Source of the DNA: Neoasaia chiangmaiensis
GTDB lineage: Bacteria; Pseudomonadota; Alphaproteobacteria; Acetobacterales; Acetobacteraceae
Assembly: GCF_002005465.1 (NCBI RefSeq)
Contig: NZ_CP014691.1
Coordinates: 682,001 to 746,000, forward strand
Direction of reading: 5' to 3'
DNA: 64,000 bases
Shown: positions 1-64,000 of the stretch, one piece after another
Layout: each line of letters begins with the position of its first letter
Numbering within the stretch: the first letter of the stretch is position 1
Notes under the pieces: generated by a model
Told to the model about the DNA's origin: nothing
Seen by the model: the letters and a program-made list of their open reading frames with translations, nothing else
Databases searched by the model: none
Program-made: the position numbers and the translations under genes

Positions 1-9
1 TCGAAAACG

Positions 10-1416
10 ATGACGCACGCTACCGATCCCGCTCTCTACAACGACGATCTTGCGCCGATCCCCGTCGAGAAGCGGGACTGGACCTGGATCAACATGGCGA
101 CGGTGTGGATGGGCATGGTCCATAACATCGTGGTCTATGAGGGCGCCGCCGGCCTCATGGCGCTGGGCTTTTCCGCCTGGGAGTGCATGGAAGTCGTTGC
201 CGTCTCCTATATGGTCCTGTTCGTGGCCATGTGGTTCAATGCCCGCGCGGGAACGCGATACGGCATACCGTTCTGCGTCCTGATCCGCTCGGCCTTCGGT
301 CCTTTCGGCGCTCAACTTCCTGTCGTATTGCGCGGATTTTGCGCGATTTTCTGGTTCTCGGTTCAGGCATTTGCCGCCACGCAGGCCATCGACGCCATTG
401 TCGGAACCGTCTGGCCCTGGTGGAACACGCTCGCCATGCCCTTGCTCGGCATGTCGCTTCACCGCTGGGGCGCTCTATGCCTGGTGTGGGCGTTGCACGT
501 CTGGGTGATGAACCATGGCGTCACGCGCATTCGCAACTTCGAGCTGGTCGCAGGTCCCCTCGTCATCGTCATCGGTGCCATGGCAACCGGGTGGGCCCTG
601 CATGTCGGCCATGGTCTGGGGCCACTTTTCGCCGTGCCATCGCGCTTGCACGGTTCAGCTTTTACGCTGGCTTTCGCCGAGGGTGTCACAGGTATGATCG
701 GCATGTGGGCAACCTTCGCCGTCAACATCCCGGACCTGTCACGTTTCGTCCGCTCACAGCGCGATCAGGTTCTGGGTCAGGCGATCGGCCTGCCCGTGAC
801 CGCGTTGGTCTTCACGCCGATGGCGATCATCACAACATCCGCCACGGTATTGCTGTTCGGTCGACCGATCTGGAATCCCGTCGAGTTGTTGCTGGCCTTA
901 AATCACCCGGTAGTCACGGTCCTGGGTGGTGCTGTCATCGTTCTGGCCACGCTGTCGGTCAACGTCGTCGCCAACATCATGCCGGCCTGTTACGACCTCA
1001 TCAATCTCGCGCCGCAAACGCTGAACTTCCGTCGCGCCGGGTTTCTCGTACTCGTTCTGGGATTGCTCTTCATGCCCTGGCTTTGGTTCAGCGAGGCCGA
1101 GAGCATCTATCGCGTGCTGGACATCATCAGCGGCCTGCTCGGTCCCGTCACGGGCATCATGCTCGCGGACTATTTCGTGCTCAGACGCCAAAATCTCGTC
1201 GTCGCCGACCTCTATCGCCGTGACGGGCGTTATGCCGGGCGTCACGGCTGGCACCTCCCGGCGCCAGTCGCATTTGTCGTCGGCGGCGTATGCGCCAACA
1301 TCGGAATCATCATTCCGGCCCTGGCATCCGTCGGCAGCGTTTCATGGTTCGTCGGACTTGGCGTCGCGGCCGCGCTTTACCTTGCGCTCGCCGGGAGGAA
1401 AGCGCGGCATGCGTGA
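10..1416 (+). CDS. NCS1 family nucleobase/allantoin permease
   Basis: Predicted inner-membrane secondary transporter of the nucleobase:cation symporter-1 family, which imports purines, pyrimidines, hydantoins, allantoin or thiamine. The 468-residue product has about 12 hydrophobic segments. It opens with the typical NCS1 stretch NDDLAPIPVEKRDW (residues 11-24), followed by the first membrane helix motif TVWMGMVHN. The length is normal for the family. The substrate cannot be read from the sequence, and no catabolic genes lie beside it in the visible window. The start is an ATG ten bases into the window, so its ribosome site is mostly cut off and an upstream start is possible. Its 3' end overlaps the convergent cdh gene by 40 bases. 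Confidence 0.85.
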   Translation: MTHATDPALYNDDLAPIPVEKRDWTWINMATVWMGMVHNIVVYEGAAGLMALGFSAWECMEVVAVSYMVLFVAMWFNARAGTRYGIPFCVLIRSAFGPFGAQLPVVLRGFCAIFWFSVQAFAATQAIDAIVGTVWPWWNTLAMPLLGMSLHRWGALCLVWALHVWVMNHGVTRIRNFELVAGPLVIVIGAMATGWALHVGHGLGPLFAVPSRLHGSAFTLAFAEGVTGMIGMWATFAVNIPDLSRFVRSQRDQVLGQAIGLPVTALVFTPMAIITTSATVLLFGRPIWNPVELLLALNHPVVTVLGGAVIVLATLSVNVVANIMPACYDLINLAPQTLNFRRAGFLVLVLGLLFMPWLWFSEAESIYRVLDIISGLLGPVTGIMLADYFVLRRQNLVVADLYRRDGRYAGRHGWHLPAPVAFVVGGVCANIGIIIPALASVGSVSWFVGLGVAAALYLALAGRKARHA

Positions 1417-2120
1417 TCCTGCAGAACCTCACCCGAAGCGCGATCCAGTCCATGTGCCGCATCATCCAGCAAGATGAAGCTTCCATGCGTCGGTATGACA
1501 ACCAACGTATGGGCGCGCATTTCGGTCTGGGGTGACGACAGGCTATCCGCCAGAACCCTGAACGGTGAACGATCCAGATCCGGCAGGCGAATGGCGCGAT
1601 AATGATGACCTTCGACCGCCTGTGGCAGGTCCGACCACATGGGCCCGATCAGCCCGTCCTGTGCATCCAGACTGCGCCGTGTCTCCGCCGTCATACAATC
1701 AATATGAATATGCAGTTGGTCTTGCGACCGACCGGGCTTTGAGTTGATGGCGAGCGACAGCGCATCGGTAGGAAGCGTGACGCCGTAGGCCTTCGAAACG
1801 CGATCTCGCTCCAGCCATGCCAACGCGAAATAATTCGGCGTCCCAGGCTGCAACAGGGCCGGGCTTTCGATGCCGCTCATCCTGACTGTCGGCATCAGCA
1901 GATACTGGCCCTTGCCTTCAAGACTATGAAGCAGGGCATAGCCGGCTTTGGCGTCATACACAGCGCATGGACGACCGCCGATCGCACAACGCTCGTGAAC
2001 GATTTTCCACAGCGCATCCGGGTCACGTTCATGGACAGCGGCACAACCGGCCACGACCAGCCCCACCAACACCGCAAGGCCGGTCAGTCGGCTATTTCTC
2101 GACAAAGATATTTTCGACAC
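1377..2120 (-). CDS. cdh: CDP-diacylglycerol pyrophosphatase (Cdh), lipoprotein
   Basis: Predicted to hydrolyse CDP-diacylglycerol to CMP and phosphatidate at the inner membrane. The 247-residue product is close to the length of E. coli Cdh (about 250). A hydrophobic signal ends in a lipobox-like VVAGC, with the putative lipidated Cys at residue 26. The HIT-superfamily-like motif HIHIDC lies at residues 137-142. The start appears to be GTG, three bases after the ppx stop, with only a weak GAAAG-like ribosome site, so translation may depend on coupling to ppx. It is the last gene of the leftward hda-ppk-ppx-cdh run. The family call is firm. A physiological link to polyphosphate genes is inference from order only. 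Confidence 0.8.
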   Translation of the reverse strand: MSKISLSRNSRLTGLAVLVGLVVAGCAAVHERDPDALWKIVHERCAIGGRPCAVYDAKAGYALLHSLEGKGQYLLMPTVRMSGIESPALLQPGTPNYFALAWLERDRVSKAYGVTLPTDALSLAINSKPGRSQDQLHIHIDCMTAETRRSLDAQDGLIGPMWSDLPQAVEGHHYRAIRLPDLDRSPFRVLADSLSSPQTEMRAHTLVVIPTHGSFILLDDAAHGLDRASGEVLQDHACRAFLPASAR

Positions 2121-2123
2121 AAA

Positions 2124-3629
2124 TCAACTTTCACGCATGATCGTCGGCACGCCCATCGCCTGCCCCAACCGCTCCAGTCGGCGACGGACGCTCCCGCCCA
2201 CGATGCGCCGGTCTTCCGGCGTCAACGACAGCAGCAGGGCGCCGTCCTCCAACGCCAGCGATGTTCCGTGCAACAGCGCGGATGTACCACCGCAAAGCGT
2301 ATAGGCCAGACGCAACGCAAGACCGAGCTGAACGGCCGCCGCAAGCAGTACCCGATCCAGCAGGAAACGGGACGGCTCCAGCAACGCATCCGAAGTATCG
2401 GTTTCGTAACGGATAGCCAGCGTCATGGCAACGAAGGCCCGCGCCGTATGGTCGAAGCCCACGCCGTGCATGCGCAGGACACGAAGGTAAGTCTGGGCGC
2501 CGCGATATTCCGGATGGTCGTAGGATCCGATATCGGACATCGCACAACTCAACGACCGAAGGCGACGCAGACGGTCGCTCTCACAGGAGAATAGCGGCGC
2601 AGTCCACGCAATCAGGTCGGCAGGCAACTGCGCGCTGCGGCTTAGTCGCCCCGCCATTTCGGCGGCCAAAGCCTCACAAGGCTCCAGATCCGCCACTGAT
2701 GAGGCGACCTTGCGCATGTACCAGCCTTCCCGCAGACCATCGACACTGAAAACGACTTCCGATGGCTGCGCGACAAGCATCAACTGCTCCAGCACGGTCG
2801 CCGCAAATGGCACGTCATCCAGACGCTTCTTCGGAACGCCAGGTAGTTTCTCAAGCGTTTTCTTTCCGCTTTTAAGAAGCCACGCCACCATTTCCCGTGC
2901 CTGCGGCGCCGTCATCGTAAAGAGATGCACGATATTGAGTGGATACTGCGTCCGCGCGATCTGCAGTCGCGCAAGCGCCCGAAATGCACCGCCGACGAGA
3001 TAGAGAGGCTTCCCCCGAATACCTTCCAGCCACGCGACCGCGGTCAAATCCTGGCGCGCAAGATCGCGTGCCCTCCCAATGCTGGCATCGGCACGATCGG
3101 AGAGGCGAATGACACCCAGTGGCGTGGTGCAGGCGTCCTGATGGCGGCCTTCTGCAATGCGAATCAGTTCCAGTGATCCACCACCGATATCGGCGACAAG
3201 ACCGTCGGCCATCGGCATACCGCACAGGACGCCAGTCGCCGAGTAATCCGCTTCTTCCTCGCCGGAAATCACCCGTATGGGCACATCCGGCATACGCTCC
3301 TGCACGGCACGCACGAAATCCGGACCATTAGTGGCATCGCGCACCGCCGCCGTGGCGATCACCTCGAAAGGATCGGCATTCATTGATCGGGCGATCGCAT
3401 GGAAGCGGCTCATGACATCCATCGCCAGCGCCACACCCTCCTCGTTCAGCTTGCCCGTCGCCTCAAGGCCGCGCCCCAGTCTCAGCGTGGCTTTTTCGTT
3501 GAAAATCGGAACAGGGTTGCGCGTGATCCCCTCGAACACCACCAGCCGAACCGAATTGGAGCCGAGATCGACAATCGCGGCCCGCTGATGGTCGGTCGGA
3601 TGGCTCGCGGCGTTTTCGGCAGCATTCAT
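2124..3629 (-). CDS. ppx: Ppx/GppA family exopolyphosphatase
   Basis: Predicted to release phosphate from polyphosphate chain ends, or to hydrolyse pppGpp, as members of the Ppx/GppA family do. The N-terminal sugar-kinase/actin-fold signature IVDLGSNSVRLVVFE is present near residues 19-33. The second phosphate loop, VADIGGGSLELI, lies near residue 145. A C-terminal helical HD-like region follows. I place the start at the ATG at 3629, about 501 residues, because a GGAGG lies 13 bases upstream. A TTG at 3641 would sit only one or two bases from that site. The gene follows ppk, whose stop overlaps this region, so the two are almost certainly co-transcribed and translationally coupled. Confidence 0.9.
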   Translation of the reverse strand: MNAAENAASHPTDHQRAAIVDLGSNSVRLVVFEGITRNPVPIFNEKATLRLGRGLEATGKLNEEGVALAMDVMSRFHAIARSMNADPFEVIATAAVRDATNGPDFVRAVQERMPDVPIRVISGEEEADYSATGVLCGMPMADGLVADIGGGSLELIRIAEGRHQDACTTPLGVIRLSDRADASIGRARDLARQDLTAVAWLEGIRGKPLYLVGGAFRALARLQIARTQYPLNIVHLFTMTAPQAREMVAWLLKSGKKTLEKLPGVPKKRLDDVPFAATVLEQLMLVAQPSEVVFSVDGLREGWYMRKVASSVADLEPCEALAAEMAGRLSRSAQLPADLIAWTAPLFSCESDRLRRLRSLSCAMSDIGSYDHPEYRGAQTYLRVLRMHGVGFDHTARAFVAMTLAIRYETDTSDALLEPSRFLLDRVLLAAAVQLGLALRLAYTLCGGTSALLHGTSLALEDGALLLSLTPEDRRIVGGSVRRRLERLGQAMGVPTIMRES

Positions 3630-3637
3630 GTCCGTTA

Positions 3638-5968
3638 TCAATCCTCCAAAATCCGATCCTGACGCACCCGCCGTGTCATCGCGGGTGGAAGATTCTGCTT
3701 CTCGCGTGCCGCTGACCCCCTGCCGGACAGGGACGGGTTATGCATGAAATAGTCGTGCGCCGAAAATGGTTGGGCACCAGGATGCACGCGCCGCCAGTGC
3801 CCATCGGCCGCCAAAAGCCAGGACTGAAGATTATCCTTGAGGTCCATGGTCATGATCTGCCCGAGGATCTGCGCATGAACCGTCGGGTTGACGATCGGGA
3901 CCATGGCCTCCACCCGCCAATCCAGATTGCGCACCATCCAGTCGGCGGAAGATATATAGAGCTTGGCGTTGCGCGAGGGCATGCGGTGGCCGTTGCCGAA
4001 TGCGAAGATACGCGCATGTTCGAGAAAACGCCCCACGATGGAACGCACTTCGATATTCTCGGACAACCCCGGCACACCCGGACGAAGGCAACATATACCA
4101 CGCACGATGGCCGCGATCTTCACGCCTGCATTGGATGCGGCATACAGCGCATCGATCAGTTCCGGGTCGACTAGACTGTTCATCTTCAGCCAGATCCGCG
4201 CCGGCCTGCCTGCCTGGGCATGCGCGATCTCATCAGCAATCAACCGCAGGAGCGTCTTGCGCAACGTGATCGGCGCAAAGGCGATCGCCTCCATCTCCGC
4301 CGGAGCAGCATACCCCGTCATGTAATTGAACAGGCGTGCGGAATCCGCCGTCAGTCGCGCATCGCACGTGAAGAACGACAGATCGGTATAGATACGGGCC
4401 GTAATGGGGTGATAATTGCCCGTGCCGAAATGCGCATACGATCGCAGAACGCCCCCTTCACGACGCACGACAAGGCTCAGCTTTGCATGCGTCTTGAGGT
4501 TGACGAACCCGAAGACCACCTGCACGCCCGCAGCCTCCAGAGCCCGTGAAAGGCGGATGTTGGCCTCCTCGTCGAACCGCGCGCGAAGTTCGATCATCGC
4601 TGTCACGGATTTGCCCGATTCCGCCGCCTCGATCAGGGCCCGCACGATCGGGCTGTCGCGCGAAGTCCGGTAAAGCGTCTGCTTGATCGCCACGACATTC
4701 GGATCGAGCGCTGCCTGCTTGAGGAACTGCACGACCACATCGAAGCTCTCGAAGGGATGGTGCACGACGATGTCTTTCGCGCGGATCGCCGCGAAGCAAT
4801 CACCATCGAAGTCGAGAATGCGTTCGGGGAAACGCGGGGTATAGGGTGGAAAAACCAGATCGGGCCGGTCGTCCACGATCATCTGTTTCAGGTCGACGAC
4901 CGCGACCATATCGGTCTGAACGAAGATGTCCTCTTCCGAGACATCCAGCTCCTCGCCGAATTCACGGCCAAGGGCGAGCGGCAATTTCGCATCGATCGCA
5001 AGGTGAACACCCACTCCCCGTCGTCGCTGTTTGAGCGCCGTCTCATAGGAGCGCACCAGATCCTCCGCCTCGTCCTCGAACTCGACATCCGAATCACGGA
5101 TAACGCGGATCACGCCCCCTTCGGCGATTTCCATTCCCGGAAACAATCGCCCGATGAACAGCCGGATGACATCTTCCAGCAGCACGAAACGCGAAACGGA
5201 ACGCGTATCGGCCTTGCTGCGCGGACCGGTCGGCAAGCGGATGAACCGATTGAGCTGCGACGGCAGAAGGATCAGCGCATCCATCGTGAATGTGGCACTG
5301 CCGGGCTTGCGCAGCCGCAATGCCAGCGCGAGCCCCAGATTGGGAATGAACGGCATCGGATGGGAAGGATCGACGGCCAGCGGCGTGAGAACGGGGAAAA
5401 TGCGCTCCTCAAAGATCGCGGCGAGTTCGGCACGCTCCCTGTCGGACATTTTTTCGGGCGCGATCAGCCGTATGCCGGCCTCGGAAAGTTCAGCCCGCAA
5501 ATGGCGCCATATACGCTGCTGCTCCTGGAGCAGGCGCGCCAGTTTCTTGCGCACCAACGCCAACTGCTGCGTCGGCGTCAGTCCATCCGGCGACGTTGTG
5601 ACCAGCCCCTCGCGCACCTGTCCGACAAGCCCCGCCACCCGGACGGAATAGAATTCATCCAGATTGCTGGCGCTGATAGACAGGAAGCGAACACGCTCGA
5701 GCAGCGGATTACGCGCATTTTCGGCCTCCTCGATCACGCGCTGATTGAAATCGAGCCAGGAATTCTCGCGATTCAGGAAGCGGGATGGATGCGTCAGCAT
5801 GTCGCCCTCGGGCAATTCGAAGACCGGAACACTGCGGCGCTTGCGCCGTGTCGATGTTCTGCGTCCCGACGTCGATGTATCCTTCACAGCATTGTTCGGG
5901 GTGGTTGAAGACGCATTATTGTCCATCGTCACGTTAGCTTGCCCTGTCGAAAAACCTGCTGCGACCAT
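3638..5968 (-). CDS. ppk1: Polyphosphate kinase 1
   Basis: Reversibly polymerises the gamma-phosphate of ATP into inorganic polyphosphate. The 776-residue protein carries the PPK1 N-terminal motif [13 protein letters not shown], the middle domain and the C-terminal phospholipase-D-like domains. The segment [18 protein letters not shown] matches the region that holds the autophosphorylated catalytic His. The ATG at 5968 has a strong GGAGG seven bases upstream. A TTG at 5992 that overlaps the hda stop lacks this spacing. The first 50 residues are low-complexity, rich in Ser, Thr and Arg, and look like a variable extension. It lies between hda and ppx, an order seen in alphaproteobacteria. Confidence 0.95.
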
Positions 5969-5988
5969 CCGTTGGCCTCCGGAACCTG

Positions 5989-6759
5989 TCAAACGACCGG
6001 ACCCGTTGCCGCCTCATCTATCATGAAATCGTCATCATCATCGTATGCCGAACCATCAGGGGCCAGCAGATCGGCCAGCACAAGCTGGGCAAATGCGCGC
6101 GTGACCGGACGGCCATGCGTCAGGGCCGCCTCGTCCAGTCGCTGCACGGCCTGAAGGATCGCGCTGCCCGTGCGCGGCAGATGCTGCCAGAGCCAATCGA
6201 CGACGGGCTGGGGCACCACCAGTTGCCGCTCTGCCAGAAGCCGCAGCAGCAGTGTTGCCCGAAGCCGGTCATCCGGACGCGCGATCGCGACGGCCGCGAT
6301 GGCGCGCAGACGGCTGGCGAGGTCGGGCAAGGCGACATCCAGTCGCGCGGGCGGCACGCGCGCTGCCAGCAAAAGACGCACCCTTTTCTCGCGGGCGCGA
6401 TTCAGCAGATGCAGAAGCGCACGCTCATCCCTACAGGATTCGAGGCTGTCGATCGCCAGAGCCGCGCAGGCAGGATCGTCCCGCAACAGCGTTTCCGAAT
6501 CGAGATGCCGTGCGTCCACAACAGGCGCGGCCATCCGGTCGGCCCAAACATGCAGCAGATGCGTCTTGCCGCTCCCCTCCGGTCCCCAGAGCCAGAGCCG
6601 TCGATCGGGCCAGTTCATCTGGGCGAGCCAGGTCCGGGCCGCCGCGTTGGAGACCGCGGGCACGAATCGCGCTGCCGTCAGGTCCTGTGGCGGACGCAGG
6701 GCAAGGGTCAGTTGACGGCGCGCGGACGATGCAGCATCGCCACGTTCATCCCCCACCAT
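5989..6759 (-). CDS. hda: DnaA-related Hda/HdaA regulatory ATPase
   Basis: Homologue of the AAA+ domain of DnaA. Hda proteins act with the sliding clamp to stimulate ATP hydrolysis by DnaA and so limit re-initiation of replication. A Walker [10 protein letters not shown] lies at about residues 59-67, a Walker B-like ALAIDSLE follows, and the arginine-rich sensor regions are present. The short sequence QLTLALRP near residues 16-23 looks like a clamp-binding motif. The start is the ATG at 6759 because GGGGGAGGA lies seven bases upstream. Longer reading frames would run into the purM promoter. The protein ends in an acidic Asp-rich tail. It is the first gene of the leftward polyphosphate operon and is divergent from purM. 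Confidence 0.85.
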
Positions 6760-6853
6760 TCGATCCTCCCCCTTCCGGCGCTTTGCGGCACGAAACGCTT
6801 CCTCTAGAAGATTGCCGATACACGACCATCGACCGTCTAGCGAGAGCATCATC

Positions 6854-7921
6854 ATGACCCTACCCGATTCTCCCTCCACGAACGGCGCAAGCTATCGAGC
6901 GGCAGGAGTCGATATCGAGGCAGGGGACGCGCTGGTCGAGGCCATCAAGCCCGCCGCGAAAGCAACCGACCGCCCCGGCACGATGGGTGGGCTTGGCGGG
7001 TTCGGCGCCTTGTTCGACCTGAAGGCCGCGGGCTTCACCGATCCCGTTCTCGTCAGCTGCACCGACGGCGTCGGCACGAAGCTGATGGTCGCCATCGAAA
7101 GCGGACAGCACGATACCGTCGGCATCGACCTCGTGGCGATGTGCGTGAACGACCTTGTCGTGCAGGGTGCGCAGCCGCTTTTCTTCCTCGACTATCTCGC
7201 CACCGGCAAGCTGGCGGTCGAAGACGCGGCGCGCGTGGTGCGCGGCATCGCACAGGCCTGCAAGGAAACCGATTGCGCCCTCGTCGGCGGAGAAACGGCG
7301 GAAATGCCGGGCATGTATGCGCCGGGCCATTACGATCTCGCAGGCTTCAGCGTCGGCGCGGCGGAACGCACGGCGTTGCTGCCGTCCGGCATTGCGGCGG
7401 GCGACACGCTTATCGCGCTTCCCTCCTCCGGCGTGCATTCCAATGGCTATTCCCTGGTGCGCGAGATCGTGCGCCGCAGCGGACTGGCCTGGGATGCGCC
7501 CGCACCGTTTGCCCCCGGTGAGACGCTGGCGCAGGCACTGCTCAAGCCAACGGCTCTTTATGTGCGCAGTGTCATGGCATTGCATCGTGCAGGGCTGCTG
7601 CATGGCTGCGCCCATATCACGGGCGGCGGCCTCCCCGGCAATCTCCCGCGCGTTCTCCCCGAAGGACTTGGCGTGCGGATCGACGGCAGCAGCTGGCCCG
7701 TCCCGCCGGTCTTCAACTGGCTGGCCACCACCGGCGCGGTCGATCCAACGGAGATGCTGCGCGTCTTCAACTGTGGCGTCGGCATGGTCCTCGTGACACC
7801 CAGACCCGACGATGTTCTGGCGGCGCTGGCCGCGCGAGGGGAAACCGGCTACGTCATCGGTCACGTCGTCTCGGGCGGCCAGACCTACGAATTAAGCAAC
7901 ACGCCCGATTTTGCCGCATGA
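6854..7921 (+). CDS. purM: Phosphoribosylformylglycinamidine cyclo-ligase (AIR synthetase)
   Basis: Catalyses the ATP-dependent closure of FGAM to AIR, the fifth step of purine synthesis, in the cytosol. The 355-residue product has the family signatures [16 protein letters not shown] at the N-terminus, CTDGVGTKL, and the nucleotide-binding [11 protein letters not shown]. Its length is typical. I chose the ATG at 6854 because the protein then begins just before the conserved SYRAAGVD region. An upstream in-frame start at 6812 adds residues unlike the family. The ribosome site is weak. The gene overlaps purN by ATGA, so the two are translationally coupled, and it is divergent from hda with about 94 bases between starts. 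Confidence 0.96.
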
Positions 7922-8508
7922 CGAAACATCCCATCGCGATCCTGATCAGTGGCCGCGGGAGCAACATGCGCTCGCTGATCGATGCCTGCGCGCAGCCGGA
8001 TTACCCGGCGCGCATCGCGCTGGTGCTCAGCAATCGGCCGGATGCGCCGGGGCTGGAGACCGCGCGCGAAGCTGGCCTGAATACCGTTGCGATCGACCAC
8101 AAGCCCTTTGGCAAGGACCGGGCCGCGCATGAAAGAGCGGTTAATGCCGCGTTGCGCGACGCCGGGGTGGAGATCGTCTGCCTCGCCGGATACATGCGTG
8201 TGCTGACGCCCTATCTCGTCCACGCATGGCAGGGCCGGATGCTCAATATCCATCCCAGCCTGCTGCCGGCTTTTCCCGGACTGCATACTCATGCCGCCGC
8301 AATCGCGGCAGGTGCTTCAACACACGGATGCACGGTTCATCTGGTGACGGACGGGGTGGACGAAGGACCGATCCTCGGTCAGGCCGACGTGCCGGTCCTG
8401 AAGGACGATTCACCGGATACCCTTGCGGCGCGCGTCCTATCGCAGGAACATGTTCTCTATCCGGCAGTGCTGGCCCAGTTCTGCGAAACCCTCGACACTC
8501 ACCAGTAG
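7918..8508 (+). CDS. purN: Phosphoribosylglycinamide formyltransferase
   Basis: Transfers a formyl group from 10-formyltetrahydrofolate to GAR in purine synthesis. The 196-residue protein has the N-terminal [10 protein letters not shown] phosphate-binding motif. The catalytic region [13 protein letters not shown] carries the Asn and His, and the conserved Asp lies in TDGVDEGPI. The ATG lies inside the end of purM (4-base overlap), so the two enzymes are made from one message. The last ten bases overlap the end of the convergent DUF2142 gene. No terminator hairpin is visible between the convergent genes. Confidence 0.96.
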
Positions 8509-9905
8509 CGTGCTGATAAAGCGGTGACACTGGCGCCGATGGCCACGCCCAGCGTCACGCCGGTGAGCCCGAGGCTGGCGGCCATTCGCCATCCCGGAGC
8601 GGAAACAGGCGGTGGCCCGGCAGGCAATGCCAGAGAGGCAAAAAGCGCAAGCGGAATGAAATAGCGTCCCTGTATGCCGTCGATATGATCGTAGCCCACC
8701 ACGGTCCACGCGACATACAACGCAAGGGAAACAGCCCAGACCGACACCGCTACGACAGCCAGAATGGCTCCCGCCTGCATGACGCCTCTCAGCCTGTCTT
8801 CCCGCGCACGATGAAATAGACAATAGGCCAGGACACCCGCAAAGAGGCACTCCATCACCCTGTAGGACCAATTGGGCAAAAAGGCATCGACCCAGCCGAG
8901 CACGCCGAAAAACTGCTGGATGAAATTGCGCGCAAACAATTCGTACGTCCGGATGACGACATGACAGGTCGCGCGCGGATGACTGACGATAAAATGCACC
9001 TGTTGCCCGGCATCGACACCGGTGCCATGCAGGAAGGGCACGCCAGCGGCCCGCACGCCGACATGAAGCCATAAGGCAGCGATCAGGACGCCCGGCACAA
9101 TCGCCAGCACCACCGACCGCCATTTCGCCGTCGATCCGAGAATGGCCGGCAATATCAGAAGCGGCGCATAGGGCAGCTTCGAAGCAACAATGCAGCCGAG
9201 CATGAGGCCCACACCTGTGGAAGCCAGCGGCGAGAAACCACTCCGAAGCCGCCAGCGCCCCATAAGAGCGACGCAAAGGGCGCTGCTGACGATCAACATG
9301 CCATCCTGGGAACAGGAGGCACACAAACCCAGCGTCATGGGCATTGACAGAATAAAAGCCAATGCCAGCCGCAACGCGCCGGGCGCCAGAACAAGCGCCA
9401 GGGTGCCGATCGCCGCACAGATCAGGACATTCGCAATCCGCGCCAGATAGAACGATTCCTCAACGCTCAAATCCAGTATGCGTCCCACATCCACCCCAAC
9501 GGCCGCCGCCAGATAGAATGCAGGCGGATACAGAACCGTATTGGGAAATCCGGCTTTCATCCGTTCCGGCGTCCACGCGATCCGGTTTATTTCCCGCAAT
9601 CGCGCCAGCGAAACCTTGCGCTCCATATGAAAGGGAATGTCGTCGAAGGCATGGGCGAAACGAAAAGCCGCCGTGGGCACCTCGCCACCACTATCGTAAG
9701 GGTTCAACCTTGCGCCGACGAAATGCCCTTCCCCGACCTGAACCACGCGCAAAAAATGATTCTGCTCGTCCGGAGACTGGATCGGCGGGGTAAGGAACAC
9801 CAGAAGAAGAAGGAACGGCAACGCAACCGCACACCAGAGCGTCCCGATCTGTCGATCGGAAAACATCAACGCCGCATACGCTCCGAACGCATTCACCCGT
9901 TTCAT
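8499..9905 (-). CDS. DUF2142 polytopic membrane protein (copy 1)
   Basis: Integral membrane protein of 468 residues with about ten hydrophobic segments. The N-terminal loop TPPIQSPDEQNHFLR, the later LSMPMTLGLCASCSQDG and the C-terminal GIQGRYFIPLALF are hallmarks of the DUF2142 family. That family resembles GT-C-type glycosyltransferases and is often found near surface-polysaccharide genes. The biochemical role is not established. It overlaps the preceding paralogue by ATGA, so the two are coupled, and both are exactly the same length. The nearest glycan genes in the window are about 4 kb away, so involvement in cell-surface glycan assembly is only inference. Confidence 0.75.
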   Translation of the reverse strand: MKRVNAFGAYAALMFSDRQIGTLWCAVALPFLLLLVFLTPPIQSPDEQNHFLRVVQVGEGHFVGARLNPYDSGGEVPTAAFRFAHAFDDIPFHMERKVSLARLREINRIAWTPERMKAGFPNTVLYPPAFYLAAAVGVDVGRILDLSVEESFYLARIANVLICAAIGTLALVLAPGALRLALAFILSMPMTLGLCASCSQDGMLIVSSALCVALMGRWRLRSGFSPLASTGVGLMLGCIVASKLPYAPLLILPAILGSTAKWRSVVLAIVPGVLIAALWLHVGVRAAGVPFLHGTGVDAGQQVHFIVSHPRATCHVVIRTYELFARNFIQQFFGVLGWVDAFLPNWSYRVMECLFAGVLAYCLFHRAREDRLRGVMQAGAILAVVAVSVWAVSLALYVAWTVVGYDHIDGIQGRYFIPLALFASLALPAGPPPVSAPGWRMAASLGLTGVTLGVAIGASVTALSARYW

Positions 9906-11308
9906 CGACCGACAGGCAGCCAGTAGAAAGCCATGATCGCCCGCTGCGCCGTCATGGCACCAGCCACCATAAACCCCCCCAGAAAAACAGCCTGTCGCAA
10001 GGGTGTCCGGCCTACCGGCAACCCTTCCGGCGATTGCGGAAACAGCAGCGTCATCATGATGGCAATGGGAATGAAGTATCGCCCCTGAATACCTTCGATC
10101 AATGGTGCCGCGACCGGCGTCCAGATCATGTATAGCGCCATGAACACGGCCAGAATGCTGCCCGCCAGAATGCCCCCGGTTGCGGCATTGCGCCAGGAGA
10201 CGAGGCCCTTCCCCGTCTTGCCAATGCCGCTCAACGCCGCCACGAGCAATGCCACTACCGCAGCCCCGTCAGACACCGCGCCAAGATCGACCTGTAACCG
10301 CCCCAGAACCCCAACGAACTGGCGCATATACGTCCACCCCATCAGGCGGAGGGTCGACGCAAGAATATGCGCCACGTGCAACGGATGCCGCACCACATAC
10401 ATAAGTTGCACGGGCGCCGCGACATGGTCCGCAACACGAAAACCAACTTTTGCCGGATGGGTGAAAAGGACTGTACATATCAGGGGAACCAGCATGGCCA
10501 GACAACTGGCCACGACAGCCATGCGCATTTTATGACGACCGGCGCTCATACATGTCATGGGCAGGAATGCCAAAGGCAGATAGGCCGGTTTGGCGGCGAT
10601 GACCAATCCCAGCAGCAGCGCCGTCGCGATCAGACCCCGATCCGTCGTGCAGCGGCCAAGACCCACCGCCACGAGCGCCGCCGTCGCAATCTGCACGCCA
10701 TCCTGTGCGCAGGACACGAAAAGACCCATGTCCATCGGCAGCGACAGCAGCAGGGCAAGAAGCAGCCGCGCACGTGTCGCCCAGGCAATCGCACAGGCAC
10801 CCAGAAAGCTTGCCGTCAGCAACACCGCCAGCCTTGCGCAAAGATAGGCGAAAAAAACCGGTGCACCGAGCACCCGGGCGATACCTAGCGCAACAGCCGA
10901 GGGAAAATAAAAGAATGGCGGATAGATCGCGGTATTCGGATAACCGGCCGGCACGTAAGGGCCATCGAAGCGCGCCCGTGTATCGCCGATCAGATTGACG
11001 AAAGCATAAGGACGGCGTGGCGGATAGACCGTGTTGTTCGCTGTCCAAGCAAAGCGGACCAGACCTTCCGAAAGAAGGGAACCTGCGTCATGTGCATTGA
11101 GCCGATGCGCGACCCAATCGCCTTGCGATATCGCCTCGGCTTTCAACAGATGCGTCAGTTCGTCGGGCATCTGGAGAGGCGGCAGTGTCAGAAGAAGAGT
11201 GATACCGCAGAGCGGCATCAGGACGAGATAGGTCAGTGCTAACCGGTCTCGTCCGATGAAGAGCAGGATGGCGCGAAACAGATCGCCCGTGCGTCCGAAG
11301 CGCGCCAT
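9902..11308 (-). CDS. DUF2142 polytopic membrane protein (copy 2)
   Basis: Paralogue of the next gene downstream, also 468 residues from the ATG at 11308. It shares the landmarks PPLQMPDELTHLL, NTAIYPPFFYFPS, LSLPMDMGLFVSCAQDG and GIQGRYFIPIAIM. The Asp-Glu pair in the first periplasmic loop resembles the acidic motif of GT-C enzymes, which is the basis for suspecting lipid-linked sugar transfer. A longer reading frame would extend into ndk and gives an Arg-rich N-terminus unlike the family, so I rejected it. The start lies 17 bases after the ndk stop, so ndk and both DUF2142 genes may be one transcript. Confidence 0.75.
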   Translation of the reverse strand: MARFGRTGDLFRAILLFIGRDRLALTYLVLMPLCGITLLLTLPPLQMPDELTHLLKAEAISQGDWVAHRLNAHDAGSLLSEGLVRFAWTANNTVYPPRRPYAFVNLIGDTRARFDGPYVPAGYPNTAIYPPFFYFPSAVALGIARVLGAPVFFAYLCARLAVLLTASFLGACAIAWATRARLLLALLLSLPMDMGLFVSCAQDGVQIATAALVAVGLGRCTTDRGLIATALLLGLVIAAKPAYLPLAFLPMTCMSAGRHKMRMAVVASCLAMLVPLICTVLFTHPAKVGFRVADHVAAPVQLMYVVRHPLHVAHILASTLRLMGWTYMRQFVGVLGRLQVDLGAVSDGAAVVALLVAALSGIGKTGKGLVSWRNAATGGILAGSILAVFMALYMIWTPVAAPLIEGIQGRYFIPIAIMMTLLFPQSPEGLPVGRTPLRQAVFLGGFMVAGAMTAQRAIMAFYWLPVGR

Positions 11309-11324
11309 CGCCGCAGGCTGGATA

Positions 11325-11747
11325 TTACGCCAGGATTTCGGTCTCGGCAAAGAAGAACGCGATCTCGTTCTTCGCATTCTCCAGGCTGTCCGAACCATGG
11401 ACGGAGTTGGCTTCGATGCTCTCGGCATACAGCTTGCGCACCGTGCCCTCAGCCGCCTGCGCCGGGTTGGTGGCGCCCATCACGTCACGATGATGCGCGA
11501 CCGCGTTCTCACCCTGCAGAACCTGAACCACAACCGGCTCGGCGATCATGGACGCCACGAGGCTGCCATAAAACGGGCGCTCGGCATGAACGGCGTAGAA
11601 AGCCTTCGCCTGCGCTTCGGTCAGCTGAATACGCTTCTGCGCGACAATCCGCAGACCCGCATCTTCGAACACGGCATTGATCTTGCCGGTCAGGTTGCGC
11701 TTCGTCGCGTCGGGCTTGAGAATGGAAAGCGTGCGTTCGATGGCCAT
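11325..11747 (-). CDS. ndk: Nucleoside diphosphate kinase
   Basis: Transfers gamma-phosphate between nucleoside di- and triphosphates by a phospho-His intermediate. The 140-residue product has the family start [15 protein letters not shown], the segment [16 protein letters not shown] and the active-site motif NSVHGSDS with the catalytic His. The length is typical. A strong ribosome site AAGGAGA lies six bases before the ATG. It is divergent from the ABC-F gene, and the roughly 200 bases between them must hold both promoters. Confidence 0.97.
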
Positions 11748-11949
11748 GGCCGTCTCCTTCGTGCATCGGAGTCCCCGCGCCGATACGTGGGCCGTCCGAG
11801 AAAAACTGCGCTGCCCTTTACCGCAGTTTCAACGCGCCCGAAAGCGGCTGCCAGGACAAACGGGAAAAAAGAAGCACGCCCCTCTGCAAGACGCGCCGCC
11901 CTTCCGGTATGACAGCCCTATCCCAAAGCGAACAGAGAACGACGACGCC

Positions 11950-13842
11950 GTGAGCCTTTTGACCATCACCGATCTGACGCTACGCATCGCCGGGCGGACC
12001 CTGCTCGACAACGCGTCGCTCAGCATCGATCCCGGCCGGAAAATCGGCCTTGTCGGTCGCAACGGCGCCGGGAAGTCCACCCTGCTCGCGGCCATCGCGG
12101 GCGACATCGCGCCCGATGGCGGCAACATCGTCCTGTCCAGTCGCGCCAGCATGGGCCGCGTGAAGCAGGAGACGCCCTCCGGCGACCGATCGTTGATCGA
12201 TACCGTTCTTTCCGGCCATCTCGAACGCGAAGCCCTGCTGCACGAAGCGGAAACGACACAGGACGCAACGCGCCTTGCCGACGTGCACGAACGTCTTCTC
12301 GCAATCGACGCCCATGCGGCACCGGCGCGCGCGGCGGCCATCCTCTCCGGCCTCGGCTTCGACCAGGATGCGCAGCAGCGCCCCGTCTCCGATTTCTCCG
12401 GCGGCTGGCGGATGCGCGTCGCACTCGCGACGGCGCTGTTCCTCAATCCGGACCTGCTGCTGCTGGACGAGCCGACCAATCACCTCGATATCGAGGCCAC
12501 GATCTGGCTCGAAGGCTGGCTCAGGAATTACGGCGGATCGGCGCTGATCGTCAGTCACGACCGGTCCCTGCTCGACAACGTGGTGGATGCGATCGCCCAT
12601 CTGGATCGCGGCAAGCTGTCGCTCACGCCCGGCGGCTACGAGGAATTCGTGCGCATCCGCACGGAACAGGCCCTTCAGCAGAACCGCGCCGCCGAACGCC
12701 TCGCGGCACAGCGCGCTCACATGCAGTCTTTCGTCGATCGTTTCCGCGCGAAGGCCACCAAGGCACGACAGGCACAGGCCCGCCTGAAGGCGCTCGAACG
12801 CCTGCCGCAGATCGAGTCCGTGATCGAGGATACGCCAACGCGCTTCTCCTTCCCCGAACCCTCGGCACTGCCGCCACCGATGTTGACGATGGACAAGGTC
12901 AGCATCGGCTATGACGGTCGCGTGGTCCTGCGCAATCTGTCGCTTCGCCTGGACATGGATGACCGGATCGCACTGCTGGGCCAGAACGGGCGGGGCAAAT
13001 CGACCTTCGCCAAGCTTCTGGCCGGGCGCCTCGCCCCCATGCATGGATCGGTCCAGCATTCGCCGAAAATGCGGATCGGCTATTTCGCCCAGCATCAAAG
13101 CGACGAGTTGATTTTGACCGACACGCCGATCGACCACATGGCCCGCGCCATGCAGGATGCCACGCCTGTCGCGGTTCGCGCGCAACTGGCACGCTTCGGC
13201 CTCGATGCCGCACGGGCTGAATCAAGGGTGGGCGACCTCTCCGGCGGCGAGAAAGCCCGTCTTTTGCTCGCGCTGGCGACACGCGATGCCCCCCACCTGC
13301 TCCTGCTCGACGAGCCGACGAATCATCTGGACCTCGATGCGCGCGACGCCCTGATCCGCGCGCTGGCGGATTTCGAAGGCGCCGTCGTACTCATCAGTCA
13401 TGATTCTCATCTCGTGGAATCCGTGGCCGATCGACTCTGGCTCGTCGAGGACGGCACGATCGCTCCCTTCGACGGCGACATGAGCGCATATCGGACATGG
13501 CTTGTGGAGCGTGCCCGAAAAGCGGCGGCAGGCAACGAGAACGCGCCGGACAATGACGGCAGCGGCCGCAAGGAAGCACGGCGCGACCGTGCCGAAATCC
13601 GCCGCGCCCAGGCGCCGCTTCGCAAGGAGGCGCGTGCGGCGGAAGCCCTGCTCGGCCAGCTTCACAAGGAACGCGCGCTCATCGAGAAACGTCTCGCCGA
13701 TCCCGCACTTTATGACGCGGGCGATACGCGTGAGATCACCACGCTGAACACACGCCTCGCAGCGTTGACCGCCGAGGAAGCCGCGGCGGAAGAACGCTGG
13801 CTGAATGCGGAAAGCCAGCTCGAAGAAGCAGAACCCAGCTAA
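11950..13842 (+). CDS. ABC-F family ATPase, YheS-like
   Basis: Soluble tandem ATP-binding-cassette protein of about 630 residues without membrane segments. ABC-F proteins bind ribosomes and modulate translation. The first Walker A is GRNGAGKST (residues 36-44), with signature SGGWRMR and Walker B LLLLDEPTNHLD. The second cassette has GQNGRGKST, LSGGEKAR and a second LLLLDEPTNHLD. The linker AHMQSFVDRFRAKATKARQAQ and the QETP motif match the E. coli YheS subfamily closely. The C-terminal 120 residues are charged and probably coiled coil. The start is inferred as GTG at 11950, because upstream in-frame sequence crosses the ndk promoter and is not conserved-looking. Confidence 0.9.
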   Translation: MSLLTITDLTLRIAGRTLLDNASLSIDPGRKIGLVGRNGAGKSTLLAAIAGDIAPDGGNIVLSSRASMGRVKQETPSGDRSLIDTVLSGHLEREALLHEAETTQDATRLADVHERLLAIDAHAAPARAAAILSGLGFDQDAQQRPVSDFSGGWRMRVALATALFLNPDLLLLDEPTNHLDIEATIWLEGWLRNYGGSALIVSHDRSLLDNVVDAIAHLDRGKLSLTPGGYEEFVRIRTEQALQQNRAAERLAAQRAHMQSFVDRFRAKATKARQAQARLKALERLPQIESVIEDTPTRFSFPEPSALPPPMLTMDKVSIGYDGRVVLRNLSLRLDMDDRIALLGQNGRGKSTFAKLLAGRLAPMHGSVQHSPKMRIGYFAQHQSDELILTDTPIDHMARAMQDATPVAVRAQLARFGLDAARAESRVGDLSGGEKARLLLALATRDAPHLLLLDEPTNHLDLDARDALIRALADFEGAVVLISHDSHLVESVADRLWLVEDGTIAPFDGDMSAYRTWLVERARKAAAGNENAPDNDGSGRKEARRDRAEIRRAQAPLRKEARAAEALLGQLHKERALIEKRLADPALYDAGDTREITTLNTRLAALTAEEAAAEERWLNAESQLEEAEPS

Positions 13843-14001
13843 GGCAACATCTGAAAAATTCCATACAGACAGTTGTTTCAAAAAAATATCCTTCAGCTGC
13901 TCTCCTGAGTGCGTCCCTCTTTCGAAAACTATGTTTCCAAACTTCACCGTTGATCAAAACGTTCATTCAGCTCATCCCTTTAGGGTCGAAAAATCAAACC
14001 C

Positions 14002-15138
14002 ATGCCTTCTGACGTCACACCTTCGTCCGATCATTCTCCCCAGCGGGATCTCTCCCATATCTTTCGATTGTTGCGCTTCACGCTGATCGTCACGGTCGCT
14101 GTCATCGCCATCTGGCTCCTGGGCGATGTGCTGACGGTTGTTTTCGCCGCAACGCTGGTGGCCGTCGTCCTTCACGGACTGGCCCGCGCGCTGCGGCGCA
14201 AGTTTCCCATTCCCTATCAGCTTGCGGTGGGATTGGTTGCACTCATCGTTCTTCTGGCAATCGTCGCCCTTGTTTATTTCAGCGGGCCGCAAATCGGCGA
14301 TCAGTTCATGCGCCTGAAACAGGCGTTGATAACCCAAGCAGGCGATCTGAAAGGCCGGCTCGGGCAGTCGAGCTGGGGCCAGTTTGCCCTTGATCACCTG
14401 CCAAGCAGCCTCGGCGGTAACGAATCCAGTAGCAACAGCAGTGGCATATTCGGAACCGGACTGGCGAGCTCCGTCACCGGCATTCTCAGCAGCGCCTTTG
14501 GTTTGCTCGGCACCATCGCGGTCGTCCTGATCGCGGGACTCTATTTCGCCATGTCGCCCGCCCTCTACGTGGACGGTACGCTTCGGCTCGTGCCACCGGG
14601 CCATCGACCTCTTGTTCGTAAATTGCTGCTCGCGGCGGGTGCGACACTGTGGTCATGGACGATTGGACAGGCTTTCGACATGCTGGTCGTCGGACTTGCT
14701 TCCGGTATCGGCCTGACCATTATCGGCGTTCCGCTCGCGCTCGCGCTGGGTGTCGTCGCAGGGTTGTGCAACTTCATCCCCTATATCGGCGCCATTCTCG
14801 GGGCCGTACCCGCCATCCTGATCGCGCTGTCCGATGGCACCCGCGAGGGCCTGACGGTTGCCGGCCTGTATGCCGTCATCCAGTTTCTGGAAGGCAACGT
14901 GCTGGCGCCGTTCATCCAACGCCATGCCGTGCATATGCCGCCGGCGCTGGCGATCCTGTCCCAGACAGTCTTCGGTTCCATCCTCGGTATTCCGGGCCTG
15001 ATCCTGGCATCGCCCCTGACGGCGGCGTTGCTGGTCGTCGGCGACAAGGCCACCGCCCCGCTGGACGACGATATTCGCGTCGGCAGTGATGTCGGCGAGA
15101 CATGTGAACCGGAAGCGGAAAAGAAGAAATACGCCTGA
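14002..15138 (+). CDS. AI-2E/PerM family membrane protein
   Basis: Predicted inner-membrane protein of 378 residues with about seven or eight helices and the typical C-terminal block GLCNFIPYIGAILGAVPA followed by QFLEGNVLAPFIQ. The family is named for E. coli TqsA and PerM, but many members export other small molecules or ions, so the substrate is unknown. In many alphaproteobacteria a perM-like gene sits next to hda. Here it lies about 7 kb away. A ribosome site is not obvious (AGGG about 16 bases upstream). Transcription probably ends at the hairpin at 15150-15181. Confidence 0.85.
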   Translation: MPSDVTPSSDHSPQRDLSHIFRLLRFTLIVTVAVIAIWLLGDVLTVVFAATLVAVVLHGLARALRRKFPIPYQLAVGLVALIVLLAIVALVYFSGPQIGDQFMRLKQALITQAGDLKGRLGQSSWGQFALDHLPSSLGGNESSSNSSGIFGTGLASSVTGILSSAFGLLGTIAVVLIAGLYFAMSPALYVDGTLRLVPPGHRPLVRKLLLAAGATLWSWTIGQAFDMLVVGLASGIGLTIIGVPLALALGVVAGLCNFIPYIGAILGAVPAILIALSDGTREGLTVAGLYAVIQFLEGNVLAPFIQRHAVHMPPALAILSQTVFGSILGIPGLILASPLTAALLVVGDKATAPLDDDIRVGSDVGETCEPEAEKKKYA

Positions 15139-15149
15139 TCAATCAAGAC

Positions 15150-15181
15150 GCGTTCATTGCGCGAGATTTCGCAATGAACGC
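15150..15181. terminator. Perfect 12-bp hairpin between convergent genes
   Basis: GCGTTCATTGCG pairs perfectly with CGCAATGAACGC across an 8-base loop. It lies between the stop of the PerM-like gene and the stop of the 153-residue protein. There is no U-run on either strand, so it is a candidate bidirectional terminator or mRNA-end stabiliser rather than a textbook intrinsic terminator. Confidence 0.6.
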
Positions 15182-15188
15182 ATCAATC

Positions 15189-15650
15189 TCAGGGCGCGAG
15201 ACTGCGCCGATACGGCTGCTGCTGAACCAGTCGACGCATAACATCGAAGTCCTCGTCTTCGAACGCATGCAGGCGGAAAGGCGCGGTCGGCGAAGATTGG
15301 ACGACAGCCGTATCGTTCCAGTCCGCGCTACTTACACCCGTCCATAAGGTGATCGTATAGGCTTCGCCCTGCTGCGGCACGATATGCAGGATCGCATCGC
15401 CGGTCGACGGCGTCTTGGTGGTGAGCGGTCCCCATCCGTGTTTATGGGCATGGAGCCACTGGTCGAGGGCCGTGACCTCATCGGCGCTGAGCACGCGCTG
15501 CTGACGTTCCGGACCGGTCGTGAGGGTCGCGCTGGCAACATGCTGGAAGTTCATCGGCCGCAAATCGGGCAAGGCGAATACCCAGATCAGCCCCGACGTT
15601 CCCAGAACAATCGCCAGGAACGCCACGACCAGAAGTGTTTCCTTTCTCAT
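15189..15650 (-). CDS. Membrane-anchored hypothetical protein, end of glycan operon
   Basis: I do not recognise a family. The 153-residue product has an N-terminal hydrophobic segment (about residues 6-28) with a short positive N-terminus, so it should be anchored in the inner membrane with about 120 residues in the periplasm. The soluble part is mostly predicted strand and turn, has no Cys, and includes a conspicuous HAHKHGWGP stretch near residues 67-75. It starts inside the end of the aminotransferase gene (ATGA overlap), so it is translated with it and may act in the same glycan pathway. That function is inference from position only. Confidence 0.7.
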   Translation of the reverse strand: MRKETLLVVAFLAIVLGTSGLIWVFALPDLRPMNFQHVASATLTTGPERQQRVLSADEVTALDQWLHAHKHGWGPLTTKTPSTGDAILHIVPQQGEAYTITLWTGVSSADWNDTAVVQSSPTAPFRLHAFEDEDFDVMRRLVQQQPYRRSLAP

Positions 15651-16807
15651 GCCGCGCCATTCTCCAGTGCGGCACAGGTGGCAACGGCATCAATCACGCG
15701 TTGTACTTCCTCGTCAGTCAGTTCAGGATGAATCGGCAAGGCCAGAACATGCTCGCCGAGCGATTCGGCTACTGGAAGCCGGACGGTTTCATCGTGCTGG
15801 TCGCGATAGGCAGGCTGAAAATGAAGCGGGCGTGGGTAATAGATCGCGCTCGGCACGCCCTTTTCACGCAGATGAGCTTGCAGGGCGTCACGCGTGGCCG
15901 CGTCGGGCAGCGTAATACAATAGATCGCCCACGCGCTTTGCGATTGTGGTACGCGAGCCGGGATCGAGACATAAGGCTGCAAACCGGCATCGTAGGCGCA
16001 GGCGATCGCTTCCCGTCGGGCCAGTTCATCATCGAAAGCATCCAGCTTCGCCAGCAGGACCGCCGCCTGCAAGGTGTCGATGCGCCCATTGATCCCGATA
16101 CGCAGCACCTCATAACGCGTGCGCCCCTCGCCATGGGTCCGCAGCGAACGATAGAGCTCGGCCCGTTCAGGATCGTCCGTCAGGATTGCGCCGCCATCGC
16201 CATAGCCACCCAATGGCTTGGAAGGAAAGAATGACAGCGTTGTCGCCATGGCCTCCCGGCCGAGCTTCCGGCCGTGATAGGAGCCGCCGAAGGACTGCGC
16301 ACAGTCATCGACCAATGTCAGACCATACCGATCCGCGATGGCGCGGAGCTGATCCCATGGTGCCGGCTGTCCAAAAAGATCCACGCCGATAACCACTCTT
16401 GGTTCAAGGTCATCCTGCGCAAGGACAGCATCGATCCGCGACACCAGACTCTCTGGCGAAATCTGGAAAGTCTTCGGATCCACATCGACGAATACCGGCG
16501 TCGCGCCCAGCAACAAGACCACTTCCGCCGTCGCGGTATAGGTGAAAGCGGGCAGGAACACAGCATCGCCCGGCCCGATCTCCTCCCCCATCAACACCAT
16601 GAGCAGGGCATCCGTCCCCGAGGAGACTCCAATGGCATGGGCGGCACCACAATAGGCCGCCAGGCGCCCTTCGAGTTCCTCGACCTCCGGGCCCATAACA
16701 AACCGGCAGTGACGCATCACGGCATCGACACGCCGCTGAATGGTATCACCGAGACGCGCCTGCTGACGCGGCAGGTCGAGGAACGCGATGGGAGAATTAC
16801 GGGTCAT
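15647..16807 (-). CDS. DegT/DnrJ/EryC1/StrS aminotransferase, WbpE-like
   Basis: PLP-dependent sugar-nucleotide aminotransferase of 386 residues. The active-site motif SFFPSKPLGGYGDGGA (Lys forms the Schiff base) and the N-terminal FLDLPRQQARLGDTI both resemble Pseudomonas WbpE, which aminates a 3-keto-UDP-GlcNAc acid. Other relatives aminate 4-keto sugars (PglE type). Conserved GTDALLMVLM and DDCAQSFGGSYHGR segments are present. The ATG at 16807 has AAGGAT about nine bases upstream. It lies downstream of the dehydratase gene and overlaps the small membrane protein, so an amino-sugar route to a surface glycan is likely. The exact substrate is not resolved. Confidence 0.88.
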   Translation of the reverse strand: MTRNSPIAFLDLPRQQARLGDTIQRRVDAVMRHCRFVMGPEVEELEGRLAAYCGAAHAIGVSSGTDALLMVLMGEEIGPGDAVFLPAFTYTATAEVVLLLGATPVFVDVDPKTFQISPESLVSRIDAVLAQDDLEPRVVIGVDLFGQPAPWDQLRAIADRYGLTLVDDCAQSFGGSYHGRKLGREAMATTLSFFPSKPLGGYGDGGAILTDDPERAELYRSLRTHGEGRTRYEVLRIGINGRIDTLQAAVLLAKLDAFDDELARREAIACAYDAGLQPYVSIPARVPQSQSAWAIYCITLPDAATRDALQAHLREKGVPSAIYYPRPLHFQPAYRDQHDETVRLPVAESLGEHVLALPIHPELTDEEVQRVIDAVATCAALENGAA

Positions 16808-16869
16808 GACGCGACCATCCTTCTGACGCAGCGAGCCGACAGCTCTTCTGCGCCTCTACTGACACAATT

Positions 16870-18849
16870 TTACAAATTTGCCGATATCCAGGCTTTCTGG
16901 ACCTTGCCTTCCGGATTGTGCTCGAATTCCGGCACCAGCAGATGGAGAATCTCAAGGGCTCGGGCAACATCGCCCCTCCTGCAGGCGTCACGCAGCCGGT
17001 CGAGCGATGTCGCTGCGGCATCAAGATCGACCGTACGCGGCGTTGCGATTCGAAGCCCCGCGGCATCGGTGGGAACCGGCGCCTCGCGCCCATGGAAGAG
17101 TTCCTCGAACAGCTTCTCACCGGGACGCAACCCTGTCACCCGGATCGCAATATCCTCTTCCGGCCGCAGTCCCGCCAACCGGATCATCTGCCGTGCCAGA
17201 TCGAGGATGCGCACGGGCTCACCCATATCCAGCACGAAGATGCCGCCGTCCCGAAGGCGAACATCCGTCTCATCAGCGCTTTCCCGATGCGCGGTTCCCC
17301 GGACGCTGGCCTGTAGAACCAGCCCCACCGCCTCCGGCACTGTCATGAAGTAACGGGTCATGTCCGGATGCGTGATGGTCAGCGGCCCGCCATTGGCCAG
17401 TTGCCGCTGGAACAGCGGCACGACGGACCCTGTCGATCCCAGGACATTGCCGAAACGCACGGTAACGCAAAGCAACCCGCCATCACCCTGACGGCGCGAC
17501 TGCTTGTCCAGCGCCTGACAGTAGATTTCCGCGCAACGTTTGCTCGCCCCCATCAGGCTGGACGGATTGACGGCCTTGTCACTGGAGATCAGCACCATCG
17601 CCTGGGCCCCATGCCGCGCCGCTGCATCGGCCACGATACGCGTGCCGATGACGTTCGTCAGAATCCCCTCGCAGGGATTGGCCTCAACGATCGGTACATG
17701 CTTCAGCGCCGCCGCATGAAAAACAAGCGCCGGACGGTAATGCTCGAAAACCGCCTCCATACGCGCTTGATCCCGAATATCGGCGACGATCACCTGCCGC
17801 GCCACTTCGGGATAACTCTCGGAAAGTTCGAGATCGATCTGCCAGAGCGCGAACTCGCCATGATCGAGCAAAAGCAGCAGGCTCGGCCCCAGTGACGCGA
17901 TCTGTCGCACAAGCTCCGATCCGATCGTTCCGCCCGCGCCCGTGACAAGCACGACGCGCTCGCCGATAAGGCGCGCCATGCCATCCAGATCCAGCGGCAC
18001 CTGAGGCCGGTTCAGCAGATCCTCCAGCGCGATCGGCCGCAACTCGACCCGCGCCGCCGGTTGCAGACTGGTCAGCGACGGCGTGCGCTTGACGCTCACC
18101 CCATGTTCCTGCGCCGCTTCGAACACCCGCGACAGTGCCGCGCCGCGCAGATCGGGATCGGTCAAAACAATCTCCTGCGGCAAGGGACCGCGCCAGCGCG
18201 CCAGCAGCCCGGCGCAATCGTCGATCGTACCCAGGATCGGCGTATTATGGATACGCCGCCCCGTTTGACCGGAGGCCTCGGTCAGCAATCCCATGACCTG
18301 ATAGCGCTGCAAGCTGTCCCGCTCGATCGCACGCATGAACAGATCGGCGCCCAGATCGGAACCCAGCAGCAGCACGCGGGTATATGCACCCGAGCCCTGT
18401 TGCCGCCACCGCGCGGCAAGGCGTGTTGCCATGCGCACGGCGCCAAGCCCGCATAGCAGGACAAGGGCATGAATGACCGGAAATGTCGGCGATGGCAGAG
18501 GGTAACCCGTCAGTCGCAAACCAATGGCGAAGAGCAGGGCACTGGCCACGGAAGCTCCGGCGATTCCGACCAGATCGGCCAGCCCCGAAAAACGCCAGTA
18601 CTGTTGCGGCACCCTGAATGGCAGCCCACTGACAAAAAGCGTGATCGCACCGCCGGCAATGAACCAGAGCGGATGCAGCAGGCCTCCATAAGGCTCAGCC
18701 AGAAAGCGCGCGATCGGCGCCGCGGAGGCCGATACGACGCCATCGAGCACGATATTCAGCGCGATCCGGCCAGTTGGGCGGCGACGCGGGCGCGTTGGGA
18801 CGGATGACGGCATGTCATTCGGGGATTGTTGCAGAGGCTTCACACGCAT
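16870..18849 (-). CDS. Membrane UDP-sugar 4,6-dehydratase/epimerase (WbpM/PglF/CapD-like)
   Basis: Large nucleotide-sugar dehydratase of 659 residues. The first 160 residues hold about four membrane helices. A CoA-binding-like Rossmann region follows, and then a short-chain dehydrogenase domain with TGAGGTIGSELVRQI near residue 305. The catalytic segment LISSDKAVNPSSLMGASKR corresponds to the T-D-K motif of WbpM and PglF, with Ser instead of Thr. These enzymes convert UDP-GlcNAc to the 4-keto-6-deoxy sugar. The ATG at 18849 has no clear ribosome site, and an ATG at 18813 is an alternative. It is divergent from the phosphoglycosyltransferase and precedes the aminotransferase. Confidence 0.9.
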   Translation of the reverse strand: MRVKPLQQSPNDMPSSVPTRPRRRPTGRIALNIVLDGVVSASAAPIARFLAEPYGGLLHPLWFIAGGAITLFVSGLPFRVPQQYWRFSGLADLVGIAGASVASALLFAIGLRLTGYPLPSPTFPVIHALVLLCGLGAVRMATRLAARWRQQGSGAYTRVLLLGSDLGADLFMRAIERDSLQRYQVMGLLTEASGQTGRRIHNTPILGTIDDCAGLLARWRGPLPQEIVLTDPDLRGAALSRVFEAAQEHGVSVKRTPSLTSLQPAARVELRPIALEDLLNRPQVPLDLDGMARLIGERVVLVTGAGGTIGSELVRQIASLGPSLLLLLDHGEFALWQIDLELSESYPEVARQVIVADIRDQARMEAVFEHYRPALVFHAAALKHVPIVEANPCEGILTNVIGTRIVADAAARHGAQAMVLISSDKAVNPSSLMGASKRCAEIYCQALDKQSRRQGDGGLLCVTVRFGNVLGSTGSVVPLFQRQLANGGPLTITHPDMTRYFMTVPEAVGLVLQASVRGTAHRESADETDVRLRDGGIFVLDMGEPVRILDLARQMIRLAGLRPEEDIAIRVTGLRPGEKLFEELFHGREAPVPTDAAGLRIATPRTVDLDAAATSLDRLRDACRRGDVARALEILHLLVPEFEHNPEGKVQKAWISANL

Positions 18850-18932
18850 CTTATAGCGCCGAAAGACATCCTGTCGCGATGTCTGTCATAATCCACCCTA
18901 TCGCAATCTTCCCGGAAGGCACCCGCAAGCGC

Positions 18933-19913
18933 ATGCTCTGGCCGTTATTCGTTTTGATCGTCGCCATGTTGCTCTGCGCTTTTCTGGTCCAGTTCATGAT
19001 GCATGTCGGCGTCATGGATATACCAGGACATCGCAGTTCGCACGACCGGCCGATTCCGAAAGGCGGCGGCGTGGGCATCGTGACCGCCTTCGCTCTTGGC
19101 CTGCCGATATTACGGGCCGCCGTCGGCCTGCCGCCTCTGACATCCGAGACGCTGTGCCTCCTGTGCGGCACGGTGTTCCTGGCTGTCGTCTCGTGGCTGG
19201 ACGACATGTATTCATTCCCCGCCCGCCACAAGCTGCTGGCGCAGGCTGTGGCTTCATGCCTGATCCTCGGTGCGGCTGGCTGGATAGGGTCGTCGATGTG
19301 GCATCTGGCAATACCGGGGCTGATCTGGCTGCTATACATCACCAATGCCACGAATTTCATCGATGGAATCAACGGTCTGGCGTCTGGCAGCCTGATGATC
19401 GCAAGCGCCGTCTTGGGCCTTGTGTTCCTGGCGCACCACGATACCGCAAGCGCATTGCCCGCCGTCATGCTTGCCGCCTGCCTGCTGGCTTTCCTGCCCT
19501 TCAATTTCCCCAGGGCAAGCATCTTCATGGGCGATGTCGGCAGCCAGGGCGCCGGCCTCGTCATGGGCTGGATGGGCCTTGTCGCACTCGACACCCTGTC
19601 CGAACCCCTGCTCGTCCCCATGCTGATGTCCGGCATCCTGTACGATGTCGCTTTCACGCTTGTCCGGCGCGCCATCGCAGGCGCCCGTCTGTCGCAGGCA
19701 CATCGAAGCCATCTTTATCAGCTTGCCGTTCGCAGCGGCTCGTCGCCCATTCTTGTTACGACGCTTTACTGGTGCTTCGTCGTATGGGGCGGCATCGTGG
19801 CGTGGTCCGGGAGCACGACGTCTGTCGCCATCGTGGCAATCATGGTGCCGCAGATCATCTGGACAGTCGTAACCATCCACCGCGCCCGCCAGTTGATCTC
19901 ACAGCCATGGTGA
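18933..19913 (+). CDS. Undecaprenyl-phosphate phosphoglycosyltransferase, WbpL/WecA-like
   Basis: Predicted to transfer an amino-sugar-1-phosphate from a UDP-sugar to undecaprenyl phosphate, the first membrane step of O-antigen or exopolysaccharide synthesis. The product has about ten membrane helices. The signature DIPGHRSSHDRPIPKGGGVG follows helix 1, and WLDDMYSFPARHK and NATNFIDGINGLASG carry the catalytic acidic residues. I place the start at 18933 (326 residues), where the protein begins directly with helix 1 and GGAAGG lies 13 bases upstream. An ATG at 18879 adds 18 residues and would leave only 29 bases to the divergent start. With the dehydratase and aminotransferase it suggests a QuiNAc/FucNAc-type initiating sugar, which is inference. 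Confidence 0.88.
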   Translation: MLWPLFVLIVAMLLCAFLVQFMMHVGVMDIPGHRSSHDRPIPKGGGVGIVTAFALGLPILRAAVGLPPLTSETLCLLCGTVFLAVVSWLDDMYSFPARHKLLAQAVASCLILGAAGWIGSSMWHLAIPGLIWLLYITNATNFIDGINGLASGSLMIASAVLGLVFLAHHDTASALPAVMLAACLLAFLPFNFPRASIFMGDVGSQGAGLVMGWMGLVALDTLSEPLLVPMLMSGILYDVAFTLVRRAIAGARLSQAHRSHLYQLAVRSGSSPILVTTLYWCFVVWGGIVAWSGSTTSVAIVAIMVPQIIWTVVTIHRARQLISQPW

Positions 19914-19914
19914 C

Positions 19915-19946
19915 AAAAAAGGGGTCATGCCACGTGGCATGACCCC
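19915..19946 (-). terminator. Rho-independent terminator of the MarR gene
   Basis: A perfect 26-base palindrome with GGGGTCATGCC arms (19921-19946) is followed, on the minus strand, by six T residues (19915-19920). This is a strong intrinsic terminator for the leftward MarR gene. On the plus strand it lacks a T-run, but it would still form a hairpin just after the phosphoglycosyltransferase stop. Confidence 0.85.
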
Positions 19947-19971
19947 CATTATCTCCAATCAAGCGGACTGC

Positions 19972-20370
19972 TTAGCCGGCCGCGCGACGACTGCCGATCC
20001 GCTCAACAGATGCCTGCTTCGTCTTCGTCGCCTTCGTGCCAGAAGCCTCGCTCATCAGCGAGCGCATTTCGCGCAGGAAGGACGAACCTTTCAGCGTGCG
20101 CTGCACCAGCACCGAGCGACGATCAAGCGGGTCGACCTTGCGACGGGCCAGATCCAGCTCGCCCAGACGGTCAAGGGCGCGGGTGATCGCCGGCTTCGAC
20201 ACGTGCAGGTCGGAGGCCAGACCACGAACGGTATGGGCACCTTCCTGAAGATAGCATGTCAGAAACACGCCGAGCTGGCGCGCGGACAGATCGGGACCAT
20301 CCTTGCGCACCATGGACACGATGGTGTCCCGTAACAGGGTGAGCATTTGGTCATTCGTAGCCTGGGCCAT
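19972..20370 (-). CDS. MarR family transcriptional regulator
   Basis: Winged-helix DNA-binding protein of 132 residues. The recognition region VRGLASDLHVSKPAITRALDRL and the wing RKVDPLDRRSVLVQRT are classic MarR features. The start is the ATG at 20370 because AGAGAGGAT lies just upstream. A longer in-frame form would begin at 20445. The C-terminus is basic (GTKATKTKQ then RRAAG). It is a single-gene unit with its own terminator. The target is unknown. The 273-base spacer to the aminopeptidase gene has short dyads that could hold an operator, but I cannot assign one. Confidence 0.88.
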   Translation of the reverse strand: MAQATNDQMLTLLRDTIVSMVRKDGPDLSARQLGVFLTCYLQEGAHTVRGLASDLHVSKPAITRALDRLGELDLARRKVDPLDRRSVLVQRTLKGSSFLREMRSLMSEASGTKATKTKQASVERIGSRRAAG

Positions 20371-20643
20371 AACGTATCCTCTCTTGCATTGGCGCAACCG
20401 CGCCGCACTATCGATCGTCGCCCAAGCCAGTCGCCTTTGTATCAAGCGGCACGCCTTGGGTGCGTGTTCATCTTCCGCGTCTTCTTGCCGCCTGACCGGC
20501 GGCGTAAGCTTCTTGGTTCCACTGAAACTGACCCTATAGTCAGCTTATGTGAAACGATCCACCTGCATATAGGTTCGATTACGCAATTGGTTCAGTTTCC
20601 CAAGATGAAGTTTTCGAGAAACTCGACAGTCCAACCTTCCGGT

Positions 20644-22038
20644 TTACTTAATAAACCGTAACAAAAATTGCGAAATTGCGCGTAGGGCCAGTGTCTCGCC
20701 ACCTGCCGGACGCCCCGGTCGCGATGCGTCATTCCAGGCATACGTATCGATATGAGCCCAGTTTATCTGGGGTTTTACGAACCGACGAAGAAACAGCGCC
20801 GCCGTGATCGCACCCGCCATCGGCTTCTCGGCGACGTTTCCGATATCGGCAATTTTGCGGTCGAGCCATGCGTCATAACCATACCAGAGTGGCAAACGCC
20901 ACAGATCATCTCCGACAACGCGCCCCGCTTCCAACAACATTTCGCAGACGAGATCGTCCGTACCAAACAGCGCCGGCAGATCCGGACCCAGCGCCACACG
21001 AGCCGCGCCCGTCAAAGTCGCCGCATCGAGAAGAAGATCGGGGGATGCCTCGCAAGCCTCGGTCAACAGATCGCAAAGAACCAGCCGCCCTTCCGCATCC
21101 GTATTGCCGATCTCGACATTGAGTCCAGCCCTTGTCGACAGGACGTCACCGGGTCGCATGGCATGTCCTGAAATGCTGTTCTCCACGCATCCCAACCGCA
21201 GTTCCAGCCGAACCGGCAGGTCTCGCGCCATCGCCACCATCGCCACAGCCAGCATCAGCGCCGCGCCGCCCATGTCCTTCTTCATGCGCAACATGCCGGC
21301 AGAGGGCTTGATGTCGTAACCGCCCGTGTCGAAACACACACCCTTTCCCACCAGCGAAATCAATGGGGCGTCAGCAGTCGCTCCACTTCCCTGCCAGCGC
21401 GACATGACGACATGCGCCGACCGGTCGGATCCCGCACCGACTGCTGCAAGACATGGGTAGGCCGCCGTTACCGCCGCCCCCGTCAGGATGCTTGTTTCCG
21501 CCCCGAAGGGAGCCAATGCATCCCGCGCCAGAGAGGCCAGTTCGGCCGGTCCAAGATGGTTGGCGGGCATATTGATGAGATCCCGGCCCAGCCAGATGGC
21601 ACGCGCCATCGTCACGGCATCGTCCGTTCCGTCCGGCAAGACGAGCCGCACCGGGGCCGCTTCGCGCGTCCCCACCCGATAGGCATAGGCCTCCATGCAG
21701 AAGCCCAGCACGGCATCGTGCGCGAGCAATGCGACGCGCGACGCATCATATCCATCGAACGACAGGCGCCATGGTCCAGGCGGCAACGTCGTTGCCAGGG
21801 CGGCAAAGGCCAGAGGGTCATGCCTGTGCTCGGACGATACCACGATCACCGCGCTGTCAACGCCGCTCTCGCCCGGCACCAGCGCCACCTCGCCGGTCCG
21901 GCCGCCAAAGCCGTTTTCCCGGACATATTTCTCCGCCGGTCCCAACCATGCGGCAATCGACGCCGCGTTATCGACGACATGGACCACACGCGCATCCGGT
22001 GCATCGTCCAGGAGGCATATTGTCTTGGGATCATACAT
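20644..22038 (-). CDS. Leucyl aminopeptidase family protein (M17)
   Basis: Cytosolic dinuclear-metal aminopeptidase that removes N-terminal residues from peptides. Family M17 marks are LVGKGVCFDTGGYDIKPSAGM with the metal ligands, and NTDAEGRLVLCDLL, the M17 signature, about 335 residues in. The protein has 464 residues from the ATG at 22038, which has AGGAAAA upstream. The longer frame starting at 22122 collides with the divergent helicase start. It is shorter in the N-terminal domain than E. coli PepA, as is common for the second M17 paralogue of alphaproteobacteria. It is monocistronic as far as can be seen. Confidence 0.9.
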   Translation of the reverse strand: MYDPKTICLLDDAPDARVVHVVDNAASIAAWLGPAEKYVRENGFGGRTGEVALVPGESGVDSAVIVVSSEHRHDPLAFAALATTLPPGPWRLSFDGYDASRVALLAHDAVLGFCMEAYAYRVGTREAAPVRLVLPDGTDDAVTMARAIWLGRDLINMPANHLGPAELASLARDALAPFGAETSILTGAAVTAAYPCLAAVGAGSDRSAHVVMSRWQGSGATADAPLISLVGKGVCFDTGGYDIKPSAGMLRMKKDMGGAALMLAVAMVAMARDLPVRLELRLGCVENSISGHAMRPGDVLSTRAGLNVEIGNTDAEGRLVLCDLLTEACEASPDLLLDAATLTGAARVALGPDLPALFGTDDLVCEMLLEAGRVVGDDLWRLPLWYGYDAWLDRKIADIGNVAEKPMAGAITAALFLRRFVKPQINWAHIDTYAWNDASRPGRPAGGETLALRAISQFLLRFIK

Positions 22039-22138
22039 CTCGATTTTCCTGTCGCTTTCGCATGGCTCGATGTTCGCGCCGCCCGTTTTCGCGGGCATCA
22101 CGCTTGCTTTTAACGCGTCCATGCGAAACCATCACCTC

Positions 22139-24763
22139 ATGACGCGCAAACCAAGCGGATCGACCTTCTCGGACCGCCACCACACCATGCCGCGCCGCGT
22201 GCGCGCCGTGCTGGGGCCGACCAATACCGGCAAGACGCACTACGCCCTCGAACGCATGCTGGCCCACGCCTCGGGGATCATCGGCTTCCCGCTCAGACTT
22301 CTGGCGCGCGAGAATTACGAGCGCATGGTCGCGATCAAGGGTATCCGTGCTGTCGCGCTGATCACCGGCGAGGAAAAGATCGTCCCGCCCGGCGCGAAAT
22401 GGATTTCCTGCACGACCGAAGCCATGCCTCTGAACCGGCAGGTGGAATTCGTCGCCATCGACGAAATCCAGCTTTGTGCCGATCCGGACCGTGGCCATAT
22501 CTTCACCGACCGCCTTCTGAACGCACGCGGCATGGTGGAAACGCTCTTCCTCGGCGCGGAAACGATCCGCCCGCTCCTGCATCGCCTCGTCCCCGAAATC
22601 GAGATCGACACGCGCCCACGCCTGTCGCAGCTGATCGGCACGGGCCATACGAAGCTCTCCCGCCTCCCGGCGCGTTCGGCCATCGTCGCATTCTCCGCCG
22701 CAGACGTGTATGCCATCGCCGAAGCGATCCGTCAGCGTCGCGGCGGCTGCGCGATCGTCATGGGGCGCATGTCTCCCCGCACCCGCAATGCGCAGGTCCA
22801 ACTCTACCAGAACAAGGAAGTCGATTATCTGGTGGCCACGGACGCCATCGGTATGGGCCTCAACATGGACGTCAACCATGTCGCCCTGGCAGCCCTGACC
22901 AAGTTCGACGGCACCACCATCCGTCCCCTCCGCCCACAGGAAATCGCCCAGATCGCCGGACGCGCCGGCCGCGGCACCCGCGATGGCACATTCGGCACGA
23001 CGGCGGAGGCCCGCCCGATGAACGAGGCCACCGTGGAAGCTATCGAGGCGCATCGCTTCGACCCGTTATCGCGCCTCTACTGGCGCAACGGCCAACTGGA
23101 CTTCACCAACCCGCGCACCCTCCTTGCCAGCCTGCACGCCCCGCCCCCCACGGCAGGGCTGACTGCCGGCCGACCCGCCACCGATCTCCTGACGCTCGAA
23201 GCCCTGGCGGAGGAACAGGATATCCTCGGCGCGACAACTGACCGCAAGGCGACGCAACTCCTGTGGGACGTCTGCCAGATTCCGGACTTTCGCAAACTGG
23301 GCGACGATTCCCATATCCGCCTCTGCCAGCGCCTGTTCTTTCATATCCTGCGTGAAGGAACCGTTCCGGATGCATGGCTGGAAAGCCATATTGCCGGCTT
23401 CGCCCGGACCGAAGGCGACATCGAGACACTGATGCATCGCCTGTCCGGCGTGCGTATCGCAGCCTACGTCGCGGCCCGCACGGACTGGACAGCCAAGGCA
23501 GCGCATTGGCAGGAACGTGCCCGCCATGTCGAGGATATGCTGTCGGACGCACTGCATGAACGCCTGACCGCCCGCTTCGTGGACCGACGCGCCACATCAC
23601 TCCTGCGGCGCCTGGATTCCGATGGCGACCGGACACTGCTTTCCGCCGTCACAAACACAGGCGATGTCGTGGTTGAAGGCCATGCCGTCGGTCGCGTTGA
23701 AGGATTTGCGCTCAAGCCGCATTTCGCCGCTACCGGTCCGGAGCAGAGACTGATGCTGCGCGTCGGACGACGCGCGCTGCTACAGGAAATCCCACGCCGG
23801 ATTCAGTCGCTGTCCGATGCGCCCGATTCCGAATTTGCCCTCTCACTGGAAGATGGCAGCCTGACATGGCAGACGGTGCTCATCGGCAGGCTGATCGGCT
23901 CGGCGACTGTTCTCGAACCGGATCTGCGCGTGCTGCAAGGCGAATTTCAGGACGCCAGACAACGCGATCGCGTTCAGGATCGTCTCAGGTCTTTCATGGA
24001 GACGGAAATTCGAACCGTTCTCGCGCCGCTCTTTGCCGCACGCGATGCGACAGCCGGCCATCCGCACCTGCGGGGCATCGTGCACCGCCTGATGGAGAAC
24101 GGCGGGATCGTGCAGCGTCAGGCCGATGACCATGCCATTTCATCCGGCATGCACGCACATCTGCGCCGACTGGGCATTATCGTCGGTCACCTTGTCATCT
24201 ACATGCCCGCTTTGCTCAAGCCGGGAGCCATGGCTTTACGCCACCTGCTTCTCTCCCTGCATGATGGCTGTCAGATCAGCGTTCCGCCGTCGCATCGCGT
24301 TGTCATGCCGATTGCCGACTTGGAAAAGAAAGAAGCCCCTTCACTGGCAACAAAGGAGACGGTCTCGCAAGCGACGTTACGACGCAACCTTGGCTGGCTC
24401 ACCATCGACCCTTATCTTCTACGTATCGACGTCGCGGAACGTCTGCTTTCCGCTATCGGCGCACTTACCCGCGATGGTGACAGACCGGCCCCCGCGGATC
24501 TGGCATCACGATTTGGGCTCTCGCAGGATATCCTCATCTGCGCGCTCGATGCGCTGCACATTCGGCACCGGCAGGCGCATCCGCCCCACCCATCCTTCTA
24601 TGGTCCCGCAGCTCCCCTCATGCTGCTGCACAAGGCGCGAAAGCAGAATCGAAGCAAGGTCGTTTCGCGTCCGCGCATGACCGGCAGAAAACAGCCATCT
24701 GCCGGTCATGCGCCAATCGATGGCCCCTTCGCGGCCCTGTCCGCCCTGCGCCGAAAGCTCTAG
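22139..24763 (+). CDS. SUV3-like DExH RNA helicase
   Basis: Superfamily 2 helicase of about 874 residues related to mitochondrial SUV3, which unwinds RNA for degradation. Motif I GPTNTGKT is at residues 26-33, motif II DEIQ at 108-111 (the variant typical of SUV3), and motif VI QIAGRAGRG near 270. The long C-terminal half has few recognisable motifs and ends in a basic tail. I chose the ATG at 22139 because motif I then has a normal N-terminal offset. The ribosome site is poor and an ATG at 22121 is also possible. The stop is three bases before the S4-domain gene, with which it forms a conserved alphaproteobacterial pair. Confidence 0.88.
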   Translation: MTRKPSGSTFSDRHHTMPRRVRAVLGPTNTGKTHYALERMLAHASGIIGFPLRLLARENYERMVAIKGIRAVALITGEEKIVPPGAKWISCTTEAMPLNRQVEFVAIDEIQLCADPDRGHIFTDRLLNARGMVETLFLGAETIRPLLHRLVPEIEIDTRPRLSQLIGTGHTKLSRLPARSAIVAFSAADVYAIAEAIRQRRGGCAIVMGRMSPRTRNAQVQLYQNKEVDYLVATDAIGMGLNMDVNHVALAALTKFDGTTIRPLRPQEIAQIAGRAGRGTRDGTFGTTAEARPMNEATVEAIEAHRFDPLSRLYWRNGQLDFTNPRTLLASLHAPPPTAGLTAGRPATDLLTLEALAEEQDILGATTDRKATQLLWDVCQIPDFRKLGDDSHIRLCQRLFFHILREGTVPDAWLESHIAGFARTEGDIETLMHRLSGVRIAAYVAARTDWTAKAAHWQERARHVEDMLSDALHERLTARFVDRRATSLLRRLDSDGDRTLLSAVTNTGDVVVEGHAVGRVEGFALKPHFAATGPEQRLMLRVGRRALLQEIPRRIQSLSDAPDSEFALSLEDGSLTWQTVLIGRLIGSATVLEPDLRVLQGEFQDARQRDRVQDRLRSFMETEIRTVLAPLFAARDATAGHPHLRGIVHRLMENGGIVQRQADDHAISSGMHAHLRRLGIIVGHLVIYMPALLKPGAMALRHLLLSLHDGCQISVPPSHRVVMPIADLEKKEAPSLATKETVSQATLRRNLGWLTIDPYLLRIDVAERLLSAIGALTRDGDRPAPADLASRFGLSQDILICALDALHIRHRQAHPPHPSFYGPAAPLMLLHKARKQNRSKVVSRPRMTGRKQPSAGHAPIDGPFAALSALRRKL

Positions 24764-24766
24764 CCT

Positions 24767-25075
24767 ATGACTGTTGCCTACCAGAGACTTGACCTATGGC
24801 TTTGGTATGCGCGCGTCGCCCGTCAACGAAGCGACTGCGCAGCACTCATCGCCAAAGGGAAAATCCGGATCAATCGACAGGCAACCACGAAGCCGCATGC
24901 CAAGGTTCATATCGGCGACGTGCTGACACTCCCGTCCCCCCGTCCCCCTGGCGTTCGGGTTCTTCGCGTCGTCGATCTCGGCATGCGGCGTGGATCGGCG
25001 ACGGACGCCGCGTGCCTTTTCGACGAGATTGAGGAGACGACGTCACAGCCCGGCCATTCATCGAAAGAAGAATGA
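24767..25075 (+). CDS. S4-domain RNA-binding protein (Hsp15-like)
   Basis: Small basic protein of 102 residues. The first 60 form an S4 RNA-binding domain: RLDLWLWYARVARQRSDCAALI, then GKIRINRQATTKPHAKVHIGDVL. Hsp15 of E. coli, the closest described relative, binds stalled 50S subunits carrying peptidyl-tRNA. Here the gene follows the SUV3-like helicase by three bases, so a joint role in RNA handling or ribosome rescue is plausible but inferred. Confidence 0.88.
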   Translation: MTVAYQRLDLWLWYARVARQRSDCAALIAKGKIRINRQATTKPHAKVHIGDVLTLPSPRPPGVRVLRVVDLGMRRGSATDAACLFDEIEETTSQPGHSSKEE

Positions 25076-25216
25076 ATCTGATGCTTGCCAGCGACGGCAA
25101 AGCCTCGCATACCACCGTTTTTCAGCCTTGGCGCAGAATATAGCCGCGCGTTCGTGGCAAGACAGTGCGCTACCGCAGGCCGCCTTGCGGCCTCATGACA
25201 CGATCGGAGACGAACA

Positions 25217-25549
25217 ATGACCTATGTGGTCACTGAAAACTGCATTCGCTGCAAATTCATGGACTGCGTGGAGGTTTGCCCGGTCGACTGCTTCTATGCG
25301 GGCGAGAACTTCCTCGTCATCAACCCGGATGAATGCATCGACTGCGGCGTATGCGAACCTGAATGCCCTGCGGAGGCGATCCTGCCGGATAGCGACGGGC
25401 GCGCGATGGCATGGCTGGAAACCAACAGCAAATATGCCGCCGTCTGGCCGAACATCACTCGAAAGGGCGAGCCGCCAGCCGACGCCGACGAATGGAAAGA
25501 CAAGCCCAACAAGACCGAATTGCTGTCGCCCGAACCTCATAAGAACTGA
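25217..25549 (+). CDS. fdxA: 7Fe ferredoxin FdxA
   Basis: Soluble electron carrier of 110 residues that binds one [3Fe-4S] and one [4Fe-4S] cluster. The N-terminal cysteine pattern [17 protein letters not shown] is followed by [12 protein letters not shown], and the protein has the long C-terminal extension seen in alphaproteobacterial FdxA. GGAG lies eight bases before the ATG. It follows the helicase and S4 genes after a 141-base gap. It ends at a strong hairpin shared with the cyo operon. The usual next gene in many relatives, carD, is not present. Confidence 0.94.
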
Positions 25550-25563
25550 GATCGAAGCGCCTA

Positions 25564-25599
25564 AAAAAAGGCCGGTGGGAACTCCCACCGGCCTTTTTT
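25564..25599. terminator. Bidirectional terminator between fdxA and cyoD
   Basis: Arms AAAAAAGGCCGGTGGGA and its exact complement are separated by two bases, giving a 17-bp stem with a T-run on both strands. It should terminate fdxA rightward and the cyo operon leftward. Confidence 0.93.
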
Positions 25600-25651
25600 A
25601 TTGAACTCTGCACCATGGCCGCGAGACCATGATGCAAGGAACGTCGAAAAA

Positions 25652-25999
25652 TCAGCGCGACATCATGTTGATGCTGGTGTCATGCAGAATGAACAGCGTG
25701 CCACCAACGATAATCAGCACGCATGCCACGGCGAAGCAGAACGCCATGAGGTTCCAGCTCTGCTCCGAACTGCCGTTCATATGCAGGAAGAAAACCATAT
25801 GGACGACAATCTGGACCACCGCGAGAAAAGCGATGACGCCGACAGTCGCGCCCGGCGAAATCACGTGCATCATGACGGCCGCAAAAGCGGCCGCCGTCAG
25901 CACGACGGAGATCACGAAGCCAATCAGATACGAGGCGTAGGAGCCGTGGCTCTCTCCGCTCTCGCCATTGGTCATGACGGTAGTCGGTGCTTGGCTCAT
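25652..25999 (-). CDS. cyoD: Cytochrome bo3-type ubiquinol oxidase subunit IV
   Basis: Small three-helix inner-membrane subunit of the Cyo quinol oxidase, thought to assist assembly of the Cu-B site. The 115-residue product has the expected three hydrophobic stretches and the conserved QIVVHMVFFLHM segment between helices 2 and 3. The ATG overlaps the cyoC stop by one base (TGATG). Last gene of cyoABCD. Confidence 0.95.
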   Translation of the reverse strand: MSQAPTTVMTNGESGESHGSYASYLIGFVISVVLTAAAFAAVMMHVISPGATVGVIAFLAVVQIVVHMVFFLHMNGSSEQSWNLMAFCFAVACVLIIVGGTLFILHDTSINMMSR

Positions 26000-26616
26000 C
26001 AGACAACACTCAACAGATAGACAAAGGTGAAGACGCAGATCCAGACGATGTCCAGAAAGTGCCAGAACAGGCTAAGACAGGTCAGCTTGCTCATGAAGCG
26101 CGGCGTGAACGACTGAGCGCCCAGGCTCTGGAACATCACCACCAGGATCCAGATCAGACCGGTGCTGACGTGCAGACCGTGCGTTGCCACCAGCGTGAAG
26201 AACGCCGACAGGAATGCACTGCGATCCGGCCCGTTTCCTTCCGCGATCATGTGCGTGAATTCGCGAATCTCAAGACCCACGAACGACAGACCCAGAACGA
26301 ACGTCACGGCCAACCAGAAGAGGAAGCCGCCCTTCTTGTGCGACAGCGCATTCAGCGCGCCGAACCCGAAGGTGATGGAGCTGAGCAGAAGAATACCGGT
26401 CTCCAGGGCAACACCCGGGAGTTCGAACACTTCCTTGCCGGTCGGACCGCCAGCGAACTGGTTGTGCAGCACGGCAAAGGCGGCGAACAGCGTGCCGAAG
26501 AGCACGCAGTCCGTCATCAGGTAAACCCAGAACCCGAACACCACAGGTGACTCATGGTGATCGTGACTATGGTTATCGGTTTCCGCCAAGGGCGGCATTG
26601 TTGCTTGATTTGCCAT
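25999..26616 (-). CDS. cyoC: Cytochrome bo3-type ubiquinol oxidase subunit III
   Basis: Five-helix subunit of 205 residues. FGFWVYLMTDCVLFGTLFA and THGLHVSTGLIWILVV match CyoC, and the length equals that of E. coli CyoC. The first 25 residues are His-rich (DNHSHDHHESP), an addition that might only reflect a cytosolic tail. The start is two bases after the cyoB stop, so the genes are co-translated. Confidence 0.96.
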   Translation of the reverse strand: MANQATMPPLAETDNHSHDHHESPVVFGFWVYLMTDCVLFGTLFAAFAVLHNQFAGGPTGKEVFELPGVALETGILLLSSITFGFGALNALSHKKGGFLFWLAVTFVLGLSFVGLEIREFTHMIAEGNGPDRSAFLSAFFTLVATHGLHVSTGLIWILVVMFQSLGAQSFTPRFMSKLTCLSLFWHFLDIVWICVFTFVYLLSVV

Positions 26617-26618
26617 TG

Positions 26619-28604
26619 TTACTCTGCCGCCTGTGCCATCAGTCTACGGGACTGCTCTTCCTGGTCGCGCGTGATGTCGCTCACCGGCACATAGTAATCG
26701 ATGTCGAGATTGCTGCTGCGCAGGATGACCGTCGCGAAGACGCCAACCAGACCCAGCGCCGCAAGCCACCAGATATACCAGATCGCACCAAACCCGATCA
26801 GGAAGCTGAAGAAGCCGACAAAGAAGCCCGCAGCCGTGTTCTTCGGCATGTGGATTTCATGCAGCGGCTTGTTCGTGCCACGCTGGCCAAGCTGCTTTTC
26901 CGTGTGGAAGCTGTCGATGCCATGAATGTCGGGAATGACAGCGAAGTTGTAAGCCGGCGGGGGCGAGGAGATCGACCACTCCAGCGTACGACCGTTCCAC
27001 GGATCGCCCGTGAAATCGCGGCTCTCAGCCAGATTACGATCACGGAACGTGACGTAAAGCTGGATAAGCTGACATGCCACACCGCAAGCGATCGTCAGCA
27101 CGCCCACTTCGGCGATCAGCATCTGAACGTGCCAGTCGGCATTGTCGTAATGGTTCATACGACGGGTCATACCTTCGAAACCGGCGATGTAGAGCGGAAC
27201 GAACGCCAGGTAGAAGCCGATGAACCAGCAGAAGAACGCGCGCTTGCCCCAGGTCTCGTTCATCTTGAACCCGAATACCTTCGGGAACCAGAAGTTCATG
27301 CCCGCGACATAGCCGAAATACACACCGCCGATGATGACGTTATGGAAGTGAGCGATCAAGAACAACGAGTTATGCAACACCCAGTCGGCAGCCGGCATGG
27401 CCAGCATGACGCCCGTCATACCACCGATGGAGAAGGTAATCATGAACCCGATCGTCCAATACATGGTCGAATGGAATTCGATGCGACCCTTATACATGGT
27501 GAAGAGCCAGTTGAAGATCTTCACACCCGTCGGCACGGCGATGACCATCGTCATGATGCCGAAGAACGCATTGACGTTTGGACCAGCGCCCATCGTGAAG
27601 AAGTGGTGCACCCACACGATGAAGGACAGAACCATGATGGCCATGGTCGCATAGACCATGATGCGATAGCCGAAGAGAGGCTTGCGCGAGAACGTCGAGG
27701 TTACTTCCGAGAACACACCGAACGCCGGGATCACGAGGATATACACCTCAGGATGGCCCCAGGCCCAGATCATGCTCAGATACAGCATCACACTGCCGCC
27801 ACCATCGTTGGTGAAGAAGTGCATGCCAAGATAGCGATCGAGCGACAGACAGCCGAGCGTCACGGTCAGGACCGGGAAGGCCACCATAATCAGCACTGTG
27901 GTACAGAAGGCCGTCCACGTGAAGATCGGCATCTGCATCCAGCCCATGCCCGGCGCGCGCATCTTCACGATCGTCGTGTAGAAGTTCACACCCGTCAGCA
28001 ACGTGCCGATACCCGAAAGCTGCACGGCCCAGATATAGTAGTCGACGCCGACGCCCGGGCTGAACTGCATCTCGGACAGTGGCGGATAGACCAGCCAGCC
28101 GCACTGAGCGAATTCACCGATGAACAGCGAGACGTTGATCAGTACCGCGCTGATCGTAGTCATCCAGAAGCTCAGCGAGTTCAGGAACGGAAAAGCCACG
28201 TCACGTGCGCCGATCTGTAGCGGCACCACAATGTTCAGCAGACCCGTCATGAACGCCATGGCCATGAAGAAGATCATGATCGTGCCATGCGCGGAGAAAA
28301 TCTGGTCGTAGTGATGCGGCGGCAGGTATCCGGGGTTGCCGGCATAAGCCAGCGCCAGCTGCGTGCGCATCATCAGGGCGTCCGCGAAGCCGCGAACGAG
28401 CATGACCAGGGCGAGCACGATGTACATCACGCCCAGGCGCTTGTGGTCGACCGAGGTCAACCATTCGCGCCAGAGATAGCCCCATTTACCATAGTAAGTG
28501 ATCAAGCCGAGAACGGCGAGACCCGCCACGGCGACACCGATGAAGGTGCCGACGAGGATCGGCACATCCAATGGGATGGCCGAGAATGTCAACTTGCCGA
28601 GCAT
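26619..28604 (-). CDS. cyoB: Ubiquinol oxidase subunit I (haem-copper catalytic subunit)
   Basis: Reduces oxygen to water with electrons from ubiquinol and pumps protons across the inner membrane. The 661-residue sequence keeps E. coli CyoB numbering for key residues: R71, D75, H98 and Q101 of the quinone site, H106 and H421 for low-spin haem, H419 for the high-spin haem, and H284, H333 and H334 for Cu-B with cross-linked Y288. The D-channel residues D135 and E286 are also present. Whether the high-spin haem is o or a cannot be read from the sequence; Acetobacter oxidases of this family can carry haem a (cytochrome a1). It lies between cyoA and cyoC with gaps of a few bases. Confidence 0.97.
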
Positions 28605-28610
28605 TGTGCC

Positions 28611-29549
28611 TTATTCCTTCATCTGCATGTCGGACATGGCGGACTGCATGTGCATCACTTTGCCCGTGCTCTTATCGATGACCGTGCCGTTATTGTATTT
28701 GGCCACGATGCCATCGAACAAACCGGGCTGCACATGTGCGAAGTACTGTACCGGAGCCGCTTCCTGCGGCGCGGCGATCTTCGGATAATCGGCGCTGTCC
28801 AGCGTGTCGGACGTCGCCTTGATCTTGTCGACCCAGGCATTGAATTCATTGCCGGGCATCGCCAGCGTACGGAACTTCATGTCCGAGAAGCCGCGACCGC
28901 TGTAATGCGCTGCTTCACCCTGATAATCGCCCGCTTCCGACGCCATCAGATGCAGCTGCGTCTGCATGCCGGCCATCGAGTAGATCATCGAGCCAAGACG
29001 GGGAATGAAGAACGACGTCATAACCGCATCGGAGGTGATGCGGAAGTTGACCGGCGTATTCACGGGAATGGCAAGCTGGTTGATCGTCGCAATCCCTTGG
29101 TCGGGATAGATGAACAGCCACTTCCAGTCCAGCGATACAACCTCGACGTTCAAGGGCTTCTGCGGTGCCGCATCGGCCGTCGCCGTCGTCGTCAGGCGAC
29201 GATACGGGTCAAGTGCATAGGTCGACCACAAGCTGAGACCGCCCAGGACAAGAATGATGACCGCAGGCGCACCCCAGACGAAAATTTCGATCTTCGTCGA
29301 GTGATCCCAGTTCGGCAGATACTCGGCCTTCGTGTTCGACTCGCGGTATGTCCACGCATAGTAAAGCGTCAGCCCGATCACCGGCAGAACGATGGCGAGC
29401 ATGACCAGCGCCTCGATCACGATGATGTTGCGCTCCGTCATGCCGACCGGTCCGCGCGGGTCCAGCACGTCGAGGGTGCAACCCGGCAGAAGCAGTGCCG
29501 GCGCCAGCGGCAGAAGCCGCCGCAATTTCGGCAAAATTCTATTATTCAT
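28611..29549 (-). CDS. cyoA: Ubiquinol oxidase subunit II, lipoprotein
   Basis: Subunit II of the quinol oxidase, 312 residues. A lipoprotein signal ends at LLLPGC (Cys24), two membrane helices follow, and then a periplasmic cupredoxin domain. The site where cytochrome c oxidases hold Cu-A reads GDYQGEAAHYSGRGFSDM and has no cysteines, which identifies a quinol rather than a cytochrome c oxidase. First gene of cyoABCD. The ribosome site is a weak GAGCGGGG, and a stem-loop lies 18 bases upstream of the start. Confidence 0.96.
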   Translation of the reverse strand: MNNRILPKLRRLLPLAPALLLPGCTLDVLDPRGPVGMTERNIIVIEALVMLAIVLPVIGLTLYYAWTYRESNTKAEYLPNWDHSTKIEIFVWGAPAVIILVLGGLSLWSTYALDPYRRLTTTATADAAPQKPLNVEVVSLDWKWLFIYPDQGIATINQLAIPVNTPVNFRITSDAVMTSFFIPRLGSMIYSMAGMQTQLHLMASEAGDYQGEAAHYSGRGFSDMKFRTLAMPGNEFNAWVDKIKATSDTLDSADYPKIAAPQEAAPVQYFAHVQPGLFDGIVAKYNNGTVIDKSTGKVMHMQSAMSDMQMKE

Positions 29550-29566
29550 AATTGGCCCCGCTCATT

Positions 29567-29583
29567 GGTCCGACGACCGGACC
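29567..29583 (-). promoter_or_regulatory. Stem-loop in the cyoA leader
   Basis: GGTCCG pairs with CGGACC across a five-base loop, 18 bases upstream of the cyoA start. It is close enough to the ribosome site to affect translation, but it is short and may be chance. Confidence 0.3.
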
Positions 29584-30090
29584 GTGTCGCGACGGACTAT
29601 CGCTACAGCCGACCGAAGCACGGTCGCTTGTGGCGATAGCGTTGTCAGAGAATGTCACGCCATCCCTCCTATACCGGCGATGAACGTGCTGCGCCCGGCC
29701 ATAGGAACCATTAACCCGCCTGCCTTTACGCATCGACGCAAAGCAGGCGCACCAAAGGTTCCACTGAACACAGTACGTCGCATCGTTTTTCGCTCCATTC
29801 CGCCGAACCCTGAAAATATCGCCGCGAGACAGCGAAACGATCAGGATCGACGCGCGCTGGGCCTCAGTGCCCAAGCTCTGCCTGCTGTAATCTGCCTGAT
29901 CGGCGGTCAAAGCAAGCACTCTTCCGCGATGAAGCTCCGACAAGGGGCAACGCGCAAAAGAAACAAATCGTTATATATCAGCGCGTTAGAAGGCACCGAT
30001 AAGACGACCCTTCTTATTCTTTCCGATTTTTAAGGTTTACGTCGTCGAACCGTATAGCTTGACATGTATTGGGACCAGCTTGGTCTGAAT

Positions 30091-30127
30091 AAAAAAAGGC
30101 GCGGTGAGGTTGACCTCGCCACGCCTT
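30091..30127 (-). terminator. Terminator of the Bax-inhibitor-1 gene
   Basis: AAGGCG and GGTGAGGT arms pair with ACCTCGCC and CGCCTT, with one mismatch and a two-base gap. A run of seven A residues on the plus strand gives the U-run on the minus strand. It lies 23 bases after the stop of the leftward gene. Confidence 0.85.
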
Positions 30128-30150
30128 CTTCCAACTAAGTTGAAATATAC

Positions 30151-30936
30151 TTAGTTGTTATTGCTAGAACGCACGCCCATGAACTGCATGAGGAAAGTAA
30201 ACAGGTTGATAAAGTTCAGATACAATCCAAGCGCATCGTAAACACTGCGCTTCGCCACTTCATCAGCACCAGCATAGGCCATGTATTGCAGATAGACAGC
30301 ACGAATGCGTTGTGTGTCGAAAGCTGTCATCAGCGTGAAAATACCAACACCAGCAATGCTGACGATGAAAGCCACCTCCGAACTGCGCAGGAAAATGTTC
30401 ACGACCATCGCGATCAGCAGACCAATCATGCCCATGAACAGAAACGAACCCATGCTGCTCAGGTCACGCCGCGTGGTATAGCCCCACAGAGACATGGCGC
30501 CGAAAGTTGCTGCCGACACGAAGAAAGCCCGCGCTACGGATTCTCCGGTATAGACCATGAGGATATTCGAGAGACTCGCGCCCATCACGGCGCAGAAAGC
30601 CCAGAACAATGCCTGTGCTGCCTGTCGCGAAAGCCGGTTGACGCCAAACGACATCACCATGACGAAGGCCAGCGGCGCAAACATCGCAAGCATGCCAAGG
30701 CCCGTCGGGCGAAGCGCTAGCCCGCCTGACATCGTTTGCACGACATGAAAGAAAAGATCGCGCAGCGACGTCTCCGCAACGGCATAAGCCACCAAACCGG
30801 TCAGCGCCAGGCCAGCAGCCATCCAGTTGTAAACACGGAGCATATAGGCACGAAGCCCGACATCAACCGTGTCAAAACTCGCGGCCGCCCCATAACGGTT
30901 CTGGTCGCCAGAACGAGAATTGGGAATGAAAGCCAT
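30151..30936 (-). CDS. Bax inhibitor-1/YccA family membrane protein
   Basis: Seven-helix inner-membrane protein of 261 residues. The N-terminal soluble part precedes LRAYMLRVYNWMAAGLALTG, and the C-terminal block GADEVAKRSVYDALGLYLNFINLFTFLMQ carries the conserved Asp and Asn of the family. Bacterial members are linked to pH-sensitive calcium leak or to the FtsH protease. AGGAAAGGG lies upstream of the ATG. It is a single-gene unit with a strong terminator. Confidence 0.93.
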   Translation of the reverse strand: MAFIPNSRSGDQNRYGAAASFDTVDVGLRAYMLRVYNWMAAGLALTGLVAYAVAETSLRDLFFHVVQTMSGGLALRPTGLGMLAMFAPLAFVMVMSFGVNRLSRQAAQALFWAFCAVMGASLSNILMVYTGESVARAFFVSAATFGAMSLWGYTTRRDLSSMGSFLFMGMIGLLIAMVVNIFLRSSEVAFIVSIAGVGIFTLMTAFDTQRIRAVYLQYMAYAGADEVAKRSVYDALGLYLNFINLFTFLMQFMGVRSSNNN

Positions 30937-31105
30937 AACACCCTTTCCTAGACCAGAGAATTCCAGTCAGTCTTACAAGCAATGTGGCGCTTTTTCCATG
31001 AGGGTCAAGTTCGGCACCGGGATCAACGCATGCGAAAAGGGGCTAGGCACAAAATGTAATCATGCCATGCTGCGTCCGCGATCCCGTCAAGGAGCCGACC
31101 AGCCG

Positions 31106-31663
31106 ATGCGCCTTTTCACCGCACTCGACATAGCGCCGCCACAGAAAAAGGTGCTCGCCAGCATGCGCGGCAGTCTGCCGGGCGCCATATGGCTTCCCCC
31201 GGAAAGCTATCATGTCACGCTGCGTTTTCTGGGAGAAATCGAAAGCCGACATACAGCCGAAGAGATTGATTTCGCCCTGTCTCGCATCACGGCAGTCCCC
31301 TTCGCTCTCCAACTCAACGGTACGGGGCTGACCACCACAGGGCGCGGGCGCAAATTGTGGATCGGCGTCGAGCGATCCGATGAACTTCTGCGCTTGCAGG
31401 CACGGATCGAATCAGCCCTCCGGCGGATCGGGCTGGTGCCAGACAAGCGACGTTTTCAGCCCCATGTCGTGATCGCGCATCTTCCCGACGATACGTTGGT
31501 CGAACGCTGGATGCAAATCCATAACCTGGGACGGTACGACCCAATGCCGATAGACCGTTTCGCGCTGTTCGAATCCCATCGCGGCCCTGATGCGCCGCAT
31601 TATGAAAATTGTGCTGAATATCTCCTGGACCCGAAAGCGGTTTCTCTCGTTCACCCCGCATGA
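31106..31663 (+). CDS. thpR: RNA 2',3'-cyclic phosphodiesterase (2H family)
   Basis: Predicted to open 2',3'-cyclic phosphates at RNA ends. The 185-residue product starts MRLFTALD, as is typical for ThpR. The first catalytic motif is HVTL near residue 36. The second reads HVVI where HxTx is expected, so the Thr is replaced by Val, although the His is kept. I chose the ATG at 31106, with AAGGAG 12 bases upstream; a longer frame to 30920 is not family-like. It overlaps the next gene by ATGA. Confidence 0.87.
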   Translation: MRLFTALDIAPPQKKVLASMRGSLPGAIWLPPESYHVTLRFLGEIESRHTAEEIDFALSRITAVPFALQLNGTGLTTTGRGRKLWIGVERSDELLRLQARIESALRRIGLVPDKRRFQPHVVIAHLPDDTLVERWMQIHNLGRYDPMPIDRFALFESHRGPDAPHYENCAEYLLDPKAVSLVHPA

Positions 31664-32277
31664 ATAATCAGCCAGATCCGTCCACGACCGAACGCCTCGA
31701 TGCGCTCGTTCGCGAAGTCCGCGCCTGTCGCGTCTGCGCGGAACACCTACCTCTCGGCCCACGTCCTCTCATTCATGTTTCGACAAGGGCCCGTATCCTC
31801 ATTGCCAGTCAGGCACCCGGAACCAAGGCTCATCTGAGCGGGAAATCATTTTACGATCCCTCCGGCAATCGACTCAGGGAATGGCTGAATCTCACGTCGG
31901 AACAGTTCTACGACACGAGCAAGGTCGCCATCCTGCCCATGGGACTATGTTATCCCGGGCGTCTGCCGAATGGTGGGGACAGGCCACCCAGACCAGAATG
32001 TGCGCCAATATGGCGGGACCGTGTCCTGGCGCTTATGCCCAGCCTGCGATTAACCTTACTCGTTGGCAGCTACAGTCAGGCGCATGTGCTTGGTCGAGGC
32101 TCGGTTTCCGACCGTGTGGCGCATTTTCACGACTACCTCCCGCGCTACTTCCCTCTTCCACACCCGTCCTGGCGAACCGGGGTTTGGGAAAAGCGCGCAC
32201 CCTGGTTTCAGGCCGAGGTCATTCCCGCCTTGCGGACGATCGTGCACGATATTCTGAGTGACGACGATCAGGTGTGA
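31660..32277 (+). CDS. Uracil-DNA glycosylase family protein, probable Fe-S type
   Basis: Related to family 4/5 uracil-DNA glycosylases, which remove uracil from DNA. The 205-residue product has two N-terminal cysteines (CRVC, residues 23-26). Two more sit in GLCYPG and RPECAP, 16 residues apart, a pattern that fits a [4Fe-4S] cluster. Motif 1 reads SQAPGTKAH rather than the usual GEAPG, and the C-terminal motif is LPHPSWR. The altered motif 1 leaves glycosylase activity uncertain. The start overlaps thpR, so both are co-translated, joining an RNA-end and a DNA-base enzyme. The last ten bases overlap marC. Confidence 0.8.
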   Translation: MNNQPDPSTTERLDALVREVRACRVCAEHLPLGPRPLIHVSTRARILIASQAPGTKAHLSGKSFYDPSGNRLREWLNLTSEQFYDTSKVAILPMGLCYPGRLPNGGDRPPRPECAPIWRDRVLALMPSLRLTLLVGSYSQAHVLGRGSVSDRVAHFHDYLPRYFPLPHPSWRTGVWEKRAPWFQAEVIPALRTIVHDILSDDDQV

Positions 32278-32993
32278 TAAGTACGCCATTGCTGCGCGAC
32301 GTCATTGACGAAGCCTTCGATCCCCGAAAACAGAATCTGAATCCCGATGCATAAGAGGATAAGCGCCGCCAGCCGGCTGACGATGCGCGCGCCCGTAACG
32401 CCGAGCAATGCGACGATCCTCTCGGCATAGGCATAGACGATCCCGACCGTAACCGAGATGCAGATCACCGCCAGCGTCAGTCCCATGAAATAGGCTGGCC
32501 GGGGATCAACAGCCGGGCGTTCCGAGCTTAAGGCGATCGCCACCGAAATACTGCCGGGCCCGACAGTGAACGGCATCGCGAATGGAAAGAACGCCTTGTC
32601 CCGGAGATCCGGCGTTGCAACCGTGCGGCCTCCCTGCAACGCCTGCCGCTCCTTGCGGGCTTCGCTCTCTTCTGGCTCCTGCAGCATGCTCCAGGCTCGC
32701 GTAGCGACAACGAGACCGCCTGTCACACGCAATGCATTGATCGTGATACCGAAAAAAGTCAGAATCTCGCCGCCAAACCAGATCGAAACCATCAGGACGA
32801 CGAAAGAATAGAACGCCACCAGACGCGCGAGCGATACGACCTCCGGCCGCGCGCGCCCCATTGTCGCCTGCGCAAAGATCAGGGATGCGCCAAGGGGATT
32901 GACGATCGAAAACAGTGCCGAATACGCCATAAGCCAGATGGACGACACATATTGCAGGCCGATGTTTTCCGTTACGACATGCGAAGTGACCAT
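32268..32993 (-). CDS. MarC family integral membrane protein
   Basis: Six-helix inner-membrane protein of 241 residues, with FSIVNPLGASLIFAQAT in the first third and FPFAMPFTVGPGSISVAIAL in the middle, both typical for MarC/YhgN. The family was named for the mar locus but has no proven role in drug resistance. Its ATG shares a base with the mprF stop (TGATG), so it is translated after mprF. It is the last gene of the lysS-mprF-marC unit and converges on the glycosylase-like gene. Confidence 0.88.
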   Translation of the reverse strand: MVTSHVVTENIGLQYVSSIWLMAYSALFSIVNPLGASLIFAQATMGRARPEVVSLARLVAFYSFVVLMVSIWFGGEILTFFGITINALRVTGGLVVATRAWSMLQEPEESEARKERQALQGGRTVATPDLRDKAFFPFAMPFTVGPGSISVAIALSSERPAVDPRPAYFMGLTLAVICISVTVGIVYAYAERIVALLGVTGARIVSRLAALILLCIGIQILFSGIEGFVNDVAQQWRTYHT

Positions 32994-35080
32994 CAGCCCG
33001 AGCCGTCACGTGTCCGTATGTCAGACGCCACGAAGCGGTTCTGCCGCAATCCGCGCTGGATACGACGTTTCTCGCTGCTGAGAACCGCCTGTATGGCCTT
33101 GATATCTTGTGCCAGGCAGCAGAGCGTCCCGCCAATGCCTGCGCCATTCGGGCACACCGTCATCCCGATATCATGATAGACGCCGATCAACGATTGTCCC
33201 ACGCGAATGAAGGCCGGATGGCGCCCTTCCTGCAAGGCGAGATCGCGCAGGCGCCAGATCGCCGCGACACAGTCACGCTCCGCGCCCGCGGGATCGCCCA
33301 GTCCAATGATGAAACGGCCGGTTCGCAGGAATGGAATGCCCGCGCGCCCGCCTTCACCCAGCAGGAAGCCACTCGGACGACGGGGCCCCAACTCATCCAG
33401 CGCATGATCGAGCGACCGGTAGCAGAGTTCGCTCTCCTGATCCCAGGGGCGAATGGGGATGTGACCACGCCGCATCATCTGCCCGATCGCGATAAGGCCC
33501 AGGAGCGCGGAAATACCGAGTGCCCACCGCGCGACGGACGTATGCGCGTCGTAGATCAGGGAGCGCCACCACGCCTGCCCGAAATGACCGCGTAATGCAA
33601 AGAGGCCCACTGTCGCCAGGCTGAAGAACCATAACGTCACCGGCGCGATCATGCTGGGCCGCAAGGGCTCGACCAGCAGACGCGCCCTTCGGTAGTAACA
33701 GCCGCGAAACGGCGCGATCAGGAACATCACAAGCATGAGCGACAGCGGCACGCCGAGCGGCGCTTCCCGCAGCAGGACCAGAAGGATCGCAAATCCCAGC
33801 AGGCAAAGCGTCGCGCGCCAGGCCAACGTCACGCGCTGGGACAGGCCGATCGCCAGACCAACAAGCCCAACACCGACAAAGCAGAGCAGGAAGTCGGAAA
33901 ACTGCGGCAACCAGCGCCCGACGATGGATATCTGATACACGTGCGGCGGCACGAGAACGGCATAGAAGACCAGCAGAATGCCGGTCGCAGCGACGACCCC
34001 CGTTGCGACGGCAACCGAGAAATCCGCCTCGGATTCCCGGATCACCTGGCTCGGCCGACGCGGTCCACGATCGGGCGACGCAACACCACGCTTGCGCGCC
34101 AGAGCGGCGTCGCCACGCAGGAACAGTTCATGCCCCGCGAACATCAGCCCGGCGAGAATCAGGGGAATGATGTAGTAGAACAGCCGGAAAACGAGGATCG
34201 TGCCCAGAATACGCGAAGCTGGGAGATAGGGCCCGAGCGCCAGCATCATCGCACCGTCGAAAACGCCGAGACCGCCCGGAACGCTGGCTACCAGTCCCGC
34301 CGTATATGACGCGATATAGATCGCCAGAAACGCGCCAAACCCCATGGGCGTGCCACTCGGCAGAAGCACATAGGCGATCAACGCCGTGGCCGCCATATCC
34401 GCTGCACTGACAAAGACCTGTGCTATGGCAATTCCGATATGCGGCACATCGATCTGATAGCGCCCGACCCGGATTTCCCGCCAGCGCACCGCGGCACCGA
34501 TATAAGCCAGAATGGCCAGCCAGCTGGCAGCACCGGCGACCTGCAGGACGGCACGCGGCAGACGATCCAGCAGTGGAACATGCTCGGGCTCCAGCAGCAG
34601 AACGCCGCCGATCAGCGCAAGTGTTCCAAGGAGATACGTCGTCGAACAGAACGCGATGATCTGCGCAATCCCGCCGGCACTTACCCCCCAATTGCGATAA
34701 AGCCGGAAGCGTACCGCCGCTCCGGAAATCGCGGAACAACCGAGATTATGCGACAGTACATACGAGCAGAATGCCGCAAAAGCACTCCGCCGATAAGGCT
34801 GCCGCGCCTCAACGTGACGACATGCGAGATAGTCGTAAAACGTCAGGATGAAATAGGATAGCAGCGTGCATGCCGCGCCGAGCATCAGTGCGCGATCCGG
34901 TATCGCCCGCAACGCCGAGCGGACATCCGCGATCGACAGATGTCTGAGTTCGCGCTGGATGACGAAGAAGGCCGCGACAAGCAACACGATCCCCAACAGC
35001 GCCGGCAGACGATGCAACAGCATGCGTCCGCGCGATGCACGGTCGGGACAGGTCTTCACCTCAGGGGTGTCGGCCCGCAT
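32993..35080 (-). CDS. mprF: MprF-type lysyl-phosphatidylglycerol flippase with truncated synthase domain
   Basis: Membrane protein related to MprF/LpiA, which uses Lys-tRNA to make lysyl-phosphatidylglycerol and flips it outward. The N-terminal flippase region is complete, with SYVLSHNLGCSAISGAAVRF and ASVPGGLGVFDGAM, and about 14 helices run to residue 540. The cytosolic domain begins normally (FIIGLGDPAG, then RHPAFIRVG), but the protein ends after about 170 residues instead of about 330. The missing part includes the second GNAT half. The rest cannot be recovered by a frameshift, because marC occupies the next bases. The start at 35080 follows the lysS stop by four bases; an upstream frame to 35131 would overlap lysS. 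Synthase activity is doubtful. Confidence 0.8.
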   Translation of the reverse strand: MRADTPEVKTCPDRASRGRMLLHRLPALLGIVLLVAAFFVIQRELRHLSIADVRSALRAIPDRALMLGAACTLLSYFILTFYDYLACRHVEARQPYRRSAFAAFCSYVLSHNLGCSAISGAAVRFRLYRNWGVSAGGIAQIIAFCSTTYLLGTLALIGGVLLLEPEHVPLLDRLPRAVLQVAGAASWLAILAYIGAAVRWREIRVGRYQIDVPHIGIAIAQVFVSAADMAATALIAYVLLPSGTPMGFGAFLAIYIASYTAGLVASVPGGLGVFDGAMMLALGPYLPASRILGTILVFRLFYYIIPLILAGLMFAGHELFLRGDAALARKRGVASPDRGPRRPSQVIRESEADFSVAVATGVVAATGILLVFYAVLVPPHVYQISIVGRWLPQFSDFLLCFVGVGLVGLAIGLSQRVTLAWRATLCLLGFAILLVLLREAPLGVPLSLMLVMFLIAPFRGCYYRRARLLVEPLRPSMIAPVTLWFFSLATVGLFALRGHFGQAWWRSLIYDAHTSVARWALGISALLGLIAIGQMMRRGHIPIRPWDQESELCYRSLDHALDELGPRRPSGFLLGEGGRAGIPFLRTGRFIIGLGDPAGAERDCVAAIWRLRDLALQEGRHPAFIRVGQSLIGVYHDIGMTVCPNGAGIGGTLCCLAQDIKAIQAVLSSEKRRIQRGLRQNRFVASDIRTRDGSG

Positions 35081-35084
35081 GCGG

Positions 35085-36704
35085 TCAGCCCTGTTCCGTT
35101 TCCGCTGGCACCGCATCGCGCGCCAGCGCACCCTCGATCAGCGCCACCGTCTCCGGCAGACCGAACAACGCTGCGAAAATGCCGAAGCGCGGCCCCTCCG
35201 TCTGACCGAGCAGCACCTCATACAGGCAGCCGAACCACGAACGCAGCGGCTGGAACTGATGCCGCTTTCCAACCTCGAACACGATGTCCTGCACCTCGAC
35301 CGGCGAAAGCTTCGGGTCCGCCGCCGCCAGCGCTGCCGCAAGATCGGCCAACGCCGCACGCTCCTGTTCGGTCGGCGCGCGGAAGGTCTTTGCGGGTTTG
35401 ACGAATTCCTGGAAATAAACGACGGCATGCCGGACCAGACGATCCACATAGGAATGCGTCTCGGGCGACAACGACGGATCGTAGCGCTGCAGGAACTTCC
35501 ATAATGTCGAGGCCGAATTGGCATTGGCGACCGACGCCAGGTTCAGGAGGGCCGTGAAAGACACCGGACTGCTGTCCTGCGGCCGGATCTCGCCTCCATG
35601 GATGAACCATGCCGGATTGGCACGCAGCACCGTCTGCTCGCTCTCCGTCGCCGCCTTGTCGACATTGGCGATGTATTCATCCATGGCACGCGGAATAACA
35701 TCGAAAAACAGCCGCTTGGCACGGGTCGGCTGATTGAACATATACTGCGCCAGACTTTCGGGCGGCGCATAACGCAGCCAGTCCTCGATCGAAAGACCGT
35801 TGCCCTTGGACTTGCTGATCTTCTGCGCGTGCTGGTCCAGAAACAGTTCGTAGGTCAGGCCAGCCGGCGGCGCCTTACCCAGGATCCGGCAAATCCTGCT
35901 CGACAGCTTGACGCTGTCGATCAGGTCCTTGCCCGACATTTCGTAGTCGACACCCAGCGCATACCAGCGCATGGCCCAGTCGGCTTTCCACTGCATCTTC
36001 GCATGGCCGCCAAGCACGGACGTTTCAAAAGTCTCATCGCTGTCCGGGTCTTTCCACACAACCGTCGCGGCGATGGGGTCCACCTTCAGGACCGGCACCT
36101 GCATGACCCGCCCCGTTCTTGGATGAATCGGAAGAACCGGTGAATACGTGGCCCGACGTTCCGCGCCGAGCGTCGGTGCGATCGTCGCGACAACCTCATC
36201 ATGCACTTCAAGCATGCGGCGCAGTGCATCGTCGAAGCGACCGCCCGTGTAATAATCCGTCGCGGAAGCAAACTCATACTGGAAACCAAAGCCATCCAGG
36301 AATTCGCACAGCATGGCGTTGTTATGCGCGGCAAAACTATCGAAACGCCCGAAGGGATCGGGAATGCGCGTCAAGGGCAGCCCAAGATGCTGCGTCAGCA
36401 TCTCCTGATTGGGCACGTTGGTCGGAACTTTACGCAGCGCGTCCATGTCATCGGAAAATGCGAGCAGACGCGTGGAACGGCCCGTCAGCGCCTCATAGGC
36501 CTGGCGCACCCACGTTGTTCGCGCCACCTCGCCGAATGTGCCGATATGCGGCAAACCCGATGGGCCATAACCCGTTTCCAGGAGTGCCGGCCCGTCACCA
36601 CCGCGCGCATCCACATGCGCGACGATTTTTCGTGCTTCCTCGAAAGGCCAGGCTTTGGGCAGTGCGGCCTGATCGGCGGCGATTTTTTCTTCTATGCTGG
36701 ACAT
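35085..36704 (-). CDS. lysS: Class I lysyl-tRNA synthetase
   Basis: Charges tRNA-Lys with lysine. The archaeal-type class I enzyme is usual in alphaproteobacteria. The Rossmann HIGH-type motif is HIGT (residues 53-56, in GPSGLPHIGTFGE), and KISKSKGNG near residue 298 is the KMSKS loop. The length of 539 residues is normal. I placed the start at the ATG at 36704 (MSSIEEK); an ATG at 36737 is also possible and neither has a good ribosome site. It is the first gene of the unit with mprF, the enzyme family that consumes its product. Confidence 0.93.
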   Translation of the reverse strand: MSSIEEKIAADQAALPKAWPFEEARKIVAHVDARGGDGPALLETGYGPSGLPHIGTFGEVARTTWVRQAYEALTGRSTRLLAFSDDMDALRKVPTNVPNQEMLTQHLGLPLTRIPDPFGRFDSFAAHNNAMLCEFLDGFGFQYEFASATDYYTGGRFDDALRRMLEVHDEVVATIAPTLGAERRATYSPVLPIHPRTGRVMQVPVLKVDPIAATVVWKDPDSDETFETSVLGGHAKMQWKADWAMRWYALGVDYEMSGKDLIDSVKLSSRICRILGKAPPAGLTYELFLDQHAQKISKSKGNGLSIEDWLRYAPPESLAQYMFNQPTRAKRLFFDVIPRAMDEYIANVDKAATESEQTVLRANPAWFIHGGEIRPQDSSPVSFTALLNLASVANANSASTLWKFLQRYDPSLSPETHSYVDRLVRHAVVYFQEFVKPAKTFRAPTEQERAALADLAAALAAADPKLSPVEVQDIVFEVGKRHQFQPLRSWFGCLYEVLLGQTEGPRFGIFAALFGLPETVALIEGALARDAVPAETEQG

Positions 36705-36792
36705 GATCGACAGAAAATTAGGTAGGGACAACGCCATGGTCAAGCAATCCGCACGCTAGGCTCATTGCCCGTGCGGCTGTAATGTTCCGGAC

Positions 36793-39669
36793 ATGCCCCT
36801 GCCGCGCCATCGCTTTACCTCTCCCTATGACGCTCCGGCGCTGGTCGCGCATCGCGGCAAATCGTCCGTCCTGTCACCGGATGGCGAACTGCTCGATATC
36901 CCGAGCACCGACGTCGCGCGCCAGCTCGCGCAATGGGCGCCGCCTTTGATGGTCCATGGTCCAGCGACCTTCCGGTTCCTTGAAATGGGGTCACCTCCGC
37001 CGCCCGCCACCTACTTCGATCTGCTCGAATTATTTCTTTTCGTTTCACCGGCCACCAACGCCGCCCCGACGCCGCGCGGGCTTGCCTTGGCGCTCGCTAT
37101 TCCCGCCCCGGCACGAATCGAGGCGGATTTTCTCCACGTCATCCTGAACGCTCTCCTCGCCGCGCTTCGCACCCTGAGCGAAACACGCCATGGCGATACG
37201 ATGCGCGCCCTGCTACCGGCATTATCCCGCGCGGGCTGGCCCTGGGCAGGCGTAGTCGCGGAAACGATCGGCATGCCCGCCGATACATCGCTTCATCCTC
37301 TGGAAGCCCTACGGGTCTGGCGGCGGCTACCGAAGTGGGAAGAAACGGCGCCCAGACCCGCGCCGGGGAGCCAACCGGTGCCACAGGCCGCAGCGCGGGC
37401 GCGCTTGCGCGCGATGCTCGGCCCCGATGCCGAGGAACGTGCCGGACAGGCGGATTTCGCGTCAGTCGCCACAGCCGCCTTCGCACCACGACAGAATTTC
37501 GGCTCCCCGCACATTGTCCTGGCCGAGGCCGGCACGGGCACCGGCAAGACGCTGGGTTACGTCGCCCCGGCCAGCGTATGGGCCGAAAGCAACGGCGGCG
37601 CGGTCTGGATCAGCACCTACACCCGGCACCTTCAACGCCAGATCGAGCAGGAACTCCTCCGTCTTTATCCGGACGAAGCCGCCCGTCGGCGTGCCGTCGT
37701 GGTACGAAAGGGGCGCGAGAACTATCTCTGCCTCCTGAACATGGAAGACGCCGTCAACACCGCCGCTTCCCGTGGCGAGGCCGCGGGCACTGTCGTCATT
37801 GCCCTGTCGCTACTGGCGCGCTGGGCGGAAGCCACACAGGATGGCGACCTCATGGGAGGCGACCTGCCGGGCTGGTTCGGCGAACTCTTCGGCGCCGGAA
37901 CGGTCTTCGGCATGGCCGATCGGCGTGGCGAATGCATCCATGGCGCCTGTCCGCATTATCAGCGCTGCTTTGTCGAGCACACGATCCGCCGCGCGCGCGA
38001 CGCGGACCTCGTCGTCGCCAACCATGCGCTGGTCATGTCGCAGGCGGCCTGGAATGCGCTGGGGCAGGATGATGTCCCGGAAGAGGACAGCACACCCACG
38101 CGCTATGTATTCGACGAAGGCCACCATCTTCCAGACGCCGCCGACAGCGCGTTCGCCATAACCTTCTCCGGCGTGGAAGCCGCCGAACTGCGGCGCTGGC
38201 TGCTGGGCGCGGAAGGCAGCCGTTCACGCGCGCGCGGATTGCGCCGACGACTGGAAGATCTGGTCGCCGGCGTGCCCTCGCTGGAAACCCCACTGGACGC
38301 CGTGCTGCAAGCCGCACGCGCGCTTCCCGCTCCCGGCTGGCTGGCACGCCTTCACGAACCCGAAAACGCAGTCCGCGAACATGTGCCGGACACGATCGCC
38401 AATCCCTCGGAAATTTTCCTGCGCGCGCTGGACCAACAGGCGCGGGCGAGACAGGCTGCCAAGAAAGCCCAGGGCGACGCCGAATGCGAACTGCATCCCG
38501 TCGAACCTGCCGTCGCCGAAAGCGCCGAGGCCCTGTCCCGCGCGCTGGTCCGCCTGAGCGAGCCATTGGAAATTCTGGTCAAACGCCTGAAGGCCCAATT
38601 GACCGAGGAAACGGAAACGCTGGACGCCGCCACGCGCGGTCGGCTGGAAGCCACAATCCGCACCTTGCAGCGGCGGGCCATCAGCCGTGTCCACGGTTGG
38701 ATTTCAATGCTCGATGCCACGCGCACACCGCCAGAGCCGGGCACCACACCCGTTCACGTCGACTTCATCCGCACGGAAGCCATCGCGGGACGCGGCCCGC
38801 GCGCAAACGCCGAACGGGATGTCGGCCTGCATCGCCACTGGCTCGATCCGACAGTGCCCTTCGCGTCCGTCATGCAGGCGCCGGCCCATGGCATTCTGGT
38901 TACGTCAGCGACATTGCGCGACCAGACCGACAACGCGACGGGCGACGATCAGGAAACGGCCTGGGATGCTGCGGAGGCCCGTCTGGGTGCCACGCATTTT
39001 CCGGCGCCCGCGCTTCGCGCCGCGCTGATGAGTCCGTTCGATTACGCACGACAGACCCGCGCCTATGTCGTCTCGGACCTGCCGCGTGACGACATCGACG
39101 CCCTCGCCGCTGCCTATCGCACCCTGTTCCTTGCCGCCAATGGGGGCGCCCTGGGATTGTTCACGGCTATCGCGCGCCTGCGCGCCGTGCACAAGCGCAT
39201 CGCCGAACCGCTCGAAATGGCCGGCCTGCCTCTTTATGCACAGCATGTGGACGCCATGGACAACGCCACGCTGGTGGATGTCTTCAAGACCGAAATCGAT
39301 TCATGCCTGCTCGGCACGGATGCCATGCGGGATGGCGTGGACGTTCCGGGCAACGCCCTGCGCATGGTCGTGTTCGAGCGCACCCCGTGGCCCCGCCCGG
39401 ACATCCTGCATCGGGAGCGCCGCCTGCATCTGTCACATGGCGCACCGAACGAATACGATGATCGCCTCACACGCATGAAATTACGGCAGGCATTCGGGCG
39501 CCTCATTCGCAAAGCCACGGATCGTGGCGTTTTCGTCATGCTCGACCGGCGCATGCCGACCCGCCTCTTTTCGGCTTTCCCCGAAGGCGTCGACGTCCGG
39601 CGCCTGCCCTTTGACGAAGCGGTACGGGACATCGCCGCTTTCCTGCAATCCGGAGAAAACAACGCATGA
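36793..39669 (+). CDS. DinG/Rad3-like ATP-dependent DNA helicase
   Basis: Superfamily 2 helicase of 958 residues of the XPD/DinG group. Walker A GTGTGKT is near residues 247-253 and the DEGH box near 441-444. Four cysteines lie between them (LCLL, ECIHGACPH, QRCF), as expected for the [4Fe-4S] domain. Motif VI QAFGRLIRK is near the C-terminus. Residues 1-230 are an Ala/Pro-rich extension without a recognised domain. The alphaproteobacterial relatives of this length are thought to act in repair or R-loop removal. It overlaps the amidase gene by ATGA. Confidence 0.9.
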   Translation: MPLPRHRFTSPYDAPALVAHRGKSSVLSPDGELLDIPSTDVARQLAQWAPPLMVHGPATFRFLEMGSPPPPATYFDLLELFLFVSPATNAAPTPRGLALALAIPAPARIEADFLHVILNALLAALRTLSETRHGDTMRALLPALSRAGWPWAGVVAETIGMPADTSLHPLEALRVWRRLPKWEETAPRPAPGSQPVPQAAARARLRAMLGPDAEERAGQADFASVATAAFAPRQNFGSPHIVLAEAGTGTGKTLGYVAPASVWAESNGGAVWISTYTRHLQRQIEQELLRLYPDEAARRRAVVVRKGRENYLCLLNMEDAVNTAASRGEAAGTVVIALSLLARWAEATQDGDLMGGDLPGWFGELFGAGTVFGMADRRGECIHGACPHYQRCFVEHTIRRARDADLVVANHALVMSQAAWNALGQDDVPEEDSTPTRYVFDEGHHLPDAADSAFAITFSGVEAAELRRWLLGAEGSRSRARGLRRRLEDLVAGVPSLETPLDAVLQAARALPAPGWLARLHEPENAVREHVPDTIANPSEIFLRALDQQARARQAAKKAQGDAECELHPVEPAVAESAEALSRALVRLSEPLEILVKRLKAQLTEETETLDAATRGRLEATIRTLQRRAISRVHGWISMLDATRTPPEPGTTPVHVDFIRTEAIAGRGPRANAERDVGLHRHWLDPTVPFASVMQAPAHGILVTSATLRDQTDNATGDDQETAWDAAEARLGATHFPAPALRAALMSPFDYARQTRAYVVSDLPRDDIDALAAAYRTLFLAANGGALGLFTAIARLRAVHKRIAEPLEMAGLPLYAQHVDAMDNATLVDVFKTEIDSCLLGTDAMRDGVDVPGNALRMVVFERTPWPRPDILHRERRLHLSHGAPNEYDDRLTRMKLRQAFGRLIRKATDRGVFVMLDRRMPTRLFSAFPEGVDVRRLPFDEAVRDIAAFLQSGENNA

Positions 39670-41234
39670 CAGCGTGGCAATGGTTACTGATCGGGTCCGC
39701 CCTTGCCACCACCACGGCAAGCGCCGCGCCAAACCCCACGATGCGGCATCGCACCCCGGCAAAGGCGGCGCACATCACCGCACCAGTAGCGGAAGACACG
39801 GCGTCCGAGCAGATCGCCCGGGTCCGCGCAGGCAGCCTGACGCCGGAAGCCCTGCTCGCACTCTATGCCGCGCAGATTCACCGGCACGACCCGAATCTTC
39901 ATGCCATTCTCGGCCTGAACCGTCAGGCTGAAAGCGAGGCTGCTTCCGCCTCTCTCGCCGCGCCACTCTATGGCCTTCCGATCCTGATCAAGGACAATAT
40001 CGACACCCGGGACTTTCTGCCGACCACGGCCGGCTCGCTGGCCCTGGCCGCCAATCTCGCCGGTCGTGACGCCGTCGTGGTCGATCGCCTCAGAAGCGGC
40101 GGCGCCGTGGTCCTGGGAAAAACCAATCTCTCCGAATGGGCCAATTTCCGTTCGGATCACGCCAGCAGCGGCTGGAGCGCTGTCGGCGGCCTGACGCTCA
40201 ATCCATGGGATACGACCCGCTCGGCCTGCGGTTCCAGCGCGGGAAGTGCCGTGGCCGTGGCTGCCGGCTTCGCTGGCGCTGCCATCGGCACCGAAACCGA
40301 TGGTTCGATTACATGCCCGGCCGCCACGAACGGGATTGTCGGCCTGAAGCCGACGGTCGGGCTCGTTTCACGCACCGGCATCGTCCCGATCTCTCCAGCG
40401 CAGGATACCGCAGGCCCCATGACGCGCGATGTGCGGGACGCCGCGCTGCTGCTGAGCGTCATGGCCGGAAGCGATCCGGCGGATCCAGCCACACACGATG
40501 CCGATCGTCATCGAACGGATTATACGCAGGTTCTGCAATCGAACGGCCTGCGTGGTGCCCGGATCGGCGTGCTGCGTTTTGCCTCGGGCACGGACCCGGC
40601 CGTCCATGCCCTTTTCGACAGGACGCTCGCGACACTGCGGGCGCAGGGCGCCATTCTTATCGATATTCCGGCCTTCGACCGCAAAAATCTCGACGCGCTT
40701 GAGATGGCGGCCATGTTGAGCGAATTTCGCGACAGCGTGAACGCCTATCTCGCGCATACGCCGCCGCGTGTTAAAACCCGCACACTTGCAGATCTTGTTG
40801 TCTTCAACCGCGATCATGCCGAACAGGAAATGCCCTGGTTCCAGCAGGAACTTTTCGAGCGCGCCTTAGTCGCACCGCCCCGTTCCGATGCGCATTATCT
40901 CGACGCTCGGAATCAGGCACGCCAGATCGCCGGCCCCGGCGGGATCGACGCCCTCTTGCATCGTGACAATCTGGAAGCCCTGATTGCACCCACGATCGGC
41001 CCTGCCTGGTCCAACGATCTGGTTAACGGCGATCGTCCCGGTGATGGCACGGGCGCCGGATCATTGGCGGCGATTGCGGGCTACCCCCACCTGACCGTTC
41101 CGATGGGTCAGGTAAAGGGTCTGCCGATCGGACTTTCCTTTATCGGAACGGCCTGGTCCGAAGGCACCCTGCTCCGGCTGGGCTATGCCTTCGAGCAGGC
41201 ACGCGGCAAGTGGCACGCACCGCCCGGCTTCTAG
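39666..41234 (+). CDS. Exported amidase (amidase signature family)
   Basis: Ser-cisSer-Lys hydrolase of 522 residues. An N-terminal signal peptide (to about residue 21, ending ASAAP) predicts a periplasmic enzyme. The catalytic Lys lies in LPILIKDNID, and the Ser pair in SACGSSAGSA and GTETDGSITCPA. The closest described type is the peptide amidase group, which deamidates C-terminal peptide amides, but the substrate is not certain. It is coupled to the helicase gene by a four-base overlap and its stop lies six bases from the convergent tlpA stop. A functional link to the helicase is not apparent. Confidence 0.9.
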   Translation: MTAWQWLLIGSALATTTASAAPNPTMRHRTPAKAAHITAPVAEDTASEQIARVRAGSLTPEALLALYAAQIHRHDPNLHAILGLNRQAESEAASASLAAPLYGLPILIKDNIDTRDFLPTTAGSLALAANLAGRDAVVVDRLRSGGAVVLGKTNLSEWANFRSDHASSGWSAVGGLTLNPWDTTRSACGSSAGSAVAVAAGFAGAAIGTETDGSITCPAATNGIVGLKPTVGLVSRTGIVPISPAQDTAGPMTRDVRDAALLLSVMAGSDPADPATHDADRHRTDYTQVLQSNGLRGARIGVLRFASGTDPAVHALFDRTLATLRAQGAILIDIPAFDRKNLDALEMAAMLSEFRDSVNAYLAHTPPRVKTRTLADLVVFNRDHAEQEMPWFQQELFERALVAPPRSDAHYLDARNQARQIAGPGGIDALLHRDNLEALIAPTIGPAWSNDLVNGDRPGDGTGAGSLAAIAGYPHLTVPMGQVKGLPIGLSFIGTAWSEGTLLRLGYAFEQARGKWHAPPGF

Positions 41235-41239
41235 CCGCC

Positions 41240-41794
41240 CTACCCGGCTTTCGCCGTTAGCGCCGTATCGATGGCCTTGACCAACTGGCTGAAATCCTCC
41301 GGCGTATACCCTTCCACCCGAAAAACGACCTTGCCGGTCTGGTCGACAACATAGGTCCGTGGAATGCCCCGCGTCGCGAATTGGGCATAGACATGCCGAT
41401 CCGCATCCAGCCCCAATGGAAATGTGTAATCGGGATGTTTCTGGTGGAACGGACCGACCTTCGCTGCATCCTGCTCCCTGGCGATCGCCACGAAGGCAAA
41501 ATCGGGCCTGTCCTTATACTTTTGCCAAATATCCTGTTGAATATGTGGCATTTCCATCTGGCATGGACCGCACCATGTCGCCCAGAAGTTGACGACGACG
41601 ACCTTGCCCCTGGTCGCCACGGTCGAGAAATTACCGCCACCGAGTTCCGGCACCGAGAATTCGGGAAGCCTGTCACCGACCACGACATGGTCGTCCCCCG
41701 CCGCGACCGCCGGCCCCATCGAGACGCCCAGACCCGCCAGCAATGCCAGTAACGATCGGCGAAACCACCATGCTGTCTCGAAACGTCCGGTCAT
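41240..41794 (-). CDS. TlpA/ResA-like thioredoxin, exported
   Basis: Periplasmic thiol-disulfide oxidoreductase of 184 residues. A signal sequence includes an Arg pair (FRRSLLALLAG) and ends near AVAAGD, and the active site WCGPC is at residues 74-78. The redoxin insert and the cis-Pro loop (TRGIPRTYVVD) are present. Likely roles are cytochrome c maturation or thiol repair. I place the start at 41794 because AGGGAG lies six bases upstream. The ATG at 41800 abuts this site directly. Confidence 0.88.
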   Translation of the reverse strand: MTGRFETAWWFRRSLLALLAGLGVSMGPAVAAGDDHVVVGDRLPEFSVPELGGGNFSTVATRGKVVVVNFWATWCGPCQMEMPHIQQDIWQKYKDRPDFAFVAIAREQDAAKVGPFHQKHPDYTFPLGLDADRHVYAQFATRGIPRTYVVDQTGKVVFRVEGYTPEDFSQLVKAIDTALTAKAG

Positions 41795-41886
41795 GTCCAT
41801 CTCCCTGATTGATACCTGATCGTTACGATAAGATACGACACCCGAAGCCGATACAACGACAAAAGATCGTTTTTAGCCAAATTCAC

Positions 41887-41921
41887 AAAAAAACCGCCCC
41901 GTCTTGCGACGGAGCGGCTTT
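41887..41921 (-). terminator. Rho-independent terminator of groESL
   Basis: On the minus strand a GC-rich stem (GACGG arm, four-base loop, imperfect complement with G-U pairs) is followed by seven T residues. It lies about 36 bases after the groEL stop. Confidence 0.85.
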
Positions 41922-41956
41922 CCTGCGGACCGAAAGAGCGGTTCGTGCGATCTGGA

Positions 41957-43621
<1,665 letters not shown>

Positions 43622-43647
43622 TCAGTTGCGATGATGGGCGGGCTTGT

Positions 43648-43938
43648 TCAGCCGATCACGCCCATGATGTCGCTTTCCTTCATGATCAGCAGCTCTTCGC
43701 CATTGATCTTCACCTCGGTGCCGGACCACTTGCCGAACAGCACGCGGTCGCCTGCCTTGACGTCCAGCGCCACGATCTGACCCTGCTCATTGCGAGCACC
43801 CGCGCCGACGGAGATGACTTCGCCTTCCATCGGCTTTTCCTTGGCGGTGTCCGGAATGATGATGCCGCCCGCGGTCTTCTCTTCGCCATTCAGGCGACGG
43901 ACCACGACACGGTCGTGCAAAGGCCGAAAATTCGTCAT
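43648..43938 (-). CDS. groES: Co-chaperonin GroES
   Basis: Heptameric lid of GroEL, 96 residues from the ATG at 43938. The start [14 protein letters not shown] and the mobile-loop segment [18 protein letters not shown] are standard. TGGAG lies upstream of this ATG. A start five codons further up (43953) lacks a site. The CIRCE element and a candidate heat-shock promoter lie 80-140 bases upstream. Confidence 0.98.
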
Positions 43939-44017
43939 AATGGATCGCTCCACAAATTGAGGCCGCGCCCTTATCGAAAGCGACGCCGCCGGTATGCGCC
44001 CGCTTAGCCGCAGCGCG

Positions 44018-44044
44018 TTAGCACTCCCCTACCGAGAGTGCCAA
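44018..44044 (-). promoter_or_regulatory. CIRCE operator (HrcA site) upstream of groES
   Basis: TTAGCACTC and GAGTGCCAA are separated by exactly nine bases. This matches the CIRCE consensus TTAGCACTC-N9-GAGTGCTAA with one mismatch. It is the binding site for the HrcA repressor. hrcA itself is not in the window. Confidence 0.93.
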
Positions 44045-44047
44045 CGG

Positions 44048-44076
44048 AGGTAGGACCGCCACCGCCCAACGTCAAG
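44048..44076 (-). promoter_or_regulatory. Candidate RpoH-type groESL promoter
   Basis: On the minus strand CTTGACG is followed after 16 bases by CCTACCT, similar to alphaproteobacterial heat-shock sigma promoters. The predicted start of transcription would fall at the CIRCE element, which is the expected arrangement. Matches are partial, so this is a candidate only. Confidence 0.45.
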
Positions 44077-44093
44077 ATGTGCGACCATGACAA

Positions 44094-44285
44094 TTATTCT
44101 TTTTCCCGCTCCGGATTCAGCCGCGTCATCTCCAGCCGGGACGCCACACGCTCGGCTGCGGCTTCGTCCCGCAGGCGCTCCGCCTTCGTCCGCCCGGATA
44201 ACGCGCGATTGGTCTGCGCCTGCGCGGCATCCATCCGGCGGATCGCACGTTTACGTTCACGACGCAGATTGACGATCTCACCCAT
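44094..44285 (-). CDS. DUF4169 family small protein
   Basis: Short, highly charged protein of 63 residues. The opening GEIVNLRRERKRAIRR and the central ALSGRTKAERLRDEA match the DUF4169 family of alphaproteobacteria. It is predicted to be one long amphipathic helix. Function unknown. AGGGAAC lies eight bases before the ATG. It lies upstream of the CIRCE element on the same strand as groES, so read-through into groESL is possible. Confidence 0.85.
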   Translation of the reverse strand: MGEIVNLRRERKRAIRRMDAAQAQTNRALSGRTKAERLRDEAAAERVASRLEMTRLNPEREKE

Positions 44286-44341
44286 AAGACGTTCCCTACT
44301 GCGACACGCTTTTGATGAAACAGAACATGGAGCCTTCCTTC

Positions 44342-45016
44342 ATGGGACGCATGATCTCCCTGACAGCCGCCGATACCCACCATTTCGCGGCCTACGAGGC
44401 CGGGAACCCCGACAGTAAGCACGCGGTCGTCATCGTTCAGGAAATCTTCGGCCTGGCAGACCACATCAAGTCCGTCTGCGACGAGTTGGCAAGCCATCAT
44501 GGCTATCACGTGATCGCGCCTGCCCTGTTCGATCGGGCGGAACGCGACGTCGTCCTGCCCTACGATCAGGCCGGAATGCAAAAAGGTCTGGCCTTGCGCG
44601 CGAAAATCCAGCCGGAAGATCTGCTCGCCGACGTCACGGCCTGTGCGCATGCGCTGAACAAGCATGGCCATGAGAAAGTCGGCATTCAGGGTTTCTGCTG
44701 GGGCGGCTTCGTCGCCTGGATCGCGGCAACACGGACGCGAGAATTTGCCGCGTCGGTCGCCTGGTATGGCGGCGGCATCGCGCAGGTCAGCCACGAAAAG
44801 CCGCATTGCCCCGTGCAGCTGCACTTCGGTGGAGAGGACGACCACATCCCCCACACGGACGTGCAAAAAATCCGCGCCGATCAGCCCGATGTGGAAATCT
44901 ACGTCTATGACGACGCCGGCCATGGCTTCGGCTGCCCCGATCGGCCGAGCTTCAATCAGGCGGCCCGCGATCTGGCGCATGAGCGCACGATGGCTTTCTT
45001 CAAGAGTCATCTCTGA
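44342..45016 (+). CDS. Dienelactone hydrolase family protein
   Basis: Alpha/beta hydrolase of about 224 residues. The catalytic Cys lies in GFCWGG, the Asp in GGEDDHIP and the His in DDAGHGFGC, the triad of dienelactone hydrolases. In genomes without chlorocatechol genes such proteins have unknown substrates. I prefer the ATG at 44342, with GGAG nine bases upstream. An ATG at 44315 or TTG at 44312 would add about ten residues without a site. Confidence 0.88.
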   Translation: MGRMISLTAADTHHFAAYEAGNPDSKHAVVIVQEIFGLADHIKSVCDELASHHGYHVIAPALFDRAERDVVLPYDQAGMQKGLALRAKIQPEDLLADVTACAHALNKHGHEKVGIQGFCWGGFVAWIAATRTREFAASVAWYGGGIAQVSHEKPHCPVQLHFGGEDDHIPHTDVQKIRADQPDVEIYVYDDAGHGFGCPDRPSFNQAARDLAHERTMAFFKSHL

Positions 45017-45065
45017 AGCTGGCGTAACGCCGAGATTCATCCATCACGATGAAAGAGTTATCGAT

Positions 45066-45386
45066 ATGGTTGCCAATCCCCTCGCTCCCAGCCCCGAGCG
45101 CGACGCGAAAATCCGCGCCAAGGCCAATGAGCTCTGGACCGCCGACGGCAAGCCCGATTGCGGTGCTACGGCTTACCACGAGCAGGCTTCGGAAATCATC
45201 GGCATGGAGGAGCACCCTCACGCCGGCGAGATTTCGGTCAATGACCTGCCGCCGCCGGATCGTGCTGACATTCAGGTCGAAAACGCCGAAATTCAGGAAA
45301 ATCTCGGCGAATTTCCCGAGCGGCAGACCGATCAGGGCGATCATGCCCATTTTCCCGAAGCCAAGAACGAGCGTAACGCGTCCTAG
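45066..45386 (+). CDS. DUF2934-like small protein
   Basis: Acidic protein of 106 residues. The N-terminal half, KIRAKANELWTADGKPD followed by YHEQASEII, resembles DUF2934, a short helical domain of unknown function. The C-terminal half is rich in Asp, Glu, Gln and Pro and probably disordered. AAAGAG lies about eight bases before the ATG. It lies 49 bases after the dienelactone hydrolase and its stop overlaps the convergent RND pump gene. Confidence 0.7.
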   Translation: MVANPLAPSPERDAKIRAKANELWTADGKPDCGATAYHEQASEIIGMEEHPHAGEISVNDLPPPDRADIQVENAEIQENLGEFPERQTDQGDHAHFPEAKNERNAS

Positions 45387-48300
45387 GCGCCTCGCCGCGT
45401 CCTGAACAGCATGGCGTAGAGCGACGGAAGAACGAGAAGCGTCAATAACGTCGATGAGACAAGCCCGCCGATCACAACCGTCGCCAGCGGGCGCTCGACT
45501 TCCGCGCCCGCACTGCCCGAGAATGCCATCGGGAAAAAACCAAGGCTCGCCACGAGCGCCGTTCCCATGACCGGACGAAACCGGCTTCTGGCTGCATCGA
45601 AGGCTGCCTTGGCGGCATCTTCGCCCTGACGGCGCAAATCCTGTATCTGGCTCAGCAATACGACACCGTTCAGGATCGCAACGCCGAACAGCGCGATAAA
45701 CCCGATACTTGCAGCAATGCTGAACGGTAACGCACGCAGGGTCAGCGCGACAACGCCTCCACTGGCCGCGACAGGCAGGTTGCAGAACACCAGCAGCGCG
45801 GCGCCAAACGATTCCAGCCCGATCACGAGCAGAACAAAAATAAGCGCCAAAGTGACGGGCAAGACGACCTCAAGACGATGCATGGCTGTCTGGAGGTTCC
45901 TGAACTGCCCTGCCCACGCCACACGATACCCTGCTGGCAGCTCAAGCTTTTGCTTGACAGCCGCCTGGGCTGCTCGAACGAATGAACTCGTATCCCTTCC
46001 CCGGACATTGGCCTGGACGATCACCCGACGTCTGATCCCGTCCCGGTCGATCCTCGGCGGCAAATCGACGACATGAATGTGGGCGACTGTCGACAACGGC
46101 ACCATGCCGCGCCCGTCAACACGGCGCACCCATAATCGCCCGATACGATCCGGACTGGAGACGGCCTGCACAGGCCAGCGCACCTGAGTCGGAACGATGG
46201 CGTTGTTAACGACGATCGGTTTGCCGATATGGCCTCCAATCGCCTCGGTGACGTTCAGGATATCGGGAATAGCGACGCCGAGCCGGGCAGCCGCGTCACG
46301 GTCAGCGTCGATCTGGAGGAACGGGATCGTCCCCCCACCGCCCGCAACCGCAACATCGACCGCACCCGGTACATCGTTGATCGCCGCGATGGCATCATTC
46401 GCCAGATGCGTGAGCGTCGTCAGATCATCGCCATAGATGGAGAGGGCAACAGTCGAGCGCACGCCCGAAAGCAGATCGTCCATCCGCATTTCGATAGGCT
46501 GCGTCCATGAATATTGCGCATCGGGCAATTCATTGCGTAACGCAACGTCCATTTTCTCCAGCAGCTCCTGCTGTGTGGACGCTGTTCGCCATGTCGAACG
46601 CGGCTTGAGAAAAACAAACGTGTCCGTCTCGCTGGTTCCCATCGGATCGGTTGGAATGGCCGATGTCCCGGTATTGCTCATCACAATGCGCACTTCGGGA
46701 AAACGTCTGAGAATCTGCTCTTCGCGCATCACGGAATGCAGCACCGTCGGCAACGATGCGCTGGGCAGACGCGTGGACGTCACCAATAGCGAGCCTTCTT
46801 CGAGCGTCGGGACGAATTCACCCCCCAGTCGCATCGCCAGCACGACAGAAGATCCGAAGACGAGAACGGTTATGACCGCCAGGAACACGCCGTGCGCCTC
46901 GCTCCATCGCAGGGCCGGCTCGTAATAGCGACGGAGAAAGCCGACGATCCGCGTTTCCCGGTCGACTGGAGCGTCGCGCAACGCCCATGACACCAGGACC
47001 GGTACGCAGATCACCGCGTAAAACAGGGATACGACCAGCGCCATGATGATGGTCTGGGCCATCGGCCTGAACATTTTCCCTTCGACGCTCTGCAATGTCA
47101 GGATAGGCATATAGACGAGAATGATGACGCTGACGGCAAAGCAGACCGGCCGCATGACCGCACGCAGTGTCGCGACGGCCTGATTCTCAACACGCATTTC
47201 CGGATCGCGATGTGCCAGAAAATGCTCGACGATGACCAGCGAGCCATCGACGATCATCCCGAAGTCGATCGCGCCGAGGCTGAGCAGATTGGCGGATATC
47301 CCGAAAACCCGCATTCCGGCCATCGCGGCCAGCAGAGAGAACGGAATGACGGACACAATCACCATCGCAGCCCGCCAGTTACCGATAATAGCGATCAGGA
47401 CCAGAAAAACCAGTCCGGCGCCGGTGACGAGATTCTCCTTCACCGTGTCGATCGTGCGATCCGTCAGGTCGGACCGACGATAGAGCGGGATGAGTTTGAC
47501 CCCGGGCGGCAGCGATTGCCGGATCGACGGCAACGCCGCGTCGATATGTGACAGAACAGCGTTCGAACTTGCGCCGCTTTCCATCAGCACCACGCCATTG
47601 ACGATCTCGCCCCGCCCATCCCGCGTGACCGCGCCGAGCCGCGTGCGTGGCGCAAGGGAAACAACGCCCAGATCGCGCAATCGCACAACCTGCCCGTTGA
47701 CGCCCATCCTGACCGGAATCGCCCCAAAATCCGCCAGGCTTTGCACGCGCGCCCGCCCGACCACGATATTCTGCTCATCCTGCTGCCTGATCCAGCCGCC
47801 GCCAGCAGACGCATTATTTTCGTCGACTGCCTGATCGACAGCACTGACGGAGACATCGAATGCACGCATCCGTGCCGGGTCGAGCGTGACCTGATAGGTT
47901 TCCTCGGCCCCACCATTGACATTGACCGCCACGACACCCGGCACGAGACGCAGTTGCGGCGCGACGGTCCATGTCATGATGCGGTTGAGCGCCATGTCGT
48001 CGTAACCGCCGCCGACAATCTGGATCTGCATGATCTCGCCCATGCCGGTCGCCAGCGGCCCCATCGCGATCGAGAGATTGGGGATCGCGATCGCATCGCG
48101 CGCCTGCGTCAACCGCTGGGCGACACGCTCACGGTCGAGCAGAATATCGGTGCTGTCGTCGAACTGAATATAGACGACGGAAACCCCGGTTCGGGAAACC
48201 GAACGAAGGTCCACGATGCCGGGAATGCCTGTCATCGCCGTCTCAAGCGGGAAACTGAGTTGTTTCTCCACTTCTTCTGTTGCCAGACCGGGGGCCGTGA

Positions 48301-48460
48301 CCGAAACGAAAACCTGTTTCGGCGAAATGTCGGGGACAGGTTCGACCGGCAAACCCGAAATCAGAAACAGCGATCCAATTGAAAAAGCGACGACTGCAAG
48401 GAAGATCGGAATTCGGCGACGCTGCACACCATGCCAGAAACCGGACATGTCAATCGGCAT
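45383..48460 (-). CDS. CzcA-type heavy-metal RND efflux pump
   Basis: Proton-driven inner-membrane exporter of 1025 residues with the two-fold RND repeat and 12 helices. The helix-4 sequence GAIDFGMIVDGSLVIVEH carries three acidic residues (about D397, D403, E410). These match the CzcA pattern for divalent cations such as Co, Zn or Cd, rather than the CusA pattern for Cu and Ag. The specificity is inference from this motif. The start at 48460 overlaps the adaptor gene by 11 bases, and an ATG at 48448 is possible. No outer-membrane channel gene is adjacent. Confidence 0.9.
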   Translation of the reverse strand: MPIDMSGFWHGVQRRRIPIFLAVVAFSIGSLFLISGLPVEPVPDISPKQVFVSVTAPGLATEEVEKQLSFPLETAMTGIPGIVDLRSVSRTGVSVVYIQFDDSTDILLDRERVAQRLTQARDAIAIPNLSIAMGPLATGMGEIMQIQIVGGGYDDMALNRIMTWTVAPQLRLVPGVVAVNVNGGAEETYQVTLDPARMRAFDVSVSAVDQAVDENNASAGGGWIRQQDEQNIVVGRARVQSLADFGAIPVRMGVNGQVVRLRDLGVVSLAPRTRLGAVTRDGRGEIVNGVVLMESGASSNAVLSHIDAALPSIRQSLPPGVKLIPLYRRSDLTDRTIDTVKENLVTGAGLVFLVLIAIIGNWRAAMVIVSVIPFSLLAAMAGMRVFGISANLLSLGAIDFGMIVDGSLVIVEHFLAHRDPEMRVENQAVATLRAVMRPVCFAVSVIILVYMPILTLQSVEGKMFRPMAQTIIMALVVSLFYAVICVPVLVSWALRDAPVDRETRIVGFLRRYYEPALRWSEAHGVFLAVITVLVFGSSVVLAMRLGGEFVPTLEEGSLLVTSTRLPSASLPTVLHSVMREEQILRRFPEVRIVMSNTGTSAIPTDPMGTSETDTFVFLKPRSTWRTASTQQELLEKMDVALRNELPDAQYSWTQPIEMRMDDLLSGVRSTVALSIYGDDLTTLTHLANDAIAAINDVPGAVDVAVAGGGGTIPFLQIDADRDAAARLGVAIPDILNVTEAIGGHIGKPIVVNNAIVPTQVRWPVQAVSSPDRIGRLWVRRVDGRGMVPLSTVAHIHVVDLPPRIDRDGIRRRVIVQANVRGRDTSSFVRAAQAAVKQKLELPAGYRVAWAGQFRNLQTAMHRLEVVLPVTLALIFVLLVIGLESFGAALLVFCNLPVAASGGVVALTLRALPFSIAASIGFIALFGVAILNGVVLLSQIQDLRRQGEDAAKAAFDAARSRFRPVMGTALVASLGFFPMAFSGSAGAEVERPLATVVIGGLVSSTLLTLLVLPSLYAMLFRTRRGA

Positions 48461-49679
48461 GCATGTCCGCCATCAACGCCATGGATTTAAGCGCGAAGCT
48501 GCCCACAGTCACAATCGGGTCGCCCGGATGCACGTCACCTTGGACGAGAACATCCGTGTCATCGCCAAGGCCGGTCTGCACGACATGCGGCTGGAACCTG
48601 TCCGACGCAATGCGAACATAGACGATGCTCTGCCCACCGACACGCTGCACCGCTGCGCGCGGCACGACGACACCAGACGCCTCCGATGTCGTCTGGAGCG
48701 TCGCGTCGAGCATCTCCCCCGGCCGCAAATTTCCTGTCGCATGATCGACAATCGCCACGACCCGCACAAGACCCGTAGCGGGATCAGCCTCGCCATCAAT
48801 CGTCGCAATCGACACGATCAGCGGCTTGGCATCCTCATGTCCGGCGGGCCGCACGACGACACGCCCGCCGATCGCCAGCATGCCGGCGTCCTGTGGGAGC
48901 ACCTGCGCCACGACCCAGACGCTGGAGAGATCGACCACGCTCAGCAGCGGATCGCCCGGCTTGATGTCATTGGCGACAGCCGTGTGGATCGATTGCACGA
49001 CGCCATCCACGGGCGAGATCAGACTGGACACCTCGTCCCGGTCGATCCTTTCCGTAACGGAATTGAATTCTTCCTGAAATCGATGCTCGATCGTCCCGAC
49101 ATCCGCTTGCCGGGCGATGATCGTCTGCCTTGCTTCTTCCGCTACGGCACGCCGCCGCTGCACTTCACCGGTCGGGACGGACGTGCCGTCCAGCAGGCGA
49201 CCGCGTCGATAGGCGATCTCTGCCTCCAGACTGGACGCCTTCGCGGCCGCAAGTGCGGCTTGCGCCTGAGCGTATTGAAGCTGGACCACATGCAACGCGT
49301 GATCGACATAATCCAGCAGGTGTTGGCCGGTATGAACATGCTCGCCGGGCGTCACCAGGACCTGCAACACCTTGCCCTCGCCCGCCGGGCGCAACGTGAT
49401 CGACCGGCTCATATTGGCCGAGACGGTCCCCATGGCCGATATGGTGCCATGCAACGTTTTTTCCCGAGCAGGAACGATCCGTATGTCTTCATTATCCTGC
49501 GCCTTCGCTGACATCGTCAGCGGTGCGAGGGAAATCCCGGATTGTGCGAAGGAGCTGCGTACCGGAAGGAAGGCGGTAGTCGAAACGAACGCTGCCCATA
49601 AAATTCCGGCATGCCACGGATTTATGTAAGGGACTCGATATGACGGCATTATCAACTGACGTCGAGGGAACCCTGCCAC
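48450..49679 (-). CDS. RND efflux periplasmic adaptor subunit
   Basis: Membrane-fusion protein of 409 residues that links the pump to an outer-membrane channel. It has a hydrophobic N-terminal export region (to about residue 46), a biotinyl-lipoyl-like segment LVTPGEHVHTGQHLLD, a coiled-coil hairpin, the second half-lipoyl SPVDGVVQSIH, and a beta-barrel with GEMLDATLQT. The Met/His tail ALMADMHAD resembles CzcB ends. The GTG start at 49679 has GGAG five bases upstream. ATG at 49649 has none. It is 34 bases after the SDR gene. Confidence 0.87.
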   Translation of the reverse strand: MAGFPRRQLIMPSYRVPYINPWHAGILWAAFVSTTAFLPVRSSFAQSGISLAPLTMSAKAQDNEDIRIVPAREKTLHGTISAMGTVSANMSRSITLRPAGEGKVLQVLVTPGEHVHTGQHLLDYVDHALHVVQLQYAQAQAALAAAKASSLEAEIAYRRGRLLDGTSVPTGEVQRRRAVAEEARQTIIARQADVGTIEHRFQEEFNSVTERIDRDEVSSLISPVDGVVQSIHTAVANDIKPGDPLLSVVDLSSVWVVAQVLPQDAGMLAIGGRVVVRPAGHEDAKPLIVSIATIDGEADPATGLVRVVAIVDHATGNLRPGEMLDATLQTTSEASGVVVPRAAVQRVGGQSIVYVRIASDRFQPHVVQTGLGDDTDVLVQGDVHPGDPIVTVGSFALKSMALMADMHAD

Positions 49680-49713
49680 CCTATCTCCAACGGCAAGTCA
49701 GAAAGAACGATGC

Positions 49714-50514
49714 CTACAGGATACCGCCCGAGATTGGCAAGGTGACACCGGTCATATAGCTGGAATCCTCGCCCATCAGGAACGAAACCACCCCCGGTAT
49801 TTCGGAAATGTCACCAAGGCGGCGCATCGGCACGCTGCCGATCATCGCCTTGCTCACTTCCTCAGGGTCGGAGGAGAAGTACTGGGTTCCTGCCTTCGCC
49901 TGAAGCTCGACCTGCCGGTCCCACATAAAGCCCGGTCCCATCAAGGCGGGTGCAATGCCGTTCACACGGATATTGTGCGGCGCAAGATCCTTGGAGGCCG
50001 TCTGCGTCAGGCCCACGATACCGAACTTGGCGGCGGCATAGGCCCCCATGTTCGGCGGCCCCTGCAAGCCGGCCATGCTGGCCGTGTTGACGATACGCCC
50101 GAAACCATGGGCGACCATGCGTGCAGACACGGCGCGAAGCACATGAAAGGCGCCAATCAGATCGATCTGGATGACCTTGGCGAAATCCTCCGGCGAATAA
50201 TCCTGAATCGGCGTGAAAGCGCCCTGGTAGCCGGCATTGTTGAACAACAACGCCACCGGTCCCAGCAATTCCTCTGCCCGCGCAACCGCGGCGTCGACAC
50301 TGGCGAAGTCGGTGACGTCACATGTGGCGGTTTCCACTCTGGTGCCGAACGTCGCGACAGCGTCCTTCGCCTCGGCCAGTTTATCGGCGGCGATATCCAG
50401 CAGGACGATATCCGCACCGTCTTCGGCAAGGCGCCTGGCCGTCGCCAGACCGATATTGCCTGCCGCGCCCGTCACAAGGGCAACACGACCACTAAAACGC
50501 TTTTCGCCGCTCAT
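49714..50514 (-). CDS. NAD-dependent SDR, xylitol-dehydrogenase-like
   Basis: Short-chain dehydrogenase of 266 residues. Cofactor loop TGAAGNIG is at residues 15-22. Asp40 after strand 2 favours NAD over NADP. The catalytic set is S146, Y159 and K163. The stretches FNNAGYQGAF, GPGFMWDRQVELQAK and QYFSSDP are almost the same as in Gluconobacter oxydans xylitol dehydrogenase, which oxidises xylitol to xylulose. The call is therefore by close resemblance, and other polyols remain possible. GGAG lies six bases before the ATG. It lies 20 bases after mtnP and 34 before the efflux adaptor, so all may share a transcript. Confidence 0.85.
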   Translation of the reverse strand: MSGEKRFSGRVALVTGAAGNIGLATARRLAEDGADIVLLDIAADKLAEAKDAVATFGTRVETATCDVTDFASVDAAVARAEELLGPVALLFNNAGYQGAFTPIQDYSPEDFAKVIQIDLIGAFHVLRAVSARMVAHGFGRIVNTASMAGLQGPPNMGAYAAAKFGIVGLTQTASKDLAPHNIRVNGIAPALMGPGFMWDRQVELQAKAGTQYFSSDPEEVSKAMIGSVPMRRLGDISEIPGVVSFLMGEDSSYMTGVTLPISGGIL

Positions 50515-50534
50515 TTCGGCTCCAGTCCACGGGG

Positions 50535-51425
50535 TTAACGATTAAGGACGCGTCCGGCCACGGCATCGAGCTTCGCCAGAAGCGCGGGATCGCGCGCGGC
50601 GGGAGCAGTGATAAGCGCGTGGTCGAGCGCACGGTCACAACCAGCGGGACATGGCGCGCGGCGCTGTCCCAGGGCCGGGATCACTGCCCGCACCAACGCA
50701 CGAGCACGCTCGCTGTTGCGTTGCATGACCTGAACAACCGCATCGACCGTCACGCTGTCATGCTCGTCATGCCAGCAGTCGAAATCCGTCACCATGGCGA
50801 CGCTGGCGTAGTCGATTTCCGCTTCACGCGCGAGTTTGGCCTCCGGCATGTTGGTCATCCCGATCACCGAGCAACCCCACTGACGATAGAGTTCACTCTC
50901 GGCGCGGGTGGAGAATTGCGGTCCTTCCATGACCAGATACGTCCCGCCCTTGCGGATGGAGATGTTCAGCAAATTCGCCTGCCGCATGACCTCGTCGCCG
51001 ATTCGGGGACAGACCGGATCGGCCATCGCCACATGCGCCACGCAACCACGTGTGAAGAACGTCTTGTTGCGGGCGAAGGAACGGTCGATGAACTGGTCCA
51101 CCAGGACGAAGCTGCCAGGCGGCAGGTCGTCGCGCAGCGAACCGACGGCCGAAAGCGACAGGATGTCAGTCACGCCCGAGCGTTTGAGCGCATCGATATT
51201 GGCACGGAAATTCAGTTCCGACGGGGGAATGGGATGCCCGCGACCGTGTCTCGGCAGGAAGACGCAGCGAACGCCATCCAGACGCCCGAACAACAAGGCA
51301 TCGGACGGCTCGCCCCACGGAGTCTCGACGTGCCGCCATTCCTTGTCCTGCAAACCATCGATATCGTAGAGGCCCGAGCCACCGATGATCCCGATGACCG
51401 GTTCGATCGTGTTCTCTTCCGCCAT
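50535..51425 (-). CDS. mtnP: S-methyl-5'-thioadenosine phosphorylase
   Basis: Splits methylthioadenosine to adenine and methylthioribose-1-phosphate in methionine salvage. The 296-residue product has the start IGIIGGSGLYDIDGL, the phosphate-binding LPRHGRGHPIPPSELNFRAN, and MEGPQFSTRAESELYR with the base-binding residues. The true start is the ATG at 51425, with GGAGAG upstream. A longer frame to 51578 is not family-like. It is divergent from hemF across 218 bases. Confidence 0.94.
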   Translation of the reverse strand: MAEENTIEPVIGIIGGSGLYDIDGLQDKEWRHVETPWGEPSDALLFGRLDGVRCVFLPRHGRGHPIPPSELNFRANIDALKRSGVTDILSLSAVGSLRDDLPPGSFVLVDQFIDRSFARNKTFFTRGCVAHVAMADPVCPRIGDEVMRQANLLNISIRKGGTYLVMEGPQFSTRAESELYRQWGCSVIGMTNMPEAKLAREAEIDYASVAMVTDFDCWHDEHDSVTVDAVVQVMQRNSERARALVRAVIPALGQRRAPCPAGCDRALDHALITAPAARDPALLAKLDAVAGRVLNR

Positions 51426-51643
51426 GTCTGCTCTCCGCTTATCGCATTGGGTGATTGACGACATGGAGGAACATGAGACGGCGCAATCCGCAAGCATTCG
51501 TTCATGGCGGGCCCATCCGGAACCCCATTCGCCAATGCCGACACAAAGGATGCAGACGGGCAATAGCCTCCCGATCACGATTCTGCTATGGCACGCTCGG
51601 TTCTGTCGGCCCGGTGCCGACTGACAGCCTATCGGAGCCTGCC

Positions 51644-52582
51644 ATGAGCGAGACGGTCGAACCCGTCACCTTCGCCGACCTGCAACGGGCCGACGTTCCC
51701 CACGACGCCCTCAAACGCGCCGCAACAGCGTGGTTCGAGAGCCTGCGCGATCGAATCTGCGCATCCTACGAGGCGATCGAAGACGATGCCGCGGAACTTG
51801 GTTCACCGGTCCTCAGGGATCGCATCGCGCCCGGCCGTTTCGAGCGCACGGCCTGGACGCGGGACGAGGCAAACGGATCGCTGCATGGCGGCGGCGTGAT
51901 GTCCGTCATGCGTGGCCGGGTGTTCGAGAAGGTGGGCGTCAACGTGTCCACCGTCTGGGGTAGGTTCTCACCCGAATTTCGCGGCAGCATCCCGGGCACG
52001 GAGAACGACCCGCGCTTCTTCGCGACCGGTATCTCCCTCGTCGCGCATCCCTGCAATCCGCATGTCTGCGCCGCGCATTTCAACACGCGCCTTATCATCA
52101 CCAGTCAGGGATGGTTCGGCGGCGGTGGCGACATCACGCCGATGTTCCCCGACAGCGATGCAGCCCGGGAAGACGCCAGACTGTTTCACGCCGCTTTCGA
52201 AAGCGCATGCGAACGGCACGACCCGGACTACTACCCGCGCTTCAAGGATTGGTGCGACCGCTATTTCTACCTGCCGCATCGGCAGGAACCGCGCGGATTG
52301 GGCGGCATTTTCTTCGACCGCCACGACACGGGTAACGCGGAAGACGATTTCGCCTTCACGCGCGACGTCGGCGATGCCTTCGCCGAAGCCTATCCCGCCG
52401 CCGTCCGGGCCCGCATGATGCAGCCCTGGACCGAAGCCGACCGCGACGCCCAGCTGATCCGTCGTGGCCGATACGTGGAATTCAATCTCATCCACGATCG
52501 CGGCACGATCTTCGGCCTGAAGACCGGCGGCAATACCGAAGCGATTCTGATGAGCATGCCGCCGGAGGTGAAATGGCCGTAA
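51644..52582 (+). CDS. hemF: Oxygen-dependent coproporphyrinogen III oxidase
   Basis: Converts coproporphyrinogen III to protoporphyrinogen IX with oxygen in haem synthesis. The 312-residue product has [14 protein letters not shown], the signature [30 protein letters not shown] region and the C-terminal [20 protein letters not shown]. The length is standard. GGAG lies seven bases before the ATG at 51644. A longer frame to 51455 is spurious. With hemC and hemD at the right end of the window it provides part of the haem supply for the oxidase and peroxidase genes. Confidence 0.96.
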
Positions 52583-52676
52583 GAACCGACGGTCACTGTT
52601 TCGCCGCAAATCGCTGGCGTATTCGCGCATCCATTCCTTCAGCGATGCCGAAAAACCCAGTGTGCGTGATTTGACA

Positions 52677-53780
52677 ATGAGCAACGATAAAAAGCGGTCA
52701 TACGCGCGTCGCCGCTTTCTCGGCGGCATGGTCGGCCTCGGACTGACTGCCACGATGCGGCCCGCCCATGCATGGGACGCAACCGAGAACCAGACAGCGG
52801 TCGACGATCCGCAACTTATTCTCGGAGGCGGCCCGGACAGCCTGCCCGGCCAGATTGCGCCGCTTCTGTCCCACGCGCTCGAACGTGGTCTCAACCTCGA
52901 TATGCCTTTGCGGACACGCACCGATGTCGGGCGCGACGGCGTCACGGCGGCGAACCTGTTCGATACCGGCATGGCGGCGGACGGCGCCACCGCACTGGTC
53001 GCACCCGGCGCGGCGCTGGTGGCTTCCCTTTCCGGTGACCCACGCGTGCATTTCGACTACAGCCGCTGGGTCCCGATCATGATGGCGCAACGCCCGGTCG
53101 TGACACTCGCCCGCGCTGAACTGCATCGAAGCCTCAAGGAACGTCTCGAAGGCTGGCTGCACGATCACCCTGTTCGTCTGGCCGTATCCCAACCGACCGG
53201 CGTCGAACTGGCGAGCCTGCTCGGCCTTTCCCTTCTCGGCCTGCACCCGGTGCCGGTCGAAGGGCTGGCCTCACAGGACGCGGCCCTGCGCGCATTGCAA
53301 AACGGCACGGTGGATGCCGTGCAGCTGACATCCAATCCTGCGGGCGAAAGCATCGAGAAGATCATCGCGCAGGCGCCGTCTGGAACACTGCCGATGTTCC
53401 ATATCGGAAATGAGGAACTTTCCTTACCGAGTTTCGGGCAATCGTTCGAAGAGGCACGACGTCGGCAACCGGGCGGCCCTCTGTATGACGCATGGCAATC
53501 CGTCGCCCTGGCAGCGTCAACCGGCCTGACGGTCGCCTTGCCGATGCTCACGCCGGCACCACTGGTCGCCCGCTGGCGCCATGCGGCCACCCTGGCGGCG
53601 GAAACGCCGGAACTGCGGAACTGGAGCCGCGGCAATCAGGTGTCGCTGGTCTCCGGCGCCGAATCGGCTCCACTGCTCTCGGCACTGACCCCCGACCTGA
53701 CGGCCCTGCTCGCGCTTCGACGCTGGATCAACAACAACACGCCACGCTGGCGCCTCGGCCAGGAAACACGTCCGACCTAA
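52677..53780 (+). CDS. Exported Bug/TctC-like solute-binding protein
   Basis: Predicted periplasmic protein of 367 residues with a twin-arginine-type signal (RRRFLGGMVGLGLTATM). The body resembles tripartite tricarboxylate receptors: an early GGGPDSLPGQI loop, HFDYSRWVPIMMAQRPVV in the middle, and an ALRALQNGTVDAV segment. No TctA or TctB partners lie nearby, and the ligand is unknown. The start is the ATG at 52677; a GTG at 52662 is possible. The stop overlaps the convergent smr gene by four bases. The family call is moderately sure. Confidence 0.6.
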   Translation: MSNDKKRSYARRRFLGGMVGLGLTATMRPAHAWDATENQTAVDDPQLILGGGPDSLPGQIAPLLSHALERGLNLDMPLRTRTDVGRDGVTAANLFDTGMAADGATALVAPGAALVASLSGDPRVHFDYSRWVPIMMAQRPVVTLARAELHRSLKERLEGWLHDHPVRLAVSQPTGVELASLLGLSLLGLHPVPVEGLASQDAALRALQNGTVDAVQLTSNPAGESIEKIIAQAPSGTLPMFHIGNEELSLPSFGQSFEEARRRQPGGPLYDAWQSVALAASTGLTVALPMLTPAPLVARWRHAATLAAETPELRNWSRGNQVSLVSGAESAPLLSALTPDLTALLALRRWINNNTPRWRLGQETRPT

Positions 53781-54343
53781 CGCGAACGCCGGCGCAGCAG
53801 GATGCGCACGGCGCCCTTGTTGCGGGCATGCGTATGCACGACAGCCAGCACAAGGGGACGCAGGTCGCCCCGCGCCAGCCAGTGCGGCAATTCGCGCCGG
53901 ATCACCCCGCCATCGCGACCGCTTCCCAATCCGGTCACGACCTCGACGCAACGCAATCCTTGCGCGCTGCTCCTAAGAAGGAAGGTATGCAGCCGCTCGA
54001 AAGCATCCTGCGCGAAATGGCCGTGCAGATCGAGACGTCGCTGCGGAGACATGCGGCCAGTCGAGAGTGCCCGCCAGCTCGTGTCGTCCAGCCCCGGCTG
54101 CCGCGCACCGATTTCGATCGTCGGATGCGCCGCAGGCCGCGTGGCCGCCACCACGCGGGCTGGAATCACCTTGATGGTCAGTGGCGGCAAAGACGGTGAT
54201 GCCTCGGATGATGGCACCACTGCCGTCGACGCTTCAGGCTTCTTCGCCGCTCGCCGAGCGCGCCGCGATTTCAGCGGCTGGATGTCACGGGCAAAGGTCG
54301 CCCATAGCGCCGCTTCTTCCTTTTCGAGTTCCCGGCGCGCCAC
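53777..54343 (-). CDS. Smr-domain protein
   Basis: Protein of 188 residues with a C-terminal Smr (small MutS-related) domain: RRLDLHGHFAQDAFERLHTFL, then VEVVTGLGSG and THARNKGAVRILLRR. Smr domains bind or nick nucleic acids. The first 80 residues are basic and Ala/Pro-rich linker. The start is GTG at 54343, with a strong AGGGGGG seven bases upstream. The nearest ATG (54350) is out of frame. In many alphaproteobacteria smr directly follows tim44 and mltA. Confidence 0.88.
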   Translation of the reverse strand: MARRELEKEEAALWATFARDIQPLKSRRARRAAKKPEASTAVVPSSEASPSLPPLTIKVIPARVVAATRPAAHPTIEIGARQPGLDDTSWRALSTGRMSPQRRLDLHGHFAQDAFERLHTFLLRSSAQGLRCVEVVTGLGSGRDGGVIRRELPHWLARGDLRPLVLAVVHTHARNKGAVRILLRRRSR

Positions 54344-54408
54344 GTTTCATCCCCCCTGAACTTCGCCCCTAACGGAGCGAAGCCGTAACGTCCAGAGGGA
54401 AAGCCCAA

Positions 54409-55866
54409 TCAGTTGGCCGATGAGCGCAGCGGCGGCTCGGCAGGAACATCACGCAGCGGCAGGCCCTGGAACTTGCCGGTCAGCGTCTTCAGGAACGCCG
54501 TGATATCCTCGACATCCTGCGTGGAAACATCCGCGTCCGGCGTCTGGTAACGCGCCATCAACCGCACCGCATCCGGCAGGGTCTTAACGTTGCCATCGTG
54601 GAAATAGGGGCCGGTCAGTTCGATGTTACGCAGATTGGGCACCTTGAAGCGTCGCGCATCGGAGAGGGCATGCGTGAATGCCTCGCGCCCCTCATCGGCC
54701 GCCGTCAGCGGCGTGTGGCGGTCGTTAAAATACGGGCCTTCCAGACCCATTACCTCATAGGCATCGCCGCCCATGGAAACACCGCTATGGCAACCTGAGC
54801 ACCCGATTGCCTTGAAACGCTCATACCCGCGCAGTTCCTGCGCCGTCAGCGCCTTCGCATCGCCCTTGAGATACAGGTCGAAACGGCTGTCGGGCGTAAT
54901 CAGCGTCTTTTCATACTCGGCAATCGCATTCGTCACGTTTTCTTCGTTAACGGCATCCGACCCATAGATCGTCTGGAACGACGACGCATATTCAGGCACT
55001 GCCGCCACCGTCGCGGCCACCGCATTCCAGTCATGCGACCCCATTTCGACCGGGTTTGTCACCGGACCGGCAGCCTGCGCGGCGAGATCCTTGGCACGAC
55101 CGTTCCAGAACTGGGCGATATTGAACACCGAATCATAGACCGTCGGCGTGTTGATCGGACCCTTCTGGCCGTTGATACCCGTCGCCGTCACGAGGTTATC
55201 CACGCCACCCGTATTCAACCCATGGCAGCTGGCACAGTTGAGCTGACCATTGCCGGAAAGGCGCTTGTCGAAGAAAAGCTCACGCCCGAGCGCCGCCTTA
55301 TCCCAGTTGACCGGCACGCTTTCAGGAATCGGCTGGATCGGTTCGGCGGCGAACTGCGCCGCGACACCCGGTGTCGCATAATAGCGGCGGCGCTGGTCGC
55401 GGACCCAGTTCAGGATATCATCGCGTTGCTTCTCGTTCAGATGAGCATGCGGATGCATGAGCAGATAGGCAGCAGGCGGCATGCGGTTCTGCGAAATCAC
55501 CTCCTCGATCCGCGAGAGCTGCTCCACCGACGGCGGCTTGCCTTGCTGGAAGGCGGCGATGACCGGCTCGACCCGGAAATGGCGCAGCCCTTCCTGTAGA
55601 TCATGTCCCATGATCTGGTTGGCCAGCGGCAGCTTGAAATAGAACGGCAGGTCGGTGCCCTTGGCATGGCAGTAGTCACACCGCACTTCCGTCAACGCCG
55701 ACCACGCCGCCATCGATACGGCATCGTGCCGCGTCGCGCTGTCTGCCGGCAGTTGCGGCGCGCCTGCATGGTCGAAATGGGTGAGATAGGCGAGCGTTCC
55801 GCCATAAGCCACGGCGCCAAGCGCCACGAGACCCAAAACTGATTTCTTCACTGCGGACGCGTTCAA
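54409..55866 (-). CDS. Tri-haem quinol peroxidase (YhjA-like)
   Basis: Membrane-anchored peroxidase of 485 residues with one N-terminal helix (about 9-28) and three c-type haem motifs: CDYCH at 63-67, CASCH near 210 and CSGCH near 357. Bacterial peroxidases usually have two haems. The extra N-terminal haem is the feature of E. coli Ccp/YhjA, which takes electrons from quinol to reduce hydrogen peroxide. The diheme part has GRELFFDKRLSGNGQ and VPNLRNIELTGPYFHDG. The start appears to be TTG at 55866 with GGGGAG nine bases upstream. Confidence 0.9.
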   Translation of the reverse strand: MNASAVKKSVLGLVALGAVAYGGTLAYLTHFDHAGAPQLPADSATRHDAVSMAAWSALTEVRCDYCHAKGTDLPFYFKLPLANQIMGHDLQEGLRHFRVEPVIAAFQQGKPPSVEQLSRIEEVISQNRMPPAAYLLMHPHAHLNEKQRDDILNWVRDQRRRYYATPGVAAQFAAEPIQPIPESVPVNWDKAALGRELFFDKRLSGNGQLNCASCHGLNTGGVDNLVTATGINGQKGPINTPTVYDSVFNIAQFWNGRAKDLAAQAAGPVTNPVEMGSHDWNAVAATVAAVPEYASSFQTIYGSDAVNEENVTNAIAEYEKTLITPDSRFDLYLKGDAKALTAQELRGYERFKAIGCSGCHSGVSMGGDAYEVMGLEGPYFNDRHTPLTAADEGREAFTHALSDARRFKVPNLRNIELTGPYFHDGNVKTLPDAVRLMARYQTPDADVSTQDVEDITAFLKTLTGKFQGLPLRDVPAEPPLRSSAN

Positions 55867-55945
55867 ACCGATCTTCTCCCCTTTAGCTCACGAACCCGTT
55901 ACTTTTGCCGGGGATAAGACCGTTATGTCAAAACGCTCCTGTCGA

Positions 55946-56791
55946 TCATCCTGATCGGTCGGACCGATCAATGAGCTGACGCAGGCGCTGCCGTGCCGTC
56001 GCAACATATCCGGTGTCGCAATCGATCCCCATGCCCGACAGGCCCATCTCCTCGGCGGCCAGCAGCGTTGTCCCCGTCCCCATGAAAGGGTCGAGAACCG
56101 CAGCGCCCGGCCTCGCGCCATGCAGCGTCAGACACGCCGTCGGCAACGCGACGGGAAATGTGCCGGGATGGGAGAATTTCTGCTGTTTCGTCCGAACCGT
56201 CTCATAGGGAATGAACCACGTATCGCCCCGACAGCGCCGATCGACGGCATGGTTTCGCCGCGCGATATTGCTTTTGTCCGTGAACGGCACGCCCGCGGCC
56301 AGACGCTGGAGAGGCACGTCCCCGTTCAGCGTGAGATGAAAGACGTGTTCGTGATTGCGATTGACGTAGCGTGCCGAATTCACCGGCTTGAAATGCCCAT
56401 GCGTCACGTCGGCGATCGCAACCGATTTGATCCAGGTAATATGGTTCTGGAGGACAAAGATCGCGCGCAGCCGCACCATCAGTTCGAACGGCAACCAGGG
56501 TGCGGATGATGAACCGGCGATATTGAGGAAGAACGATCCGCGCGGCTTCATGATCCGTGCCACCTGCCGTCCGATATCGGTCATCCAGTCAAGATAGGCC
56601 GCCTCGCTCAGCGTGTCCCGATAGGTCTGGTACGCCAGTCCGATGTTGTAGGGCGGCGACGTCACGACGACGTCCACGCTGTCAGCTGGCAGCCGCCGCA
56701 GGACGTTCATCGCATCGCCCCGGATCAGGGTATGACGACCAATCGTCTCACGCCTCGAGCGCGGCTTGGGGACGGCTTCCCTGGATGTCAT
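55946..56791 (-). CDS. Orphan DNA methyltransferase (TSPPY type)
   Basis: Amino-methyltransferase of 281 residues. Motif IV TSPPY is at residues 44-48 and the AdoMet-binding motif I DPFMGTGTT at 234-242, giving the beta-class order. TSPPY is most often found in N4-cytosine enzymes, while N6-adenine enzymes usually have DPPY, so it differs from CcrM (DPPY). The target sequence is unknown. No restriction endonuclease lies nearby. The ATG directly follows the mltA stop (TGAATG), so it is translated with mltA. Confidence 0.88.
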   Translation of the reverse strand: MTSREAVPKPRSRRETIGRHTLIRGDAMNVLRRLPADSVDVVVTSPPYNIGLAYQTYRDTLSEAAYLDWMTDIGRQVARIMKPRGSFFLNIAGSSSAPWLPFELMVRLRAIFVLQNHITWIKSVAIADVTHGHFKPVNSARYVNRNHEHVFHLTLNGDVPLQRLAAGVPFTDKSNIARRNHAVDRRCRGDTWFIPYETVRTKQQKFSHPGTFPVALPTACLTLHGARPGAAVLDPFMGTGTTLLAAEEMGLSGMGIDCDTGYVATARQRLRQLIDRSDRSG

Positions 56792-57949
56792 TCAGGCTGG
56801 CGGTCGCGGCAGCAATACCGTCATCGTGCCGCTTTCGCGCAAGCCACCGGCAACCGCTTCCGCTGCCGGTCCCCACCCGGTGAACAGGTCCGCACGACCC
56901 GGCCCGGCAATGTCCGTCCCGATATCCTGCGCCAGCACCAGATGGCGCCAGTCGCCGACCTGCCCCTGAGCATCCGGTAGTCGCGTTTCCACCCATACGG
57001 GCACACCCAGCGGCATGACATTACGATCGATCGCAATCGACCGCCCTGGCGTCAGACCGATACCCAGGGCACCCGGCGCACCGCTGGCCGCATCGAGGCC
57101 TTCCAGACGCTTGAAGAAAACATAGTTGGCGTTTTTCTCCAGGATGCTCCGTGCCTGATCGGGATGAGCGGCCAACCAGTTGCGGATATTGACCATCGTG
57201 ACGTCATGCGCCGCAAGGTCGCCGTTTTCGACCAGAACATGCCCGATCGGCGTATAGGGGTGCCCGTTGCGACCGCTGTATCCAACGCGCATCACGCTCC
57301 CGTCCGGCATCACGATGCGCCCGGATCCCTGGATCTGAAGAAAGAACAGATCTTCCGGGCTTCGAAGCCATGCCAGTTCCAGCCCTTTGCCCGCCAGCGC
57401 CCCCTGATCGATTTCCGCACGGCTGAAATGCGGCGAAAACCGTCCATCCTGCCAGCGGCCACTGACCCATGACCCCGCCGTGGTCCGTGCACGCACGAGA
57501 TCCGTCGGCCTGGCATAAAGCGGCGTCTGGAAAGCACCCTGCCTTGTTGGAGACCCGAAGACCTGTGGTTCGTAATACCCTGAATAGAACGCGTCCTGTT
57601 CAACGCGGTAGGGAACGAACCATGCCTGAAGATAACGCTGCGCCGAAGAGGCATCATCAGGCGTCGTCGCCAGAACACCGCATGCTCCGGCCCAGTCGCC
57701 CGCGCGGCTGCCGTTGGGAATCGTCGGTGCGCTGCCACCGAGATGCGTCTGTGGCGGCAGGGTCGCGAAACGCCGGCATTCTGCCCGCAGGGATGACAGG
57801 ACGGACAATGCTTCCGCACCGGACCATCCCGTAAGCGCCTCATACGCGACAGGCGTCAGTGACAATGTCTCGTTGGAGGAAGGCTGCTCGGCGCATCCCG
57901 CCACCAGCAGCATCCCCAGCGGCAAGGCGCGCAACGGAGAGAATTTCAT
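56792..57949 (-). CDS. mltA: Membrane-bound lytic murein transglycosylase A
   Basis: Cleaves peptidoglycan between MurNAc and GlcNAc at the outer membrane. The 385-residue product is a lipoprotein (lipobox LLVAGC, Cys19). Typical MltA segments are FYSGYYEPQVFGS, LFFLQIQGSGRI and the catalytic-Asp region QDIGTDIAGPGRADLFTGWG. It follows tim44, as in most alphaproteobacteria, with a 76-base gap. Confidence 0.94.
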   Translation of the reverse strand: MKFSPLRALPLGMLLVAGCAEQPSSNETLSLTPVAYEALTGWSGAEALSVLSSLRAECRRFATLPPQTHLGGSAPTIPNGSRAGDWAGACGVLATTPDDASSAQRYLQAWFVPYRVEQDAFYSGYYEPQVFGSPTRQGAFQTPLYARPTDLVRARTTAGSWVSGRWQDGRFSPHFSRAEIDQGALAGKGLELAWLRSPEDLFFLQIQGSGRIVMPDGSVMRVGYSGRNGHPYTPIGHVLVENGDLAAHDVTMVNIRNWLAAHPDQARSILEKNANYVFFKRLEGLDAASGAPGALGIGLTPGRSIAIDRNVMPLGVPVWVETRLPDAQGQVGDWRHLVLAQDIGTDIAGPGRADLFTGWGPAAEAVAGGLRESGTMTVLLPRPPA

Positions 57950-58025
57950 GGACCGATTTTAACCGAAGACAATCAGAAGAACAGGGGCCGGTCGTACCAC
58001 CGTCGCCCCCCGCTCGCCAACCCCA

Positions 58026-58715
58026 TCATGCAGCGCGTGCTGCCGCCAGACGCCAGGAAGCACCACCGGTCTGCGCGCCGAAAACGCGCTCGAAACGCCA
58101 GAGGTCGGAAAATTCGGTGACGGATTCCGTCCCGACCAGCGGCTGGCTGTCGCGATCGTTCAGAAGGCTGATCTGCCGCGAGACGATCAGCACGTCGATC
58201 GCGCCGCGGGTCACACCCTGCGCCGGCTCCGCCACATCCGCGTCCTGAATCGCCAATGACTGGATTGCAACGATCTCCGTTCGCTGGACCTCCCCGGCCG
58301 CCTCCCGCGCATCGATTGCCGCCGCGAAACCAGCATAAGCGTCCGGCGTCAGCGCGGCACGCAGCTTCTCCCGGTCCCCCATGGCAAACGCCGTCACCAC
58401 ATTCCGAAACGACGTCTCGACCCCGCGCAGAAACTTTTCCGGAGAGAAGCCCGGTTCCACCAGGGCCATGCGCCCCAGTATGCCGCCGACACGCGTCGCA
58501 GGGGCGGGAATGTCCAGAGCGGCGCCCGGTTCCTCGACCTTGGGCGCCACGTCGGTCCTGGGCTGCACGGCACGGGGCGAAGCGACATGGCGCACCGCAG
58601 CCATCTCCTGAACGCCCATGCGTCGCCCCAGAACGCTGCGTAGCCGAAGCGCCAGGAGAATGCTGATGATCGCAAAGATCACGATATCGTAGGGAATATG
58701 AGATAGAACGGACAT
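58026..58715 (-). CDS. Tim44/TimA-domain membrane protein
   Basis: Protein of 229 residues with one N-terminal helix (about 8-25), a Pro-rich linker and a C-terminal Tim44-like domain (FSPEKFLRGVETSFRNVVTAFAMGDREKLRAALT is the start of it, about residues 88-120). The family is related to the mitochondrial import motor adaptor Tim44. In bacteria it binds unknown partners at the inner membrane. It is divergent from secB across 188 bases, the usual alphaproteobacterial arrangement. Confidence 0.9.
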   Translation of the reverse strand: MSVLSHIPYDIVIFAIISILLALRLRSVLGRRMGVQEMAAVRHVASPRAVQPRTDVAPKVEEPGAALDIPAPATRVGGILGRMALVEPGFSPEKFLRGVETSFRNVVTAFAMGDREKLRAALTPDAYAGFAAAIDAREAAGEVQRTEIVAIQSLAIQDADVAEPAQGVTRGAIDVLIVSRQISLLNDRDSQPLVGTESVTEFSDLWRFERVFGAQTGGASWRLAAARAA

Positions 58716-58903
58716 GGACGTCGGCTTTGCTGAAATCTGGAGAATATAGCGCGTTCTCCTTAATTAGGTTTTCAACGCCGCCATCACAACATGCGATCTT
58801 CATTTGGGCTGTTGGCGGCATAGCCCGGGCATGCTACCGCGCAGGACAAGACGCGCGACCTGGCCGTCGTGCGCGTGTCGTCCTCCCGCAATTGAGAGAG
58901 CCC

Positions 58904-59431
58904 ATGTCCGAAAGCAATCCGACCCCCGCCAACGATACGCCGGAGAACGGCGCACCGCCGGGCATGCCGCTTGCCGTTAACCTGCAATACACCAGGGATC
59001 TGTCGTTCGAAGTGCCGGCCGGCGCCGCCATCTTCAAGACACTCCGTGGCGCACCGCAAGTCGGCGTGAATATCGACGTCCGGGTGGACCCGATCGAGGA
59101 AAACCAGCCGATCTTCGAAGTCTCGCTGGTCGTCCGCGTGGAAGCAACGGAGCCGCCGGAACAGGAAGGCGGCCAGAACGGCCGCACCGTCTTCATCGCC
59201 GACCTGACCTATGCCGCGATCGTGACGCTGAATAACGCACCGCAGGAAATCGTCGAGCCGCTTCTGCTGGTCGAAGTGCCGCGCCTGATCTTCCCGTTCG
59301 CGCGCAACATCATCAGCGACGTCACGCGCGACGGCGGTTTCCCGTCCGTCGTCCTGGCCCCGATCGACTTCGTGGCCCTGTGGCAGGCCAAGCGGGCCGC
59401 GCAGTTCCCGGAACCCGCCGGTCACGCCTGA
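58904..59431 (+). CDS. secB: Protein-export chaperone SecB
   Basis: Tetrameric cytosolic chaperone that keeps preproteins unfolded and hands them to SecA. The 175-residue product has VNLQYTRDLSFEVP, LTYAAIVTLNNAP and VEVPRLIFPFARNIISDVTRDGGFP, all SecB marks. GAGAG lies just before the ATG at 58904. Longer frames are spurious. Confidence 0.96.
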   Translation: MSESNPTPANDTPENGAPPGMPLAVNLQYTRDLSFEVPAGAAIFKTLRGAPQVGVNIDVRVDPIEENQPIFEVSLVVRVEATEPPEQEGGQNGRTVFIADLTYAAIVTLNNAPQEIVEPLLLVEVPRLIFPFARNIISDVTRDGGFPSVVLAPIDFVALWQAKRAAQFPEPAGHA

Positions 59432-59441
59432 TCGGAACAGG

Positions 59442-59469
59442 GACCTCGGGCGCTGGCGTGCCCGAGGTC
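59442..59469. terminator. Hairpin between convergent secB and Gfo/Idh genes
   Basis: GACCTCGGGC pairs perfectly with GCCCGAGGTC across an eight-base loop, in the 42-base gap between two convergent stops. No clear T-run, so it is a probable bidirectional terminator. Confidence 0.65.
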
Positions 59470-59473
59470 ATCC

Positions 59474-60589
59474 TTATGCTGACTGGGGAACGATGCCGAT
59501 CATCTGGTCCTCGGACGGCTCCTTCACCACTTTCAACGAGCGAACCTGATCAGGCTCCGCCCGACGCTCACGACGACGCGGCTCTAGTTTCTGCGCCTCG
59601 CCGGTTTCCAGCGCACGTTCGACAGCCGCCAGAACGCGGACGTCCATCAGCCCCTCTTCACCATTGGGCTCCGGATCGATGTCGTTCAGAATGCAGTCCG
59701 AGAAATAATCCGTCTCCCCGCCGAATTGTTCGACCGGCTTTTGCGCGCGCGTCTCTTCCTTGCCATCGATGATCGTTCGATAGGTGATGCCGATGCTCGG
59801 CCCGAACATGAAGCATGGTCCCGCATGGACGGTCCCCTTGTCGCCCACCAGCGTGAAAGTCTCGACCGGCGCGGAGGCATAGCTGACGGTGAAATGTGCC
59901 AGTTTTTCATCCGGGAAACGCAACGTGACCGACACCGTATCGAAAAAATTGAAGTTACGCCCCGGCGTCTTGCTGCCGACAGCCCGCACCTCGATCGGCT
60001 CGTCACCGAACAGGTTCCGCACAGCGTTGAGCGGGTATGTCCCCATGTCCGGCACGGGGCCTGACCAGTAGCCCGAATGGCCACGATGGTTTTCTTCCGA
60101 GAAATTCTGTCCGAACGTCGAATTGAAGATCATGAGCCGACCGAAATCACCCTGTCGGCAACGCTCGATCAGTTCCACCGTCCCGGGTTCGCAATGCAGC
60201 CGGTAGGCAATCATCAGCTTGCCTCCGCCACGTCGCTGGGCGTCGATAATGGCCTGACAATCCTCGACGCTCGCCTCCATCGCCTTTTCCAGCAGGACAT
60301 GCTTGCCCGCTTCCAGCGCCGGCACGGCATAAAGGCGATGCTTGGCATTGGGTGTGGCGATATAGAAGGCGTCGATATCGTCGGACGCGCAAAGCTGCGC
60401 GAAGTCGTCGTATCCATACGCGGGAATATTATATTGCTTGGCGAGCTTGTCCGCTTTCTCCGGGTCGCCCGTCACCAGCGCCACCAGTTCAGAATTTTCC
60501 GCGCGCGCAATGCCCGGCATGAACGCCTGCTGCGATATCTGGCCGCTGCCGACCACGGCATAACGCACTTTCTTTGTCGATCCGAACAT
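59474..60589 (-). CDS. Gfo/Idh/MocA family oxidoreductase
   Basis: NAD(P)-dependent sugar-type oxidoreductase of 371 residues. Rossmann motif VGSGQISQQAFMPGI is near residue 13. The usual EKP motif reads EKAME, so the Pro is replaced by Ala while the catalytic Lys is kept. AYRLHCEPGT and the later GPVPDMGTYPLNAVRNL resemble glucose-fructose oxidoreductase. No signal peptide is seen, so it is cytosolic. The substrate is unknown. AGGGG and TAGGA lie upstream of the ATG. The C-terminus has a basic stretch RRRERRAEP. Confidence 0.87.
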   Translation of the reverse strand: MFGSTKKVRYAVVGSGQISQQAFMPGIARAENSELVALVTGDPEKADKLAKQYNIPAYGYDDFAQLCASDDIDAFYIATPNAKHRLYAVPALEAGKHVLLEKAMEASVEDCQAIIDAQRRGGGKLMIAYRLHCEPGTVELIERCRQGDFGRLMIFNSTFGQNFSEENHRGHSGYWSGPVPDMGTYPLNAVRNLFGDEPIEVRAVGSKTPGRNFNFFDTVSVTLRFPDEKLAHFTVSYASAPVETFTLVGDKGTVHAGPCFMFGPSIGITYRTIIDGKEETRAQKPVEQFGGETDYFSDCILNDIDPEPNGEEGLMDVRVLAAVERALETGEAQKLEPRRRERRAEPDQVRSLKVVKEPSEDQMIGIVPQSA

Positions 60590-60595
60590 GTCCTA

Positions 60596-60637
60596 CCCCT
60601 TTTGCTGATCTCGCAATCCAACGTTGCGAAAGAAGGG
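60596..60637. promoter_or_regulatory. Nested dyad between divergent genes
   Basis: TCGCAA and TTGCGA flank a seven-base spacer (60611-60629), and outside them CCCCTTT and AAGGGG form a second symmetric pair. The position between divergent starts suggests an operator, but the protein that would bind it is unknown. Confidence 0.3.
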
Positions 60638-60702
60638 GCAGTTGCCGAAAACTTCCCTGTTGCATCTGCCGTTATACGACAATCCAACATCGGAGGCCGA
60701 TC

Positions 60703-61011
60703 ATGCCACGTGGCGATAAATCGAGCTACACGGACAAGCAGAAACGCCAGGCCGAACATATCGAGGAAGGTTATGAGAAGCGCGGCGTTCCCGAGGAGGA
60801 AGCCGAGCGACGCGCCTGGGCCACGGTCAACAAGGAAACCGGCGGCGGCAGGAAAAGCGGCAGCGGTCGGGGGCACCCGGTCAATACCGAGCCTTCGCAC
60901 AAGGGCGGCGAAACAGGGGGCGCCGCATCGGCTCACCGCCCGAAAGCCGACCGGTCCGCAGCCGCGAAGAAGGCGGCGGAAACAAGACGCAGGAACGCCG
61001 CGAAATCTTAA
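60703..61011 (+). CDS. Small basic protein, 'plasmid stabilization'-type family
   Basis: Protein of 102 residues with GDKSSYTDKQKRQAEHIEEG, then GVPEEEAERRAWATVNKETGGG, which matches a chromosomal family often labelled plasmid stabilization protein. That name does not rest on function here. The C-terminal 45 residues are Gly/Lys/Ala/Arg-rich, like a histone H1 tail, so nucleic acid binding is plausible. GGAGG lies six bases before the ATG. There is no toxin or plasmid gene nearby. Confidence 0.8.
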   Translation: MPRGDKSSYTDKQKRQAEHIEEGYEKRGVPEEEAERRAWATVNKETGGGRKSGSGRGHPVNTEPSHKGGETGGAASAHRPKADRSAAAKKAAETRRRNAAKS

Positions 61012-61024
61012 TTCCCATGTCCCG

Positions 61025-62110
61025 TCAGCGCTTGTCGCGCAGAAGGCGGAATATGGCGCCCTGACGATCGTCACTGACCAGGACCGATCCGTCGGGCAGC
61101 GGCTGCACATCGGCCGGACGGCCAAGGACATGACCATCGGCATCGCGGAAGTCCAGCAGAACCTGCTGGTTCATATCCCGGGATATGCCGACAACCCGGT
61201 AGCCCGATGGTGTGCCCCTGTTCCACGATCCGTGCTCGGCAACAATGATGCCATCATGCAAGCCGGGCCAGTCGCCCATGCGGTAGAAGCGCATCCCAAG
61301 CGCTGCAACATGCGCGCCCAGCTTGGCGACCGGCGGCGTATAGTTCGTGCATGAATGCCCCTTCCCAAATACCGGGTCTGTAATGTCTCCCTGATGGCAA
61401 TAAGGGTAGCCGAACTCCTGTCCCTCATGATCGAGACGGTTAAGTTCATCGCTTGGAATATCATCGCCAAGATTGTCGCGGCCGTTATCGGTGAACCAGA
61501 GCTTCCGCGTGTCGGGTTGCCAGTCGAAGCCGACGCTGTTGCGGATACCGAAAGCGATATCCTGACGATGCCCGCCATCCGCATCCATCCGCAGGATCTT
61601 GCCAAAATCGTGCCCCACAGAGCAGATGTTGCACGGCGCGCCGATTGGCACATAAAGTTTGTCATCCGGCCCGAAGGCAATGAATCTCCAGTCATGGTCG
61701 CCTGCCCGCCAGGGAAGGCCCTTCACCAGTTCCCTGGGTTGCGGCGGTGCATCAAGCGACGACATGATGTTCGGCAACACCAGGATGCGTGCGACGTCGG
61801 CCACATATAGCGTGCCATTGTGAAAGGCGACGCCGACCGGCATGTCCAGATCATGCGCCACGACATGCACGCGAGCAGCATGGTCGGGATGAAGCGGATC
61901 GTAGGTTATCGCATAGACGTTCCCCGCATTCATCGAACCGACAAAGATCGTCCCGGATGGCCCCAGCGTCATCTCCCGCGCCGAAGGCACATCGGGCGCG
62001 AAAACCTCGACGCGGTAGCCGGTCGCCGGATGAGGCAATGTCACGGCATGACCGGCACTGGCCAATGCCCCGCCGAGAACCGCAGTCAACATGCAGGACA
62101 GGCGTTTCAC
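61025..62110 (-). CDS. Sorbosone-dehydrogenase-like PQQ beta-propeller protein
   Basis: Exported protein of 361 residues with a signal peptide to about residue 22 (SAGHAV). The six-bladed propeller of the glucose/sorbosone dehydrogenase family is visible in repeated motifs such as VGSMNAGNVYAI, FGIRNSVGFDWQPDTRKLWFTDNGRDNLGDD and GFDW. These proteins often oxidise sugars with PQQ in the periplasm, which suits acetic acid bacteria. The substrate is not determined. The start is GTG at 62110, overlapping the DUF1810 stop by four bases. Confidence 0.86.
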   Translation of the reverse strand: MKRLSCMLTAVLGGALASAGHAVTLPHPATGYRVEVFAPDVPSAREMTLGPSGTIFVGSMNAGNVYAITYDPLHPDHAARVHVVAHDLDMPVGVAFHNGTLYVADVARILVLPNIMSSLDAPPQPRELVKGLPWRAGDHDWRFIAFGPDDKLYVPIGAPCNICSVGHDFGKILRMDADGGHRQDIAFGIRNSVGFDWQPDTRKLWFTDNGRDNLGDDIPSDELNRLDHEGQEFGYPYCHQGDITDPVFGKGHSCTNYTPPVAKLGAHVAALGMRFYRMGDWPGLHDGIIVAEHGSWNRGTPSGYRVVGISRDMNQQVLLDFRDADGHVLGRPADVQPLPDGSVLVSDDRQGAIFRLLRDKR

Positions 62111-62547
62111 GCATCGTCTCCATCGGTATCCAGCAATTTACGGGTCAATGGATCGTCCTCGCCGCCGAAGAAAGCCGCAAGCGCGCGTTCGAACACCGCC
62201 TCATCGGGTACAGCCGCTCGAAAAAGCGTCATGCAGGACCGGAATTTCAGATCGTCCGGCGTCCCGAATATCGCGGTAATGCTCTTCTTTTCATGCTGCA
62301 CCACCAGCGCCGTGTCGTCGCGCAATCTGCCGCCCAGAACCGGATGCGCTGCATAGGCCCGGGCTTCCGCCAGGGATGCGATCCCGTAGCGACGCGCCAT
62401 CTCACTACGCCCCAATTCGCGCAGTTGCGGAAAAACGAACCACATCCAGTGACTGGTCTTGTGCCCGGCAGCCAGTTCGCGCCGAACCGCCGTCATCACC
62501 GGTTGCTGGGCGTCGAGGAAACGATGAAGGTCGAATGATTCACTCAT
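62107..62547 (-). CDS. DUF1810 family protein
   Basis: Small soluble protein of 146 residues. The start FDLHRFLDAQQPVMTAVRREL and the central SHWMWFVFPQLRELGRSEMARRYGI are diagnostic of DUF1810, also called YidB/calpastatin-like. Function is unknown. The ATG at 62547 lies eight bases inside the hemD end. It is co-translated with hemD and sorbosone dehydrogenase. Confidence 0.9.
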   Translation of the reverse strand: MSESFDLHRFLDAQQPVMTAVRRELAAGHKTSHWMWFVFPQLRELGRSEMARRYGIASLAEARAYAAHPVLGGRLRDDTALVVQHEKKSITAIFGTPDDLKFRSCMTLFRAAVPDEAVFERALAAFFGGEDDPLTRKLLDTDGDDA

Positions 62548-63304
62548 GGTCGCGGCTTTCGCTCCGGGGGTTCCTTCCCAGAACGTCCAGCAGCGCAGCC
62601 TGTTCCGGGCGAGCGGCAACCTCCAGCCGCGACCATCCCGCAGCACGGAGCGGCACAGCAACCTGCTCCGACAAGGCGATGGCGCGTATCGGCGATCGAG
62701 CAGATTCCGGAAGTTTCGACACGCAGCGAAGAAACGCAACCGCCGTCGCTGCCGAGAAAAGCAGGACGGCATCCACCGTGCCAGTGGCTAGTTCTCGCGC
62801 AGCCGGGGATGGCAGTTTCGTCGCCGCCTGCGCCCTGTAAACCACCCGCCGCGTGACGCGCCAACCCTGTTGTCGCGCACCCTGCGCCAGGACCGCCCCC
62901 TGCCTCCTGGCAATCGGCAATAAAACGCGCGATCCACCGCCTGTCGGAGAGCCTAAGAGTGTCAGAAGTGCTGCAGCGTCGCCATCAGCCGAGCGCACGC
63001 ATTGAAACCCGGCCTCTCGGGCACGCTGCGCCGTTGCCGCGCCAACCGTCAGAAGGGAGGCATCGAAAGGCACGACACCGACAAGCGACGGCACCGCCTG
63101 CCCGCTACCGAGTAGAACATGGTCGAAGCCATGGGCATCCAGACGCAGCGGGCAATGACGGATCAGCAGCATCGGCGCCGCAATCGGCCGCCAGCCCAGC
63201 GACTCGACCCGTGGCAGTGTCGCCGAAAGCCCCGGCTCCGGACGCGTCACCAGAACCGCGTCTCTTACAGGCCCTGACGACCGGCCATTCGGGCCGCGCG
63301 TCAA
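62540..63304 (-). CDS. hemD: Uroporphyrinogen-III synthase
   Basis: Cyclises hydroxymethylbilane to uroporphyrinogen III. The 254-residue protein has AVLVTRPEPGLSATLPRVESLGW at its N-terminus and VLLFSAATAVAFL in the second domain, both typical. Sequence conservation is low in this family, so the hemC neighbour adds weight. The start seems to be TTG at 63304, overlapping the hemC stop by four bases. No in-frame ATG lies before the conserved strand. Confidence 0.87.
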   Translation of the reverse strand: MTRGPNGRSSGPVRDAVLVTRPEPGLSATLPRVESLGWRPIAAPMLLIRHCPLRLDAHGFDHVLLGSGQAVPSLVGVVPFDASLLTVGAATAQRAREAGFQCVRSADGDAAALLTLLGSPTGGGSRVLLPIARRQGAVLAQGARQQGWRVTRRVVYRAQAATKLPSPAARELATGTVDAVLLFSAATAVAFLRCVSKLPESARSPIRAIALSEQVAVPLRAAGWSRLEVAARPEQAALLDVLGRNPRSESRDHE

Positions 63305-64000
63305 TCCTCGAAGATATCGGCCGGTGAGTCCTTGCGCAGCGACGCACCGAGTTCCTGCCCCAGACGCAGCGCGTCACCCGGCGCACCGACCAGTTCACGC
63401 TTCAGGAAGAAGGACCCGTCCTCCCGCGCCACCAGCCCCGTCAGAACCAGATCGTATCCGCTGAGCGCACCATGACCGGTCCGACCGCCGGGTTTCGCGA
63501 CAAGCCGCGCGTAGCCGCCGATCGGCGTGCGACAGGAACCATCCAGAACGGCAAGAAGCGCCCGTTCGGCCGTCGCCACCGCGCGGGCTTCCGGATCCTC
63601 GATCGCGGAAAGCAGGTCGAGAAGCTCCACATCCGCTGAGCGCGCCGTCACACCGACGATCCCCTGTCCCGCCGCCGGAATCATCTCCGAAGGATCGAGC
63701 ACGACATCGGCGCGGTCCTCCATGCCCAGACGCCGCAATCCGGCGAGAGCCAGCATGGTCGCATCGCACGCGCCGCCCGACAGCTTGTCGAGACGCGTCT
63801 GCACATTGCCCCGCAACAGACAGAACCGCAGATCGGGCCGACGATGCAGCAATTGTGCCTGCCGGCGGACGGACGCGCAGCCGATCAAGGCATTCGGCGG
63901 CAGAACATCCAGCGGGTCGGCCCCCTCCCGCACGGCGGCACGCAGACGCGGATGCAGAAGCAGAACGTCGCGCGCATCCTCCCGCTTCAATGTGCAGGCG
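63301..64000 (-). CDS. hemC: Porphobilinogen deaminase, 3' part (cut by window end)
   Basis: Assembles hydroxymethylbilane from four porphobilinogens. About 233 C-terminal residues are visible. The fragment begins near the active-site KREDARD and includes CASVRRQAQLL, LRGNVQTRLDKL, and the DGSCRTPIGG segment that binds the dipyrromethane cofactor through Cys. The N-terminal third is outside the window. It overlaps hemD by four bases in a hemCD operon. Confidence 0.93.
   Translation of the reverse strand, partial: ACTLKREDARDVLLLHPRLRAAVREGADPLDVLPPNALIGCASVRRQAQLLHRRPDLRFCLLRGNVQTRLDKLSGGACDATMLALAGLRRLGMEDRADVVLDPSEMIPAAGQGIVGVTARSADVELLDLLSAIEDPEARAVATAERALLAVLDGSCRTPIGGYARLVAKPGGRTGHGALSGYDLVLTGLVAREDGSFFLKRELVGAPGDALRLGQELGASLRKDSPADIFED

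Follow-up and report, generated by a model that had tools for sequence, protein, structure and literature searches.

A short MprF encoded beside lysS in the Acetobacteraceae is probably a lipid flippase without lipid lysylation

A genetic association of lysyl-tRNA synthetase (LysRS) with MprF is known from LysX, the mycobacterial MprF-LysRS fusion, which combines an active synthase with a class II LysRS and which is presumably what the model NF002821 describes. A second group of relatives consists of membrane proteins only (the TM-only relatives, which we take to be of the UPF0104/YbhN type). These share the first flippase subdomain and the pocket residues with the short MprF described here but have neither the second membrane subdomain nor a GNAT domain, and in the tree they are separate from the lysS-linked forms. 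The name YbhN is also used in PMC11980842. The MprF/LpiA proteins (6lvf, 7duw, 9j8s, 9goe) are bifunctional and act as lysyl- or alanyl-phosphatidylglycerol (PG) synthase and flippase. The short form shares their flippase domain, its gate residues and some of the interface between domains, whereas it lacks the second GNAT domain, has lost the catalytic motifs, is 638-714 instead of 790-871 aa long and is encoded beside lysS. HexF of Clostridioides difficile is likewise an MprF-like flippase without a lysylation domain, but it belongs to a glycolipid operon and is homologous to the flippase domain only (PMC10128005), whereas the short MprF carries an apparently dead GNAT1 and lies beside lysS. 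Neither a family-wide synthase-less MprF nor a lysS-mprF operon in the Acetobacteraceae was found in the mostly open-access literature that was searched, including PMC11630815.

The window, a stretch of 64,000 nucleotides from Neoasaia chiangmaiensis, contains on its minus strand a tight lysS-mprF-marC operon, of which the coordinates and both junctions are as the earlier note had described them. The gene lysS (35085..36704) encodes a class I LysRS of 539 aa (PF01921, E 2e-121; NF001968 above cut-off). Its stop codon occupies 35085-35087 and the ATG of mprF starts at 35080, which leaves a gap of 4 bases. From this ATG the short mprF (32993..35080) encodes 695 aa, comprising a flippase domain and one GNAT domain; the listed frame of 712 aa (P0001) begins at a GTG within lysS. 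The first flippase subdomain corresponds to P0001 residues ~43-331 (34139..35005), as delimited by PF03706 at 45-326 and by the helices of the model, and GNAT1 with the C-terminal helix to residues 552-712 (32996..33478), the second GNAT being missing. The gene marC (32268..32993; PF01914) overlaps mprF in a TGATG junction. The class II LysRS model had no match above cut-off in the N. chiangmaiensis genome, in which the class I enzyme is the sole LysRS found. The locus resembles LysX in that a LysRS and an MprF-type protein are genetically joined, but differs from it in having separate genes, a LysRS of class I and a synthase that appears to be dead.

The flippase membrane domain of MprF is retained: PF03706 scores over cut-off, and the best structural match of the model is 9j8s_A (Z 31.1, rmsd 4.8), over 550 aligned residues. 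The protein matches positions 4-622 of the 841 of the NCBIfam model bifunc_MprF with 339.6 bits, below the equivalog cut-off of 600, and the Pfam model LPG_synthase_C covers only 28-99 of its 298 positions (24.1 bits, cut-off 27.5). Of the dual-GNAT synthase domain that characterizes bifunctional MprF, GNAT1 alone is present. However, the description of this region as a truncated catalytic domain does not hold in the sense of a plain cut-off. A structure prediction of the C-terminal region, which had been proposed as a check, gave a single complete GNAT fold with its strands and helices (pLDDT 85.7). This model superimposes on the L-PGS structure 4v36 over 132 residues (2.8 A, Z 14.3) and on the single-domain protein 1y9k with Z 9.3, where values near 8 are common and fold families outside the structure-search listings may match as well. 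On the predicted structure, therefore, the short MprF is not just cut off: one GNAT domain is entire and only the second is absent. The structural alignments with full-length synthase domains span GNAT1 through to their last residues, and the superposition would suggest a clean internal deletion that kept the original C-terminus. The tail sequences give no support to such a deletion: when a profile of the short-form tails was run against the 14 full-length synthase domains, its top score fell at the beginning of GNAT2 (positions 132-137) in 7, of which 4 reached p<0.05 against shuffles, and never on the C-terminal segment. Our claim is for that reason limited to structural equivalence. Both the GNAT domain and the membrane part are under purifying selection, with median dN/dS values of 0.28 and 0.30, respectively (1406 non-independent pairs).

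The short MprF is the usual form across the family sampled, presumably the Acetobacteraceae, and not a local accident. A match to it was found in 185 of 200 genomes of the family, that of the window included, a few of which have the flippase subdomain only. As the earlier note had proposed, the length was compared with that of homologues in related genomes, and it is equally short throughout the family: 638-706 aa in 52 intact loci (L002-L051, L053 and L055, where L002 is the window locus) and, among 80 named loci, 641-714 aa in the 79 other than L104, whose frame is broken. In both sets the start codons were picked by rule. The full-length MprFs of the loci translated here measure 790-871 aa. 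Although LPG_synthase_C has a match in 171 of the 200 genomes, this extends past profile position 280 in only 12, all of which carry a short match too, and in 10 named genomes the short match is the sole one. Gluconobacter oxydans is an example of an acetic acid bacterium with the short form alone. Five full-length copies from genomes of the family were placed on the tree and cluster with other full-length MprFs. In one genus (L067, L068, L169) flippase subdomain 1 alone is left beside lysS, and these forms cluster with the short forms, apart from the TM-only relatives. The short form may be derived from a full-length MprF or may represent an old single-GNAT branch; the tree, built by a quick method, with open forks and a TM-only outgroup that does not fall on one side of a branch, does not decide between the two. 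The class and phylum samples yielded no short form outside the Acetobacteraceae. Seven outside-family frames of 550-714 aa were inspected as candidates, and in all of them the synthase runs through to its C-terminus, as seen with Pfam for five (profile to 297) and from DLMR and the C-terminal motifs for two (L185, L186); a further frame, of 532 aa in G329 and with a weak match, was not among these seven.

The adjacency of lysS and mprF proved to be real and conserved far beyond the window. At each of the 134 loci measured, which represent 117 distinct sequences, lysS precedes the short mprF on the same strand, including two loci that retain the first flippase subdomain only, and none of 14 full-length mprF genes lies near lysS. 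The membership of marC in the operon is confined to the acetic acid bacteria, where 73 of 80 loci show it, against 0 of 22 deeper-branching loci. A functional clustering like that of LysX had been proposed for this locus; the adjacency stands, but the parallel is weak, as the synthase residues that would serve Lys-tRNA are gone. Without them, the known mechanism offers no route by which Lys-tRNA could be channelled to a lysyltransferase, so that this cannot be the meaning of the adjacency.

Six residues are essential in MprF of S. aureus, K547, K621, E624, D731, R734 and K806, according to PMC2774229. Judged by sequence, all six are lost or mostly replaced in the short forms, where they were assigned by motif spacing (GDK, KLGE, DLMR and the lysine of FKxKF) and not by alignment with the S. 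aureus protein. The D and K of GDK occur in 14/14 full-length proteins and in 0/28 short forms. The lysine of KLGE is likewise found in 0/28 short forms, its glutamate survives in 6/28 (it is A in the window protein), and the GNAT2 motifs, with three of the six residues, have gone with the missing domain. The positions Rt R456 and Rt E611, reported as part of the GNAT1-flippase interface (PMC8131360), are both invariant in 48/48 rows and are R and D, respectively, in 28/28 short forms. Six interface residues other than R456 were examined: the short forms retain E611 (as D) and D635 (24/28) but not D604, and at R136, T145 and R639 neither group shows conservation. Across 25 short forms the invariant non-glycine residues of the GNAT domain are W, R, D and Y only, the D lying at the flippase interface. 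In the flippase core R304, Y307 and P273 are found in 28/28 short forms, and the E280 position is D or E in all of them. In P0001 numbering, R316 and D630 are among the invariant residues. D234, R304 and Y307, which belong to the lysyl-PG pocket, are conserved as well, but they were dropped as proof of lysyl-PG as the cargo, because they are equally present in the TM-only relatives (D or E in 14 of 15 sequences, R and Y in all 15) and thus provide no argument for this lipid.

Taken together, we consider it probable that the short mprF encodes an MprF-type lipid flippase or scramblase that does not lysylate lipids, with GNAT1 docked on it, and that it is co-expressed with LysRS. The earlier note had left the choice between a flippase-only protein and one that uses a partner; the same length throughout the family and the absence from this genome of a detectable second-GNAT partner argue for the former. 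The retained membrane domain would move lipids, GNAT1 would remain as a cytosolic unit, docked against the flippase in the manner of full-length MprF, lipid lysylation would have been lost with the second GNAT and its aminoacyl-transfer site, and the operon would serve co-expression with LysRS. Bulk phospholipids are a candidate cargo, since MprF of Pseudomonas is reported to transport unmodified PG, PC and PE (PMC11980842); an aminolipid such as ornithine lipid is another. The finding that the N-terminal domain of S. aureus MprF alone gave no peptide resistance (PMC2774229) counts against a flippase-only function.

If lysine plays no part, however, the linkage with lysS lacks an explanation beyond co-expression. 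One could suppose that the retained GNAT, supplied by LysRS or Lys-tRNA, still transfers lysine onto a lipid through a mechanism unlike that of MprF. The same-strand linkage in 134/134 loci and a GNAT domain that is complete and under purifying selection are in line with this, yet we regard it as very unlikely: the GDK and KLGE lysines and the GNAT2 motifs are all absent, the few invariant residues include a D that faces the flippase, and the linkage continues in a genus without any GNAT domain. It is unlikely that the protein is a pseudo-enzyme fixed in one operon with lysS, whose dead GNAT1 acts as an interaction or sensing module and ties scrambling to LysRS or Lys-tRNA charging, so that lysine supply would govern membrane asymmetry without a lysine lipid. 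That a second protein provides the missing GNAT2 in trans would agree with the report that the domains of S. aureus MprF function as separate proteins (PMC2774229), but appears extremely unlikely here. At the sensitivity used, neither LPG_synthase_C, which matches nothing in the genome except the short protein, nor a custom GNAT2 profile (best genome match E 0.29 over 37 positions) supports a missing half encoded elsewhere, so that the suggestion of a partner remains unsupported. Moreover, a full-length synthase is present in only 12/200 genomes of the family, the five tree-placed copies belong with other full-length MprFs, and the retained half is itself devoid of its catalytic residues. Finally, a decaying gene or an assembly artefact, as might be read from the two separated pieces of the gene in one genome (L069) and from the broken frame in the named assembly at L104, has practically no chance of being the explanation and is refuted by conservation, the frames being intact and of similar length in 52 + 79 translated loci with dN/dS ~0.3. 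A search with PF06057 (lysyl-PG hydrolase) gave 0 matches, but the controls were likewise empty and the result carries no weight.

Within the reading as a flippase without lysylation, it is possible, but on balance doubtful, that one specific lipid, e.g. ornithine lipid or another aminolipid, is moved instead of bulk phospholipid; this would be a refinement and not an alternative. It fits with a frame for an OlsB-like ornithine N-acyltransferase in the genome (PF13444 over cut-off), which is related to the OlsB models yet stays below their cut-offs, with the report of unidentified aminolipids from an acetic acid bacterium (PMC11493185) and with the proposal that HexF flips a glycolipid (PMC10128005). 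Against it, the olsB-like gene is located elsewhere in the genome, where no link with mprF was seen, and Pseudomonas MprF is described as promiscuous (PMC11980842).

In at least one mutant study (PMC10269862) the gene is listed as phosphatidylglycerol lysyltransferase and discussed as a lysyl-PG flippase, an annotation at odds with the apparently missing catalytic part of the protein. One of two insertions in mprF of Acetobacter fabarum significantly lowered persistence in Drosophila (PMC10269862), to which polar effects on marC may have contributed. If the proposed function is correct, the presence of lysyl-PG cannot be taken for granted in acetic acid bacteria without a full-length MprF. The family would then offer a naturally occurring MprF devoid of the synthase, with which flipping could be examined separately from lysylation and one could ask whether flippase activity alone aids survival in insects. 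The linkage with lysS at every short-form locus measured poses a clear and testable puzzle.

In the window, the class I lysyl-tRNA synthetase gene lysS (35085-36704), mprF (from the ATG at 35080 to a stop whose last base is 32993) and marC (32268-32993) follow one another on the minus strand, with four bases between lysS and mprF and a TGATG overlap between mprF and marC, which bears out the succession described in an earlier note. The MprF match to the bifunctional MprF model ends at position 622 of 841. A structure predicted for the full protein (mean pLDDT 81.5) aligns with six cryo-EM entries of MprF (Z 28.4-31.1), and the C-terminal domain, when folded by itself (pLDDT 85.7), is predicted to be a complete GNAT domain. 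The earlier note had the catalytic domain stop halfway; one GNAT domain is indeed missing, but the retained part is, by its predicted fold, a complete one. Alignment with synthase crystal structures runs from GNAT1 through to the final residues of the full-length domain, with about 190 residues skipped (4v36: model 9-143 with chain 523-848, 132 aligned, 2.8 A); FemA gives the same pattern, near background (model 8-126 with chain 1-400, Z 8.1). Because these alignments give the first and last aligned residues only, it is a reading of the model that the last strand and helix of the short form (flippase domain and GNAT1, without GNAT2) would occupy the place of the C-terminal ones in the full-length domain. 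A sequence profile of the tails gave no confirmation of common descent with the full-length C-terminal segment, and favoured the start of GNAT2 more often.

This short form characterises the family. The latter is taken as Acetobacteraceae, because the best 80 named relatives come from Asaia, Swaminathania, Gluconobacter, Acetobacter, Komagataeibacter, Saccharibacter and similar genera, which we take to belong there, and because a same-family locus (L004) and a named Swaminathania locus (L073) share an identical protein C-terminal sequence. The protein was matched in 185 of 200 same-family genomes (the window's own counted) and in 148 of 150 genomes drawn from the order, all 150 of the same family; both counts take in a few matches to a flippase subdomain only. 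Since the listed frames vary in their upstream opening, loci were translated, with start codons picked by rule. The 52 intact short loci, including the window, gave 638-706 aa, 14 full-length loci 790-871 aa, and 79 of the 80 named loci 641-714 aa, the frame of the remaining one (L104) being broken. The homologue lengths asked for in the earlier note thus show the short form recurring through the family, at 638-714 aa.

According to the available part of PMC2774229, S. aureus requires six residues to make lysyl-PG; their spacing fits GDK, KLGE, DLMR and FKxKF. All 14 full-length proteins have both the D and the K of GDK, and neither is present in any of the 28 short forms; the KLGE lysine is likewise found in 0/28 and the glutamate in 6/28, and the other essential motifs are lost together with GNAT2. 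A second set comprised 48 rows, of which one has K at the position aligned to the GDK lysine; among 79 proteins, none carries GDK in its C-terminal part. The presumed lysyl-tRNA site is the cleft between the two GNAT folds, and R456, E611, D635, R136, T145, R639 and D604 (Rt MprF numbering) dock GNAT1 on the flippase (PMC8131360, in part). The short forms keep R456 (28/28), E611 as D (28/28) and D635 (24/28) and have lost D604, while R136, T145 and R639 are conserved in neither group. In acetic acid bacteria the median dN/dS is 0.284 for the GNAT part and 0.296 for the membrane part (1406 pairs, which share branches); the retained domain is therefore being maintained rather than decaying. We consider the protein to be an MprF with a dead synthase, established next to lysS throughout the family, that most likely works as a lipid flippase or scramblase; the flippase-only function proposed earlier agrees with the absence of the GDK and KLGE lysines in 28/28, the lost GNAT2 motifs and the kept flippase part.

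Few genomes of the family carry a full synthase. LPG_synthase_C matches occur in 171 of 200 family genomes; among the matches listed, 12 genomes reach profile position 282-298, all of which hold a second, short match too, and the remaining matches stop at about 93-111. In ten named genomes (including A. fabarum, G. oxydans and A. pasteurianus) the sole match stops at 96-101. A tree built by a quick method on the first flippase subdomain places all 28 short forms together on one side of a branch (SH-aLRT 88) and groups them with three subdomain-only proteins of one genus (support 99). The five family full-length copies taken in cluster with other full-length MprFs, and are therefore a separate lineage and not the short form's parent in those genomes.

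Outside the family, matches were found in 64 of 289 genomes of the class sample (four of the 64 from the family) and 83 of 299 of the phylum sample (three of the 83 from the family). Where a non-family match extends from the first flippase part to GNAT, its frame is at least 841 aa long. Seven non-family frames of 550-714 aa were ruled out as short forms, as their synthase domain is complete to its end and fused to one or other membrane part, and six more among those checked end shortly past the flippase part; apart from these there is a weak match in a frame of 532 aa (G329). The seven (L177, L178, L179, L182, L185, L186 and L187) combine the LPG synthase domain, which reaches profile position 297 in the five scanned, with either the first or the second membrane part, a reverse kind of reduction.

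As to the cargo, the lysyl-PG contacts D234, R304 and Y307 (PMC8131360, in part) are conserved in the short forms and equally in 15 flippase-only relatives, and are therefore uninformative about lysine. The available parts of two papers describe PaMprF as transporting unmodified PG, PE and PC (PMC11980842) and HexF as a proposed glycolipid flippase (PMC10128005). The genome has an OlsB-like ornithine N-acyltransferase (L176:1111-2028; over the PF13444 cut-off, below the OlsB cut-offs), so that its host may make ornithine lipid, a candidate cargo. Two A. fabarum mprF transposon mutants were assayed for fly persistence, which means that the gene can be disrupted; in the available part of that paper (PMC10269862), whose authors regard the gene as a lysyl-PG flippase, mprF1 but not mprF2 carries the mark of a significant difference from wild type. 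Nine of the ten significant mutants there were lower and the exception is another gene; persistence of mprF1 was therefore lower. The sole LPG_synthase_C match of A. fabarum LMG 24244, another strain than that of the mutants, is a short form, so the mutated gene is presumably the short one.

lysS adjoins the short mprF in 30 of the 31 nearest loci (the exception, L001, is a window fragment stopping short of lysS), in 22/22 deeper-branching loci and in 80/80 named loci; no lysS was found within the approximately 4 kb examined on each side of the 14 full-length loci. It lies on the same strand in all 134 loci measured, two of which hold the flippase subdomain only. In 129 of the 134, at most 60 bases separate the lysS stop from the first start that mprF could use (median 11); the 134 omit L104 and represent 117 distinct C-terminal sequences, some species being present in both collections. 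Across 22 deep and 68 named loci the only near-universal neighbours are lysS, mprF and a frame on the reverse strand that overlaps the two, whereas marC is present in 0/22 deep versus 63/68 named loci. Co-expression would be the plain answer to this linkage; a regulatory tie to LysRS would be the bold one, which we hold to be improbable. A class II LysRS model had no match above its cut-off in the window's genome, a single 3.41-Mb contig; the best match, in L173, is EpmA (over the TIGR00462 cut-off), divergent from a lysine-2,3-aminomutase-like gene, a pair (L173:358-2448) that suggests EF-P beta-lysylation. Divergent from lysS lies a 958-aa DinG/YoaA-related helicase frame (36793-39669), below the helicase model cut-offs. 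In one genus (g68; L067, L068 and L169) the gene directly after lysS is a further natural reduction, consisting of the first flippase subdomain only (319 aa). Finally, the mprF match of one family genome, G134 (L069:2029-6452), is split into two parts separated by about 2.5 kb, as though an insertion had come between them.
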